A DNA stretch of 51,151 bases from a virus: IMG/VR virus record IMGVR_UViG_3300027822_000017, positions 1-51,151 of that record, one strand, 5' to 3'. Below the pieces are notes generated by a model. It saw only the letters and a list, made by a program, of their open reading frames with translations, made no database searches and was not told the DNA's origin. Each line of letters opens with the position of its first letter. The first letter of the stretch is position 1. Shown here piece by piece: positions 1-51,151 of this stretch. The translations under genes were made by a program, and so were the position numbers.

Positions 1-138
1 CCCTCTCTCTTATTTTTTTTTTAATATAAGAGTAGGAGGATAAACCACTGAGTACAATCTATCATTCTTTTATACATAACAACTTGTTCCGGCGTAGACG
101 CTACTACTCCGTAGGAGTTGTCCTCCGACTGCTGCTCC
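1..138. repeat. Left copy of terminal redundancy
   Basis: The sequence recurs at 51013-51151. The only difference is the homopolymer at 13-22 (ten T here, eleven in the right copy). The length is in the range of T7-group direct terminal repeats. An overlap left by assembling a circularly permuted or circular molecule would look the same. The repeat carries an inverted repeat, CTCTTAT ... ATAAGAG, around the T run, and short GC hairpins at 92-118. Confidence 0.85.
106..118. repeat. GC-rich mini-hairpin ACTCC-GTA-GGAGT
   Basis: This is one member of a family of short perfect hairpins with 3-nt loops scattered through both genome ends. Relatives are CTGC-TCC-GCAG at 132-142, CTACG-G-CGTAG at 171-181, CTGCT-GCGA-AGCAG at 611-624, CTGC-TTC-GCAG at 50655-50665, ACTCC-TAC-GGAGT at 50871-50883 and TACTGC-TTC-GCAGTA at 50984-50998. 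They stand out against AT-rich surroundings. Confidence 0.6.
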
Positions 139-950
139 GCAGAGGGGGATAGGCTATGTCCCGAGACGAACTACGGCGTAGACGTAGTGTGGTGCACACA
201 GTAGAGTAATACCCGAGTAGAATGTATGGGAATTATCTAAAATTTTATAGTAGGTAACTAGGGGTGCAGAATATACACCCGCCCCTCTAGAAATCCCAAG
301 GGGGTGGGGCCTCCCTATGCGCCTTCGTCGGCATATGCTAGGGAATATTTCCTTCGCTTGACTTCCAAGGATTTCCATGAGACTATAGAACCACACTAAG
401 GAAACAGCCAAGTAGCTACAAGCTTCTCTAAGCCTTCCTTAGGTACGGACAAGGCACACCCAGTAGGGTAGCCTAGGTGACATGGAGAAAGTGGTGCAGC
501 GAGGCCCTTAGGTGGGTTTAAACACACCAACCGAGGTAAACTCAACCTCCCTTGACTACTTTCCAAAAGTCCTCCATAATAAAATCACACTCAGGAAACT
601 AAGTGTACCACTGCTGCGAAGCAGAGTTCTTGACCAGTCGGTCATAAGTCATCTATCAAGAAGTCGCATACACGGGACCAGAGACGATGAAGGAAACAGC
701 TAGACATGATGTCAGAGAAGGCTGCTACCTAGTTAGCGAATCATAAGGCGTGTCTTACCCTTCAAGTTCAAGTCTAACGGCCAATCAATAAGTGTGGTGA
801 AACCAGTGAAAGAGTCCAAGGGTTCTGTAGCTGGTGTAAGAAATCTGACTGTACGTAGGTGCTCTTTGTACTCCTGAGTTATGATTGAATAGGCCAGAGG
901 ATGAGCATTTGAGTCAAGGTCGGGAAGCAATCTATAGCGACTAACACCAC
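120..950 (+). ncRNA. Candidate large structured non-coding RNA at the left end
   Basis: About 830 bases hold no credible gene: the only open frames are short, lack ribosome sites and have implausible composition. Local hairpins are dense. Two are capped by GNRA tetraloops when read on the plus strand: ACACT-C-AG-GAAA-CT-A-AGTGT at 587-606 and CTGCT-GCGA-AGCAG at 611-624. Others include CTAAG-CCTTC-CTTAG (about 427-441), CCC-AGTA-GGG (about 460-469), GAGG...CCTC (about 533-549), GACC-AGTC-GGTC (about 632-643) and GACA-TGA-TGTC (about 703-713). The motif GGAAAC recurs three times. This could be an ornate phage RNA of the GOLLD/ROOL type or simply untranslated leader and packaging sequence; I cannot match it to a known family. 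Boundaries and strand are estimates. Confidence 0.4.
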
Positions 951-1014
951 TCTACTTAACACTTACACTGTATAAGATAGTTTTAGTTCTACCCCAGCTA
1001 GTAAGGCGGATGTA

Positions 1015-1064
1015 CATTTACTTGTAAATGGTCCCTTGACATCTCAACCCGATATCTGGAAAGA
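1015..1064 (+). promoter_or_regulatory. Inverted repeat and -35-like box before the early genes
   Basis: A perfect inverted repeat, CATTTAC-TT-GTAAATG (1015-1030), lies 94 bases before the first gene and just upstream of a consensus TTGACA (1036-1041). No good -10 box follows at 16-18 bases (the position reads about GAAAGA), so a constitutive sigma-70 promoter is not convincing. An operator or activator-dependent promoter is possible. This is the best candidate I see for control of the plus-strand arm. Confidence 0.3.
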
Positions 1065-1123
1065 TTTTAAAGGGTTTTTGATAAGAGAGCCTTTCAAAAT
1101 CAACTAACACAAAGGGTAGTACC

Positions 1124-1339
1124 ATGGTAAACTTAGAAGATATATTTAAAGAGCTCCACGAGAATCCACCTAATCCGTTCAATCCTGGATATAAGTCATA
1201 TGCTAAACATATAAGGAATGAAACTTATAAGTCTTTAGAGGCTGAAGGGTGGTATGAGAAGTATACACTTAAACAACGTCAAGAGTCTAACCTGTTTCGT
1301 ATTAGATATGATGAATTGATGTTGAAATATGAATCTTGA
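1124..1339 (+). CDS. Small hypothetical protein, first early gene
   Basis: A 71-residue soluble, charged protein with a Pro/Asn-rich stretch near residues 14-20 (NPPNPFNP) and a lysine/glutamate-rich C-terminal half. No family recognised. It is the first gene of the plus-strand arm after 1.1 kb of non-coding sequence. The start ATG follows AAAGGG at about 9 bases. First-transcribed small phage genes often encode host take-over factors, but nothing in the sequence shows a function. Confidence 0.65.
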   Translation: MVNLEDIFKELHENPPNPFNPGYKSYAKHIRNETYKSLEAEGWYEKYTLKQRQESNLFRIRYDELMLKYES

Positions 1340-1364
1340 ACTATTAGATACTGAGGATAAGAAG

Positions 1365-1496
1365 ATGAACTATAAACACATTATTGCAGCACTGATACTG
1401 TCTGCTGTCATGTACGGTATGATTGGGGAATGTGCTCAGTCTATTGAGGTGGGTAAGGCTAACATGATGGCTAGTGTAGAGCGTATGCAAGAGTAA
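1365..1496 (+). CDS. Small membrane peptide
   Basis: A 43-residue peptide with one N-terminal hydrophobic segment (residues 5-19, IIAALILSAVMYGMI) followed by a short polar tail. The chosen ATG has GAGG 8 bases upstream. An in-frame ATG at 1329 would overlap the previous gene and lacks such a site. No family recognised; probably an inner-membrane peptide. Confidence 0.5.
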   Translation: MNYKHIIAALILSAVMYGMIGECAQSIEVGKANMMASVERMQE

Positions 1497-1527
1497 CTAT
1501 TTCAACTAAGTACAAGAGGGTAAGATA

Positions 1528-1749
1528 ATGGCTAGTGATATACATATTATAAGCTGTTGTAATAAAGAGACAAATGAGAGGATGAAGCTATGTGCTTTTG
1601 AAGACTTGTGGGGAAATGTAATTTTCCACTTCTTCTCTTATACATACTCAGACAGTGAGATTATATCTGCTGTGTCTAACAACATTGTTGAAGATAATTC
1701 AGAGAAGTATCCTTGCATCTGCTATGATGCTGTGGGGTATTGTGGATGA
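1528..1749 (+). CDS. Small cysteine-rich hypothetical protein
   Basis: A 73-residue protein with cysteines in pairs (SCC near residue 10, CIC near 64) and a terminal YCG. The middle is hydrophobic and aromatic (IFHFFSY). AGAGGG lies upstream of the ATG. Its end overlaps the start of the next gene by 4 bases, implying translational coupling. No function recognised. Confidence 0.55.
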   Translation: MASDIHIISCCNKETNERMKLCAFEDLWGNVIFHFFSYTYSDSEIISAVSNNIVEDNSEKYPCICYDAVGYCG

Positions 1750-2171
1750 TAGAGATAGTAACAGATAAGGATTTAGGATATGCTGTAGACACAGATACAG
1801 GAGAGATTTTACATAACTTTCCTATATCACATACAGTTAAGAAAAGACCAGCTCAGCTTATTATACAATCAGACACTATTCTTAGATATAGTTATTCAAC
1901 TCCATCTACAGCTATCAAACTGCTTAACACAGCTTGTCACTTTGTCTATAAAGATAATAAGGTTGATAAGAGTTGGAAATATCTACAGGAGATTACTAAG
2001 TTAACTGATAAGCAGATGAAGACAGCTAAGTCATATCTGGTTAAACATAAGGATGTTGTAGAAGTAGGTAAGGAAATTCTTATAAACCCGTATTATGTAT
2101 GGAAGGGTTCTACAGCAGTTCGTGACAATGCTATGGCTGGCTGGGAACTAGGTAAATATGTACCAATTTAG
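1746..2171 (+). CDS. Winged-helix, RepL-like protein
   Basis: A 141-residue protein. Residues about 45-110 read as a helix-rich winged-helix domain: TPSTAIKLLNTACHFVY, then KLTDKQMKTAKSYLVKH, then a beta wing with EILINPYYVWKGS. The INP-Y-x-F/W-KG pattern resembles the RepL-type winged helix of plasmid replication initiators and related phage DNA-binding proteins. The likely role is DNA binding in early regulation or replication initiation. The ATG at 1746 is preferred to the TTG at 1740. It is followed by an intergenic palindrome, CCCA-TAT-TGGG, near 2180. Confidence 0.6.
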   Translation: MIEIVTDKDLGYAVDTDTGEILHNFPISHTVKKRPAQLIIQSDTILRYSYSTPSTAIKLLNTACHFVYKDNKVDKSWKYLQEITKLTDKQMKTAKSYLVKHKDVVEVGKEILINPYYVWKGSTAVRDNAMAGWELGKYVPI

Positions 2172-2281
2172 TTAATTAGGCCCATATTGGGACCACCCTA
2201 TTTTTGGAGGCTATATATACCAACGCTTCCAGACAACCCCATCCTAGCTATAGTATATATAGGCAACTCAAAGAGGAAAAG

Positions 2282-2497
2282 ATGATGTACCAATTAATGA
2301 AAGTGATAGAGAGTGATGAAGTTGTTACAAGTGGTGAGACTACGAACAAGATTAAGCACCTTAAACGTAGACTTAGTAAGATGCGTAGGGGTTGGATTAA
2401 AACTGTAGGTGAGTTCCCTGAGCGTATCATCAGTGCTAGAGGGTTCAGTCGTGAAGGTATGGAAGCTATACAAGCCATGAATGTGGAGGCTTTATGA
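2282..2497 (+). CDS. Small basic hypothetical protein
   Basis: A 71-residue protein rich in Lys and Arg in its middle (KIKHLKRRLSKMRRGW), so a nucleic-acid contact is plausible but unproven. The start at the double ATG (2282) is chosen because AGAGGAAA precedes it. An upstream in-frame TTG at 2204 would add 26 residues, and a GGAGG at 2209 falls inside that extension. It overlaps the next gene by 4 bases. Confidence 0.55.
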   Translation: MMYQLMKVIESDEVVTSGETTNKIKHLKRRLSKMRRGWIKTVGEFPERIISARGFSREGMEAIQAMNVEAL

Positions 2498-2676
2498 AGA
2501 CTAGGGTAGAGTACGAAGTCGAGCGAGAGGATACATGTGAGCGTCTTAGGAGTGAGATTGTATTGACAGGTAAGGGATGTAAGCTGTCTGAATGCGATAG
2601 CTGTCTATATTCACCTATAAATATGGATGTGTATATTACTTACCAACAATGGAGTGAAGATACTAATGGAAACTAA
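2494..2676 (+). CDS. Small Cys-containing hypothetical protein
   Basis: A 60-residue protein with a central cluster, CKLSECDSC, that could bind zinc or form disulphides. The N-terminus is acidic and charged. ATGA-type overlap with the previous gene shows translational coupling, and its 3' end overlaps the next gene by 11 bases. Not recognised. Confidence 0.5.
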   Translation: MKTRVEYEVEREDTCERLRSEIVLTGKGCKLSECDSCLYSPINMDVYITYQQWSEDTNGN

Positions 2677-2953
2677 GTATATTATCGAAGGACTAAAAGG
2701 ATTAGGCTTAGAGCATGTCAAGGATATCAACGAGTTCTTTGACAGCGAGGATATGGTAGGTGTTTGGTTCTCAGGTGAACAGGCTGTCGATATGTTGGAA
2801 GTTTATAACCCCTACTGGGACGAGACTAGCAGTGGTTATACCATATGGTTAGATGGACTTCTAGCGCCTATAGAGCGATTCTTAGATGCTTCTGGATGGT
2901 ATTGGGAACCTTACGATTCAGGTACTATACACGCCTATCCTATGGAGGATTGA
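2666..2953 (+). CDS. Hypothetical acidic protein
   Basis: A 95-residue acidic protein, rich in Trp and Tyr toward the C-terminus (SGWYWEPYDSG). The ATG at 2666 is preferred to one at 2627, which lies deep in the preceding gene. No family recognised; it resembles the many small early proteins of T7-like phages only in size and location. Confidence 0.5.
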   Translation: METKYIIEGLKGLGLEHVKDINEFFDSEDMVGVWFSGEQAVDMLEVYNPYWDETSSGYTIWLDGLLAPIERFLDASGWYWEPYDSGTIHAYPMED

Positions 2954-2955
2954 TT

Positions 2956-3093
2956 ATGGCTACCCTATTGGCTTTATGTATTGCTATTGGACACGTTGTA
3001 TATCTCCTAGAAGAGAAGCTATCCCAGATATGCGAAGAAGCTGATAGGAAACAGCATGAGAAGAAATCTGTAAGAGTGTGTAAGTTTGATTGA
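2956..3093 (+). CDS. Small membrane-anchored peptide
   Basis: A 45-residue peptide with a hydrophobic N-terminal segment (residues 2-17, ATLLALCIAIGHVVYL) followed by a highly charged tail (EEADRKQHEKK). It starts 2 bases after the previous stop. Predicted to sit in the inner membrane with a cytoplasmic tail. Not recognised. Confidence 0.45.
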   Translation: MATLLALCIAIGHVVYLLEEKLSQICEEADRKQHEKKSVRVCKFD

Positions 3094-3125
3094 TATGTAT
3101 GTTGAATGACAGTTGGAGTACACTT

Positions 3126-3731
3126 ATGAATTTACAAGATGTGTTAGCTGAACACAAATTATGGTTGGATACTAAGGGTAATAGTGGTAAACGTGCTAAC
3201 TTAATAGGTGCTGAGTTAATAAATACTAATTTAAGCGGTGCTAATTTAAGCTACGCTAATTTAATAGATGCTAATTTAGAAGGTGCTAATTTAAGAGGTG
3301 CTAATTTAATAGGTGTTGATTTAAGTAGAGCTAATTTAAGAGGTGTTGATTTAAGGTATGCTATCCTAAGTTATGCTGATTTAGAAGGTGCTAACTTAAG
3401 AGGTGCTAACTTAATAGGTGCTAACTTAAGAGGTGCTAATTTAGTAGGTGCTAATTTAATAGGTGTTGATTTAATAGGTGTTGATTTATCAGGTTATGAT
3501 TTATTTAATACTATAGGTGATGGTTCTTATATACAAACAATCCAGACAGGTGAGTATCATATAAACATAACAGATACTAATATACAAATAGGTTGTAAGA
3601 ACTATTCTAAGAGCGAGTGGATGGCATTTACAGATAAAGAAATTTTAGAAATGGATGGTCGTAAGGCTTTAACATTCTGGAAGAAGTGGAAAAACATATT
3701 GAAACTAGCTATTGAAGATACAGGGGAATAA
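3126..3731 (+). CDS. Pentapeptide-repeat protein
   Basis: A 201-residue protein. Residues 24-128 form 21 consecutive pentapeptides of the A(N/D)LxG type (for example ANLIG, ANLRG, VDLSG), which fold as a right-handed quadrilateral beta helix. Residues 1-23 are a helical cap and 129-201 a non-repeat C-terminal domain with a Lys/Trp-rich end. Some pentapeptide proteins mimic DNA and bind gyrase, but this is not shown here. The ATG at 3126 is chosen because GGAG sits 7 bases upstream and the duplicated copy starts at the same place. A shortened copy lies at 4916-5104. Confidence 0.85.
   Translation: MNLQDVLAEHKLWLDTKGNSGKRANLIGAELINTNLSGANLSYANLIDANLEGANLRGANLIGVDLSRANLRGVDLRYAILSYADLEGANLRGANLIGANLRGANLVGANLIGVDLIGVDLSGYDLFNTIGDGSYIQTIQTGEYHINITDTNIQIGCKNYSKSEWMAFTDKEILEMDGRKALTFWKKWKNILKLAIEDTGE
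3195..3509 (+). repeat. 15-base tandem repeats encoding pentapeptides
   Basis: Twenty-one in-frame 15-base units similar to GGTGCTAATTTAATA run through the pentapeptide gene. The near-identical units are the likely substrate for the in-frame contraction seen in the second copy. They are coding repeats without spacers, so this is not a CRISPR array. Confidence 0.9.
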
Positions 3732-3733
3732 CA

Positions 3734-3904
3734 ATGATATCATACGAAATTAAAGCTAAAGGCCGTGCCGATAAGATTTTACCTATGAGTAATCTTAAGG
3801 AGTTGAGTGCATATCTGAAAGATTGTAGAGTTAAGCGTAACCTAGTTACAGAGTTAACTGTTACAACTGAACCTAACTATTTTAAGACTAGTCAAGGAGT
3901 TTAA
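3734..3904 (+). CDS. Small hypothetical protein
   Basis: A 56-residue basic protein with a repeated helix-like charge pattern (KELSAYLKDCRVKRN). It starts 2 bases after the pentapeptide gene, with AGGGGA as the ribosome site, and is followed immediately by the next gene. Not recognised. Confidence 0.55.
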   Translation: MISYEIKAKGRADKILPMSNLKELSAYLKDCRVKRNLVTELTVTTEPNYFKTSQGV

Positions 3905-3905
3905 G

Positions 3906-4172
3906 ATGAGTAAGTTTAAAGTAGGTGATATATTAGTTGGTAATGTGGGCAGCCCTTATGTTTTTACTGGGGCTGGTTCTATAGTTGAGGTTGTTGACTT
4001 GCTACCAGATATGGAGATATGTCTAACAGTGAAGGTATACTATATACATTGTGATGCTCTCACTTTTATGGAGAAGAAACAAGCCTATGATACTCTCCTA
4101 TATGTACAAGAAGAGTACTTCACATTATATGATGATATACTAGTTGAAGGGGTGGAGGATGAACCAAGTTAA
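3906..4172 (+). CDS. Hypothetical protein, SH3-like beta fold possible
   Basis: An 88-residue acidic protein. The start, FKVGDILVGNVGSPYVFTGAG, has the KVGD-turn-strand look of small SH3/KOW-like beta barrels found in phage early regions. AAGGAG precedes the ATG. The 3' end overlaps the next gene by 14 bases. The fold suggestion is inference only. Confidence 0.5.
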   Translation: MSKFKVGDILVGNVGSPYVFTGAGSIVEVVDLLPDMEICLTVKVYYIHCDALTFMEKKQAYDTLLYVQEEYFTLYDDILVEGVEDEPS

Positions 4173-4500
4173 GAAAGCTTTTATTTATATATTCATTATG
4201 TACCTATCTATATTACTAGGTTTATTCTTCCTAGGATATTCATCTGGTGTAATGGTAGATGATATCACTAAACTAGGTACTATATCTTTCAAGTTTGATA
4301 AGAATAACCTAGTAACTTTTGAAAGAGTAATTTATAAAGTACGTCATCAGTGTGTAATGATAAGTGAGAAGCAAGGACTACGTGTTTTTGTAGAATGTAC
4401 TGTTGTCAATGACAGTGAAGGTGGTTGTCAGTTCAATGGGACATACTGTAAAGGGTATCATCCAGACACATATCGTCCTATGAGTAAGATAAAAATTTAA
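4159..4500 (+). CDS. Single-pass membrane protein
   Basis: A 113-residue protein. Residues 8-32 are a strong hydrophobic segment (IYIFIMYLSILLGLFFLGY), followed by about 80 residues with four cysteines (RHQCVM, VECTV, GGCQF, TYCKG) that would lie in the periplasm and could form disulphides. GGTGGAGG precedes the ATG. Family not recognised. Confidence 0.6.
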   Translation: MNQVKKAFIYIFIMYLSILLGLFFLGYSSGVMVDDITKLGTISFKFDKNNLVTFERVIYKVRHQCVMISEKQGLRVFVECTVVNDSEGGCQFNGTYCKGYHPDTYRPMSKIKI

Positions 4501-4518
4501 GAGTATGAGGAAAGTATT

Positions 4519-4650
4519 ATGAACATTAAAGGGTGGTCTATAGAAGAGACTATGGAGCTGTTCGTTGATATCTTTGATTATGATAAGAACTACCTCCAGG
4601 AGGCTACTGAGTATATCAACAACGGTGCTGAGGACTTATCATATCTTTAA
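4519..4650 (+). CDS. Small acidic hypothetical protein
   Basis: A 43-residue acidic, aromatic peptide (SIEETMELFVDIFDYDKN). GAGGAAAG lies upstream of the ATG. It is followed by 100 bases of non-coding sequence with a hairpin. Not recognised. Confidence 0.45.
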   Translation: MNIKGWSIEETMELFVDIFDYDKNYLQEATEYINNGAEDLSYL

Positions 4651-4701
4651 AATATAGAAGTGTCACATCCTGAATAAAACTTACATTATTAAAAATTCCA
4701 T

Positions 4702-4725
4702 TAGAGGTATGTTCGATAACCTCTA
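4702..4725 (+). promoter_or_regulatory. Intergenic hairpin
   Basis: TAGAGGT and ACCTCTA form a perfect 7-bp stem around a 10-base loop, between two small genes. The downstream bases (TTAAATAAAA) are not a U tract, so a classical intrinsic terminator is unlikely. RNA processing or stabilisation is an alternative. Confidence 0.4.
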
Positions 4726-4751
4726 TTAAATAAAACTATAGGGGAATCAAC

Positions 4752-4919
4752 GTGTTAACATATAAAGAGTTAGACGAGTTTAGTATAATGATAAACGAAC
4801 CTGGTGACATAGTGACAGTTGGTGAATATACTTTCCGTATTAACCCAGATGGTACGTTAGATTGGTTAGATATTGAATCTGAGTCAGAAGAATTTGAATG
4901 GGCTGGAGTACACTTATGA
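4752..4919 (+). CDS. Small acidic hypothetical protein, GTG start
   Basis: A 55-residue acidic protein starting at GTG, with AGGGGA 8 bases upstream. Its last codons (GVHL) are encoded inside the segment duplicated from 3114 onward, so its 3' end was created or altered when the duplicate arrived. Its stop overlaps the ATG of the truncated pentapeptide copy. Not recognised. Confidence 0.5.
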   Translation: MLTYKELDEFSIMINEPGDIVTVGEYTFRINPDGTLDWLDIESESEEFEWAGVHL

Positions 4920-5088
4920 ATTTACAAGATGTGTTAGCTGAACACAAATTATGGTTGGATACTAAGGGTAATAGTGGTAAACGTGCTAACTTAATAGGTG
5001 TTGATTTAATAGGTGTTGATTTATCAGGTTATGATTTATTTAATACTATAGGTGATGGTTCTTATATACAAACAATCCAGACAGGTGA
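4904..5088 (+). repeat. Duplicate of pentapeptide gene with internal deletion
   Basis: 4904-5000 is identical to 3114-3210 and 5001-5088 is identical to 3466-3553. The 255 bases between (3211-3465) are missing. Both deletion ends carry AATAGGTG-type repeats. The perfect identity shows that the duplication is recent. Confidence 0.95.
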
Positions 5089-5104
5089 AGGGGAAGGACT
5101 TTGA
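4916..5104 (+). CDS. Shortened pentapeptide-protein copy
   Basis: A 62-residue product: the 23-residue cap, only four pentapeptides (ANLIG VDLIG VDLSG YDLFN), and the start of the C-terminal domain ending in the new tail GEGL. It keeps the GGAG ribosome site and ATG of the parent. It lacks 17 whole pentapeptides and most of the C-terminal domain, so it is probably non-functional or a vestige. Its 3' end overlaps the TTG start of the next gene. Confidence 0.6.
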   Translation: MNLQDVLAEHKLWLDTKGNSGKRANLIGVDLIGVDLSGYDLFNTIGDGSYIQTIQTGEGEGL

Positions 5105-5340
5105 ATGGCAAACAAGCAAGAGCACTGCGTAAGATAGCAGCGGAGTACGCAGAAGATCCAGCAGAAACTACTAACATTAATGTACAGGTGAGGACTAGAG
5201 AGAGTGGTAAGCGTGTACAGAATGATGATGGTGTGTGGGTTAACGAGCAAGTTCCTGTTGTAACCTATACACAGGTACACCTTAACGGCACAGCACGTCA
5301 ACAGTATAAGGGTATCAAGAAGGCGTATAAAAGAGGATAA
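5101..5340 (+). CDS. Conserved small phage protein before primase
   Basis: A 79-residue basic protein that starts NGKQARALRKIAAEYA and ends GTARQQYKGIKKAYKRG. A protein of this type commonly precedes the primase-helicase gene in T7-like phages (recognised by pattern only). It starts at TTG with AAGGGGAAGG upstream. The role is unknown; co-transcription with the helicase suggests replication. Confidence 0.65.
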   Translation: MNGKQARALRKIAAEYAEDPAETTNINVQVRTRESGKRVQNDDGVWVNEQVPVVTYTQVHLNGTARQQYKGIKKAYKRG

Positions 5341-5343
5341 ATA

Positions 5344-7881
5344 ATGAGTGGGATTGTACTACAGAAAGTTGAGATAGATGGAAGAACAGTACAACTGTTC
5401 CAAGATGAGGCTAGCGGTAAGATTACTGGGTACAGTTTCTCACAGGATAGATACTACGATAACCCACTAGAAGATAATCTCCCTGAAGACTTTAAACCCA
5501 CTAAGATGGGAATGTCTGAAGAAGAGATGAAGGAGAAGGTTAGGGAGATATGGAACTATCCAACTGCTGACCTAGACGATGGCCTACTTAGAGCTGAAAC
5601 ACTAAAGCGATTTGGTATTAAGGTTGGCTTGAGTGAAGCAGATGGGGAGACACCTAATACTATCCACTTTCCGTACAGGAAGAAAGGTAAGATTATAGGT
5701 TATAAGTCTAAGCTAATTAGCCCTAAAAAGTTCTGGTCTGTTGGCCCTATCAAAGACTCTGAGTTGTTCGGATGGAAGGAAGCGGTCCTCAGTGGAAGTA
5801 ATAAGCTCTATATTACAGAAGGAGAATGCTTTGAACCTAGCTCTGAGGTATTAACAAGAAAGGGTTGGGTTCCATTAGATGAGTTTAAGGGGGAGGATGT
5901 ACTACAGGTATTAGAGGATGGAAGTAGTGAATTTGTAAAACCTATAGCTAAAGTAGTTAAAGAATACAGTGGTGATATGATTCACTATGAATCTGGAAGC
6001 TTCAAGTCCACAACTACGGAGGGACACAAGCTGGTACGTGTTGACAATGGTGGACTTACCAAGGTTAGCAGCACCTCACATATCCATCTACCTATACCTA
6101 GAGCTTCGCAGTTCTCTAAAGATGTGGATTGTGACTTAACAGATATTCAAATACAGACATTGGTTATGTTCTCAGCAGATTTTTCTCTGCGTGAAGGTGG
6201 AGATATCTATGGATGTTTCTCTAAGGAAAGAAAGATTGAGAGAGCTACTGAGTTACTTGATAGACTAGGTGTTAGATACTCTTCTAACTTGGAATCTAGT
6301 GGAATGACTAATTTCTATATACGTAGAGGACAAGGGGTATTATTCCAGAAAGAGTTTGACCAATCTCTCATATTGTCTATGAGTAGGAGACAACTTGTAT
6401 TATTTCAAAAGGAGTTGGTTCACTGGGATGGCAATAGTGTACCTAATAGAAATCAAGAAGAGTATTCTAGTAAGATATTAGGTAATGCTACTACTGTACA
6501 AACCGTGTGCCACCTGTTAGGTTTTACTTCCACAATTATTCGTAGGTCTAACGAGTTGGGTAGTTGGTTCAAAGTGAGTATGTTATACGGAAAGTCTACT
6601 TCATCAACTCAGAAAGGATACACTAGGAAGGAGTATAGCGGCACAGTAATGTGTGTAACTGTACCCTCCGGAATGATAATGGTTAGGCAGGATGAATCTA
6701 TCTCTGTTTCAGGAAACTGTGATACGGCAGCCACATATCAGATGTTGAAGGATAAGAATGCTGGAACTAAGTGGGAGGATATAGAACATGCTGTCATATC
6801 TGTACCTAATGGTGCTGGTGCTGCTAAGTCTGCTCTAATGAAGCAAGCGTCTACTATCAAGCGTAAGTTTGATGAGGTTGTACTCCTGTTTGATATGGAC
6901 GGACCTGGGCAGAAGGCTGCTATTGAAGTTGCGAAGGTGTTACCTAATGTCAAGATTGCAGACATGCCATTGAAGGATGCACGTGAATGTCTTATCAAAG
7001 GGAGGCAGAAGGCGTTCTGTAATTCAGTCATATTCAAAGCTGAGAAGCCAAAGAATACAAGGCTATTGTCTATAGACTCTTTGTTTAAGAAGGCGAGAGA
7101 GCCTATAGCGCATGGGTATTCATACCCCTGGCCTAGGACAACAGAGCTAACTAGGGGTATACACTTAGGTCAGACAATATACATAACAGCACCAGAGAAG
7201 GTAGGCAAGAGCGAGTTATTAAATGCTATAGCAGTACACTGCATGGAAGAACATAACTTAAAGTGCCTATTGATGAAACCTGAAGAGGACCCAGCACACA
7301 CCGTTAAGATGTTAGCAGGTAAGATAGCAGGTAAGTTTTTCAATGACCCAAATATCCCATTCGATTATGAGGCATATGATAAAGCTACCACTAAGTTAGC
7401 AGGTAAGGCTACTATATTGGATGTGTATCAAGACTTATCTTGGGATACTATGCAGGATGACATAAGGTATGCTGCTTCAGAGGGGACTAAGATTGTATTT
7501 GTTGACCCACTGACAGCAGCTACCACAGGACTGAGTGCATCTGATGCTAACACTAAGCTACAGGAAATAGCGCAAGGTCTTTCCACAATGTCTAAGGATT
7601 TAGGTATCACTATCTTTATCTTTACACATACAAGAAATCCTAAGAGTGGCCTAGCCTTCAATCGTGGTGGACATATCGAGGTAGGTGATATCACAGGAGG
7701 TAGGGCTATGGGACGTTCAGCTCATCAAGTGTTTGCCCTACAGTCTAACCAAGACCCTGAGCTTAGCGAGGACGAAAGAAACCTAAGAGAGTTGGTCCTA
7801 CTTGCTGATAGGAATATAGGTGCAATCGGTACTACCAACTTGTTTTGGGATAAGAACACATCCCTGTTTAATGAAGTTTAA
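5344..7881 (+). CDS. Primase-helicase (T7 gp4-like) containing an intein
   Basis: An 845-residue precursor, giving 548 residues after removal of the intein. The N-terminal extein and residues after 459 form a TOPRIM domain: the ITEGE glutamate is at 157-161, and LLFDMDGPG near residue 515 carries the DxD. There is no N-terminal zinc finger, so it resembles the short T7 4B form. The RecA-like helicase follows, with Walker A APEKVGKS near 614, Walker B IVFVDP near 717, THTRNP, and the C-terminal GGRAMGRSAHQ motif. It unwinds DNA at the fork 5' to 3'; priming without a zinc domain is uncertain. The intein splits the TOPRIM active site, so the unspliced protein should be inactive as a primase. 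Confidence 0.9.
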   Translation: MSGIVLQKVEIDGRTVQLFQDEASGKITGYSFSQDRYYDNPLEDNLPEDFKPTKMGMSEEEMKEKVREIWNYPTADLDDGLLRAETLKRFGIKVGLSEADGETPNTIHFPYRKKGKIIGYKSKLISPKKFWSVGPIKDSELFGWKEAVLSGSNKLYITEGECFEPSSEVLTRKGWVPLDEFKGEDVLQVLEDGSSEFVKPIAKVVKEYSGDMIHYESGSFKSTTTEGHKLVRVDNGGLTKVSSTSHIHLPIPRASQFSKDVDCDLTDIQIQTLVMFSADFSLREGGDIYGCFSKERKIERATELLDRLGVRYSSNLESSGMTNFYIRRGQGVLFQKEFDQSLILSMSRRQLVLFQKELVHWDGNSVPNRNQEEYSSKILGNATTVQTVCHLLGFTSTIIRRSNELGSWFKVSMLYGKSTSSTQKGYTRKEYSGTVMCVTVPSGMIMVRQDESISVSGNCDTAATYQMLKDKNAGTKWEDIEHAVISVPNGAGAAKSALMKQASTIKRKFDEVVLLFDMDGPGQKAAIEVAKVLPNVKIADMPLKDARECLIKGRQKAFCNSVIFKAEKPKNTRLLSIDSLFKKAREPIAHGYSYPWPRTTELTRGIHLGQTIYITAPEKVGKSELLNAIAVHCMEEHNLKCLLMKPEEDPAHTVKMLAGKIAGKFFNDPNIPFDYEAYDKATTKLAGKATILDVYQDLSWDTMQDDIRYAASEGTKIVFVDPLTAATTGLSASDANTKLQEIAQGLSTMSKDLGITIFIFTHTRNPKSGLAFNRGGHIEVGDITGGRAMGRSAHQVFALQSNQDPELSEDERNLRELVLLADRNIGAIGTTNLFWDKNTSLFNEV
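5827..6717 (+). mobile_element. Intein in the TOPRIM domain of the primase-helicase
   Basis: 297 residues (162-458 of the precursor). Block A is CFEPSSEVLTRKGWVPLDEF with the nucleophile C162. Block B is near STTTEGHKL, with the expected histidine. Block F/G is MCVTVPSGMIMVRQDESISV followed by SGN before extein C459. The penultimate residue is Gly instead of the usual His. The middle (about residues 280-400: MFSADFSLREGGDIYG, ATELLDRLGVRY, CHLLGF) looks like a decayed LAGLIDADG (DOD) homing nuclease. The insertion point, after ITEGE, is a hotspot at a catalytic residue. Confidence 0.9.
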
Positions 7882-7899
7882 TTAATAGGATGAGTACTC

Positions 7900-8520
7900 A
7901 TGTATTATAATATAGAGGAACGTATTGGAACAATCAATAAGTTCTACAGCAGCCGTTATGAAGACCTATGGCGCTATGCTATGAACAAATCTAGAGGTGG
8001 GGACCATTGGGGTTTATCCAGTGAAGATGATGCAATGGCTGTAGTGCATGAGACATTCATCTACCATATAAATAACCCTGATATGTTCCTAGTTGGCTAT
8101 GCTTGGAATAAGATTCAACAGATGAGGAAGGACTACATTAGGAAGGAAGGTGAGTACAATGAAGTAGTTAACAGATACAAGGAAGAAGTTGATGTTAACA
8201 CACAGACTTTCAGTAATACAACTTCAGTTGACCCGATAGAAAAGGTTATGTGGTTTGAAAATCAGGCTTTATTATATGAAGAACTAGATAAGGTAAGTGA
8301 GACATCTTCAGTATTTATATATCGATTCTTGAGAGGTGATATGGAAGAGGGTACAGAGCAACGAGATGCTGTAAAGTATTTTAATAGACGTATGGAAAAG
8401 AAGTACGGATACACAAAACTTGATAGAGGTAAAGGTAATGAGACTGTTAGCAGTAGAGGACATAAAGATATTGGATGCAACTGTAAAGGAGAGTGCAGGC
8501 TACATACTTTCGCCACCTGA
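7900..8520 (+). CDS. Possible ECF sigma-like protein
   Basis: A 206-residue protein. Residues about 18-82 resemble sigma region 2: YEDLWRYAMN, then AMAVVHETFIYHI, then YAWNKIQQMRKDYIRKE, the pattern of DNA melting and -10 recognition in ECF factors. Residues about 115-165 could be a region 4 helix set (ALLYEELDKVSETSSVFIYR, then EQRDAVKYFNRRMEKKYG). The C-terminus has a CNCKGEC cluster. The genome has no RNA polymerase gene, so redirecting the host enzyme would make sense. The match is by pattern only and could be coincidence. Confidence 0.45.
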   Translation: MYYNIEERIGTINKFYSSRYEDLWRYAMNKSRGGDHWGLSSEDDAMAVVHETFIYHINNPDMFLVGYAWNKIQQMRKDYIRKEGEYNEVVNRYKEEVDVNTQTFSNTTSVDPIEKVMWFENQALLYEELDKVSETSSVFIYRFLRGDMEEGTEQRDAVKYFNRRMEKKYGYTKLDRGKGNETVSSRGHKDIGCNCKGECRLHTFAT

Positions 8521-8536
8521 GTACTATGGTGTATCG

Positions 8537-8758
8537 ATGATGACATTAGCATTCTACCATATCAAATGGGTAGCTGTTAATCCAGGTGGGCACGTCAATG
8601 GATTTAATAAGAAGCCATACTTTAATGGGAGTAACTGGGTTATTCGTGTAAACTATCTTGACACAGAGTGGGGTGGATTTTCACTAGGTCGTTACTCTCT
8701 TAAACCAAATGAAAGTTATAATGAAACAATAAAGGAAGTTAATCATGGAAACAACTGA
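8537..8758 (+). CDS. Small hypothetical protein
   Basis: A 73-residue aromatic, beta-rich protein (FYHIKWVAVNPGG, NWVIRVNYLDTEWGGF). The open frame extends upstream into the sigma-like gene; the double ATG at 8537 is taken as the start, though an AAAGGAG near 8485 might serve a non-ATG start. Its stop overlaps the next gene. Not recognised. Confidence 0.5.
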   Translation: MMTLAFYHIKWVAVNPGGHVNGFNKKPYFNGSNWVIRVNYLDTEWGGFSLGRYSLKPNESYNETIKEVNHGNN

Positions 8759-8897
8759 ACATGAGGATGTTATGAATTACTGTGAAGAGTTTGGGTATAT
8801 GTATATGGAAGAGTTTGAGAGAGATGAAGAGGTATACATAACTGAGTTAGACCAAGTGTGGATGGAATCATTTGATGTAGGACAGTACCATGCGTAA
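8745..8897 (+). CDS. Small acidic hypothetical protein
   Basis: A 50-residue strongly acidic protein (EEFERDEEVYITELDQ). AAAGGAAG precedes the ATG by 7 bases. It overlaps both neighbours, in a chain of coupled small genes between the helicase region and the polymerase. Highly acidic small phage proteins can mimic DNA, but there is no specific evidence here. Confidence 0.5.
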   Translation: METTEHEDVMNYCEEFGYMYMEEFERDEEVYITELDQVWMESFDVGQYHA

Positions 8898-8991
8898 TAC
8901 TATAATGGAGTATCTACTTATATTTGGTATAACTATCCTAATTCTAGAGGCTGCTGCTTCTTTCTTCTACCCTAATGCTTTACTGATGTAG
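8890..8991 (+). CDS. Membrane micropeptide
   Basis: A 33-residue peptide that is almost entirely one hydrophobic helix (YLLIFGITILILEAAASFFY). It overlaps the preceding gene by 8 bases and ends just before the polymerase gene. Function unknown. Confidence 0.4.
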   Translation: MRNTIMEYLLIFGITILILEAAASFFYPNALLM

Positions 8992-8998
8992 GTGTAAT

Positions 8999-10909
8999 AT
9001 GAAAAAGAATTTGTGGGTAGGGGACTTAGAATCCAATGGATTACTAGACGAGGCTACAGTAATACACTGTGGAGTATTTAAGAATTATCATACAAAGGAG
9101 AAGGTATACTTCACTCCGGAGAACATCACAGGACTTATTGCATTCTTAGATACAGTTGATGAACTGATAATACATAATGGTCTAGGGTTTGATAAGAAAC
9201 TTCTAAAGAAGATATTAGACTACGACTTCAAGGGAAAGATATTTGATACTCTTGTTGCTTCACGAACACTGTCACCTAACCGCAGGTTACCAAAGGAATG
9301 CCATAACAAGAGAGCTGGACCTCATAGCTTAGAGGCATGGGGCTATCGGGTAGGTAGAGGCAAGCCTGAGTACGATGAGTGGGAAGAGTATGATGATGAA
9401 ATGCTACACCGCTGTGATGAAGATGTAGAGATTAATGTACTAGTGTATGATGTAATACAGGCAGAGATGAAGTGTGGTGACTGGACTAAGGCAATGCCTT
9501 TAACACAGAAACTATTTGAAATAACTGAGAAGATGCAAGACTATGGCTGGTTAGTTGACCAAGACTGGATGGATGAATGTATCATAACACTTGAAGATGA
9601 GTTTGATAAGATTGACAAAGAGGTTATTCCCAGTCTACCTTATATAATTGAAGTGGATTTAAAGAGTACTGAAGTTAAGAAGCCATTCATTAAGTCTGGA
9701 CATTATAGTTCTCAAATGTTTGAATGGTTTGCGAATACCAGTACATCCTTCTATGATATGATGGATAGGGTTGAATCTAGGGAAGTGGCAGGCCCTTTCT
9801 GTAGGGTACTACCAAGGCAAGTTGACCTGACTAGTCGTAAGGAAATGATTGAACTCCTTCTTAATGAAGGGTGGATACCGGATGAATGGAACATAGACAA
9901 GAAGACAAAGGAGAGGACTTCACCTAAGTTATCATACAAGGATAAGTTTGTCGGTATTGAAGGGAAGGTAGGTAAACTTGCAGCGAGACGGGTACAAATT
10001 AGGCATCGACATTCTCTTATAAAAGGGCTGTACAAACACATTAGACCAGACGGAAGGATAGGCCAACGTGTTACTGGCTTAGCTGTCACTGGGCGGGCTA
10101 AGCATTCCGCTATAGTAAACATACCCAACTCAGAGGCTTACTTTGGGAAGGAGCTGAGAAAGATATTTACTGTTCCTGATGGTAAAGTGCTGATAGGAGT
10201 TGACTCAGATAGCTGTCAGAACAGGATGCTAGCTGCTAGAGTTAACGACCCTGAATTTACTAAGACTATTCTGGAGGGAACTAAGGAAGGCAAGACAACA
10301 ATACACTTTGTAAACCAGAGGGTACTTAAGGAGGTAGGGTATGATGTAAGCTATGGTATGTCTAAGAACATTGGTTACGCTTTTAATTTTGGGGCGTCAG
10401 ATACTAAGTTAGGTAGTATGGTGAGAGGTACTAAGGATGATGGTACTAAGGTTAGAGCTGCACTGTTAAGCGTAAGTGCTGGACTTGAAACACTACTGAA
10501 CAACTTGAGGGATGGGTGGGAACATACAGCACTTAAGCGTAAAGGTAAGTGGGGTAAGTGGAACTTCTATAACGGTATTCTGAAAGGTTTAGATGGTAGG
10601 CCGATACATGTGGAGAGTCCGCATGCATTACTTGTTTACCAATTACAATCTGATGAGGCAATCCTAATGACCTACGCTTACCTGTATCTATACAAATGGT
10701 GTAACGAGAAAGGTTGGACGTGGGGTGAGGATTGGGCATATGTAGGTTGGAATCACGATGAATTCCAATGCGAGGTAAATCCAGAGATAGCTGATGAGTT
10801 TTCTAAGTTAGCCTCTCGTTCCATAGAATACGCTGGTAAGGTTTTAAAAATTAATATACCCCATATTGGGGATGCAGACCAGGGGAGAACTTGGCTTGAC
10901 ACGCACTGA
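8999..10909 (+). CDS. Family-A DNA polymerase (T7 gp5-like)
   Basis: A 636-residue replicative polymerase. The N-terminal 3'-5' exonuclease has motif I D9-x-E11 (GDLESNG), motif II HNGLGFDKKLL and motif III YDDEMLHRCDEDV. Polymerase motif A is GVDSDSCQNRMLAA near 400, motif B SKNIGYAFNFGASDTKLG (K456, Y460) and motif C NHDEFQ (H586, D587, E588). The stretches KGLDGRPIHVESPHALL and LQSDEAI align with T7 gp5. Two usually conserved residues differ: the motif A Glu (T7 E480) is Gln, and the motif B Arg (T7 R518) is Tyr. It is shorter than T7 gp5 (704), and no thioredoxin-binding loop was identified. Confidence 0.95.
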   Translation: MKKNLWVGDLESNGLLDEATVIHCGVFKNYHTKEKVYFTPENITGLIAFLDTVDELIIHNGLGFDKKLLKKILDYDFKGKIFDTLVASRTLSPNRRLPKECHNKRAGPHSLEAWGYRVGRGKPEYDEWEEYDDEMLHRCDEDVEINVLVYDVIQAEMKCGDWTKAMPLTQKLFEITEKMQDYGWLVDQDWMDECIITLEDEFDKIDKEVIPSLPYIIEVDLKSTEVKKPFIKSGHYSSQMFEWFANTSTSFYDMMDRVESREVAGPFCRVLPRQVDLTSRKEMIELLLNEGWIPDEWNIDKKTKERTSPKLSYKDKFVGIEGKVGKLAARRVQIRHRHSLIKGLYKHIRPDGRIGQRVTGLAVTGRAKHSAIVNIPNSEAYFGKELRKIFTVPDGKVLIGVDSDSCQNRMLAARVNDPEFTKTILEGTKEGKTTIHFVNQRVLKEVGYDVSYGMSKNIGYAFNFGASDTKLGSMVRGTKDDGTKVRAALLSVSAGLETLLNNLRDGWEHTALKRKGKWGKWNFYNGILKGLDGRPIHVESPHALLVYQLQSDEAILMTYAYLYLYKWCNEKGWTWGEDWAYVGWNHDEFQCEVNPEIADEFSKLASRSIEYAGKVLKINIPHIGDADQGRTWLDTH

Positions 10910-11081
10910 GTTAGATAATTTTAAAAGTAAATTGTCCTACGATAAGAGCACTGGAAAGGTACTACGCACTTGTGGAATGAAAGAACCTAGGCTAACATCG
11001 CATGAGTACTATCAGATACAAGTGGACCTTAAGTTATACTTAGAACATATGTTGGTATGGTTTAAAGATGAAACAAGTTAA
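10896..11081 (+). CDS. Probable HNH-endonuclease remnant
   Basis: A 61-residue product. LDNFKSKLSYDKSTGKVLRT followed by YYQIQVDLKLYLEHMLVWF matches the N-terminal part of free-standing HNH homing endonucleases (L-x-YD-x-x-TG, then a Y-x-Q-I-x-V strand and xHxLVWF). The catalytic HNH region is missing, so it is probably truncated or a binding-domain remnant. The start is taken at TTG 10896 with AGGGGAG upstream; ATG 10872 is an alternative. It overlaps the end of the polymerase gene, a common homing position. Confidence 0.5.
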   Translation: MTRTELDNFKSKLSYDKSTGKVLRTCGMKEPRLTSHEYYQIQVDLKLYLEHMLVWFKDETS

Positions 11082-11280
11082 AGAAACACCTACGGAAGTA
11101 GGAACACAATTCGGAGCAGTATGGGTTTATAATGAAAACATATGGACAAACACTTTCATTGTAGAGGGAAATGAAAGGTATAACTGGTTGGATGTGTATG
11201 GTAATACCAGTCACTCTGACTCTTTAGCAAACCTACCTTGGAGTATACCAGGTGTAGAAGTTATTTTTATAATTAATTAG
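11068..11280 (+). CDS. Small hypothetical protein
   Basis: A 70-residue protein with several Trp/Tyr residues and a beta-strand pattern, ending GVEVIFIIN. It overlaps the preceding gene by 14 bases. Not recognised. Confidence 0.5.
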   Translation: MKQVKETPTEVGTQFGAVWVYNENIWTNTFIVEGNERYNWLDVYGNTSHSDSLANLPWSIPGVEVIFIIN

Positions 11281-11289
11281 GAGAAGTAA

Positions 11290-11955
11290 ATGAGTTTGAA
11301 TTCAGGTAAGATGAAAGGCGGTAACGGTGGTAATCGAGTACATCAGAAGCTAATTAAACGTGGTGCCCATATGGCACGTATTGTACAAGTAATTGATATT
11401 GGTGTACAAAAGCGTAAGCCATGGAAAGGCACTGAGAAGAAGCCTGTACAGATGATGCGTGTCACCTATGAGTTTCCTAAGGTGTTGATGATGGATGAGG
11501 ATGGTAAACCTATTAAGGATAAGCCTCGGTGGTTAACTGAGAAGATGCCTTTATATCCATTGAAAGTAGAGAACGCCAAGTCAACCCTACGTATGTCAGT
11601 GATAGACCCAGAAGGCGAACTGGAAGGCGACTGGACACAGGTCGGAAACCTACCTGTCATGGTTACAATTACCCATTCTAAAGACGGTAAGTATTCTAAC
11701 ATTGGGAGTGTTAGTGAGATGATGGAAGGGATGGATGTTCCTGAGTTACAGAATCCTGTTAAGATTTTTACTATGGATGAACCAGACCTAGAGGCGTACA
11801 ATAGCCTACCTGAATTTATACAAGAGGAAATCACTTCTTCATTAGACTTTAATGGCAGTGCATTGGAGAAACTCCTGAACGGTGATGCTGAGGAAGTGGT
11901 TAAGGAAGAGCCTGAAGAGGAAGAGTATGAAGTTGATGATGATGTACCTTACTGA
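11290..11955 (+). CDS. Probable single-stranded DNA-binding protein
   Basis: A 221-residue protein with a basic N-terminus (KMKGGNGGNRVHQKLIKRG) and a beta-rich core (residues about 30-150: HMARIVQVIDIGVQKRKPW, MMRVTYEFPK, LPVMVTITHS) consistent with an OB fold. The C-terminal tail is extremely acidic and ends with an aromatic (EEEEYEVDDDVPY), the hallmark of T7 gp2.5-like and bacterial SSBs that recruit partners. Its place between polymerase and exonuclease supports the role. AGGAG precedes the ATG. Confidence 0.8.
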   Translation: MSLNSGKMKGGNGGNRVHQKLIKRGAHMARIVQVIDIGVQKRKPWKGTEKKPVQMMRVTYEFPKVLMMDEDGKPIKDKPRWLTEKMPLYPLKVENAKSTLRMSVIDPEGELEGDWTQVGNLPVMVTITHSKDGKYSNIGSVSEMMEGMDVPELQNPVKIFTMDEPDLEAYNSLPEFIQEEITSSLDFNGSALEKLLNGDAEEVVKEEPEEEEYEVDDDVPY

Positions 11956-12001
11956 GAAGTAGTCTAATAAATACACAAGGAAGTGTTAATCAGGAGTAAC
12001 T

Positions 12002-12868
12002 ATGAAACTACCTAAGAACATAACTCCATTACTTGACGGAGATTGGGTTGTATATGCAGCCTGTTCTGCTATAGAATACAGGCATGAAGAACGTTACATC
12101 GAGATGGCTACCGAAGAAGGTTGGTGGGAAGACGGTATGAACATACCAGACCCATCATTCCAAAGTGTCGTTGATGTATTTGAAGGTAAGGTTAAGGAGA
12201 TTAAACGGGTATTACGTACTAAGACTAACCCAATTATATTCTTCACTGGACCTAATAACTTCCGTAAGGAAGTAGCTAAGACTAAGGTATACAAGGGTAC
12301 TCGTAAGGAAGAGAAGCCTTTCTTCTATGAAGACCTTAAAGGTTTGATTGAGTTAAGATATGCAACTAAAGTAGATGATACCTTGGAAGCAGATGACCTA
12401 ATGTCCATACATCAGACAGAATCACCAGATGACACATGCATTGTCACAGTTGATAAAGATTTGAGACAGGTTAACGGATGGCACTATTCACCGGAAGGTT
12501 GGAACTACCCAAGCTTTGGTCCTAAGTACGTTACAGATGAGAACTCTTATATCGAGTTTAAGAATCCCGATAAGAAGGGTAAAGGCATTGTAGGGACTGG
12601 GTATCAATTTTTCTGGGCACAGATGTTACTTGGGGATAGTACTGATAACATACCAGGATTACCAGGTCATGGGCCAGCAGCGGTCATGAAACTACTTGAA
12701 CAATGCAACACCAAAGGTGAGTGCTTTGAAGCTGTTAGAGACGCTTACAGAGATGTATGCTGGATGCCTAATGCGTATATGTTAGAACAAGGACAACTCC
12801 TATGGATGGTGAGGGAGATAAAGGACGGTAAACCTGTGATGTGGAGTATCCCGAATGCACCAAGTTAA
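12002..12868 (+). CDS. 5'-3' exonuclease (T7 gp6-like)
   Basis: A 288-residue FEN/PIN-type nuclease. Acidic clusters that bind two metals are visible: LLDGDW at the N-terminus, DDTLEADDL near residues 124-132, VTVDKDLRQ near 148-156, and LLGDSTDNIPGLPGHGPAA, the helix-hairpin-helix DNA-binding segment, near 215-233. It would remove RNA primers and degrade host DNA. It follows the SSB gene and ends overlapping a small Cys-rich gene. CAGGAG precedes the ATG. Confidence 0.9.
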   Translation: MKLPKNITPLLDGDWVVYAACSAIEYRHEERYIEMATEEGWWEDGMNIPDPSFQSVVDVFEGKVKEIKRVLRTKTNPIIFFTGPNNFRKEVAKTKVYKGTRKEEKPFFYEDLKGLIELRYATKVDDTLEADDLMSIHQTESPDDTCIVTVDKDLRQVNGWHYSPEGWNYPSFGPKYVTDENSYIEFKNPDKKGKGIVGTGYQFFWAQMLLGDSTDNIPGLPGHGPAAVMKLLEQCNTKGECFEAVRDAYRDVCWMPNAYMLEQGQLLWMVREIKDGKPVMWSIPNAPS

Positions 12869-13043
12869 AAATATACAGGGAGAGAGACTAGATACTAAAC
12901 CTCCCAATCAAAACTGTAGAACTTGTAAGTACTCGCATGGTAGATTATGTATAGAGTACGGAGCATTGATACAGACCAATGGACATACACCTAACTATTG
13001 TAAAGGTTGGGTTAGGAAGGATACAGATAATGAACGGGATTGA
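12855..13043 (+). CDS. Small Cys-rich, zinc-ribbon-like protein
   Basis: A 62-residue protein with CRTCKYSHGRLC near residues 21-32 and a later YCKGW, a layout that may bind zinc. It overlaps the exonuclease gene by 14 bases and the next gene by 14. Not recognised. Confidence 0.5.
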   Translation: MHQVKNIQGERLDTKPPNQNCRTCKYSHGRLCIEYGALIQTNGHTPNYCKGWVRKDTDNERD

Positions 13044-13254
13044 GATAGTAGATTGTCACCAACCTTCAGATAGTATAGAATTAAATGTAGAGGTTGATGA
13101 GAGTAGAAATGTAGCAGTTATTCTTACTTCATATGAGCATGACACTTGTATAGCGGATGTAGAAGAGGCTAGTATACGTATTGATAAGTATGGTATTATG
13201 AAACTTAGAGATTTTCTAACAGAGGTATTGGATAAGTATGAACATCTATATTGA
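13030..13254 (+). CDS. Small acidic hypothetical protein
   Basis: A 74-residue protein with alternating strands (IELNVEVDESRNVAVILT) and a C-terminal helix (KLRDFLTEVLDKYEHLY). The ATG at 13030 has AAGGA upstream and is preferred to an earlier in-frame ATG at 12979. Not recognised. Confidence 0.55.
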   Translation: MNGIEIVDCHQPSDSIELNVEVDESRNVAVILTSYEHDTCIADVEEASIRIDKYGIMKLRDFLTEVLDKYEHLY

Positions 13255-13435
13255 AGAAGAACATATATTCCAGGGAAGTGTAGTCCCTGAGTCTGTACAT
13301 GAACGCAGGGCGTTCGATTGTAGTAACTCATACTGTGCTGGCATAAACTGTGAGGACTGTATCCATAGTACAATAGGTTTGAATGTACTTAATAAAGAAG
13401 AGTACCTTGAAGGCTTATCTGATGACGAATTTTAG
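13238..13435 (+). CDS. Small Cys-rich hypothetical protein
   Basis: A 65-residue protein with CSNSYCAGINCEDC (residues about 28-41), a four-cysteine cluster that may bind metal. It overlaps both neighbours by 14-17 bases. Not recognised. Confidence 0.5.
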   Translation: MNIYIEEEHIFQGSVVPESVHERRAFDCSNSYCAGINCEDCIHSTIGLNVLNKEEYLEGLSDDEF

Positions 13436-13646
13436 TAAGGTAATGTTGGAGTATCTAGGCGTGACTAGTATAGAGTCTGCTAAGGTGTGGGTTAGTAAGC
13501 AGATGTGCAGTACATATCGGGCTGAGAAGTTTGCTTCTGAGTATATCCTAGACATGATGGGTGAACGGAAGTGGCGTACTGAGGATAGTGTTAAGGATTA
13601 TGTCGATAGCCTTCGTCGTGCTCCATACGTTGGGATGGGAATATGA
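13422..13646 (+). CDS. Small hypothetical protein, paralogue A
   Basis: A 74-residue helical protein, paralogous to the next gene. Shared pattern: LEYLGVTS...A-x-WV then a Cys, an acidic helix, and T-E-D-S-VKDYVDSLR. The ATG at 13422 has AAGG upstream and gives a product co-linear with the paralogue; an ATG at 13383 would overlap further. Function unknown. Confidence 0.6.
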   Translation: MTNFSKVMLEYLGVTSIESAKVWVSKQMCSTYRAEKFASEYILDMMGERKWRTEDSVKDYVDSLRRAPYVGMGI

Positions 13647-13864
13647 GTTTACTTAAGAGGGTGTTAGCTGAGTATATAGGTATTACATCTAAGTCTCAGG
13701 CATCTATATGGGTACATCATCAGAACTGTTCAGAGATGCAGAAGAGATTATTCTTACAAGAAGTAGACTATGTGTTTGAAGGTGGTGAAGACATATTTGA
13801 TACTGAGGAAGATGTTAAAGACTACATTGATATGATTAGAGCTGGATTTAATGGAGATTACTAG
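13643..13864 (+). CDS. Small hypothetical protein, paralogue B
   Basis: A 73-residue protein clearly related to the previous one: AEYIGITSKSQASIWVHHQ against LEYLGVTSIESAKVWVSKQ, and EEDVKDYIDMIRAGF against EDSVKDYVDSLRRAP. The pair arose by tandem duplication and has diverged. It starts with an ATGA overlap and ends overlapping the GTG of the next gene. Confidence 0.6.
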   Translation: MSLLKRVLAEYIGITSKSQASIWVHHQNCSEMQKRLFLQEVDYVFEGGEDIFDTEEDVKDYIDMIRAGFNGDY

Positions 13865-14316
13865 TGAATAAGTTACTACAAGCGGTTATTAATGAAAGTG
13901 AACTGTTTGGTTCGAGAGCCTGGGGAGGTAGTACTGATGACTCAGACTGGGACTACATAACCTCTATGCTATATATTGTAGATATTAGGACACTCTTAAA
14001 TTCTGACCCTGAAGTTGAAAATATAATTTGTAGTGAGTATGATAACAATGTCCTAGCTAATAAGGAATCAGTTAAGTTTCGATATAGAGGTAAAATTTAT
14101 AACTTCATATTCTATGAACCTGAGAATCTGTGGATTAGTAAGTCAGTTAACTCTCTAATGTATAAGATAAAAGACGTAGAGGTATTTCACAAACGGGTTA
14201 GCAATAATAAAAGTATAAGAATTAAATTTTGTGAGATGTACTTCGATACCCTAAACCCTTTGGATTTAGATGTTAATACGGATACATACCCTTCAGTACC
14301 TTGGGGTACACATTGA
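13864..14316 (+). CDS. Nucleotidyltransferase-fold protein
   Basis: A 150-residue protein. ELFGSRAWGGSTDDSDWDYI (residues 13-32) is the GS-x(9-11)-DxD signature of the polymerase-beta-like minimal nucleotidyltransferase fold (G16, S17, D28, D30); KFRYRGKIYNFIFYE would supply the later strand. Such proteins transfer a nucleotide to a protein, RNA or small molecule; the target is unknown. The start is GTG. The middle of a dense operon gives no further clue. Confidence 0.75.
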   Translation: MNKLLQAVINESELFGSRAWGGSTDDSDWDYITSMLYIVDIRTLLNSDPEVENIICSEYDNNVLANKESVKFRYRGKIYNFIFYEPENLWISKSVNSLMYKIKDVEVFHKRVSNNKSIRIKFCEMYFDTLNPLDLDVNTDTYPSVPWGTH

Positions 14317-14329
14317 TAGGAAATTACAA

Positions 14330-14737
14330 ATGTCGGATAAAACAAGAAACAATGGTAACTGGACTGAGGCTAGGTACAATAGCTTTATAACTTCAGCTTT
14401 ACGAAACGCTCATGGTAGATGGGGCCCTAAGGCACAGGCTAAGAAGAATGCTAGAATAAGTCGTGGTATATATCGCTGTAGTGCGTGCGGTGAACTAGGT
14501 CCAGCTACTCTACCACCAGACCCAGGAAAGAAGAGACGTAAGAACAATGCAGCAGTCGACCATATTGAACCAGTGGTTGACCCAGCAGTTGGTAAGACAA
14601 CATGGGATGAATATATCAACAGGATGTTTGTAGAGGTGGAAGGATACCAAGTACTCTGTTACAGTTGTCATAAGAAAAAGACTAATGAAGAGACCAAGGT
14701 CGCCGCTGAACGTAGGAGTAAAGAGAAAGATGCCTAG
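14330..14737 (+). CDS. HNH endonuclease-like protein
   Basis: A 135-residue protein. Zn-type pairs CSAC (near residue 46) and CYSC (near 111) frame VDHIEPVVDP (the DH of the HNH motif) and YQVLCYSCHKKKTNEE (the final H/N). The N-terminus is Arg/Lys-rich. It occupies the place of a structure-resolving endonuclease (T7 gp3, T4 endo VII-like) in the replication cluster, or it could be a homing nuclease. An earlier frame start at 14270 overlaps the previous gene and is rejected. Confidence 0.75.
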   Translation: MSDKTRNNGNWTEARYNSFITSALRNAHGRWGPKAQAKKNARISRGIYRCSACGELGPATLPPDPGKKRRKNNAAVDHIEPVVDPAVGKTTWDEYINRMFVEVEGYQVLCYSCHKKKTNEETKVAAERRSKEKDA

Positions 14738-14906
14738 TTATTATGTTGATGGAGGACCAGTAGACGTTGATGAGGTTTTACCTTCGTTAAAGTTCTATAC
14801 TAATGACGGATTTATCATATGGGATGAAGCCCTAGTTTCTGTTGATGAAGTGGTAGCCTCAGTAGAATTATACTATAGGTTGAAGGAAGAAAATAATGAT
14901 GAATGA
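14730..14906 (+). CDS. Small acidic hypothetical protein
   Basis: A 58-residue acidic protein with an internal near-repeat: VDVDEVLPSLKFYTNDG and VSVDEVVASVELYYRLK. GGAGTAAAGA lies upstream. It overlaps both neighbours. Not recognised. Confidence 0.5.
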   Translation: MPSYYVDGGPVDVDEVLPSLKFYTNDGFIIWDEALVSVDEVVASVELYYRLKEENNDE

Positions 14907-15135
14907 GTATGAGGGTTACAGTCTATTCATAGATGTTGATGATTACAAATTAGCACAGAATAATAGGATGAAGGTCTTAGTCAAGATGATTGAAGGTAAT
15001 CTAACAGATGAGGGTATGTTATCCACACAAGGCATTGATATAATAGTTGGATATGTTAGAAGCTTCGACGGGATGGTACAAGATAATTTACTAACCAAAC
15101 TAACTAAAGAGCTGAAGAGAAGGAATCTGTTATGA
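14896..15135 (+). CDS. Small helical hypothetical protein
   Basis: A 79-residue protein with an acidic N-terminus (FIDVDDYKLAQ) and a basic C-terminal helix (LLTKLTKELKRRNLL). It overlaps the previous gene by 11 bases and the next by 4. Not recognised. Confidence 0.5.
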   Translation: MMNEYEGYSLFIDVDDYKLAQNNRMKVLVKMIEGNLTDEGMLSTQGIDIIVGYVRSFDGMVQDNLLTKLTKELKRRNLL

Positions 15136-15338
15136 ATACTAGACATCGTTCTGAACGTTCTGTTAGGAGTAAAACTGTTATGGGAGTTGAGCTTCTAATC
15201 TATGAAGGGAAGAACAACACAACAATTTATACGACACAAGCTGGTAACATTATATGGGATACAGGGAGTACCTCCGATTCATCAGTAAGAGCTGCCCTAT
15301 TTGCACATGCAACTAGGTCTAAAGGGGATTTAAAGTGA
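15132..15338 (+). CDS. Small basic hypothetical protein
   Basis: A 68-residue protein with an Arg-rich N-terminus (TRHRSERSVRSKT) and a beta-type middle (VELLIYEGKNNTTIY). ATGA-type overlaps on both sides. Not recognised. Confidence 0.5.
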   Translation: MNTRHRSERSVRSKTVMGVELLIYEGKNNTTIYTTQAGNIIWDTGSTSDSSVRAALFAHATRSKGDLK

Positions 15339-16102
15339 GTAGGGATATATTAGTAATAGCGGACACACAAGTAACAAAAGACTCTAACCTTGAGCATCTC
15401 CGTTCCCTGGCAAGGTACATTATCAAACATCGTCCAGCACACATAGTACACATAGGTGACAATTGGGACTTCGAGAGTTTAAGTTTCTATGCTTCCCCTC
15501 TAGAGAGTGAAGGGCGTAGACTAGCTGATGACTTAGCTGCTGGATTTGTAGCACTTAACATCATAACTGATGCAATCAACGAGATGAATGCTAAACAGAA
15601 GAAGAAGAAGTACAAGCCTACTTTAAACTTCATTGCTGGAAACCATGAGGAACGTCTGTTCCGTATGGAGGCGAAGAACCCGCACCTATCTGGGCTAGTT
15701 GACCTGGTTGGTGGTATTGAAGTATCCGGTTGGACCTTTAACAAATACCTTATGCCATTATGGTTAGATGGTATTGCATTCAATCATTACATGCCTAATC
15801 CTGAGAGCGGTAAGCCAATAGGCGGTGGTATTGAGAACAAGCTTAACAAACATCAACACTCTTTCGTACATGGACACCAACAAAAGTATCAGTATGGTAG
15901 AAGACAAACTATGAATGGACAGCCTCACTTTGGTGTTTGTGCTGGAGCATTCTATATTAATGATGAAGCTTATCGAGGTGCATATAACACGGAGATTAGG
16001 GGATTTGTCCACATGAAGAACTTTACTAATCGGTATGGCTTCAGTGATTATGACGTAGACTTTGTTAGCTTAGAAAGATTGATGGAGAAGTACCATGTAT
16101 AA
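15335..16102 (+). CDS. Calcineurin-like metallophosphoesterase
   Basis: A 255-residue protein with the ordered motifs of the family: ADTQ near residue 8 (D-x-H variant with Gln), GDNWD near 43, GNHEER near 104, FNHY near 148 and GHQQ near 178. It binds two divalent metals and hydrolyses phosphodiester or phosphomonoester bonds; in phages it may act on nucleotides or nucleic acid ends. GTG start, overlapping the previous gene. The His-to-Gln change in motif I is a conservative oddity. Confidence 0.85.
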   Translation: MSRDILVIADTQVTKDSNLEHLRSLARYIIKHRPAHIVHIGDNWDFESLSFYASPLESEGRRLADDLAAGFVALNIITDAINEMNAKQKKKKYKPTLNFIAGNHEERLFRMEAKNPHLSGLVDLVGGIEVSGWTFNKYLMPLWLDGIAFNHYMPNPESGKPIGGGIENKLNKHQHSFVHGHQQKYQYGRRQTMNGQPHFGVCAGAFYINDEAYRGAYNTEIRGFVHMKNFTNRYGFSDYDVDFVSLERLMEKYHV

Positions 16103-16169
16103 ATTCGTACTCGTACGTACTGATTGTTGGGTACAATTAAATACGACAGTTCCTAAAGATGCAGAGTAA
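16095..16169 (+). CDS. Possible micropeptide
   Basis: A 24-residue frame overlapping the phosphoesterase stop and the start of the next gene in the same ATGA style as its neighbours. There is no other evidence that it is translated. Confidence 0.25.
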   Translation: MYKFVLVRTDCWVQLNTTVPKDAE

Positions 16170-16368
16170 ATGGCAGTCACTAAAGGAAACTGTAACTCAT
16201 GTAGGGTTAGGTTATATAGCTGCCCTTGCTACTCAGTTTGTTGTCTTTCCAATGTATGGAATGGATGTTACATTCTTTGAGCAGTTACAAATCGGTTGGA
16301 TATTTACAGCAGTAGCCCTGGCTAGGGTGTTCTTAGTCAGACGGTACTATAATTGGAAGCACAAATGA
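16159..16368 (+). CDS. Two-helix membrane protein
   Basis: A 69-residue protein with hydrophobic segments at about 14-34 (HVGLGYIAALATQFVVFPMY) and 41-57 (QIGWIFTAVALARVFLV), ending in a basic tail RRYYNWKHK. It resembles the small DUF7220-type phage membrane proteins by pattern (tentative). The role is unknown; it is not next to lysis genes. Confidence 0.6.
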   Translation: MQSKWQSLKETVTHVGLGYIAALATQFVVFPMYGMDVTFFEQLQIGWIFTAVALARVFLVRRYYNWKHK

Positions 16369-16493
16369 TTAACTGGAGAGTTGTAGGTAAGACACTATAT
16401 GAGATGGCGCTGCTTGTACTGGCTGATTGGTTAGACAAGCTTGCTAAACTTTCAGATGTGAACTACAGAATAGATATTGAGGGATTGGAATAA
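16365..16493 (+). CDS. Small hypothetical peptide
   Basis: A 42-residue amphipathic peptide (LYEMALLVLADWLDKLAKL) overlapping the previous gene by 4 bases. It could associate with the membrane. Not recognised. Confidence 0.4.
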   Translation: MINWRVVGKTLYEMALLVLADWLDKLAKLSDVNYRIDIEGLE

Positions 16494-16536
16494 CTGTAAC
16501 AACCGATGTAGTACTTTATTTGGTAAAGGATAAATT

Positions 16537-16611
16537 ATGATTGAGACATATGTAGTGGTGATTATAGTACTTATATCAGCGATGATATGGGAAGATATGG
16601 ATGAACATTAG
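16537..16611 (+). CDS. Possible membrane micropeptide
   Basis: A 24-residue frame with one hydrophobic helix (YVVVIIVLISAMIW), AAAGGA upstream, and an 11-base overlap with thyX. The preceding spacer contains ATGTAGTACTTTAT (16506-16519), which recurs at 20877-20890. Translation is unproven. Confidence 0.3.
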   Translation: MIETYVVVIIVLISAMIWEDMDEH

Positions 16612-17185
16612 ATTAGTTGACTACACCAGTGATTCTGAGAGGTCAGTAGCACGACATGCTGGTGTATGTTATGGCTCACCAACAGATGATAATAGCTTAG
16701 ATAGACGTATAAAACACCTGATGAAGGTAAAACACTTAGCAACATTGAGGTTTGCATATGCTACCTTTGAAGTGGATGGTGTTAGCCGTAACTGTACACA
16801 CCAGCTCGTGAGACACCCTCACATCTCCTATCTCCAAGAATCACAACGTTATGTAAAGACTAGGATTGAGTGGGTTACACCTCCTGATATTGCCTCTAGG
16901 CCAGACCTGAATGTAATATTTCAAGATAGTTGCTCTGATGTTTTTCAGCTATACCAACATCTAACGGAGAGTGGCATAAAGAAAGAGGATGCACGATATG
17001 TATTACCATCTGCAGCAATCAGTAAGATTATGATGACTGGTAACTTGCAGTCATGGTACGATTTTTTAGTTAACAGAACAGACAGCCATGCACAATGGGA
17101 AATAAGAGAGGTTGCTGTTGAGGTTGGTAAGCAGCTCTATGCAGTAGCACCTAATGTATTTAAAGAATTTAAAGGCGAAGAATAG
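16601..17185 (+). CDS. thyX: FAD-dependent thymidylate synthase ThyX
   Basis: A 194-residue protein. It makes dTMP from dUMP using methylene-tetrahydrofolate and FAD. The ThyX signature region is RHPHISYLQESQRYV (RHR-x7-S consensus, with Pro for the third Arg). NCTHQLVRH, VLPSAAISKIMMTGNLQSW and the RTDSHAQWEIREVA segment match the fold and dUMP-binding positions. It is close to the usual 200-250 residues. With the reductase at 17886 it provides dNTPs for replication. Confidence 0.92.
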   Translation: MNIRLVDYTSDSERSVARHAGVCYGSPTDDNSLDRRIKHLMKVKHLATLRFAYATFEVDGVSRNCTHQLVRHPHISYLQESQRYVKTRIEWVTPPDIASRPDLNVIFQDSCSDVFQLYQHLTESGIKKEDARYVLPSAAISKIMMTGNLQSWYDFLVNRTDSHAQWEIREVAVEVGKQLYAVAPNVFKEFKGEE

Positions 17186-17529
17186 TGGAAGATATATATA
17201 ATAGGATAGAAGGTGATGCTGATGAGTACTATAGCTTAGACCCCTTCCCTTCAGTACCACAATCTGAATCTAATGAGTCAGACGGTGGTTCATCCTCCTA
17301 CTACGGGTTTGTAATACCTGGGGTAGGTCTCATGCAAGTAGAAGATATTATACAGTATATGGTAGGAAATGACTTTGACCTGGGGAATGTTATAAAAGCA
17401 TCTCGACGTATATACATGTATTCGAGAGGGAAGGGAAAGAAAGGAACCAGTGCTGAGTATGACTGGAACAAAATTAAATATACATCCGAGAAACGGTTAC
17501 GGAGGATACGTGATGGTATACACAGATAA
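17185..17529 (+). CDS. DUF3310-like protein
   Basis: A 114-residue protein. The C-terminal half (VEDIIQYMV, FDLGNVIKASRRI, then GKGKKGTSAEYDWNKIKY) has the Q/E-I, G-N-x-x-KY-x-x-R and DL-KA-Y pattern of DUF3310, a family that includes T7 gp1.7 (nucleotide kinase). The N-terminus is a Ser/acidic linker. It lies between thyX and the reductase, consistent with nucleotide metabolism. GTG start. Identification is by pattern only. Confidence 0.55.
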   Translation: MEDIYNRIEGDADEYYSLDPFPSVPQSESNESDGGSSSYYGFVIPGVGLMQVEDIIQYMVGNDFDLGNVIKASRRIYMYSRGKGKKGTSAEYDWNKIKYTSEKRLRRIRDGIHR

Positions 17530-17722
17530 ATCAGATGAGGTAACAACACATAGAGGACAACAGGTGGTAGCAGAAACAGAGTTGTTACTGGCTAAACAAT
17601 ATACTAGTGAAGATAGAATTTACTCATACATATCTGCACTTGAAGAGAAGTTTAGCGAGGATAATCCAAGCTCTTGGTATTCGATAGGTAAATACCTCCA
17701 GACTAAAAAGGATAATCAATGA
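17513..17722 (+). CDS. Small hypothetical protein
   Basis: A 69-residue polar, helical protein (ETELLLAKQYTSEDRIYSYI). GGAGG sits 8 bases before the chosen ATG. It overlaps the previous gene by 17 bases. Not recognised. Confidence 0.5.
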   Translation: MVYTDKSDEVTTHRGQQVVAETELLLAKQYTSEDRIYSYISALEEKFSEDNPSSWYSIGKYLQTKKDNQ

Positions 17723-17895
17723 TTTCAAACAATTTTATAACAGTACCTCGTGATGAATGGGATGAGTTACAAGTTGAACTTCTTAGACTATATGCTATAG
17801 AGCGTAGAGTGATTAGTCGAGTAAAGATACCAGATGAAACACTTGACGAGTACATTAATAACCTACCTAAACTAGAGGATAGACTATGGGTTTAA
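17719..17895 (+). CDS. Small hypothetical protein
   Basis: A 58-residue charged, helical protein (WDELQVELLRLYAIERRV). It overlaps the previous gene by 4 bases and the reductase gene by 10. Not recognised. Confidence 0.5.
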   Translation: MISNNFITVPRDEWDELQVELLRLYAIERRVISRVKIPDETLDEYINNLPKLEDRLWV

Positions 17896-19868
17896 ACCAC
17901 AATGAAATACGCGGTAATGTAGTTGCAAGGCGTACGTATAGCCGCCCATTGAATGAGGAAGGTACTGAGTTTGAGACCTGGCATCAGACTATTACCAGAG
18001 TTATTGGCCATCAGAGATGGCTGTGGGAACGTGCTAAGGACGAACCTCTAAATGAAATTGATGAGTCTGAACTTGATGAGCTTAAAGACCTCCTACTATC
18101 TAAGAAATCTTCTGTATCCGGTAGAACCCTTTGGCTTGGTGGCACTGAGGTTGCCAAGAAGCGAGAGGCCAGTCAGTTTAATTGCACATTCACTAAGTTA
18201 GAAACAGTCAATGATGTGGTTGATATGATATGGCTATTAATGCAAGGTTCTGGAACAGGATTTTTACCTGTCACTGGTGTACTAAATGGATTTTCTAAGA
18301 ACATAGAAGAGATTGGAACCATTAGTAGTACATTGACAGAGAAGTTATTAGGTGTTGATGAAAACATTGAAATCTTTGAAGATGGTGTATGGACTATAAA
18401 AGTAGGTGACTCTGCTGAAGGATGGGCTAAAGCTTTTGGTAAACTAATAGCAGGCAAGTACTCTGCTCGTCAATTAGTATTTGATTTTTCAAACATTAGA
18501 CCTGCTGGTGAGAGATTAAACGGGTATGGGTGGATTAGTAGTGGTGATTCATCACTAGGAAACGCACTAGTGGCTATCGCCGAGATACTTAATAAGAGGG
18601 CAGGACAGCTCCTAACACGTATTGATTTGTTAGACATAGGTAATTGGCTAGGTACTGTATTAAGTAGCCGTAGGAGTGCAGAGATCGCCTTCCACAGGTT
18701 CGGAGACCCTGAGTGGGAAGAGTTTGCAGTTGCTAAGAAGGACTGTGCAATTGATAACCCGCAACGGTATCAATCTAACAACTCATTACTGTTCTACCAT
18801 AAGCCAACTAAGTTGGAGTTGCGTGGTCTATTTGAGATGATGCTTGAATCAGGAGGGAGTGAGCCTGGATTCTTCAATGCTAAGTCAGCAGAAGAGAGGG
18901 CGCCTTGGTTTAAAGGTGCCAATCCTTGCGGAGAAATTCTCCTTGGCAATAAAAGTCAATGCAACCTAGTAGAAACTAACCTTACAGCATTCAACAATGA
19001 TTGGGAAGGACTACTAAAAGCTATCCACCTTATAGGAAGAGCTAACTATAGACAGACCTGTGTTAATCTAAAGGACGGTATACTCCAAGACTCCTGGCAC
19101 GAACTTAATGAGTTTCTCAGACTGACTGGAGTAGGTGTTACTGGTATCACGGGGTGGGAGTTTAAGGATGATGCAGGTATGTGGCAACTCATTAGAGATA
19201 AAGCCCATGAATCTGTTAACTCTATGGCATACGAGCTTGGCTTACCTCGCTCTAAAGCCACTACGACAATTAAACCGAGCGGAACGCTAAGCAAAGTGAT
19301 GGGGGTTACAGAGGGTATTCATAAACCGCTAGGAAAGTACATCTTCAACAATATTATATTTGCTAAGGCAGACCCATTAGTATCTAAACTGAGAGGAGCT
19401 GGTTATGCAATCATGGACAACCCTAGGGATAGTAAATCTTACATCATTACTTTTCCTGTACGCTGGGATAGTGTGGAGTTTGACCGGGTATTGGATAGAG
19501 GGAGACAGTTGGACATTAACACGGACACGGCTATTCAACAACTTGATAGATACAAGCTTGTCATGGATAACTATGTTGACCATAATTGTTCTATTACAGT
19601 AAGCTATAGTCCCGAAGAAGTACCAGACATTGTCAATTGGCTTGATGAGAACTGGGATACATATGTTGGTGTTAGCTGGCTACTACGTGATGACCCAACT
19701 AAGACAGCACAGGACCTAGGTTTCGATTACCTACCACAAGACGTTGTAACAAAGGAGGTATGGGAAGAGTATGCTAGTAGCTTACGAGGTTTTGACTTTG
19801 AAGGGACGGAAACTTTTTCAGAAATATCACATGAGACTTGTTCAACAGGTTCATGTCCAATTAAATAG
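17886..19868 (+). CDS. Adenosylcobalamin-dependent (class II) ribonucleotide reductase
   Basis: A 660-residue monomeric ribonucleoside-triphosphate reductase of the RTPR type. The opening RTYSRPL is typical. C100 (FNCTF) and the C-terminal C652-x4-C657 (CSTGSC) are the redox cysteines. NPCGEILL places the thiyl-radical cysteine at C348 with its Asn and Glu partners, followed by QCNLVE. KPSGTLSKVMGVTEGIH is the phosphate/substrate loop. It needs host vitamin B12, and no small radical subunit is needed or seen. It forms a dNTP supply module with ThyX. Confidence 0.93.
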   Translation: MGLNHNEIRGNVVARRTYSRPLNEEGTEFETWHQTITRVIGHQRWLWERAKDEPLNEIDESELDELKDLLLSKKSSVSGRTLWLGGTEVAKKREASQFNCTFTKLETVNDVVDMIWLLMQGSGTGFLPVTGVLNGFSKNIEEIGTISSTLTEKLLGVDENIEIFEDGVWTIKVGDSAEGWAKAFGKLIAGKYSARQLVFDFSNIRPAGERLNGYGWISSGDSSLGNALVAIAEILNKRAGQLLTRIDLLDIGNWLGTVLSSRRSAEIAFHRFGDPEWEEFAVAKKDCAIDNPQRYQSNNSLLFYHKPTKLELRGLFEMMLESGGSEPGFFNAKSAEERAPWFKGANPCGEILLGNKSQCNLVETNLTAFNNDWEGLLKAIHLIGRANYRQTCVNLKDGILQDSWHELNEFLRLTGVGVTGITGWEFKDDAGMWQLIRDKAHESVNSMAYELGLPRSKATTTIKPSGTLSKVMGVTEGIHKPLGKYIFNNIIFAKADPLVSKLRGAGYAIMDNPRDSKSYIITFPVRWDSVEFDRVLDRGRQLDINTDTAIQQLDRYKLVMDNYVDHNCSITVSYSPEEVPDIVNWLDENWDTYVGVSWLLRDDPTKTAQDLGFDYLPQDVVTKEVWEEYASSLRGFDFEGTETFSEISHETCSTGSCPIK

Positions 19869-19876
19869 GAGGAAAT

Positions 19877-20134
19877 ATGATATTCTGTGAAGCAAGAAGA
19901 TTATTACTAGAAGGTAGGATGGTAAGACGTGATGGGTGGGCAGGTAAAGATGTATACCTGTTTATGGTAGAGAGTACGGAGTGGGAGTTTACTACTGACA
20001 TTGAGGACCATCAAATTAATGAAGCCAGGACTACTGGATTTATAGCCATGCGAACCTCTCTAAATGAAGTTGCTCCTTGGAATCCTAATCAGAATGATAT
20101 AATGTCATCCGATTGGTTGGAATACTTTCCATGA
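19877..20134 (+). CDS. Tad2-like (DUF2829) anti-Thoeris protein
   Basis: An 85-residue protein. CEARRLLLEGRMVRRDGW then AGKDVYLFMV, GFIAMRT, EVAPWNPNQNDIMSSDWLEY follow the DUF2829 layout (A-x-x-x-L-x-x-G-x-x-V-x-R-x-GW-x-GK ... PW-x-x-x-x-x-D-x-x-x-x-DW). Tad2 proteins of this family sequester cyclic ADP-ribose signals from Thoeris TIR proteins. That this copy does so is inference. GGAGG precedes the ATG. It follows the reductase directly. Confidence 0.75.
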   Translation: MIFCEARRLLLEGRMVRRDGWAGKDVYLFMVESTEWEFTTDIEDHQINEARTTGFIAMRTSLNEVAPWNPNQNDIMSSDWLEYFP

Positions 20135-20304
20135 AAATTGAAGTAGGCGATGAAGTTACCTTCGATAGGGGAGGGCAAAGGATAGTAGGTGTTGTTCGGT
20201 TTGTTAATAAGAGTTTCTTGTTAGTTTATTCTGAACAACTCAACCAGAGTAACCATGAAGTCGTTGTTGAAATTGAGAATGATAAAGTAAGGGTAGGTAC
20301 GTGA
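20131..20304 (+). CDS. Small SH3-like hypothetical protein
   Basis: A 57-residue protein (EVGDEVTFDRGGQRIVGVVR) with the alternating strands of a small KOW/SH3-like barrel. It starts with an ATGA overlap on the Tad2-like gene. Function unknown. Confidence 0.5.
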   Translation: MKIEVGDEVTFDRGGQRIVGVVRFVNKSFLLVYSEQLNQSNHEVVVEIENDKVRVGT

Positions 20305-20305
20305 T

Positions 20306-20563
20306 ATGATTGGTTATAAGATAGGTACAGTAATAAACTCCATCGCTGAGAGGTTTAATGAGATAATCACAGTGGTGTTCCTGGATAAAGGTAAAGGTGA
20401 AATCTCAGTTGATGGAGTGAACCCTTCTTTGGTATACTCATTCTTAGACTCTATTAATTTTGGGGAGTATGAGATTGTTCAACTTAAAGACTTTGTATAC
20501 ATTGACACTAACAGTGAAGTTGAAATCAGAAGTGCTATTGAAAAGGAAAATGAGACAGGTTAG
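20306..20563 (+). CDS. Small hypothetical protein
   Basis: An 85-residue acidic protein of mixed strand and helix (ERFNEIITVVFLDKGKGEIS). It follows the previous gene by one base. Not recognised. Confidence 0.5.
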   Translation: MIGYKIGTVINSIAERFNEIITVVFLDKGKGEISVDGVNPSLVYSFLDSINFGEYEIVQLKDFVYIDTNSEVEIRSAIEKENETG

Positions 20564-20625
20564 TTAGTAGTTATCACTATGAATTAGATAAATAATTGAC
20601 TTAAGTAATATAGTAGGAAAATAGA

Positions 20626-20862
20626 ATGATTATAACAGGTAGTAATGGTAAAGGGTATTACATAGATTTAATGTCCGCTTTCTTAAACACAATTGGTTTT
20701 GTTGCATTAGTGACATCAATATGGGATGGAACATTAGCATTGATTGTAGGTATGCTCATCTTCATCTATGATGCAATGATACACCCTTACCCGGTGATTA
20801 CTGAGTTAGAGGATGTAGATGATGATGACGATTGGGGTGATGATGATATGGATACTGTATGA
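20626..20862 (+). CDS. Membrane protein with acidic tail, last plus-strand gene
   Basis: A 78-residue protein with two hydrophobic stretches (residues about 16-31 and 35-48, FVALVTSIW and LALIVGMLIFIY) and an extreme acidic C-terminus (DVDDDDDWGDDD). TAGGAAAA precedes the ATG. It may be an inner-membrane protein of the middle operon; a lysis role is possible but unsupported. Confidence 0.55.
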   Translation: MIITGSNGKGYYIDLMSAFLNTIGFVALVTSIWDGTLALIVGMLIFIYDAMIHPYPVITELEDVDDDDDWGDDDMDTV

Positions 20863-20911
20863 AGTTCGGTAGGCGAATGTAGTACTTTATGTAATAGTTA
20901 GAAACAAATAA

Positions 20912-20950
20912 GGGGAGGCCAGCGCAATGCTAGCTTCCCCCTTTCTTTTG
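20912..20950. terminator. Bidirectional terminator between convergent arms
   Basis: GGGGAGGCCAGC - GCAAT - GCTAGCTTCCCC forms a GC-rich hairpin (outer GGGGA/TCCCC, inner AGC/GCT) followed on the plus strand by CTTTCTTTTG. The minus-strand reading also runs into a T-rich stretch (TTATTTGTTTC). It sits exactly between the last plus-strand gene and the last minus-strand gene, so it should stop both transcripts. Confidence 0.85.
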
Positions 20951-20951
20951 T

Positions 20952-21302
20952 CTACCACCTAGCCTTCTCAGGTCGGGTATCTAAATGAGTGAACGAATCA
21001 TAAAAACCTAATCCGTACCTATCAGAGTGTACCTTATCTAAATATGAATAGACCTCAATAGGTGCAACATCCTTCACCCTGATGTCAACAGCCCTACCTG
21101 TCAAATGCTTAGAACGACTAGCACCTCCAATAACTGCGTTATGTTTAGAACACCTAGCAGCACTTAGGATATAAACTGGACTATCAAACCGTTCACGTAC
21201 AGCGGTAATTACGTTCAATGTCTCTGCATCAATCACATCAAAACCACATCCGCATTTACAACTTACCTCTTCCCTAGTGAAGTATCTATTAATCTTTCCC
21301 AT
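20952..21302 (-). CDS. Peptidase M15A endolysin
   Basis: A 116-residue protein of the D-Ala-D-Ala carboxypeptidase / endopeptidase type. The zinc ligands are in SKHLTGRAVDI (H-x6-D) and THLDTRP (final H); ILSAARCSKHN precedes the first. The N-terminus, FTREEVSCKCGCG, is the usual substrate-groove start of Peptidase_M15_3. It would cut peptidoglycan cross-links at lysis. It is the last gene of the late operon and overlaps the end of the giant gene by one base. Confidence 0.88.
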   Translation of the reverse strand: MGKINRYFTREEVSCKCGCGFDVIDAETLNVITAVRERFDSPVYILSAARCSKHNAVIGGASRSKHLTGRAVDIRVKDVAPIEVYSYLDKVHSDRYGLGFYDSFTHLDTRPEKARW

Positions 21303-24300
21303 TAGTCTCTCCCATCAAGCTTCTTACGTAAGTCACGTACACGTCTACTAATAGCAGATTGTGATATACGCTCGCTGATAGCTACCTGTCTATTAAACTC
21401 CCTGATAGCTAACCTAGCTTCCCTTCTGTCTTCTTTATCACCACTAATAAGAGCCATAGCGATACCTCGCATAAGTTTCTTCTTCTTATCCCCAGTAGTC
21501 CGTTCTATACGCTTCTCCATCCAATACTTAGATGAGTGTCTAGAGTACTCAAGCGAAGTGAAGCCCATCATCCTAGCAACAGCATCCTTAGAATCAAAGT
21601 CCTTTTCCATAAGAGTGTCATAAGCATTATGAGCTGTACCTTCAGTTCCCCATCTAACAGCCTTAGAAGTACTGGCATATATAGATGGCATGAATTTTTC
21701 CATCCCTTGATGAAACTTACCTTCTGACATTAGCTGAATACCATCAGGTACTGAGCCAATACGGCTACCAACAGGTCCAATTATCGAAGCCAAAACTTCA
21801 TCAGCCCACTGCTTAGGTGTACCACCACCATCAGGAATCCTAAAGAACATCTTGTCAAGGCTAACTCTTCCTGAAAGATTAGTTCCAGTCATATAAGATA
21901 CTAAACCATTCATGACTATCTCACTACCGTCCTCTCCAAAGTTATCTACAGTCCACTCCCTGAACTCTTCATGTGCATCTTCATCATCATCAAAGTACAA
22001 TGTGTCCATTAGCAACATCAACACTGAATTCAATGGCAATGCCATAGAACCACCAAACATAGCTGTCATAATCATAGTACCAGCTATCTGCTTACGGGCT
22101 TCCTTCTTATTCTCTGGTGAACTCTCCTTATTTATAGCCCTCTTAACATTGTTCAGCATGTAGAATGCCATCTTAATTGGATAGGATTTAAATGCCAATG
22201 CTACAGCACCTAGGTCTGTCCGTTGAAGCCTACTCTTACCTTCCTCTGAATAATCGAAATGTATATCATTAATAGACTTCCCTGAGAATAGTACAGCCTC
22301 TTCATGTACTGCGGCTTCATCATATGACTGTCCGCTTTCCAGTGCAACATTCTTAGCATTATCTACGTATAGACGATAAGCTGCTAGACCTGCACTAACA
22401 CGGTTAGCAATCTCGGCATGGTGGAACATGAAAGCTGAATACTCAACAGCTGTATCCATCTTAGAGTTCATCCCTGTCACTGGACCTTCAGCTAATTGTG
22501 TATGCAAGTTAGCTTGAGTCATATCAAGAGTACCTTGCTTCTGCCATTCCTGGAAAGCTTTCTTCTCATTCCCCTTTAAGAACTTCTCCCCTTGATTCAA
22601 TCCTATAACAGTATCCGACAATGCCTTAGTCATCGCCATACTAGACTTGATAGCACCAAACTGGCTACCTAATATAGGAACACCAACGATAGCATTCTGA
22701 GTTAAGTTAATCATAGCTGAAGATACGTTGAACCCAAGGTTCAGCACGAAGTTCCACTTAGATGCAGCAGATGACCAATTGGCCCTTACCTTACCTGCTA
22801 GGTCTTCACGTGTAATAACTTCACTTAAGGTAGCTTCTGCTTGAAACTTAGCTTCTATCTCCTTCTTATTACCTTTAGGCAACTTACTCACTTCTATCTT
22901 AGCTGCTTCAAGTACATTAGCTCTCTTGCTTGAATACATACGACGAGAGATATCTTGATAGAAGTTAATTGTAGATGCGATACCACGGACAACATCAGTA
23001 CTTGCTCCATGTACGAAGCGTCTGGTACGCATACGGTCTTTCAGTGCAGCACTAGGAGCCATTTGCATGAAAGTCTTCCACAGAGCTTCCTGTGCAACCT
23101 CGCTTCCACCCATCTCACTAACTATCCGTTCTGCTTTCTTATACAACTCAGGGTCCATAGTGCTCTTAGCATCATGTGAGAACTTAGCTAATGTACCTAC
23201 ATCATTAATTGTATACCCTTCCTTCCGTAGTTGGTCTGCTTCATTATTCAAATCCACAATCCGGTCACTAAAGCTGACATACTGTCTACCCTGCGTATCA
23301 GTAGCATCTAAACGATACTTACCGAAACGCTGCATAGGGAAGTAATTGCCTTTAGATACACTCTTCTTGAATGTACCAATCATAGTACGCAACTCAGATG
23401 AACGCTCAGCACTCATACCTAAATCAGCTACTTGGGTTTCCAAAGCTACGATGTACTTATTAGCTTGGTCCTTATAGTATGCTTCAATCTTACGATAGAG
23501 AGACTGTGCTAATGGACTCATCTTATTGAAACGACGAGTACCTTCCTGACTAGTCTCAGTTGTGGTAGCCTTAACCATCAACTCCTGTAGTTCATTATAA
23601 CTCTTCTGGTCTGTCTTCTGTAGTACAGACAATGGAGCTAACACTTCCTTATTAGCCTTATCTATATTAGCATGAGCCTCAGCACGTGTTACATTAGTAA
23701 TGTTCTCTAATGCACCTAAGCTAGTGATACCTTGCCCAACTGCTTTCAGAATCAAGTCTGACTGCGGGATGAACCCTAAGAACTTATCACCAACCTTTCC
23801 AGCAAAGTGCTTAGCATTATCCCAAGCTGTAGCATGTATGTTCTGTGGAGCCTTAGCTACTTGAGAAACAAACTCAGTTTCTTCAGTTCCAATAACATCA
23901 GCTGCTACTGCTTCAGCAACACTGACATCCATGCCACCTTCTTCAAAGTCAGATATCAGTTGTGCCTCAATGTCAGCTGCCTCTTCTGCCTGAATAATAC
24001 CTTCAGCTTTTATTCTAGCATATTCCTTAATATTACTACCAGCTTGTCTCTGTATAAGAGCATCAGCCATCATAACCATATGACTAACCCGTAAGTCAGC
24101 TTTCGGGTCACCCATAGCTTGTCTGAAAGCTTGCTTGATTCGCTCTATCATACGCTTGTAAAAAGGGACATTAACTGCTTCCGATTGAATCAAATAAGCA
24201 ACTGTCTCTTCTTCTAGATTAAAGAACTGTGGCTGGGAACTCTTAGCCTTAGCCTGTTTAGCTCTCCGTCTTGCCATAAAGACTAACCAATGGTCAGGGT

Positions 24301-27300
24301 CCTTATCGTCTTTTAGTATCCTCTCTATATCACCTAAGACTCTCTTCCATGCTGGCGACTTAGACATTAACTCATGAACACCTTTCTCATGCATCAACAA
24401 ACTAACTTCTTCACCTTTAGTAACTCTGTCTGCAATAATGGTTATTTTATTTTGACCATCAATAAAAGCTGTAACATCAGCAGAGCGATTATCTATTTCA
24501 AAATCTTTCAGGTCTGCTGCTGTATTAACAATACGTACATTGCCAGTACCCTGAGTAAAGTCAGTACCAAATGCCTTAATGAATGCTTCCTTCATTAATT
24601 TGACTGAAGATGGATTGTCAATCTTATAATTTAAATTGATGGCTTCTCTAGTAAGCCCATCAGCCATGTGCTGCTCAATAGCGTTCTTAGCTGCTTCTAC
24701 AAAAGAAACATCCTCAGAAGCTTTTATATTCTCAGCTTGTTGATATACCTCAGGATTCTTCTCAGCATACGTGATGGCATTCTGGTCGATACCAGCATTA
24801 ATCCATCCATTACGCTGCTCATCCTGTCTAGTATTTGTTTCTGCATCTGCTTCCTTATTAGCATCAAGCCAAGCTTTAGCATCTTCCTTGCTAACCATTC
24901 CAGTATCTTCGGTAATAGAAATCTCTGCTAACTTCCTGACAGATGGTTCAGATAAACGACCATCAAAAATGGCATCATCTAGCGTATCCACATTATACGT
25001 ATACGTACCTTTCTTACCCTTAGCAGACTTCTTAGTGGCCTTAGGGGTTGTTTCCTGCGCTTTAACTTCAACCTTATCCTTAGTATCAACTTCTGTTTCT
25101 GTTGCAACTGGAGCCACCTCACCTTCAGTTTCAATAGTAGTTTGTACAGCAACTTCCTTACCTATCTCAGCATTCACTTCCACTTCATTTTCTTGTACAG
25201 CTTTAGCTTTAGTAGCCACATCTTCTATCTTCTTAACAGCAGTCTCTTGTTTAGCAACTACATCAGCTAACTTCTTATCAGCTTTAGACAACTTCTGCTT
25301 AACAACCTTACCATCACGCTGACCAACTACAGGATTACCCTCTACATCAATACCACGACTAGCTAGTAGACGATTCAGATTAGCTTCAACTGGAGAATGT
25401 ATATCCCCCATGTCATCTTCAAACTGACCTTCACCTAAGTAATTCCAATCCTCACGCTCTGTAAGAAACTTTTCTCTAGGAGTAATATCAACATTAGGCT
25501 TAGTAGTACTAGATGCTGTGTTTGATTCCTGTTTGATTTCGACAGGTGTTCCCACAACCCCCTTATCCTGTACTTTACTGAATGCTGTATTAACAACATC
25601 TTCTTCCTGCTTCTGTGCTGCTGCTTCAGCTTCGTTCTGTTCAACTTCCTTAGCTGTAACCCTGTCCTTCATACGCTTAACCTGTTTGGCTGGCATGACA
25701 ACTGGATTACCTTTATTGTTTCCCTTCTTATCTAGCTTCTGTACGGTGTACTCATTAGTTTCTGGATTAAAACTTTCTACTATTGCTTCTGTAGAACGCT
25801 TACCTTCACGTACTGTAACAAATGCTGCATCCTCTAATCGAGTAGCTTCTAATTCTTTAACTGTTTCAGCTTTAACCTTAGCTGCTTTCTTAACTTCCTT
25901 AAGTTTAACCTTAGCTTCTCTAACCTGTGCATCTTCCTTAATGATTTCTACCTGCTCAGCAGCGATCTGGGCTGCTTCAATGTTCTTAGGAGTAGGACGA
26001 TTCTGTGCAACCTTAGTAGCTTTCTCTTGTTTAACAACAGCTTGTCTTAATTTACGTGCTGTCTTATTATCATTCACCTTGGTGATAAGATTAACTGCTT
26101 CTGTCTCTGCCTGAGTGACAATATCATTAGTGGTAACTGGAGCTTCTACTTCAACTACTTCTTCAGCAGACGGTTTAAGGGTTGGAGTAACATCAGCAGG
26201 CATGTTAACTGTTAATGGTTCAGCTTCGTTTGTAACAACACCAGAACGAGGGGCAGCTGTGGTCTCTCCCATAGTTGCTAATATCTCTTGGTCAGCTGCA
26301 CGAGCAGGAGCAGTATCCTGGTCAACTTGTGTGAACTCTTGAAATACATCTACAGCTATATCGTTCTGTAGAATGGTATCTAGTTCTGCATTATTAGCAG
26401 CTAACTCTGCACTACGTTCAGCAGCCAATCTCTCATTGTTTGCTTTCTGTTGGATAGCTGCTGCTGGTCCACCAATTAGACCACCACCGAATGCTCCACC
26501 AATAGCACCACCTAAAGCTACATCACCCAGTTCACCAACATCAACACCTTTCTCAGTACCGACATGAGTAGTGAGATATTCAGCAGGTTCCTGTACCAAA
26601 CCTTCAGTAGCACTCTCTTTCAGTATACGCTTACCAATCTCCTTAGTAAGGGCACCCTTACCAGCCTGCTCTACAATCTCCTTACCAGCTTTAACATCAA
26701 TCAGCTTACCAAAGGACCACTTATCCATAAGAGTTGCTACAGCATTACCTGGAGCCACCTTAGCATAGTCACCAAAGGTAGGTTCTTCTCTTCCATCATT
26801 AGTAGCACGCTCTTCAGCTAATTCATTTTCACGGGCTGTAAAGTATAGAGGAAGACTAGCATACATACCTGCCATGTCTACCATACTACGGCCTAATGTA
26901 TCAAGGCCAAATCCAACAACATTAGTGATAGTCGGGTCTTCCTTCATCTTACTCAATGTATACTGCTGTTCATAGCCTAAGTCAACATCAGACAGGGCTT
27001 CATCTATTCTGTTGAATGGCGTTTCCTGCTTATCAATCTCTTCAGGTGTAAAAAATCCTATATCAAATCCACTATCTTCATTACGTAAGTTATAACCAAC
27101 ACGTAGGTCACCACCTAATACATCGGTAAGTCCTTCCCTTGCATCTTCTGCTGCACCAGCCAAGCCTGCACCTAAATCAGTAGCACGCTCTCCCATACCT
27201 CTAGCAATATTAGAGAAGAATCCATTATTTTCTTCTACTGTTTCTTCTTCAACATCACTATTCATTACTGAGTAGTAATCATAACTTTCTAATTCTTGGT

Positions 27301-27343
27301 CTAGAGCGTCTAACTCTGCTTGGTCTTCTGGTGTAAATGGCAT
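21302..27343 (-). CDS. Giant (2013-residue) virion-ejected polyvalent protein
   Basis: Located where T7 places gp16, but larger. A low-complexity acidic N-terminus is followed by a Gly/Ala membrane-like stretch near 276-300 (GGAIGGAFGGGLIGGPAAA). A long Lys/Glu/Ala coiled or disordered section spans about 390-800. A HEKGVHE motif near 984 resembles the metallopeptidase-like domain of phage polyvalent proteins. The C-terminal region, including AFKSYPIKMAFYMLNNV near 1714 and a following hydrophobic stretch, resembles an LPD38-type domain. It probably enters the cell with the DNA; the enzymatic role is unproven. No classic lytic transglycosylase motif was found. Confidence 0.7.
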   Translation of the reverse strand: MPFTPEDQAELDALDQELESYDYYSVMNSDVEEETVEENNGFFSNIARGMGERATDLGAGLAGAAEDAREGLTDVLGGDLRVGYNLRNEDSGFDIGFFTPEEIDKQETPFNRIDEALSDVDLGYEQQYTLSKMKEDPTITNVVGFGLDTLGRSMVDMAGMYASLPLYFTARENELAEERATNDGREEPTFGDYAKVAPGNAVATLMDKWSFGKLIDVKAGKEIVEQAGKGALTKEIGKRILKESATEGLVQEPAEYLTTHVGTEKGVDVGELGDVALGGAIGGAFGGGLIGGPAAAIQQKANNERLAAERSAELAANNAELDTILQNDIAVDVFQEFTQVDQDTAPARAADQEILATMGETTAAPRSGVVTNEAEPLTVNMPADVTPTLKPSAEEVVEVEAPVTTNDIVTQAETEAVNLITKVNDNKTARKLRQAVVKQEKATKVAQNRPTPKNIEAAQIAAEQVEIIKEDAQVREAKVKLKEVKKAAKVKAETVKELEATRLEDAAFVTVREGKRSTEAIVESFNPETNEYTVQKLDKKGNNKGNPVVMPAKQVKRMKDRVTAKEVEQNEAEAAAQKQEEDVVNTAFSKVQDKGVVGTPVEIKQESNTASSTTKPNVDITPREKFLTEREDWNYLGEGQFEDDMGDIHSPVEANLNRLLASRGIDVEGNPVVGQRDGKVVKQKLSKADKKLADVVAKQETAVKKIEDVATKAKAVQENEVEVNAEIGKEVAVQTTIETEGEVAPVATETEVDTKDKVEVKAQETTPKATKKSAKGKKGTYTYNVDTLDDAIFDGRLSEPSVRKLAEISITEDTGMVSKEDAKAWLDANKEADAETNTRQDEQRNGWINAGIDQNAITYAEKNPEVYQQAENIKASEDVSFVEAAKNAIEQHMADGLTREAINLNYKIDNPSSVKLMKEAFIKAFGTDFTQGTGNVRIVNTAADLKDFEIDNRSADVTAFIDGQNKITIIADRVTKGEEVSLLMHEKGVHELMSKSPAWKRVLGDIERILKDDKDPDHWLVFMARRRAKQAKAKSSQPQFFNLEEETVAYLIQSEAVNVPFYKRMIERIKQAFRQAMGDPKADLRVSHMVMMADALIQRQAGSNIKEYARIKAEGIIQAEEAADIEAQLISDFEEGGMDVSVAEAVAADVIGTEETEFVSQVAKAPQNIHATAWDNAKHFAGKVGDKFLGFIPQSDLILKAVGQGITSLGALENITNVTRAEAHANIDKANKEVLAPLSVLQKTDQKSYNELQELMVKATTTETSQEGTRRFNKMSPLAQSLYRKIEAYYKDQANKYIVALETQVADLGMSAERSSELRTMIGTFKKSVSKGNYFPMQRFGKYRLDATDTQGRQYVSFSDRIVDLNNEADQLRKEGYTINDVGTLAKFSHDAKSTMDPELYKKAERIVSEMGGSEVAQEALWKTFMQMAPSAALKDRMRTRRFVHGASTDVVRGIASTINFYQDISRRMYSSKRANVLEAAKIEVSKLPKGNKKEIEAKFQAEATLSEVITREDLAGKVRANWSSAASKWNFVLNLGFNVSSAMINLTQNAIVGVPILGSQFGAIKSSMAMTKALSDTVIGLNQGEKFLKGNEKKAFQEWQKQGTLDMTQANLHTQLAEGPVTGMNSKMDTAVEYSAFMFHHAEIANRVSAGLAAYRLYVDNAKNVALESGQSYDEAAVHEEAVLFSGKSINDIHFDYSEEGKSRLQRTDLGAVALAFKSYPIKMAFYMLNNVKRAINKESSPENKKEARKQIAGTMIMTAMFGGSMALPLNSVLMLLMDTLYFDDDEDAHEEFREWTVDNFGEDGSEIVMNGLVSYMTGTNLSGRVSLDKMFFRIPDGGGTPKQWADEVLASIIGPVGSRIGSVPDGIQLMSEGKFHQGMEKFMPSIYASTSKAVRWGTEGTAHNAYDTLMEKDFDSKDAVARMMGFTSLEYSRHSSKYWMEKRIERTTGDKKKKLMRGIAMALISGDKEDRREARLAIREFNRQVAISERISQSAISRRVRDLRKKLDGRD

Positions 27344-27359
27344 AATAACCTCTTATTAA

Positions 27360-28334
27360 TTATCTAGGAACTCTGAGTGATTCAAGCAGTCCCCCATTAA
27401 ATAGATTGGGATTTAGTGTTTTATTCTTTGTATCTTCTCTAGCTAACTCTTCCTTTAGTTTCTCAGCCTGTGCTATCTCTGCAATTTTCTGTTTAGATAA
27501 AACTTGACCTGGGTATTGATTACTGATTCTAGCAACATCAGCATCAGGTACTCCTTTTATAATCTTAGAAGTTTTTACTGGAGCTTTATTAGCTGGAGAT
27601 ATTGTACCAACTCCTGCCTGCTTAGCTGCTAGTAACTCTTCCTTACGTCTACGAAGTGAATCATACTTCTCTTTAGCTGCAGGGTCCGCTGCCATATAAA
27701 TAGCATTCTTAGCACCACGAATTTGCTTAATCCTCTTATCATCATCACCTGGGATTAGTGCTTCTAACTCTGTGTTCAAGTCTTTAAGCTGAGCTTTCTG
27801 TACATCATTAAGTTTAACAGGTTTATCCTTATAGGTATTGTTTGCTTTACCAGACTTACGTGGACTATTAGCACTATCCCTAGCTGTCTGTGCTCTTGAA
27901 GTAGCTGCTGCTCCTTCCGCTGAGTACTTACTAGCTGCTGCTCTCTCCTTAGCAATGCTAGCCTCAGCCTTGGCTGTATCAAGTGCAAGTTTCTTACTCT
28001 CACGTGAAGCAGGGTCATCGTACAGGGCATCTACTCTGTCTCGTTCAGCTTGGTCCATCAAACCCATACGCTCTTCCTTACCCAGCTGAGCTTCTAATGC
28101 CCTACCTTCTTTATCAATCTGCCTAGTACTAGCTCTGCCTTCGGCCGCAATTTGTCTCTTCTCAATAGCTGCATTCTTCCAGCTATCCATAGCTGAATTA
28201 CGTAAGCTACTTGCTAGATTAGCATTAGCTCCATTATCTAAAACAGCCGCCATTTGTGCTCCAGTACTACCTACAACATCCTGTGTACGGATATCGCCTA
28301 GACTACTGAATCCTGACATACTTGGTGCTGCCAT
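27360..28334 (-). CDS. Internal virion (ejection) protein, coiled coil
   Basis: A 324-residue protein rich in Ala, Lys and Glu, with long helical stretches (residues about 55-155, IEKRQIAAEGRASTRQIDKE) and a basic linker PRKSGKANNTYKDKP. It lies directly upstream of the giant protein gene and overlaps the previous gene by one base. Position and composition match T7 gp14/gp15-type core or ejection proteins. Assignment is by context. Confidence 0.6.
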   Translation of the reverse strand: MAAPSMSGFSSLGDIRTQDVVGSTGAQMAAVLDNGANANLASSLRNSAMDSWKNAAIEKRQIAAEGRASTRQIDKEGRALEAQLGKEERMGLMDQAERDRVDALYDDPASRESKKLALDTAKAEASIAKERAAASKYSAEGAAATSRAQTARDSANSPRKSGKANNTYKDKPVKLNDVQKAQLKDLNTELEALIPGDDDKRIKQIRGAKNAIYMAADPAAKEKYDSLRRRKEELLAAKQAGVGTISPANKAPVKTSKIIKGVPDADVARISNQYPGQVLSKQKIAEIAQAEKLKEELAREDTKNKTLNPNLFNGGLLESLRVPR

Positions 28335-28795
28335 TATACTTCCCCTTCTATTGGGCCACCTGAGAGTACACCTTGAGGTGCTACATCGGTAGCTGGTGTT
28401 TCCTGTCCTCCTACCTTAGACATCATCTCTTGGATAGCTGGGTCCTGTTGAATTAAAGCTGCTATGTCTGGGTTAGTAGAGAGAACCATCTGCATTGTGC
28501 TATTTATAATTTCGTCAAATGGAACACCTTCCGATGTGATTCCAACCTTCTCCAAAGACTCAAGTAAGTCTGCTATTAGTAAGACAGCCAGTGCAAATAA
28601 AACATTAAGGTCTGTTACACCAGCATCTTTAACTGTCGAATCTATAATTTTACTCACTAGCTGAGAGATAGGCATAACACTATCACCAGCAGCCTCTACT
28701 TGATCTGCCATAGAATCAAATGCACCATCTACGTAGATTGCGCTATAAGCTTCTTGAAATAGTGGTTGTACTTGGTTAATGATTTCCGGGTCCAT
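28334..28795 (-). CDS. Virion-associated hypothetical protein
   Basis: A 153-residue acidic protein with a hydrophobic helix (LNVLFALAVLLIADLLESL, residues about 60-78) and a Pro/Gly-rich tail. The ATG at 28795 is chosen because AGGAGC precedes it; a longer frame to 28870 runs into the preceding gene. It lies in the internal-protein cluster. Not recognised. Confidence 0.55.
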   Translation of the reverse strand: MDPEIINQVQPLFQEAYSAIYVDGAFDSMADQVEAAGDSVMPISQLVSKIIDSTVKDAGVTDLNVLFALAVLLIADLLESLEKVGITSEGVPFDEIINSTMQMVLSTNPDIAALIQQDPAIQEMMSKVGGQETPATDVAPQGVLSGGPIEGEV

Positions 28796-28796
28796 A

Positions 28797-29555
28797 TTAA
28801 GCTCCTGCTGCTTGTCGACTACTACGACCAAAGTCATATACGTATGTTGGTGCCGCACCCTTACGAGCACGTGTGGCTTCTAAGTCTGCACGTTTACGAG
28901 CTTCTTGGTCTTCAAGGAACTCTAACTGGTCATCCTGTTTCTTCTTATCTAGTAAGTATCCAGCTCCCATCTTAGCCATATTGAATAAGTTCTGCTTACC
29001 TCCAACAGCTTCACCAGCTTTAGCTAGCAGAGAACCATCTTCAGTCGATACTAAATCTCCAACAGAATCGACAACACCTTTACCTGTTTCCAGCACACTA
29101 TCCCAGCCTTCCCCAATTGAATCTCCTAAGTTACTTAGGAAACCACCTTCGCTCTTAGATGCAAGATTAGATACTTGACCTACCTCTGGACTAATTGCTG
29201 CACCACTACCCGTTACTAGTCCACCAATAGCTGTATCACCAACAGACCCAACAACATCTCCTATGCCACCTGTTACAGCTCCATCGAATACACTGGAGGT
29301 CATGCCAGCAGAGTCAAGAAACCCTGCACCAGAAGCTTCTGCAAATGACTGGCCACCAACTTCGGCCGAGAGTGATGTGGCATCCCCTGCAACCTGTGTA
29401 CCGAATGCACCTGTACTAGATAAACCCATATACGCACCAAATCCACCAGCTATAGCTCCCATGATGTTACCATCTTTCAGAGCTTTAACTGCACTAACTG
29501 CACTGTATGCTGTCATAGCATAAGTAATGATTGTCCCTATTGTAGCTGAAGCCAT
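28797..29555 (-). CDS. Gly/Ala-rich internal virion protein
   Basis: A 252-residue protein. The N-terminal half is glycine/alanine-rich and membrane-like (residues 1-50, IMGAIAGGFGAYMGL; later VVGSVGDTAIGGLVTG). The C-terminus is a charged helix (KKKQDDQLEFLEDQEARKRA). This matches the small internal or ejection proteins that form a trans-envelope channel in T7-like phages, such as gp14. Assignment is by composition and position. It overlaps the GNAT-like gene by one base. Confidence 0.6.
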   Translation of the reverse strand: MASATIGTIITYAMTAYSAVSAVKALKDGNIMGAIAGGFGAYMGLSSTGAFGTQVAGDATSLSAEVGGQSFAEASGAGFLDSAGMTSSVFDGAVTGGIGDVVGSVGDTAIGGLVTGSGAAISPEVGQVSNLASKSEGGFLSNLGDSIGEGWDSVLETGKGVVDSVGDLVSTEDGSLLAKAGEAVGGKQNLFNMAKMGAGYLLDKKKQDDQLEFLEDQEARKRADLEATRARKGAAPTYVYDFGRSSRQAAGA

Positions 29556-29971
29556 TATTCTTTTCCTCTCATATCAAATATTACACCTATCTGTTCCATA
29601 CCAAATCTCTCCAACATCTTATTAGTTGCCTCTGTCCCAGTAGAAACAAATGTACGATATAGAACCCCATCTCCCCATCTATCAATCCATGGTTGAGCTT
29701 CTTTCAATAGTCTGAATCCGCTACCAGCTGTTCGTGAATAGAAACAAGCTTCCTGTATACTACTCTGTGTTGAGAAGTGACTTTCAACTAGCATGAATAT
29801 TAGTACAGCCGATACCTCCTTGTTGGTAAGTATTAATGTTTTAGGGTTATCTACCTCCCTCTCTAGGAGTAACCTAACTTTTCTTTTACTAAAATAACCT
29901 TTGGAGTCTTTAGCTTGATGTTCCTCAAGTAACTCTAACATCGGTTCTAGTTGTTCAATTTCAAATTTCAA
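29555..29971 (-). CDS. GNAT-like protein in the internal-protein cluster
   Basis: A 138-residue protein. LILTNKEVSAVLIFMLVES, AGSGFRLLKEAQPWIDRWG and MLERFGMEQIGVIFDM follow the GNAT order (strands, an acyl-CoA-binding helix start, and the final G-F/M-x-x-x-G strand). GNAT-like proteins at this place are known near T7 gp13-type genes. Acetyltransferase activity is doubtful because the pyrophosphate loop is weak. Confidence 0.5.
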   Translation of the reverse strand: MKFEIEQLEPMLELLEEHQAKDSKGYFSKRKVRLLLEREVDNPKTLILTNKEVSAVLIFMLVESHFSTQSSIQEACFYSRTAGSGFRLLKEAQPWIDRWGDGVLYRTFVSTGTEATNKMLERFGMEQIGVIFDMRGKE

Positions 29972-29980
29972 TACAGCCTC

Positions 29981-31564
29981 CTAGTATGTAGATACACATT
30001 TCCCATTCCTCCACATACTCGGGTAGATACATGCAGCTTTAGCTTCTTTGTACCCATCCGGAACATCTAAGTAATTAATACCATCTGCTAGAGCAGCATC
30101 ATAGCGTGCGTATAGGTCATCATAGTACATCTGGTTTCCTTTCTGCATAACTGGAACTTTTAGTAACTCCCTACTGTCACTCTCCCATATATGGTCTATA
30201 CCCTGTCTTGGTGGTATTATCTCAAATGAATTCTGTAGCCTTCCAAAGTCATCTCTAACCTTTCCTATATAAAACATATCTGTAAAGAACTCATCTAGCT
30301 CTTCAGTAGTAGAATCACTTGATACATACTTACTCTTATTAACTTTATAGAATTCCATCTTATCAGTGAATGCCTGCTTATCCTCAGGACTGGCATTCGG
30401 TAAGTTCAATCTGGATAGCTCAGGAAGTAAATCATCTGTGATAGTTGACCATAGTGGAATCATATCTCGTTCTTGGTGGGTGGTCTCTCCATGTATGTTA
30501 TCCATAATATTACCAGAGAGTCTATCTAAATCTTTATACTCATGTATAGCATCATCTATATCCCAAACAAACTGACTGTCTTCCCTATCGCCTACGTTAT
30601 ACGGTGTCAAGTTATCAATAAAACTTATGCCATATGGATTGTCTTCTATCTTCAGAAATTGATTACTTACTACGTCATCAGTTGCAGACTGTATGCTATT
30701 ACCAAGTCCTACTAACAGGTCATATTTATCCTCAGGATGCAAATCAGATAACATAATACCAGCATACCCATTTAGGTAATGTTTCTGTAATCCTGACTTA
30801 TCTCTTAGTATCCTATTAGCTAATTCATTAGAAGAACGCATATACAACATATCTATATCATCTGCATGTTTTACTGCTTGGAGCGAAGAGTCATATCTAA
30901 ATTGATTAGCAGTATTAACTTCGGTATAAGCCTGATTCAAATCAAGATATTTAGAAGCTAGTCCATACCCATAATCCATAGTAGCTAGTGAATTATCATG
31001 CATCTTAGTTTGTCTGTCTACAAGGTAGTCCTGTTGAGTCTTCATCAACTCTTCAAGATTAACCTTTCCTAAGTCCATTAGTTCCTTAGTATCCTCAAGC
31101 TCTTCTTCTCTTCTAGTACTCTCTAATACATAACCGAACTCATCAAGAGTCTGATTACCTGCTGCTTCAACACTCTGGTTATTAAATACTGCTGCCTGAT
31201 TATACTCCTGTAAGTCTAATTCATTTTCTTGGTATACATTGAAAGCACCTGTCATTGTCTCGCTGTACGCCATATCAAAAGCATTATCAATAGCTGAAAC
31301 TTCACCCATACCCTCAGTAAAGCCACTCTCAAGCATACCAGCCTTCTCACTAGCATCTCTACTATTAGCTCTAGCATCTTTTATGTACTGACTATTATAA
31401 TCTAATAGACTATCTAGATTAGAGGATAGGGTATTGGCTTGACCTGGATGTGGATAGAAGGAATCTAACCAGTCGACTGCCTCATCCCTTTTATCTGATA
31501 TCTGTCCTCTACTTCCTGTAAGGCTACCAGTCAGTTCTCCATATAAATCATTGTAGTCAGGCAT
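29981..31564 (-). CDS. Virion protein, paralogue of its upstream neighbour
   Basis: A 527-residue acidic helical protein. It shares blocks with the gene at 31574-32605: LDYNSQYIKDARANS against LDTNSPYIQRARTKA, and RDKSGLQKHYLNGYAGI against KQESGLYAAYLNAYSAI, in the same order. The C-terminus is distinct (ACIYPSMWRNGKCVSTY) with two cysteines. Probably an internal or tail-associated protein; function not recognised. Confidence 0.6.
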   Translation of the reverse strand: MPDYNDLYGELTGSLTGSRGQISDKRDEAVDWLDSFYPHPGQANTLSSNLDSLLDYNSQYIKDARANSRDASEKAGMLESGFTEGMGEVSAIDNAFDMAYSETMTGAFNVYQENELDLQEYNQAAVFNNQSVEAAGNQTLDEFGYVLESTRREEELEDTKELMDLGKVNLEELMKTQQDYLVDRQTKMHDNSLATMDYGYGLASKYLDLNQAYTEVNTANQFRYDSSLQAVKHADDIDMLYMRSSNELANRILRDKSGLQKHYLNGYAGIMLSDLHPEDKYDLLVGLGNSIQSATDDVVSNQFLKIEDNPYGISFIDNLTPYNVGDREDSQFVWDIDDAIHEYKDLDRLSGNIMDNIHGETTHQERDMIPLWSTITDDLLPELSRLNLPNASPEDKQAFTDKMEFYKVNKSKYVSSDSTTEELDEFFTDMFYIGKVRDDFGRLQNSFEIIPPRQGIDHIWESDSRELLKVPVMQKGNQMYYDDLYARYDAALADGINYLDVPDGYKEAKAACIYPSMWRNGKCVSTY

Positions 31565-31573
31565 ATGTTACTC

Positions 31574-32605
31574 CTATATACCAGTTATCCCAAAGTTAGG
31601 AGCACCAGTGATAGTTATGTTTTTATAGTCTTGAGCGGTAGATAGTGCACCATCAATCTGTTTAGCAAGTGCTTCCAACTGTGCATCTTTATCTGAGATA
31701 TCAGCAGATGATATTGCACTATAGGCATTTAGATAGGCTGCGTACAGACCACTCTCCTGCTTCAACATCTCCATAGTACGGTTGTTAGTGAAAGCTAGCA
31801 TGTCAGATTCCATTGCTTGTCCATGAGCGGATACCTGAAGTGCTAAATCACGATTGTAAACATTCTCAGCATTTCTAGCAAAGTCTGCTTGCTTCTCATC
31901 TAACATATCCTTGTCGTGTCCATACTGCTCTTCCATCTGAATCAATGTATTAGCCTGTTCTACATCGATAGCATCCATATCAAATCCAAACTTAGTCTGC
32001 ATCTCTTCAAGCTTGTTAGCTTGCTCTATCCCCATAACTTCTTTCTTATCTTCCTGGGCTTGGTCTGCTAAACCTTTGTCCATGATATGTCCGGCTTCAG
32101 CTCCACCTAATTGATTCAAGAAACCTTGAGTCTGGCCAGCTAATTCACCAGCCTGTTGATATCTATTCTCTTGAAATCTATTGGCCTCACCTACATTAAA
32201 CTTATCAACATCAACATCACCTTGAGCAACTTCCAAACCACGGTCGATAGCTGCGCCTTCTGCTGCTCCAGCTGCCATAGATGAATTAAGTAAACCACGG
32301 CTAGCTGATTGTTCATTTGCTTTAGTACGTGCACGTTGAATATAAGGGCTATTCGTATCTAAGACTGTACCTAACCTATCCGATAAGAATCCTGCCTTGT
32401 TTGCATCCTTGTCATACTTATCTGTGAAATCCATTGCTGCTTGTCTATCAACATATCCAGTGTCTCTAATATCCTGTAGGTCTGAAGTTTGATTAGAAGA
32501 GAAAGTACTACTCCCTTCAAAACTATTAGGAGCAGCCCCATCAAGAACTCCCCCACTGCTTACATCATCCCAATATTGTTTAGTTTGCTCTGTTGTATAT
32601 CCCAT
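31574..32605 (-). CDS. Virion protein, shorter paralogue
   Basis: A 343-residue Ala/Gln/Glu-rich helical protein. The ASRGLLNSSMAAGAAEGAAI stretch (residues about 100-120) recalls repeats in phage internal core proteins. Related to the preceding-in-sequence gene by two conserved blocks. It ends with a short beta tail (NITITGAPNFGITGI). Co-transcribed with the other internal proteins. Confidence 0.6.
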   Translation of the reverse strand: MGYTTEQTKQYWDDVSSGGVLDGAAPNSFEGSSTFSSNQTSDLQDIRDTGYVDRQAAMDFTDKYDKDANKAGFLSDRLGTVLDTNSPYIQRARTKANEQSASRGLLNSSMAAGAAEGAAIDRGLEVAQGDVDVDKFNVGEANRFQENRYQQAGELAGQTQGFLNQLGGAEAGHIMDKGLADQAQEDKKEVMGIEQANKLEEMQTKFGFDMDAIDVEQANTLIQMEEQYGHDKDMLDEKQADFARNAENVYNRDLALQVSAHGQAMESDMLAFTNNRTMEMLKQESGLYAAYLNAYSAISSADISDKDAQLEALAKQIDGALSTAQDYKNITITGAPNFGITGI

Positions 32606-32606
32606 T

Positions 32607-32948
32607 CTAGTCCCCTATGTGTATCAATGGTAGGATTTCAATTAGACCAAATGTGAGTATTACTACACCAACAAAGAAAGCGCCTAAGTTACTTGCAGTC
32701 TTCATAATCTTTGATTCTAGATTAGCTACTTTAGTATCGGTACTCTCATTAGCGCGTGTAAGCGCATTCTCCGTAATAAGATTTACAGCATCATAACTAG
32801 CAAACTTAGAGGATTGTTCCTTCAAATCCTCTCTAAGCATATCTAAAGCTTCCTGTTGTGTACTATGTAACGTCTTTAGCATCTCTACATTTTGGTCAAG
32901 TCGCCCGTCTATACGGACAAGCTGTAATTCAAGTGAATCGATAGTCAT
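32607..32948 (-). CDS. XhlA-like / holin-type membrane protein
   Basis: A 113-residue protein. Residues about 1-85 form an amphipathic coiled coil (VRIDGRLDQNVEMLKTLHST) and residues about 88-107 one transmembrane helix (LGAFFVGVVILTFGLIEIL). This arrangement, a cytoplasmic coil with a C-terminal anchor, is that of XhlA/haemolysin-type proteins that work with lysis genes. It could be the holin or an accessory; the endolysin lies at the end of the same operon. Confidence 0.55.
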   Translation of the reverse strand: MTIDSLELQLVRIDGRLDQNVEMLKTLHSTQQEALDMLREDLKEQSSKFASYDAVNLITENALTRANESTDTKVANLESKIMKTASNLGAFFVGVVILTFGLIEILPLIHIGD

Positions 32949-32957
32949 TAATATTTC

Positions 32958-33782
32958 CTATGTAACAGCTACGATACATGACTTGTCTTCACCACAAAGT
33001 TCTAATTCACGTCTACTAGCTTGGTATTTAGTAAAGGCAACTTCATAGCGGTATCCTATAGCTGCTGCCACTTCTTTTATTTCCTGTATAGTTAGTTCAT
33101 GAGGTTCTCTGTCAGATGAATGTATACTACCAGTAGGTATTCCTAAATGAAGTAACATCTCTGCTTTACCATTTAAGCGCATAGCACTCTCATAACCTCC
33201 TGTCCAGATAATGCCTTTAGCTTCAACGTCTCTTAAAGAATCTGATTCGAAGGTTTTCCTAATTTCTAATACCTTATCATCAATAAGCTGAGGTACATCT
33301 GGATTATAAGCACTAATATAGTTCCTCTTTGGAAGAGCTGGTTCAGGTATAACTGGAAGCTCATCTGGTGTCTTCAGGATAGTAGGAAGTGAAGGAAGAG
33401 TGACTCCACCACCAAACTCATCTTCTGTATACTGATTATACTGAACAGCTTTATTATACTCTAGTATAGAATCTTCGACTTCTTTCACTGTGTAATAACC
33501 AGAAGGTGGTAATCCAACTGGAGATATATTATACTCACAGGAATATTGTCCAGTTTCACTGCATGCTAGGAGTTCTTCAGCCTGCTGTTCTAGTTTATCT
33601 TCATATTCCATAATTGCTTTATACCTATGGAATAAATTTAAACTGTCTTTATACTCTTGGGTTTTACCTTCAAGCCAGTCTAATACTTCCCTATCATCTG
33701 TTGGAAAAGCTAGTGTTTTTCCGCTAGGACTAGTCCTAATGTGAGTTCCCTCTTTATTACTAAATTCAATATTAGTTATCAT
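32958..33782 (-). CDS. DUF4376-like protein, tail-fibre associated
   Basis: A 274-residue protein. The C-terminal region (IIWTGGYESAMRLNGKAEML, then PHELTIQEIKEVAAAIGYRY) resembles DUF4376, found in tail-fibre assembly or fibre-tip proteins. The middle is Pro-rich (LPSLPTILKTPDELPVIPEP). It lies next to the LamG tail protein, so a role in fibre assembly is likely. Confidence 0.55.
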   Translation of the reverse strand: MITNIEFSNKEGTHIRTSPSGKTLAFPTDDREVLDWLEGKTQEYKDSLNLFHRYKAIMEYEDKLEQQAEELLACSETGQYSCEYNISPVGLPPSGYYTVKEVEDSILEYNKAVQYNQYTEDEFGGGVTLPSLPTILKTPDELPVIPEPALPKRNYISAYNPDVPQLIDDKVLEIRKTFESDSLRDVEAKGIIWTGGYESAMRLNGKAEMLLHLGIPTGSIHSSDREPHELTIQEIKEVAAAIGYRYEVAFTKYQASRRELELCGEDKSCIVAVT

Positions 33783-33783
33783 T

Positions 33784-34557
33784 CTAATTTCCTATTGATT
33801 TCTGATATAAGTCAGTTACGTCTGCCTGTGTCAACTCTGACTCAAACACGGCAACCTCATCTATTATCCCTTGACATAGATTAGCTGGTGTTGTGGCATG
33901 AAAAGGACTTGCTCCTATATAATAGTTTGCGAAGTTCTGTATGAATACAGTGCTATTATCCGTACCATACAGAACCCCATTTATATATAATCGTAATGCT
34001 CCAAATTCCTGCTCATGAGTTACAACCACATGCGCTTTTGTTGAGAAGTAACTAGCAGCAGTAGTTATTCGGCTATATACAACTCCCCCGTTGAAGCGTA
34101 TAACATCTAACTGACCTGTTGTTAGCAGTCTCATATACAGATTACTTCCTGTCCCTTCATAGGAATTGAATAGGTTATTATTCATTGCAGGATTGGTACT
34201 TACTAGATTATCGAAGATTAAACTGATACTAATAGTTCCTTGTTTTCCCTGACCGTACGTTGTTTCTATATACTGACTAGTTCCATTTAAGGAAACAGCT
34301 GTATTATCATCATTCACTAGTAATCCGGGAGTCCCTAATGTAGGTGAATTATGATAAGTTCCTGGGTACGTACCAGTTTCATCCACAAGGGCAGTACCTG
34401 AACTTTCACCTAATCTCCAATAGGCTGCTGGGTTTAAGGCTAGTATGGCTGCACTATAAGCTGTAGGAGATGGGTATACTAATTCTGTACCTTGAAATAT
34501 TTTATCTACTGGAGATGGTCCTAAGTAAATTTTAGGCTCTGTTCCTTGAAATTCCAT
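33784..34557 (-). CDS. LamG-domain tail protein
   Basis: A 257-residue protein. Residues about 32-250 form a concanavalin/LamG jelly roll: PAAYWRLGESSGTALVDETG, SLNGTSQYIETTY, HVVVTHEQEFGALRLYINGV, GIIDEVAVFESELTQADV. The N-terminal 25 residues are a short attachment segment. It probably binds host surface sugars as a fibre tip or receptor-binding protein. It sits between two small fibre-related genes. Confidence 0.8.
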   Translation of the reverse strand: MEFQGTEPKIYLGPSPVDKIFQGTELVYPSPTAYSAAILALNPAAYWRLGESSGTALVDETGTYPGTYHNSPTLGTPGLLVNDDNTAVSLNGTSQYIETTYGQGKQGTISISLIFDNLVSTNPAMNNNLFNSYEGTGSNLYMRLLTTGQLDVIRFNGGVVYSRITTAASYFSTKAHVVVTHEQEFGALRLYINGVLYGTDNSTVFIQNFANYYIGASPFHATTPANLCQGIIDEVAVFESELTQADVTDLYQKSIGN

Positions 34558-34559
34558 AG

Positions 34560-34772
34560 CTACCCCACAATCACATAAAGTATCTCATCGTCATATAATG
34601 CAAGTGCATCATAGTCTAGCTGTGATAAACTAACAACTGATTTTATCATATTAGAGGCAGGAACAAAAGCTGTATTACTCACTATTACATTACTAGGTAT
34701 TGGCTTAACACCCTCTAGTGTATCCAACCTCTCTCTTAAATCTATAGCATCTTGCTTAAATGTTGCTCCCAT
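34560..34772 (-). CDS. Small fibre-associated protein
   Basis: A 70-residue protein ending VVSLSQLDYDALALYDDEIL then YVIVG, the TQAEYDAL...TLYVI pattern common at the ends of phage fibre or baseplate proteins. The N-terminus is a short coiled coil (KQDAIDLRERLDTLEGV). Probably a connector between fibre parts. Confidence 0.55.
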   Translation of the reverse strand: MGATFKQDAIDLRERLDTLEGVKPIPSNVIVSNTAFVPASNMIKSVVSLSQLDYDALALYDDEILYVIVG

Positions 34773-34773
34773 A

Positions 34774-37356
34774 TTATACTCCTTTCATTTCTTTACCACC
34801 AACTGTGGAAATACTTGTAGCAACATCTGCTTCATTCTCTACTACGACTAACCCTGACAACTTAGTTATATGGTCTGTTGAACATGCTGTAATTGTATTA
34901 GTGGACTCATCATAATCAATGGCTTTTACATCAGAGGATGAGCCCTGTAAGGTTGATAGGGAGTTTTCGTTAAACATAGGACGCTCTTCCTCATATAGAA
35001 TTTTAATCTGATTTGATGATAATCCAGTTAATCCTAACCTAACTAAGGAGAGGCTTCCTAAAAACGCTGAAGTGTTAATATTAGAAATACCAATATAAGA
35101 TAAGGCTGTTGGATTACCGACATCCGAGCCCTGTATACTGGTACCTACCAGAGTTCCATCCACGAATAGATTACCTCGTACCCATACTACCTGATGCCAG
35201 TTATCATCATTGTATGAATTTGTCGAGGTGATAGTATCTACAGTCGCACCTGAAATAATAACCTGTATCTCTCCTGAAGGTGTCATAAGCATACGCACCA
35301 CATCTCCGATATCTCCAGCTGCTCTCCTATCAAAGATAAATTGAGATGTAGCAGTACTACCAACCTTAAACCATGCGATAAGATAGAAATCCCCAGAGCC
35401 TACATCTAAGTCTGTATTAGCTGCCTGCTCAAAGTAATTACTAGTTGAGAATCCAGAGAATGCCATTAAGTCTGAGCCAGTAGATGCTGACGATACGTTG
35501 ATATTTCCAACTGTATTAAAATCATTATCCTTGTGTGACCTATCAGGAAGAGCTGTACTATTAGTCAGCGTACCAGACGTACTACTAGAGAGTACTGCCA
35601 TTACATTATTACCAGGTAGAATACCACTGTTAAAAGTATCAGTGATTTTAGCTACCATATTACCTCCAACAGTATCCTCTGTATCATAGAACTTAGTTAA
35701 AGACCTTGAGGTTCCAGTATACTGTCCTGATGTTGACCTAACCAGTTCATTGGTTCCATCAAAGTAAGACGGAATTGTATCAACAGACCACGTTATCCCT
35801 TGGTTAAAACTCAAGAAATTGTAGGATGAACTATTATAACGTGACTCGACTAATTCACTATTAGTTAACTGCCTACTTGTATATTTAAGGTCTAACGAGT
35901 TGTCTGCATTGAATACGATGTACCCCTCTACTAGAGTAAGTGCCCCAGTAATATTTATGGTATTTCCATCGTCCGTCCAATTACTGACTGAGCCATCTGC
36001 ACCAACCCTACTTAAACCACTAGTTGTAGCGTAGTAGACGATATTACCCATATCACCATCTGATGCTACTTCAACATCAGTTCCTTCCCAGTATAAAATA
36101 GTGTCAGTGTCCCCGGCTCCATTCACCATAGATTGTCTATCTGATATATTTTGTGGTGAAAAGCCATTAGCTCCACTAGAACTATACCTAGTAAATATTG
36201 AATCCTCTCTAAAATTTAATTCATGGTTTACAGTATTAGCGTTTGTGGTTATATAAATAATACCATTCTTAGCTGCTAAAGAAATAGCAGAACTAGCGTA
36301 GAATCCTGTATGAATTAACCACATAGGTACTTCGGAATCCGTTCCATCAAATATACGTAATGTATTTGCTTCTAAAGTGATAATAGCTAATTTAGGGAAA
36401 TCTTTAGTACCCCCCCTGGTTGACGTATTAAGTGTTTCATTATACCAACTACGGGAACTAGTCTTATCAACCCAAGCTCCACCATCATCATCTGAACTTG
36501 TATCATATATCAATACATCAACAACTGAATTAGAGTTTACTACTGAGTCTATTGCTGCTAGAACACTAACCTCAACGATTTGCGACTTTTGTGCATAGTG
36601 GTATGCTGAGAAATCTGTTGGGTTAACACCATCATCAACTAGGACATCCTCGGCTTCTGTAGCCCATGCATTGGCAAAGTCTTTTGACAACCCTGCGGCA
36701 ACTGCATCTGCCGACACACTAGCCTCGCTTAACCCGGCTGCCAGCGCACTAGCTGCTGCATTAGTTTCAGAGGAACCTGCTGATAAAGCTGAAGCAGTTG
36801 CGCTAACTTCAGCATTGGAGGCATTAGTCTCGGACAGTGCTGCATTACTCTCTGAAGTAGAAGCTGAAAGCTCTGAAGCTGCGGCTGCTGATGCTGCTGC
36901 CTCTGCATCAATTACGGCTTGCTCTAACACAGATACATCAATTAGCGTAGTCCATTGAGTATCTGTAGCTAAGTTAGAACTTGTATGAGATAATGTGCAA
37001 ACTAGTATAGCATCTACACCTGAACCAAAATCACCTGTAGTATCTTTTACAATATCACCCTCAGTATAGAAAGTACCAGAAACCCAGTCCCCTCTATATG
37101 AGCCATTATCTGATTTTAGTATTAATTCACCTGTTGCATCAAATCCTAAAACCTTATTAGCCCTAACAATAGCAGCATCAGATATGGTCCGATTAATCAT
37201 ATCTGGATTATCTAGTGATAATGTTTTATTGACAACTACATTTATTGAATCAAAAGCAGCTGAAACATCGTCAAGTTTGTTCTCTACATCAGCAGCATCC
37301 GCTATAGTGCCATTGATGATTGTGTTGGTATCATTGTTGTAGTAGGGGTTTGCCAT
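34774..37356 (-). CDS. Tail fibre with C-terminal LamG domain
   Basis: An 860-residue protein. The N-terminus (MANPYYNNDTNTIINGTIAD) and its following helix should attach it to the tail. Residues about 145-230 are an Ala/Ser-rich trimeric coiled coil built on a repeating SASTSESNAALSETNAS-like pattern. The middle is beta-rich. The C-terminal part (about 655-810: FEQAANTDLDVGSGDFYLIA, WHQVVWVRGNLFVDGTLVG) is a LamG/concanavalin-like lectin domain. It is the likely primary receptor-binding protein. Confidence 0.8.
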   Translation of the reverse strand: MANPYYNNDTNTIINGTIADAADVENKLDDVSAAFDSINVVVNKTLSLDNPDMINRTISDAAIVRANKVLGFDATGELILKSDNGSYRGDWVSGTFYTEGDIVKDTTGDFGSGVDAILVCTLSHTSSNLATDTQWTTLIDVSVLEQAVIDAEAAASAAAASELSASTSESNAALSETNASNAEVSATASALSAGSSETNAAASALAAGLSEASVSADAVAAGLSKDFANAWATEAEDVLVDDGVNPTDFSAYHYAQKSQIVEVSVLAAIDSVVNSNSVVDVLIYDTSSDDDGGAWVDKTSSRSWYNETLNTSTRGGTKDFPKLAIITLEANTLRIFDGTDSEVPMWLIHTGFYASSAISLAAKNGIIYITTNANTVNHELNFREDSIFTRYSSSGANGFSPQNISDRQSMVNGAGDTDTILYWEGTDVEVASDGDMGNIVYYATTSGLSRVGADGSVSNWTDDGNTINITGALTLVEGYIVFNADNSLDLKYTSRQLTNSELVESRYNSSSYNFLSFNQGITWSVDTIPSYFDGTNELVRSTSGQYTGTSRSLTKFYDTEDTVGGNMVAKITDTFNSGILPGNNVMAVLSSSTSGTLTNSTALPDRSHKDNDFNTVGNINVSSASTGSDLMAFSGFSTSNYFEQAANTDLDVGSGDFYLIAWFKVGSTATSQFIFDRRAAGDIGDVVRMLMTPSGEIQVIISGATVDTITSTNSYNDDNWHQVVWVRGNLFVDGTLVGTSIQGSDVGNPTALSYIGISNINTSAFLGSLSLVRLGLTGLSSNQIKILYEEERPMFNENSLSTLQGSSSDVKAIDYDESTNTITACSTDHITKLSGLVVVENEADVATSISTVGGKEMKGV

Positions 37357-37365
37357 CTATTACTC

Positions 37366-39012
37366 CTATCGTTCAATCTGAAGTGGTTCATATAAAAAAG
37401 ATATATCTTTTAGTGTGTGAGGTGAATCAGCACTAGTATTACTTATGGTTAAGCTGACATTATCACCATGACCTCTGATGTATCCCTCTAGAAATCCGGC
37501 TGCACCATTTCCCCAATAGAAGTCTTCCCAGTCTACTAACCCCCATAGGTTTCCTGTAGTCTCAATAGAAGAGAGTCCACTATCTTTAGGTGCAAAGTTT
37601 CTACCTGAATTAAAGCTTGCAGAGTACCGTAACGTGGTTTTATCTTGCGGATTTAATGGGTCAACATGTTGGTCTGGATATTCAACATTAATGATAACTT
37701 TCTTAAATTTCTTTGTTACTCTAGGTGAATCAGTAAAGTTGAATGGTAACACTACGTATGAATTGAACTCGCTAGTAGCTGTACCAAAACCAAAACCTGA
37801 ATCCATTAAATATAATCTACCATCTTCAGTTCCAACAATATGAGTTTCTTCTCCATTATAAAATCCTACAGTAGCACATACTATATCTATCGGATAAACT
37901 GCATGGGTAAATCCAACATTCTCACCTTTAATAAGTGTCATCAAGATACTTACTGTGCTTGGTATACCGCCAATCTCTTGTCTAAAGTGCAGACGATACT
38001 GAGCTTTACTTCGTAAGGCTACACTCGTTTGTGGTTGTGCTTCTGTTAGTAGGGTCTGTATCTTTGAAGATAAAGCATTAGATATGATATCCCCATACCT
38101 ATCTGTTACAGCTAACTCAGTAACACCCCAAGTATCATAGAATAATGCATGGTCGGCTAGCATCTGTTGTGTGTATGGGTATGAGCCTACATCCTTACTA
38201 TGCTTCACTAATTGCACATCCGCTATAGGACCAGCCATACCTTTTACGAGATATACCTTATCTTTACAGAAGGTAAACATAGAACCATCTGGTCCTGCCA
38301 TAAGACCTGTTAAGAAGTCGGTTACGCCAATACTACCTGCTCCATTAATTGCTGAAAAATCATGCGGGTCTCCAAGTACACTCATAGCAATCTCTCCAGC
38401 ACGGAAACCTAGTGCTAACCTATTACCATTAACTTCGATATGCTGAGGAACGTCTGGAGTATATGTACTATCAATCTGTTTTAACTGTGTACCATTGAAC
38501 TCAAAGGCAGGGTTCTTACCGTCTACCCCATAGAGATAACCGGAATTTGCAGAGATATCGTGACTATCTATAGGAACCTCTGTTGTAGTAGAAGCTGTAG
38601 CTTTAAAGTTCTGTTCAGCAAACTCGTAATATCCGTCAGGATTTAGAGTAGTAGGAGAACCTGTACTATCAACAACATCAGTTACCTCTACCCATAGCGT
38701 ATTAGGTGGGTTACCCGAAGAAGGGTAAATTGCAATTGTAGTTCGCCATAATCCAGAAGTAGCACCACCTAACTGATTACGAAACATGAGTATTTCATCA
38801 TTATAAATATATACACCTAATATTGGTCCTTCCCCTGGTATATTCGATAGAGTATTAGTAGCAGGTCGGTATCCCTTTATACGGGTGTATCCGGCATTGT
38901 AGTCCTGTTCATAGTTATAAGCGACTCTGGCCATACCGTCTGCAATTTGTAGAGGTGAGGTAACTAAGTCTTCCCCACCTGTTAGTGTAAATGTTTTTAA
39001 CTGGTTAGCCAT
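37366..39012 (-). CDS. Tail nozzle protein (T7 gp12-like position)
   Basis: A 548-residue beta-rich protein. It starts FTLTGGEDLVTSPLQIADGM followed by ARVAYNYEQ, a pattern typical of podovirus tail tube/nozzle (stabilisation) proteins that describe a beta-propeller-like platform. It lies immediately after the adaptor gene. Shorter than T7 gp12 (794). Confidence 0.7.
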   Translation of the reverse strand: MANQLKTFTLTGGEDLVTSPLQIADGMARVAYNYEQDYNAGYTRIKGYRPATNTLSNIPGEGPILGVYIYNDEILMFRNQLGGATSGLWRTTIAIYPSSGNPPNTLWVEVTDVVDSTGSPTTLNPDGYYEFAEQNFKATASTTTEVPIDSHDISANSGYLYGVDGKNPAFEFNGTQLKQIDSTYTPDVPQHIEVNGNRLALGFRAGEIAMSVLGDPHDFSAINGAGSIGVTDFLTGLMAGPDGSMFTFCKDKVYLVKGMAGPIADVQLVKHSKDVGSYPYTQQMLADHALFYDTWGVTELAVTDRYGDIISNALSSKIQTLLTEAQPQTSVALRSKAQYRLHFRQEIGGIPSTVSILMTLIKGENVGFTHAVYPIDIVCATVGFYNGEETHIVGTEDGRLYLMDSGFGFGTATSEFNSYVVLPFNFTDSPRVTKKFKKVIINVEYPDQHVDPLNPQDKTTLRYSASFNSGRNFAPKDSGLSSIETTGNLWGLVDWEDFYWGNGAAGFLEGYIRGHGDNVSLTISNTSADSPHTLKDISFLYEPLQIER

Positions 39013-39024
39013 GAGTCTGTATCC

Positions 39025-39696
39025 TTATGCGAATGGCACGAATCTAGGTTGTACTAAGTTATCTCTAGGTAACTCGCTGAACTGCATCTTTCTTAACATC
39101 AGCCTAAAGTTAGTATCTGCACTTCTATAAACAGTGTCGGCTGTGAAATTCTCAGAATATTTCATGAGTGCCTTTAGTTTGATAAGGTCATGATATTGAG
39201 CAGGGATAATTGGAATATCACTGCTAATATCCATAACATCGGGGACTATAAAACCTTCAAATGTTATTTGATAATCTTCATCTGGTGTTGGCCAAATAAC
39301 TAAATTACCAGATGGGTCTGCTGTAATTACTTCGGGTGAGCCTGTCTCATCTTCTAAGAACCTATCTGCATTCTTATAGATATGCCACGGTAAGTACTCA
39401 AGACGTGTCTTACGTCCCAGCTGGAACTGCCAGACATAGCTATCATTAGCTATCTCCCTAAGACCTTCGGAAAGTAGAACTGGGTAGGAATTGAAACCGG
39501 ATGGGAAAGTTAGAGTTCTCTGTGAATATAGGAAATTCCAATTAGGGTGTAGCGTCTGTATTTCATTATAGGCTTCATCAACCCATCGAACTACATTAGC
39601 ATAGATACCAACTTGATTCTGTACATTTGATGGACCACTACCAGCTATGCCAGCCTGTGCCCTGACCGATTGACAAATCTCTAAATAGGTTGACAT
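39025..39696 (-). CDS. Head-tail adaptor (P22 gp4 / T7 gp11-like)
   Basis: A 223-residue protein. YLEICQSVRAQAGIAGSGPS then VNQ-type GIYANVVRWVDEAYNEIQ and WNFLYSQRTLTFP are characteristic of the podovirus adaptor that joins portal to nozzle. It sits between the capsid and nozzle genes, the usual place. Confidence 0.8.
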   Translation of the reverse strand: MSTYLEICQSVRAQAGIAGSGPSNVQNQVGIYANVVRWVDEAYNEIQTLHPNWNFLYSQRTLTFPSGFNSYPVLLSEGLREIANDSYVWQFQLGRKTRLEYLPWHIYKNADRFLEDETGSPEVITADPSGNLVIWPTPDEDYQITFEGFIVPDVMDISSDIPIIPAQYHDLIKLKALMKYSENFTADTVYRSADTNFRLMLRKMQFSELPRDNLVQPRFVPFA

Positions 39697-39704
39697 AGTA
39701 ATCC

Positions 39705-39905
39705 TTAGTTAGTAGCTTTCTTTTTAATAACCCGCTTCTTAGTAGAGGTTTTATTATCTTCTACTGTTTTTAGTGAAGCTTCATATAATTCTTTAGTAGG
39801 GAACACATTGCCTTTTTCATCTGTGATATCCCAGCCCTCAGGAACATTAGTACCAGGGGTGTATTCGTATGAGCGTTTACCCATCTTACGTGTAATTCTA
39901 ATCAT
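39705..39905 (-). CDS. Small structural-region protein
   Basis: A 66-residue protein with a very basic C-terminus (TKKRVIKKKATN). It resembles small proteins found after the capsid gene in podoviruses, but no family is recognised. AGGAAAAT precedes the ATG. It is separated from the capsid stop by a hairpin. Confidence 0.55.
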   Translation of the reverse strand: MIRITRKMGKRSYEYTPGTNVPEGWDITDEKGNVFPTKELYEASLKTVEDNKTSTKKRVIKKKATN

Positions 39906-39920
39906 AATTTTCCTTTAAAG

Positions 39921-39943
39921 CGGAAGGGAGTTTCCTCCCCTCC
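39921..39943 (-). terminator. Weak terminator hairpin after the capsid gene
   Basis: On the minus strand GGGGAG - GAAA - CTCCCT forms a 6-bp stem with a GNRA loop, 20 bases after the capsid stop. It is followed only by TCCGCTTTAAAG, so termination would be partial. T7 has a comparable partial terminator just after its capsid gene, which sets the ratio of capsid to tail products. Confidence 0.5.
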
Positions 39944-39961
39944 TATCACTACCTAGTAATT

Positions 39962-42900
39962 CTAGGTATGTGAAATTGTAGCAACCATCTCAACTAAACC
40001 TTCTGGCTTAACAGTTTTGTAGCCAAATACCTGAAGGCCACGCATCAATTCACCAAAAGTATCAGGATTGGGTAGAGTCTCATTCTTCACAATCTGAGAG
40101 GCGAAAGCACAAGCACTAGGTACACCAGCGTAGACCATAGTCTCACCAGCAGCCAAGCCAGCAGCTACACCATTAGGCAGGTTGTTGGAAGTGTAGACAG
40201 TGAAACGGTCTATCATACCAATCTTGCCATTACGTACAACTGAAACACTATCACCAGTCTCATTTGCGAAACGTATCAAACTGTCTTTCAGGACAGCTGC
40301 ATAAGAAGCAGGGATGGCAACCCAACGGCCAGTTTCAGGAGCAGACTGCTCATCTAAAGTTTGTCCTAAACGTAGGATAGCTTCGACAGCATTAGCTTCT
40401 GTAACAGCTACAGGGGCAGCAGTAACTCCTAGGTTGATATTACCTGAAATTGCACCAGCTGTTGCACCATTATTAGCTGCATCAGAAGTACCTTGCATCA
40501 ACCCTAGTACAGCAGTATCAACAACTACCTTCAACTGCTCGGAAGCAGCGTCAGCGAAGATTGACATCAGGTTTAAATCTGCAATGACTAATATTAATAT
40601 TAATCATCGGACTATCACTTCCCCTTATCGGGGCTTACTTGTTTAGTCTCTGCAACTTGCTTGTGAAATTCTCGTATTTCAATTAGTTTTTCATATTTCT
40701 TTTCTAGGCACATATACTGTATTAGCTTTGGAATTAACTGAAGGGCTTTACTTTTATTACCCTTACCTAAAGGGAGTCTCCAAACAACCGTACCTCTATT
40801 GTTCGTATGTAAGCCACCTTTCCAGTCCGTTCTAATCTGTTCTAAGACTTTAACATCCATCTGATGTAATTCAATAACAAGAACAATCTCATTAATCTTA
40901 TACATCTTATGTTGCTTCTTAGACCAACGGTCTCTTCCAAATACAGCTCGGACATATCCATCTCCTGCAATTAATCCTGCAAGGTAAGCTGTACTAATAT
41001 GCTTTCTAAGTCGGGCCCTACCACAGGAACTTTCTCTGCTGACCTTTCTTAGAATGGAAAGAGCATCTTTGTTAATATCCTTCCAGTATTCATGTACGTC
41101 TATAAAATCTTGAAATATATGATGTTTGATATATAAGTGTTTTCCTATCCTATTAAACAGCATCTTACTATGTTTAGTAGAGAGTTCCCATATATATCTA
41201 TCAGTTCGGCTTTCATCTGTTTTCCTAAATCGGATAACACCTAAGTCATAGTAATCCCTCAAGGCTTTTAACATCTCACCTTTTGGGTCATTACTCTCTG
41301 ACTGGGAAATAGAACTAGACAGTACAACATAACTTCCACCACTAACTAAATCTCTATGCTGTAAATGGACATTACCATCTGCATCAAAAAGACCAGCAAG
41401 GAATTTGTTAAGTTGTTCACTGTGTTTACGAGATTGCTTTAGCTTACCGCTTAGCAATTTATACCCTAAATCATTGGTATTAAATTTCATATTAACCTTC
41501 TAATTGTGGTTATAGCATTGTTTCGGATTTTACTCCGTTATTTAAAGTAAGTTTTAAATCAGCCTAGTTCTTAATGAACTGTTAACTGATGAGCTTGTAC
41601 GTCATCTATTTGGAACTAGATGGATGACACATCTTGGACTATCACTTATCCTTTAGGACTTTAGATGTTTAGTCTCTGCGGCTCCCGTAATAACCATAAA
41701 TCGGTAAAGGGTTGCCTCGGATTTTACTCCGTTGTTTAATCTAATTTTACTGGAGCTTCTAGTGTAAACTCCATGCCTTAGCCTTGTCAATTGCCAGCTC
41801 AACCTTTGCAGAACCAGGATTGCTATATACTAATGGAGCACCAATAGTGTAATCGCTTACGCTAATTAGTGGCTCTGAACGAATGACGACATTGTCGCCA
41901 TAACTCTTAATCATACCTTCCATTACATGCAATATGCATGTGAAACGGACTATCGCTTATTCTTATTTCTACCAAAGTCGTAGTGTTTTCTACATAAACC
42001 TTTAGCATAAAGTGTGTCTCCACATATACTACATTTAGTAGGTTTCTGTATATCTTCTACTTCTTTAATCAAAGAACTCAATTCACTTAGTCTCTGCGGC
42101 TGAGCTTTTAGGTCGGATAGTATCTTTTTGATGTTCTTTCCATCGCGGAAATGTTTCATCTTAGAACAACCTAATACGAAATAAGTCTGGTCAGCTTTAA
42201 TAATAGAATGCTTTGCATAATATCCTAAAACCTTCTCAGCCTTACTAGCTGGTATGTTTATTCTCCATCTCTTTAGAGTATTATTTTTCATGGGATTTAT
42301 CTTACCACCAAAAAACTGTTGGAGTGTTTCAATACCTTCGCTATCAAAAGAGCTACAAGTAATCTGTAAAGTGATACTTGCATTAGTTCTATTTCCTTTC
42401 TCCCATACAGAGGCGACTAATGTTCCGTCAGCGTCTACGTACCCTGCCATCCAACCTCGTGTGGGATGTTTCGGTACGGGAAGAGATTTAATAGTACGCT
42501 GTTCTTTCATATACTCACGCATCTCAGTCTTATTTTCATAAGTCTGCCCATGCATCTCTAAAAGAACTTCAGCATATCTTCTTTTTAATACCAAGTATTG
42601 CTTAACACGCGATAACAACTTAACCGCATCCTTACCTGTAATAGTGAGATTAGTTGTATTATGACCTTTTCTGTAGTAGATGTAACCACCATACTGACTT
42701 TGGATTCTTAATAAAACTTCATCTCTTCTAGTAAGTTGTGTAAACTTAACTTGAATATTTGCTCTTCTTTTCTCAGGATTACTTCGGTCTCTCGTTGGAT
42801 ATTGCCACTGCAAAGTGATACATCCATCTCCGTCCAAGAATCCTGCTATATATTTGTCACCAAGTGTTTTCGCCATTGCGTGTTCCTTAGTTGTATTACT

Positions 42901-43186
42901 CTTGCCTCGGGTCAGTTTCCCTTCCCGTTATTCAGAATTGATTTATTAACGACTACAAAAATATAATATAGTCGGTTGAAGTAATTGCTGCCGATTCATA
43001 TAACGGATGCGTTATACCAGCGCTCGCTCTATCAATTACTTCGGATTATAGTTGACCGAGCTACTTAATCAACTTGCCCGCCCAAATTTCTGGGATGTAT
43101 CCAAAGCTACCATCACTCTGATAAGTGGCACCAGCATATGGAGTTTGACCGTCCCAAGACGGATTTGATTGTGTAATACCAGCCAT
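39962..43186 (-). CDS. Major capsid protein, four exons and three group I introns
   Basis: HK97-fold capsid protein with exons 43186-42968, 41920-41768, 41615-41585 and 40587-39962 (stop at 39962-39964). The joins give GACTAT|GAAGG (TDY|EG), TGGAGT|TTCCAA (AWS|FQ) and CATCAGT|TCATTG (HQ|FIADL), restoring one frame through SYGDNVVIR, IDDVQAHQ and SIFADAASEQ, typical T7-group capsid blocks. The start MAGITQSNPSWDG has AAGGAG 6 bases upstream. Total about 342 codons less any bypassed part, close to T7 gp10A (345). Exon 1 contains in-frame TAG (43061-43063) and TAA (43046-43048) after GKLIK, so either bypass, a further mini-intron or error must be invoked. AITSTDY after the gap is clearly capsid. 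Confidence 0.85.
40588..41584 (-). mobile_element. Group I intron 3 in the capsid gene
   Basis: 997 nt. The 5' splice site follows CATCAGU, and AUCAGU pairs with internal guide GCUGAU, giving a 6-bp P1 with the U.G wobble at the cut. The intron ends in G (AATATTAG) before TCATTG. The conserved AACGGAGTAAAATCCG segment follows P1. The P7 strands are GCAGAGACTAAAC and GATAGTCC, the latter near 40610-40617. It carries a LAGLIDADG gene in the P6-P8 region. Confidence 0.93.
40615..41490 (-). CDS. LAGLIDADG homing endonuclease of intron 3
   Basis: A 291-residue double-motif protein: FLAGLFDADGNVHL near residues 30-43 and YLAGLIAGDGYVRA near 165-180. The second acidic residue (D of GDG) is kept. 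It would cut the intronless capsid allele to spread the intron. Its last codons (VAETKQ...) are read from the P7/P8 bases of the ribozyme, and the stop TGA overlaps P7 3'. It lies wholly inside the intron and has its own start at 41490 after GAAGGTTAAT. Confidence 0.9.
   Translation of the reverse strand: MKFNTNDLGYKLLSGKLKQSRKHSEQLNKFLAGLFDADGNVHLQHRDLVSGGSYVVLSSSISQSESNDPKGEMLKALRDYYDLGVIRFRKTDESRTDRYIWELSTKHSKMLFNRIGKHLYIKHHIFQDFIDVHEYWKDINKDALSILRKVSRESSCGRARLRKHISTAYLAGLIAGDGYVRAVFGRDRWSKKQHKMYKINEIVLVIELHQMDVKVLEQIRTDWKGGLHTNNRGTVVWRLPLGKGNKSKALQLIPKLIQYMCLEKKYEKLIEIREFHKQVAETKQVSPDKGK
41585..41615 (-). other. 31-nt micro-exon of the capsid gene
   Basis: TTCCAAATAGATGACGTACA then AGCTCATCAGT encodes FQIDDVQAHQ plus one base of the next codon. 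Both edges are fixed by the intron rules (preceded by G, ends in U) and by the conserved capsid motif IDDVQAHQ. It is flanked by introns on both sides. Confidence 0.9.
41616..41767 (-). mobile_element. Group I intron 2, a 152-nt minimal intron
   Basis: The 5' site follows GGAGU; GGAGU pairs with GCUCC (U.G at the cut), and the intron ends CATCTAG. GAA just before the guide can pair with UUC at the start of the next exon (P10). P3 is TTAGAT/ATCTAA, P8 is TCC-TAAA-GGA, and P7 is GACTA/TAGTC in GCCGCAGAGACTAAACA and GTGATAGTCC. No open frame. The core bases are nearly the same as in introns 1 and 3, so they share an origin. Confidence 0.92.
41921..42967 (-). mobile_element. Group I intron 1 in the capsid gene
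   Basis: 1047 nt. GACUAU pairs with guide GUAGUC (6 bp, U.G at the cut). The intron ends in ATG's G before GAAGGT. The core has GCCGCAGAGACTAAGTG (42084-42100) and GATAGTCC (41947-41954) as the P7 strands. It contains the endonuclease gene 41950-42876. Confidence 0.93.
41950..42876 (-). CDS. LAGLIDADG homing endonuclease of intron 1, with zinc finger
   Basis: A 308-residue protein with two motifs: YIAGFLDGDGCITL (residues about 9-22) and WMAGYVDADGTLVA (about 135-148). The C-terminal CSICGDTLYAKGLCRKHY is a Cys3His-type zinc knuckle, often found on phage homing proteins. The stop codon TAG is part of the P7 3' strand GATAGTCC, so the gene runs through the whole catalytic core. It lies within intron 1 and is probably translated from unspliced RNA. 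Confidence 0.9.
   Translation of the reverse strand: MAKTLGDKYIAGFLDGDGCITLQWQYPTRDRSNPEKRRANIQVKFTQLTRRDEVLLRIQSQYGGYIYYRKGHNTTNLTITGKDAVKLLSRVKQYLVLKRRYAEVLLEMHGQTYENKTEMREYMKEQRTIKSLPVPKHPTRGWMAGYVDADGTLVASVWEKGNRTNASITLQITCSSFDSEGIETLQQFFGGKINPMKNNTLKRWRINIPASKAEKVLGYYAKHSIIKADQTYFVLGCSKMKHFRDGKNIKKILSDLKAQPQRLSELSSLIKEVEDIQKPTKCSICGDTLYAKGLCRKHYDFGRNKNKR
42978..43066 (-). other. Stop-containing hairpin element inside capsid exon 1
   Basis: After AAG TTG ATT come AAG TAG ... TAA. GAAGTAATTG (43042-43033) and CAATTACTTC (42987-42978) form a perfect 10-bp stem, and TATAACG-CATC-CGTTATA (43016-42999) is nested within it. Another stem, AGTTGA/TCAACT, surrounds the first stop. In-frame ATT codons occur at 43067-43069, 43034-43036 and 42983-42985. 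The frame is open again from GAT or TTA through GACTAT. Confidence 0.7.
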
Positions 43187-43194
43187 GTTAATTC

Positions 43195-43224
43195 TCCTTA
43201 TAAGAATATAATTTTGTATAAGGA
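43195..43224 (-). promoter_or_regulatory. Hairpin covering the capsid ribosome site
   Basis: On the minus strand TCCTTAT (43224-43218) can pair with ATAAGGA (43201-43195), which contains most of the AAGGAG ribosome site of the capsid gene (7-bp stem, 16-base loop). Could regulate initiation. Confidence 0.45.
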
Positions 43225-43240
43225 ACTATTGGTGGGATGG

Positions 43241-44146
43241 CTATCCCTTTCGTTGGCTATTATATAAGTCCTGCTCTAGCTCAGCAGCGCGTTGTGGGGA
43301 TATTTTCCCAACGGCCTTATCTTTATAGAACTGACTTATAGTAGCTGTGTCCCATACGATTCCAGTACCTTGTGGCATCTCTTTGCCTGACGAAGGTGTG
43401 GACGATGGAGTTTGTAATAGTTCCTGTTGGGTAAAACTAGGTTGCTGCTCTTCTTGAGCAGGCTTGTTATTACCGAATTCAACATAGAACTGGACAATAC
43501 GACTAATATCAGGTGGATTAGAATGCTTAGCTCTAATTAGTAAGTCCTTTCTAATGTTTCCAAATGTATCAGGTTCATTCATAAACGCAGCAAACTCTGG
43601 GTCATAATCAATCTCTCGGTAGTTAGGTACGGCTGCTGCTACAGCGTCCACTACCTGTTGATGAGCATTGGCTTGCAAAGCCTCTGATTCAACTTCTTGA
43701 GCATGATTGAGTTTAGTCTGCAAACTATCAACTTCACTTTGTAAACCACCTACTTTCCCTTCTACCATTTTATTGAAACCGTCTAACTCTTCCTGTGAGA
43801 AGAGGTTTAACATTTCATCTGGACTTGAAGGTGTCTTTGCTTGAGCTTCCTCTAGCTGTTTCTTCAGTGTTTCATTCTCACCTTTCATCAAATCGAATTG
43901 ACTTACTTGCTGTCGTAAGGTGTGAATAGTTTTATCGGTAGATGCCTTGAAACCTTTAAATCGGTTTTCCCAATTTTCCGATGGAGGCTGAGGTTCTACC
44001 TTAGGTGCTTCCACTTCAATTGGTTTGGCTTTATCAACTACTTGTACTTCTGTATTATCTGTTACTAAAGGCGCAGAAGGATTGGCTAGATTCTTGATGA
44101 GGTCATCAGCGTGTTGGCCAGCTTCATTTGCTTGTTGATTCTTCAT
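43241..44146 (-). CDS. Capsid assembly scaffold protein
   Basis: A 301-residue protein, rich in Gln, Glu and Ala with a predicted coiled coil (HTLRQQVSQFDLMKGENETL, residues about 75-115) and a disordered Pro-rich start. The C-terminus is basic and helical (AAELEQDLYNSQRKG), typical of scaffold-capsid contact. It lies between portal and capsid genes, the usual place for T7 gp9-like scaffolds. Confidence 0.75.
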   Translation of the reverse strand: MKNQQANEAGQHADDLIKNLANPSAPLVTDNTEVQVVDKAKPIEVEAPKVEPQPPSENWENRFKGFKASTDKTIHTLRQQVSQFDLMKGENETLKKQLEEAQAKTPSSPDEMLNLFSQEELDGFNKMVEGKVGGLQSEVDSLQTKLNHAQEVESEALQANAHQQVVDAVAAAVPNYREIDYDPEFAAFMNEPDTFGNIRKDLLIRAKHSNPPDISRIVQFYVEFGNNKPAQEEQQPSFTQQELLQTPSSTPSSGKEMPQGTGIVWDTATISQFYKDKAVGKISPQRAAELEQDLYNSQRKG

Positions 44147-44233
44147 AAATATATTTTCCTTAGAGAGTATCTTATAAGGGTCTGGTTGGATACCGTCATA
44201 TCCTCACAGGCTTATTGTGATTCTGATTCCAGA

Positions 44234-44440
44234 TTATTTCATACCTACATCTATTGCATTAAGTAATGCTTGTAAGTATTGGGTTGTACCCTGGGCCCTG
44301 CGCATGACTGTTTCATCTTTTGCAGAAACCAGAATTTTGATTTGAGCTGCTAAGTCTTCACTCAGCTGCTCTTTAAATACTAAGAAGTCAGATGAGAGTG
44401 CCAAGCGTCTTATAGCACTGGCAGTCCTATCATTCACCAT
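44234..44440 (-). CDS. Small helical protein after the portal
   Basis: A 68-residue helical protein (FLVFKEQLSEDLAAQIKILV). The ATG at 44440 has AAGGA upstream; a GTG at 44455 would overlap the portal gene. Similar small genes lie after the portal in many podoviruses, but the role is not recognised. Confidence 0.55.
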   Translation of the reverse strand: MVNDRTASAIRRLALSSDFLVFKEQLSEDLAAQIKILVSAKDETVMRRAQGTTQYLQALLNAIDVGMK

Positions 44441-44441
44441 A

Positions 44442-46778
44442 TTAAATTCCTTCACCGGTTTGAGCTTTCAAATTAATCTCTGATTGAAATCTCGTGTTAG
44501 CGTTCTTTTCCTTAATAGCTACTTGCTGTAATTTTGCCTGATTGTTCTCTTTATTCTGAACAACTGCAATCTCTGCATCAATTTTCTTACGTTCTAGTTC
44601 CATCTTAGCTATCTGAAGGTCAGTTTCCTGTTGCTGTTTAGCTAACTCCGATTCCAACTTCTGGTCTTCAATCCTTGTTTGAGAACGGAGCTTCTCAATC
44701 TCTAGTTTAAGCTCTTCTGGAGAAGGTGGAGGCTGTTGTGCTTGTTCTTGTTGCTGTGCAGCACGTTCCTCAAGTTCTTCTTCTGATGGTACTAATCCCG
44801 GTATATCATAGTTACGTCCAATTGAACGATATATAGCTGCTCTACCTGACTCACCAAGAAGTTGTGCGTCCAATGGATTAGCTGTTGCCTGGAGAAGTTC
44901 CACACTTCGTTGGTTCTCTACAGCCTTAGCCACGATACTCTTAGCTCCGATAGCAACGATACGCATATCGCCTTTATAGTAATTAGGAACATCTGGGTCC
45001 ATCATGTTTGTACGATACTGGTACTGCAATCTAGGTTCGATTACTCCTGTATCAATGTTTCGTACGGCTTGCTTAATTTGCTTACTAGCCGTTTCTAAAA
45101 GCATTGCTAGTCCACTTGCTGTCTGAGCTCCAGGCATTGTCCGTGTTGGGTCAGTAGCATAAGAAGTTCTAGGTATTCCAGTAACCTCCCCAGCACTATC
45201 AAAGTAGTATTGATAAACTGCCATCAACTCTTTAGCATTACTATCTGGTTGCCAGAAGTCAATAGGCTTAGCACTACCTCCCTGAGGGTCTGATACTACC
45301 TGCCATATCTTTAACGGTGTGAGAGCCTGTATAGACTCACCTTCAGGTATCCTATCAACATATGCTAAAATCTGTGGACCTGAAGCGATACCCATATTAT
45401 TACTTAGCGCACGTGCTGAGGCATTAACTAGTCTAGCATGAGGTTGTACTAGCATTGCTACACTCTTACCCCAGAAGCTTCCTGGGACTTTCCGATATGA
45501 TGCTGCATAGTAAGGTCGCTTACCTTCAACATCCATATTAGGTACTGCTTTAATAACATGGTTCCCAATTAATATTGCATCAATGTCTATCTCACGATAT
45601 CTATCAATAGGAGCTGGCATTCCGTGCTCATCTAAATCAGAAGTAATGTACCCTTGGCTCTGTAATACATCAACCGAATAACCCCAGTCTAACATCTTAT
45701 CCACTGAAACAGGTCCTAGAAATCTTAGTCCATATAAAGAACCGTCTTGTCCTGAGAAGTCCGTTGAATGATTCTCTGAGTACCGCCTTGTGCTGTCAAC
45801 ATTAGATTGCCAATCAGCAAAACCTCTACTATCAAGTTCCTGCAACACTTTAAAAATATTCTCATCACTATATCCTGGCTTACCGACACAGTTATATACC
45901 TCAGAGCGACTAAGTTTTAATCTTTCAATCATACTCCCATTATGCACAGAAGTTTGTTCAGGAGATGGATATACATCAAATGGACTTACCCTTGTATCCT
46001 TAGCTACTAGTTCCTCATTACGTTCCATAGTAATCTTACCATCGACCGTAGTCACTGACATACTAACCTGTGTCTCATATGTAGTCTTGATGAATGCTGT
46101 TGGGAATGTAACTAAATCTGTAATAAAGTCTTCTAGAGTAGGAAACCATCCACTCTGTTCAAGCTGGTCAGAAACCTTCTGTTCCATCCGTTCAGCTCTC
46201 TTAGCACTCTCTTTGTTGAATGCTTTCTTAGTCTTGGCTACTTCCATATCGGTAATGTCTTTAACTAAGTCTGGTGTTGCTACCTCACCATCTGGTCCGG
46301 TTGGTAATCCAGTTTCCTCATCCTTAGGAGCATTCTGGGAGATAGAGCTCTTAACCTTAGTCTCAATCTTTTCTCGTAAGTGAGCTGGTAAATCGGGAAC
46401 TGGTGTGCTCTTAAAAGAAAATGCCTTATCACCTGGTGGATTCAATACCGATAGTAACCAACTTGCTCCGGCATTACACTGCATACTTGTTAGTGGAATG
46501 TATATGTCAGAACCGCCTTGCCCACGTATAGCTTTAATGGTATTCGGGTCATACTCTCCATTGACTGCTTCCTGTAGTCGCATCATCTGTTGTTCTATAC
46601 GGACACGGTCATCTTTATTCTCAGACCAGACTTGTGAAATATGTGAGGCTAGTCTATCCATTTGAACAGCAGGTGATTCATCGTCTTCTTGGCTCTTCTG
46701 GTAATGTTCCCGTAGGGCATCACCGTGAGGCCGTGTAACCTCATTGTCATCTTTATTAGGTGTTAGTGTGATACCCAT
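44442..46778 (-). CDS. Portal (head-tail connector) protein
   Basis: A 778-residue protein. GGSDIYIPLTSMQCNAGASW, then a long core with YKGDMRIVAIGAKSIVAKAV and a C-terminal Gln/Glu-rich coiled coil (SEEELEERAAQQQEQAQQ, then LEIEKLRSQTRIEDQKLESE). The core recalls podovirus portals of about 700 residues. It forms the dodecamer through which DNA is packaged. It lies between TerL and the scaffold in the usual order. Confidence 0.8.
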   Translation of the reverse strand: MGITLTPNKDDNEVTRPHGDALREHYQKSQEDDESPAVQMDRLASHISQVWSENKDDRVRIEQQMMRLQEAVNGEYDPNTIKAIRGQGGSDIYIPLTSMQCNAGASWLLSVLNPPGDKAFSFKSTPVPDLPAHLREKIETKVKSSISQNAPKDEETGLPTGPDGEVATPDLVKDITDMEVAKTKKAFNKESAKRAERMEQKVSDQLEQSGWFPTLEDFITDLVTFPTAFIKTTYETQVSMSVTTVDGKITMERNEELVAKDTRVSPFDVYPSPEQTSVHNGSMIERLKLSRSEVYNCVGKPGYSDENIFKVLQELDSRGFADWQSNVDSTRRYSENHSTDFSGQDGSLYGLRFLGPVSVDKMLDWGYSVDVLQSQGYITSDLDEHGMPAPIDRYREIDIDAILIGNHVIKAVPNMDVEGKRPYYAASYRKVPGSFWGKSVAMLVQPHARLVNASARALSNNMGIASGPQILAYVDRIPEGESIQALTPLKIWQVVSDPQGGSAKPIDFWQPDSNAKELMAVYQYYFDSAGEVTGIPRTSYATDPTRTMPGAQTASGLAMLLETASKQIKQAVRNIDTGVIEPRLQYQYRTNMMDPDVPNYYKGDMRIVAIGAKSIVAKAVENQRSVELLQATANPLDAQLLGESGRAAIYRSIGRNYDIPGLVPSEEELEERAAQQQEQAQQPPPSPEELKLEIEKLRSQTRIEDQKLESELAKQQQETDLQIAKMELERKKIDAEIAVVQNKENNQAKLQQVAIKEKNANTRFQSEINLKAQTGEGI

Positions 46779-46787
46779 ATATTATTC

Positions 46788-47570
46788 CTATTTGTTGTCT
46801 CTATAAAATCCCATGAATTCAGATGAGATTGTTGTACTATTATCCGATACATCTTCAATCTGTACTTTGAAATCACATTTCTCTTGGAATACAAAGTATC
46901 CGCTATTCTCAAAGAGGTAAGGTGAAGACTCGGTAATCTCAACATCTCGTTGTGCTATAAAGGGAGCATCCGGTTTATCTTCTCTAACCCTAATTGTTAC
47001 ATTAGCTGAACCTGCTGCACCACTCAATCTACTCATAGTAATGTTTCCCTTCTTAACAAAGAGAGTTTTACCTGCTGGAACTGTATCTGCCATGATTACC
47101 GTAGTTGATTTCCCGGATGGCATAACAGCAAATATATTTGCAGTGGTAGTTGTGTGTCTTAGTGTTAATTCACCCTCATTATGTCCGGAGGAACCTACTG
47201 TAACTACCCTCATTCTAGAGCATCTAGAGTATAGTTCTGGTCCAATAGTAACTGGTGTAGTTCCATTAAGTGTTACGATTACATCATCTTGTAACTCTTT
47301 ACCACCATTCAGCAACTTAGTGATACGAACTGTTCTGGCACCAGTACCACCATCTGTGTCATTAGGCGAACTAGAGAATATCTCTAATGTCTCAGGTGCA
47401 CCTAAAGGGTGCCCTGTATACAGCCCACCACCATTCCATAAGTCTACTGGAGGATCACTAGTCCCAATATCAGATAACCTACCATACTTATCCGTAATAG
47501 TAATACCTTCCTGGTAACCTAGAACATGTGACAGTTCCATATCAGCGATGATAATTACTTCATCTGCCAT
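46788..47570 (-). CDS. Structural protein, beta-rich
   Basis: A 260-residue beta-rich protein without membrane segments. TVTLN-type strands and a repeated strand-turn design (DVIVTLNGTTPVTIGPELYS, RVVTVGSSGHNEGELTLRHT) fit a head decoration or fibre-like protein. It lies between DUF1353-like and portal genes. No family recognised. Confidence 0.5.
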   Translation of the reverse strand: MADEVIIIADMELSHVLGYQEGITITDKYGRLSDIGTSDPPVDLWNGGGLYTGHPLGAPETLEIFSSSPNDTDGGTGARTVRITKLLNGGKELQDDVIVTLNGTTPVTIGPELYSRCSRMRVVTVGSSGHNEGELTLRHTTTTANIFAVMPSGKSTTVIMADTVPAGKTLFVKKGNITMSRLSGAAGSANVTIRVREDKPDAPFIAQRDVEITESSPYLFENSGYFVFQEKCDFKVQIEDVSDNSTTISSEFMGFYRDNK

Positions 47571-47572
47571 GA

Positions 47573-47785
47573 CTAGTACTCCATATTATCGGTATAGTCA
47601 TTATCTTTAGGCATATGGTAGCTGTCAGTAGACTCTGCTTGTTTCTTAGTAGGTACATTGTCCTCAGACATAGGACCCTTGAATCTCACCCCTGAGCGTC
47701 TGTGTTGGCGTTCGTAGTCAGCCTTATCACAGTACCCCATACGTCTGTAATCTTCGTCTGTGTATTCCATAGTATACATCATCAT
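47573..47785 (-). CDS. Small hydrophilic protein
   Basis: A 70-residue protein, rich in Asp, Arg and Tyr (YTDEDYRRMGYCDKADYERQ). No family recognised. It is separated by only 1-2 bases from both neighbours, so it is part of the late operon. Confidence 0.5.
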   Translation of the reverse strand: MMMYTMEYTDEDYRRMGYCDKADYERQHRRSGVRFKGPMSEDNVPTKKQAESTDSYHMPKDNDYTDNMEY

Positions 47786-47786
47786 A

Positions 47787-48140
47787 TCATTTCACCTTGT
47801 TCTTCAATTTAAACATGCCGTTCTTTCTGGCTTCACCGCCACCAAAAGCGAATGTCATCCACTTCCAAGTAAAGGCACGAAACCATCTACCACATTCATC
47901 TTTAAGGATAGTACTTAGTACAGTAGAAGCTTGTATGTTGGTGCAAGGTGTACCGTCATCCCATATCCCTGTATCACACAGTTTATCATGAACCATCCAG
48001 CTCGTATTACATACATCAAAAGCACCAGTTGCTCCATCACTCTTGTATCCTTCTGGTACTGTTACGAACTTATCATACTCACTACTGTAGTACTCTATTC
48101 TATTTTGATTAGTATAGTATCCCTTCTTATGTCCAAACAT
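47787..48140 (-). CDS. DUF1353-like phage protein
   Basis: A 117-residue protein. VPEGYKSDGATGAFD, then WMVHDKLCDTG and the following DDGTPCTNIQASTVLSTIL match the DUF1353 pattern (VP-x-GY-x-SDGA ... HD-x-L). The role of this phage family is unknown; a peptidase-like or packaging function has been guessed. It lies immediately after TerL. Confidence 0.7.
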   Translation of the reverse strand: MFGHKKGYYTNQNRIEYYSSEYDKFVTVPEGYKSDGATGAFDVCNTSWMVHDKLCDTGIWDDGTPCTNIQASTVLSTILKDECGRWFRAFTWKWMTFAFGGGEARKNGMFKLKNKVK

Positions 48141-49594
48141 CTATGTCCATCCTGCTGATTGATTAGGTAAAACACGTCTTGCTCGTGCCTTAGGTTTCAT
48201 ACTTACAATACTGTCCCCATAAAATGTACAGGCAAAAGCATCTGCTATGTCAGGTGAGTCTAACCCCCTACTCTTCATACTTCGCTTTGTCTCTAATTGT
48301 ATCTGGAGTTTCTCTGTATACCCGTACGTCTGCTGTCTCAGTTCACGTATGAGCCGTTCATCGTAAGGAATCGTACCACCTTCCTTAAGCCAATCTCTCA
48401 ACTTACCCCAAATCTCTGCTCTCGTATTAGCATACATACGTTTGTCAAATGCTGTAGTTCCAAAACTAACCGCAGTAACAGGTAGGCCCAATTGCTTGAG
48501 CCTATCATATACACCAGCTCCTAGACCTGTGGCATCAACATATATGTGAGAAGCTTGCTCATTCATATAAGCTTCTGCAACTTTCCCTGCTAATTCCATC
48601 AAGTCTGATAACTGATAAGAACCGACAATCTCGCTACGGGGACCCTGTCTCAATACTATGACTGAGTCATCTCCCCCACCTCTGCTAACATCCACCCCTA
48701 AAATTTTTGGATAATTTATAAAATTCATAGGTTCGGCTTCGTTACTAGCAGCTAGATTAATCACCTCCTCATCAATGAGCTGGTCGGACGCAGCTCTTGG
48801 AAATACTCCACGGACACGGACTCTCATATAATCAGAGTCTTCACCATAATCTTTGGACCATTCTGCAATCTTATCCTTATCGGTCATCATTGCTGAACGG
48901 CTATCTATCTGTCTGGAGTCCCATCTGTCAGCGAACTTTCCCCAGCACTCTTTAAATCTTCCTGTATTCTTAGTTGGGTTACCAAAACAATGCCACTGTG
49001 AGTTAGCATCTGTCATCGAACCCTCAGATGTTTCCCATATGTTATCAGGGATAGCACTTGCCTCATCAAATATAACCAGGTTAGCATCACTATGTAATCC
49101 AGCAAATCCCTCAGGAGTTTTCTCACTGTTGCTTAGAGCATCTACACCCCAGGTTGCCTTGTAGTCTACATGGAATATACGATTAGAAGTCTGCTCAAAC
49201 CAATGCCCATTAATCATCCTACTACGCCATAGAGCTAACTCTCGCCATGTAGCTTTTTCTAGCTGTGGCCATGTATTTGCTGTGATACGACCACCACAAT
49301 GTGGGTGTGTCGAGATATGCCATAGAATGATAAAGGCAGTCATAGCACTTTTACCAATACCTAACCGTGCCCAGACGAAGTGGAATACTGTAGTCGGAAA
49401 TCGTCTGGGCGAGCTTTTATCCTCGTGCCCATGCTTGATAGATAATCGGATTGCCATTTATCTGGCCCACTAAACTTCTCCAATGGGGTTCCTTTCTCAC
49501 CCCAAGGAAACGCCCATAATACGAAACCAAGTGGGTCATCTACGAATGTAGCTACCTTCTTGGCTAGAGCTAATTCAAATTGTTGTTTGTTCAT
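48141..49594 (-). CDS. Terminase large subunit, frame interrupted in the P-loop
   Basis: ATP-driven packaging motor and nuclease. The first frame (49594-49361) ends ...STSSGHG then TAG. The second frame gives ...IGKSAMTAFIILW. Joining GGT (49366-49364) to ATT (49358-49356) yields SGHGIGKSA, the usual terminase P-loop, so TAGGT (49363-49359) is five extra bases. Walker B is VIFDEA. The nuclease has GVDVSRGGGDDSV, IYVDATGLGAGV and a late DAFACTF. GGT both precedes and ends the extra segment. Causes: bypass from GGT to GGT, a 5-base duplication (GGTTA/GGTAT), or an assembly error. An essential gene, so a simple null mutation is unlikely in a viable phage. Confidence 0.85.
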
Positions 49595-49596
49595 AA

Positions 49597-49716
49597 CTAT
49601 CCTTTACGCTTATCTCTCTCGGCTAATTCTCTGTTGGTTGCTAATCTAATCTGACGTTTAGCCCACTCATAGGCACTGTTGGCTTTACGCATACTAGCTT
49701 TTTTAGTTCTTTTCAT
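49597..49716 (-). CDS. Small basic protein before TerL
   Basis: A 39-residue Lys/Arg-rich helix (KRTKKASMRKANSAYEWAKR). It starts 9 bases after an AGGA site and ends 2 bases before the TerL ATG. Possibly a nucleic-acid-binding or terminase accessory peptide. Not recognised. Confidence 0.5.
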   Translation of the reverse strand: MKRTKKASMRKANSAYEWAKRQIRLATNRELAERDKRKG

Positions 49717-49922
49717 AGTATTCCTAATAAGTGCTAGGTGTTTATACTGTCCTAGCCCAGCCCTTGTCGGAGGAAATAGGCAGGTATCTAACCTCCTATC
49801 CGACCCACACTATGGCGTAACGTATACGACCCTAGGTGTGTTTGGTCACCGTGTAAGAGAGTCTAACTCCTATCCAGTAGCTTGTGGCCACCTTAGAACA
49901 TCCACCGTGTTTATACATCACC
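49717..49922 (-). ncRNA. Structured non-coding spacer between TerS and TerL
   Basis: A 206-base stretch without genes in an otherwise gapless operon. It has nested stems: GTCGG ATAGG ... CCTAT ... CCGAC with inner AGGT/ACCT (about 49770-49808), GCTAGG...CCTAGC (about 49733-49756), and GAGT-TAG-ACTC (about 49859-49869). It could be an RNA processing or regulatory site, a packaging-related sequence, or a small RNA; the strand is uncertain. Confidence 0.4.
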
Positions 49923-50606
49923 CTAAGTAAGGGTGGACTGAACGGCAACTATATCTTCAGCCTGTCCAGAATTATCTTCTAAAATAATTGGTGTAACATC
50001 GATAACATCAGGATTAGGGAGGGAAGTACGATTAGATGCACTGTTAAGAATTGCTTCATAATCAACTTTCTCAGTTACTTCCAGCTTATTACTAATTCTT
50101 GCATCTACGTCTGTATGGTATGAGATGTCATGTAGGAGCCGAACAGCCTGGGCATAAGCACCTTTCCTTTTGGTTTCCTCAAATAAGGCAACCTGCTGTC
50201 CTAGCACCCATGCTGCATCAATGTTAAGGGCTTCACAAGCATCCTCTTGGATATGTGTCTGAAGAGCTAGTGCTTTCTGTGTATAGACCCTTCTATACTT
50301 CCTATCCAACTCACTTCTAACCATAGGAGCTGTAGTTGAGCCATCCCAACTATCGTAATTCAAATCATATCCAGCCCTAATCAGAGCGTAGGTAATGGAA
50401 GTTGTTGGTTCTGTAGCAAATATAACTGCTAGATTTCTCTGTCTCTCACTAATTCGAACTAACTTACCTTTCCCAACATGGAATGTATTATTCGCAGCAG
50501 TATACTTCTTTCCATTATCAGGTGGTATTACGTCTACATCAATTAACTTCTTTAGGAAAGTTTTAGTGGAGGTAGTCATTCCTGGCTTAATCACACTCTC
50601 ATCCAT
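49923..50606 (-). CDS. Terminase small subunit
   Basis: A 227-residue protein. ATEPTTSITYALIRAGY looks like the N-terminal helix-turn-helix DNA-binding part; LNIDAAWVLGQQVALFEETK and the following AVRLLHDISYHTDVDARI match the helical oligomerisation part of small terminases. The C-terminus is acidic and Pro-rich. It is the first gene of the late operon, beside the genome end. AGGAGG precedes the ATG. Confidence 0.75.
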   Translation of the reverse strand: MDESVIKPGMTTSTKTFLKKLIDVDVIPPDNGKKYTAANNTFHVGKGKLVRISERQRNLAVIFATEPTTSITYALIRAGYDLNYDSWDGSTTAPMVRSELDRKYRRVYTQKALALQTHIQEDACEALNIDAAWVLGQQVALFEETKRKGAYAQAVRLLHDISYHTDVDARISNKLEVTEKVDYEAILNSASNRTSLPNPDVIDVTPIILEDNSGQAEDIVAVQSTLT

Positions 50607-51012
50607 AGATTCCTCCTAGTAGGTGTTAGTAGATGCTGCGTACGCAGAACACTTCTGCTTCGCAGTTAATTATTAGTTGTTTTATTTTATATTAAAATAA
50701 ATAAAACCCTATTTGTTCTCTCTCAGCCCTACTCTCTTTGAGAGGCTACTGAGTAGCTGCTAGTATTCTAGCTTATACTAGTATATACGATTGAAAACGG
50801 AAAAAGTGGTAGTGTATTTATTTGACATTAAGTATGTTCTGTAAGTTATTGATTGTTAATACCCGTATAGACTCCTACGGAGTGGCTACATCTCCGCTGA
50901 TCCACTGAGTATTTTATAAAATTATATATATATATATATTTTAACTCTCTTCTTTTTATACATCCTAGAATGTTTCCGAGGTGTACTGCTTCGCAGTAAG
51001 ACTCGGCAGATA
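50607..51012. other. Right-end non-coding region, hairpins and AT repeats
   Basis: No credible gene. Hairpins: palindrome CTGCGTACGCAG (50636-50647), CTGC-TTC-GCAG (50655-50665), TTATTTTA-TAT-TAAAATAA (50682-50700), CTCTC-TTT-GAGAG (50732-50744), GCTAC-TGA-GTAGC (50745-50757), CTAGTAT...ATACTAG (50760-50781), ACTCC-TAC-GGAGT (50871-50883) and TACTGC-TTC-GCAGTA (50984-50998). An AT dinucleotide run lies at about 50920-50940. A plus-strand TTGACA at 50822-50827 has no good -10. The late promoter should lie here. A replication or packaging signal is also possible. Confidence 0.5.
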
Positions 51013-51151
51013 CCCTCTCTCTTATTTTTTTTTTTAATATAAGAGTAGGAGGATAAACCACTGAGTACAATCTATCATTCTTTTATACATAACAACTTGT
51101 TCCGGCGTAGACGCTACTACTCCGTAGGAGTTGTCCTCCGACTGCTGCTCC
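51013..51151. repeat. Right copy of terminal redundancy
   Basis: It matches 1-138 base for base apart from one extra T in the poly-T tract, so the window is a full genome with redundant ends. A one-base homopolymer difference is what read errors or slippage produce. An exact k-mer overlap from an assembler would not normally differ, which slightly favours a real terminal repeat. Confidence 0.85.

Follow-up and report, generated by a model that had tools for sequence, protein, structure and literature searches.

The capsid locus

The window, by which we mean the whole 51,151-base stretch of one IMG/VR record from an uncultured phage, carries a major capsid protein (MCP) gene on the minus strand between positions 43186 and 39962. 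The gene is in pieces, and its parts are as follows, in the direction of transcription:

43068..43186, minus strand: MCP exon 1a, MAGITQ...EIWAGKLI (spliced alignment; homologue L005)
43027..43067, minus strand: 41-nt coreless intron-like element, site 40 (comparison with L005, spliced alignment, P1/P10 signals)
42999..43026, minus strand: MCP exon 1b, last base of the Ile codon plus ERWYNASVI (protein identical in L005)
42992..42998, minus strand: 7-nt insert TGAATCG, with a TGA stop (comparison with L005)
42968..42991, minus strand: MCP exon 1c, AAITSTDY (comparison with L005)
41921..42967, minus strand: group I intron 1, 1047 nt, between Y57 and E58 (P1, P3, P7, P8, P10, last base G)
41950..42876, minus strand: LAGLIDADG homing endonuclease ORF, 308 aa, in intron 1 (Pfam LAGLIDADG_1, 4.9e-17)
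41768..41920, minus strand: MCP exon 2, 153 nt (spliced alignment)
41616..41767, minus strand: group I intron 2, 152 nt, no ORF (spliced frame, core, P1)
41585..41615, minus strand: MCP exon 3, 31 nt (spliced alignment)
40582..41584, minus strand: group I intron 3, 1003 nt (spliced frame, core, P1)
40615..41490, minus strand: LAGLIDADG homing endonuclease ORF, 291 aa, in intron 3 (Pfam LAGLIDADG_1, 4.2e-13)
39962..40581, minus strand: MCP exon 4, 620 nt (PHROG 267 major head protein, 8.9e-35)

The open reading frame of exon 4 (40567-39962) accounts for the PHROG 267 match at 8.9e-35, which begins only at profile position 131; the N-terminal part of the protein is thus absent from this ORF. Exon 4 alone scores 121.6 bits, compared with 200.9 bits (7.4e-59) for the joined protein, which matches over residues 24-321, or nearly its full length. 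The original prediction spoke of a T7-like capsid. This is a loose description: the best-matching family is PHROG 267 (major head protein), and among named phages the closest is Rhizobium phage RHph_TM3_14A.

Splice signals and catalytic core of the three introns

The exon joins were fixed by comparison with uninterrupted homologues, namely the capsid protein of RHph_TM3_14A and three intact, intronless relatives (L005, L006 and L007). The joined protein reads ...TSTDY/EGMIKS... across intron 1, ...AKAWS/FQIDD... across intron 2 and ...AHQ(S)DLNLM... across intron 3. The proposal that three introns split the capsid gene is borne out by these joins, and our coordinates agree with those first given, on the minus strand. 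The predicted P1 helices are also present, each with a terminal U.G pair: GACUAU/GUAGUC in intron 1, which can be extended to CGACUAU/GUAGUCG, GGAGU/GCUCC in intron 2 and AUCAGU/GCUGAU in intron 3. By our count, P1 has 7, 6 and 6 bp in introns 1, 2 and 3, respectively. All three introns end in G, as had been noted (the last three bases are AUG, UAG and UUG). The P10 pairing between the guide and the 3' exon is uneven, with 11 bp in intron 1 (many of them G.U), only 3 bp in intron 2 and only 1 bp in intron 3, and we counted the short P10 helices of introns 2 and 3 against our best explanation of the locus.

A core element, GCAGAGACTAA, occurs three times in the window without mismatch, once in each intron and more often than expected by chance. 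Each copy is followed by GATAGTCC at the position expected for P7', and P3, P4, P7 and P8 can be recognised by eye in every intron. Over 22 introns of this class, P3 keeps six to seven pairs while using nearly every base combination. Among the 21 distinct introns, 95% of the P3 cells are paired and all seven pairs show changes on both sides, whereas P7 is 100% paired and near-invariant. The covariation score of P3 is 0.730, against a mean of 0.167 for shuffled controls, none of which (0/500) scored as high, and sliding the helix by one column destroys the pairing.

The Rfam group I model gave no match in the window at its gathering score, and none in the capsid region up to E = 10. The original prediction had named such a miss as evidence against itself. 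As a control we ran the same library on nine related loci, where it recovered no more than two introns, at site 57 of L088 and L108. These two belong to another type; every related intron of the present class in L085, L087, L088, L108 and L121 was missed. The miss therefore reflects the model. It is also the one point in favour of some insertion other than group I, which we consider barely credible given the covarying P3, the near-invariant P7, the U.G pair in P1, the final G and the LAGLIDADG ORFs inside. With the P3-P7 covariation over 22 introns and the intronless homologues in hand, comparative sequence analysis establishes introns 1-3 as group I introns of one compact class, with exact splice sites in the major capsid gene as proposed. 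Because the standard Rfam model misses this class, capsid genes of this kind are liable to be reported as absent or damaged when viral metagenomes are annotated automatically.

From their class, we infer that introns 1-3 are self-splicing. The capsid message would be transcribed with its introns, each of which would fold into a P3-P9 core; guanosine would attack at the U.G pair of P1, and the freed exon would join the 3' exon aligned by P10. With P1 and P10 as guides, introns 1-3 would remove themselves in the usual pair of transesterifications. A capsid protein is needed in hundreds of copies per particle, and each copy would depend on three ribozymes acting on one message.

Both endonuclease ORFs contain two stretches that match PF00961 above the cut-off, and both run at their 3' ends through the P7-P8 strands of the host intron, with the stop codon in or next to P7'. 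In intron 1, the overlap covers P7 and P8 strands and the stop lies inside P7'; in intron 3, the 3' end of the ORF likewise overlaps the core. These endonucleases presumably spread their introns, while intron 2 would be a bare 152-nt ribozyme. The intron 3 endonuclease is 31-38% identical to intron ORFs of relatives. The intron 1 endonuclease shows weak similarity (33%) to a segment inside annotated DNA methylase genes of Gordonia phages Getalong and Whitney, and that segment may be related to insertion elements that PMC11855218 describes.

Introns in related capsid genes

Single-sequence searches of viral contigs with either endonuclease found no relatives, and a search of genome contigs found only one weak relative. 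Relatives were instead found through the P4 string common to introns 2 and 3, which retrieved 14 contigs from IMG/VR. In most of these, the same capsid family is interrupted by the same kind of intron. A profile of the intron 3 endonuclease, built from the ORFs of these contigs, then found 76 loci, at least 36 of which adjoin the present capsid family (some of the loci are near-identical contigs).

We mapped the introns of the relatives by a purpose-written spliced protein-to-DNA alignment, using the numbering of the present capsid. Introns were located at sites 33, 40/41, 42, 43, 54, 55, 57, 61, 67, 70, 105, 196, 209, 227, 243 and 297. The present sites, 58, 109 and 119, were not seen in the mapped relatives and bring the total to 19 mapped sites in the capsid gene. 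Judged by these sequences, this phage group has a recurrent intron hotspot, or landing zone, in its capsid gene; the scatter of sites would be accounted for by homing into capsid genes that lack introns. The statement that three introns in one capsid gene are unusual needs qualifying accordingly: two relatives have four introns and two others have three.

Introns in this capsid family can be as small as 118, 121, 138 and 152 nt, and one exon is only 13 nt long. This exon lies between two group I introns (L085 7145-7133, and the same in L087) and is almost wholly used by P10 of the first intron (6 bp) and P1 of the second.

Two departures from the usual splice-site bases were seen among the relatives. 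In the site-42 introns of L088, L108 (3417) and L121 (3236), an A-U pair takes the place of U.G at the 5' splice site, in the P1 helices GAAGAA^/UUCUUC (L088, by eye), AAGGAA^/UUCCUU (L108) and UUAGGAA^/UUCCUAA (L121). A complete site-40 intron (L085 7482-7313, also in L091, L092 and L095) has A rather than G as its last base, judging by P10 and the reading frame. In relatives, the alignment also called introns of only 27-54 nt (residues 151, 176 and 260-262); we took these as most likely to be coding indels in variable loops and left them out of the count, along with a 213-nt candidate in L152 that lacks group I signals.

Two small inserts break the capsid frame

The original prediction held that the three joins restore a continuous capsid protein. 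They do not. If only the three introns are removed, the frame from the ATG reads ...EIWAGKLIK, stop, LGQL, stop, SEVIDRASAGITHPLYESAAITSTDY and then, across the intron 1 join, EG..., with two stops in exon 1. Compared with the intact L005, there are 41 extra nucleotides after KLI and 7 extra nucleotides after ERWYNASVI, the second insert lying 28 nt downstream of the first. The nine codons between the inserts encode exactly the residues of L005, with several synonymous differences. An intact 324-residue protein is obtained only when the 41 nt and the 7 nt are also removed. The coordinates first given span both inserts, but neither was reported. The spliced alignment called two false introns around the 7-nt insert, and the boundaries there were taken from the comparison with homologues.

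The 41-nt element has the ends of a group I intron. In the register given by the spliced alignment, GUUGAU^UAAGUAGCUCGGUCAACU...AUAGAG^CGAGCGC, the 5' exon ends in U, P1 has 7 bp with the U.G pair (U^UAAGUAGCUCG[GUCAACU]...AUAGAG^C), P10 is a flush Watson-Crick helix of 5 bp, and the last base is G. An earlier register, ATT^...C^GAG, with C as the last base, was replaced by GAT^...G^CGAG, which has all the canonical signals. When unspliced, the element brings TAG and TAA into frame. Only 106 of 300,000 random 41-mers from the window (about 1e-4) had a P1 of at least 7 bp with U.G together with a P10 of at least 5 bp, and 27 of these also had the final G. Complete introns occupy the same site, site 40, in L085, L090/L104 and L093, and 13 of the last 15 nt of the element agree with the end of the L104 intron there; 12 of 200,000 random 15-mers reached 12 matches or more.

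The catalytic core, P3-P7, is absent from the element, and the conserved core strings occur in the window only in introns 1-3. Because of the missing core, we did not file the element as a complete group I intron. A 10-bp helix can form between its middle and the exon downstream (GAAGUAAUUG/CAAUUACUUC). The exact 24-nt middle was not found in viral contigs, and a copy from elsewhere in the window was rejected, the longest exact match being 12 nt.

A third small insert lies in the large terminase gene (49594-48141, minus strand), where 5 extra nucleotides (TAGGT, 49363-49359) shift the frame. The N-terminal piece (49594-49361) ends in SGHG and the C-terminal piece resumes with IGKS, so that the insert falls exactly within the Walker A motif; homologues are continuous between SGHG and IGKS. 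Introns and inteins are well known to land in Walker A of the large terminase. Two genes of this record therefore carry small, unreadable inserts at homing-type sites.

We favour collapse of an intron during assembly, or a real deletion, over a functional role for the 41-nt and 7-nt inserts. Most likely, the 41 nt are what is left of a fourth intron, with both ends and no core, and the two inserts together represent intron sequence collapsed or deleted by assembly or mutation. The deposited sequence would then not give a full capsid protein. We give about an even chance to all three inserts, including the one in the terminase gene, being assembly artefacts in which a full intron, carried by some or all members of the population, was collapsed to its ends. 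The 41 nt have the correct 5' and 3' ends of a site-40 intron and nothing of its core, and a lytic-looking phage needs both capsid and terminase, yet both genes are frameshifted by small inserts. Against this, assemblers rarely invent junction sequence, and the inserts contain no N. If the inserts are indeed artefacts, the real capsid gene would have four or more introns.

A real origin of the inserts is somewhat less probable than an artefact. The site-40 intron could have lost its core by deletion, or failed homing could have left scars, and the genome would be defective. The same signature of site-40 intron ends speaks for this account, and the endonucleases of the locus would presumably cut near such sites. 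However, an otherwise intact-looking genome would then have been hit twice in its capsid gene and once in its terminase gene, and a defective genome should not dominate an assembly.

Could the 41 nt instead be excised from the RNA, the P1-P10 duplex being accommodated either by a neighbouring intron's core or by a minimal one belonging to the element itself? P1, P10 and the final G would fit, as would the 10-bp pairing of the middle with the downstream exon, a layout also found in the Phialophora introns (PMC3160393). On the other hand, no P3 or P7 can be recognised, and even after excision the 7-nt insert, for which we found no convincing splice guide, still gives TGA after ATA. We regard excision as very improbable. 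The specific form of this idea, in which the element is a living coreless group I intron spliced by the core of a same-class neighbour in the same transcript, strikes us as very improbable too; if true, the element would be smaller than any group I intron that we found described and would work with a borrowed ribozyme.

The region might also be bypassed, either by a ribosome hop from ATT to ATT or by an alternative 5' splice site of intron 1 joining KLI to EGM. Both routes leave an open frame, the inserts adding up to 48 nt, a multiple of 3. However, both leave out the conserved ERWYNASVI, the resulting proteins match the capsid family less well (177.6 and 172 bits, compared with 200.9 bits), and the P10 guide fits the ERW exon rather than EGM. 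We rejected both on the family fit and the P10 guide, and a bypass of any kind appears very unlikely.

The lack of an Rfam match and the frame broken by the two inserts count against our best explanation of the locus. We nevertheless consider it very probable that this is a hotspot capsid gene containing three self-splicing, mobile-type group I introns, a collapsed or deleted site-40 intron and a 7-nt insert.

Comparison with known systems

Introns in phage capsid genes have been described before. The major capsid gene of mycobacteriophage LittleE contains a group I intron, the splicing of which was demonstrated by RT-PCR and protein sequencing, and a capsid-gene intron is also known from lactococcal phage Tuc2009 (PMC3706429). 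LittleE resembles the present case in that its major capsid gene holds a group I-type intron with a LAGLIDADG-like ORF; it differs in having a single intron, in having the ORF on the opposite strand and in belonging to another phage group, whereas the present gene has three introns and its relatives up to four (PMC3706429).

Several introns in one phage gene are not new either. As cited in PMC3073962 and PMC11878797, Landthaler and Shub (1999) described a gene of Staphylococcus phage Twort with three group I introns and exon skipping; going by those citations, the gene and the host are different, and here two of the three introns carry LAGLIDADG ORFs. Polymerase and terminase genes with two or three introns are known from the Bastillevirinae (PMC11878797). 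The Jug phages have about 18.5 group I introns per genome, with a mean length of about 206 nt, and their splicing was seen in metatranscriptomes (PMC12363816). They share with the present phages an intron-dense genome and small group I ribozymes, but are huge gut phages with terL and nrdD as named targets, whereas here the density is found within one capsid gene (PMC12363816).

The closest parallel to the 41-nt element is provided by fungal group I introns of 63-75 nt from Phialophora, which have P7 and one of which was shown to splice (PMC3160393). Like the element, they have P1, P10 and a pairing between the middle of the intron and the 3' exon, and lack most of the core. The element differs from them in its smaller size, in its final G (theirs is U) and in lacking a clear P7 (PMC3160393).

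Our literature search found no account of multi-intron capsid genes in the present family, which is weak evidence of absence. What was new to us is the concentration of introns in one capsid family, together with their sizes; capsid introns and phage genes with three introns were already known. The three-intron capsid gene is a solid and useful case; it would point to a new principle only if the 41-nt element were shown to be spliced.

Finally, the window contains a primase-helicase ORF (5344-7881, plus strand). No intein domain was matched in it with Pfam or NCBIfam; by eye, it appears to contain an intein at approximately residues 160-465, with the boundaries TEGE/CFEPSSEVLTRKGW...SVSGN/CDTAATY.
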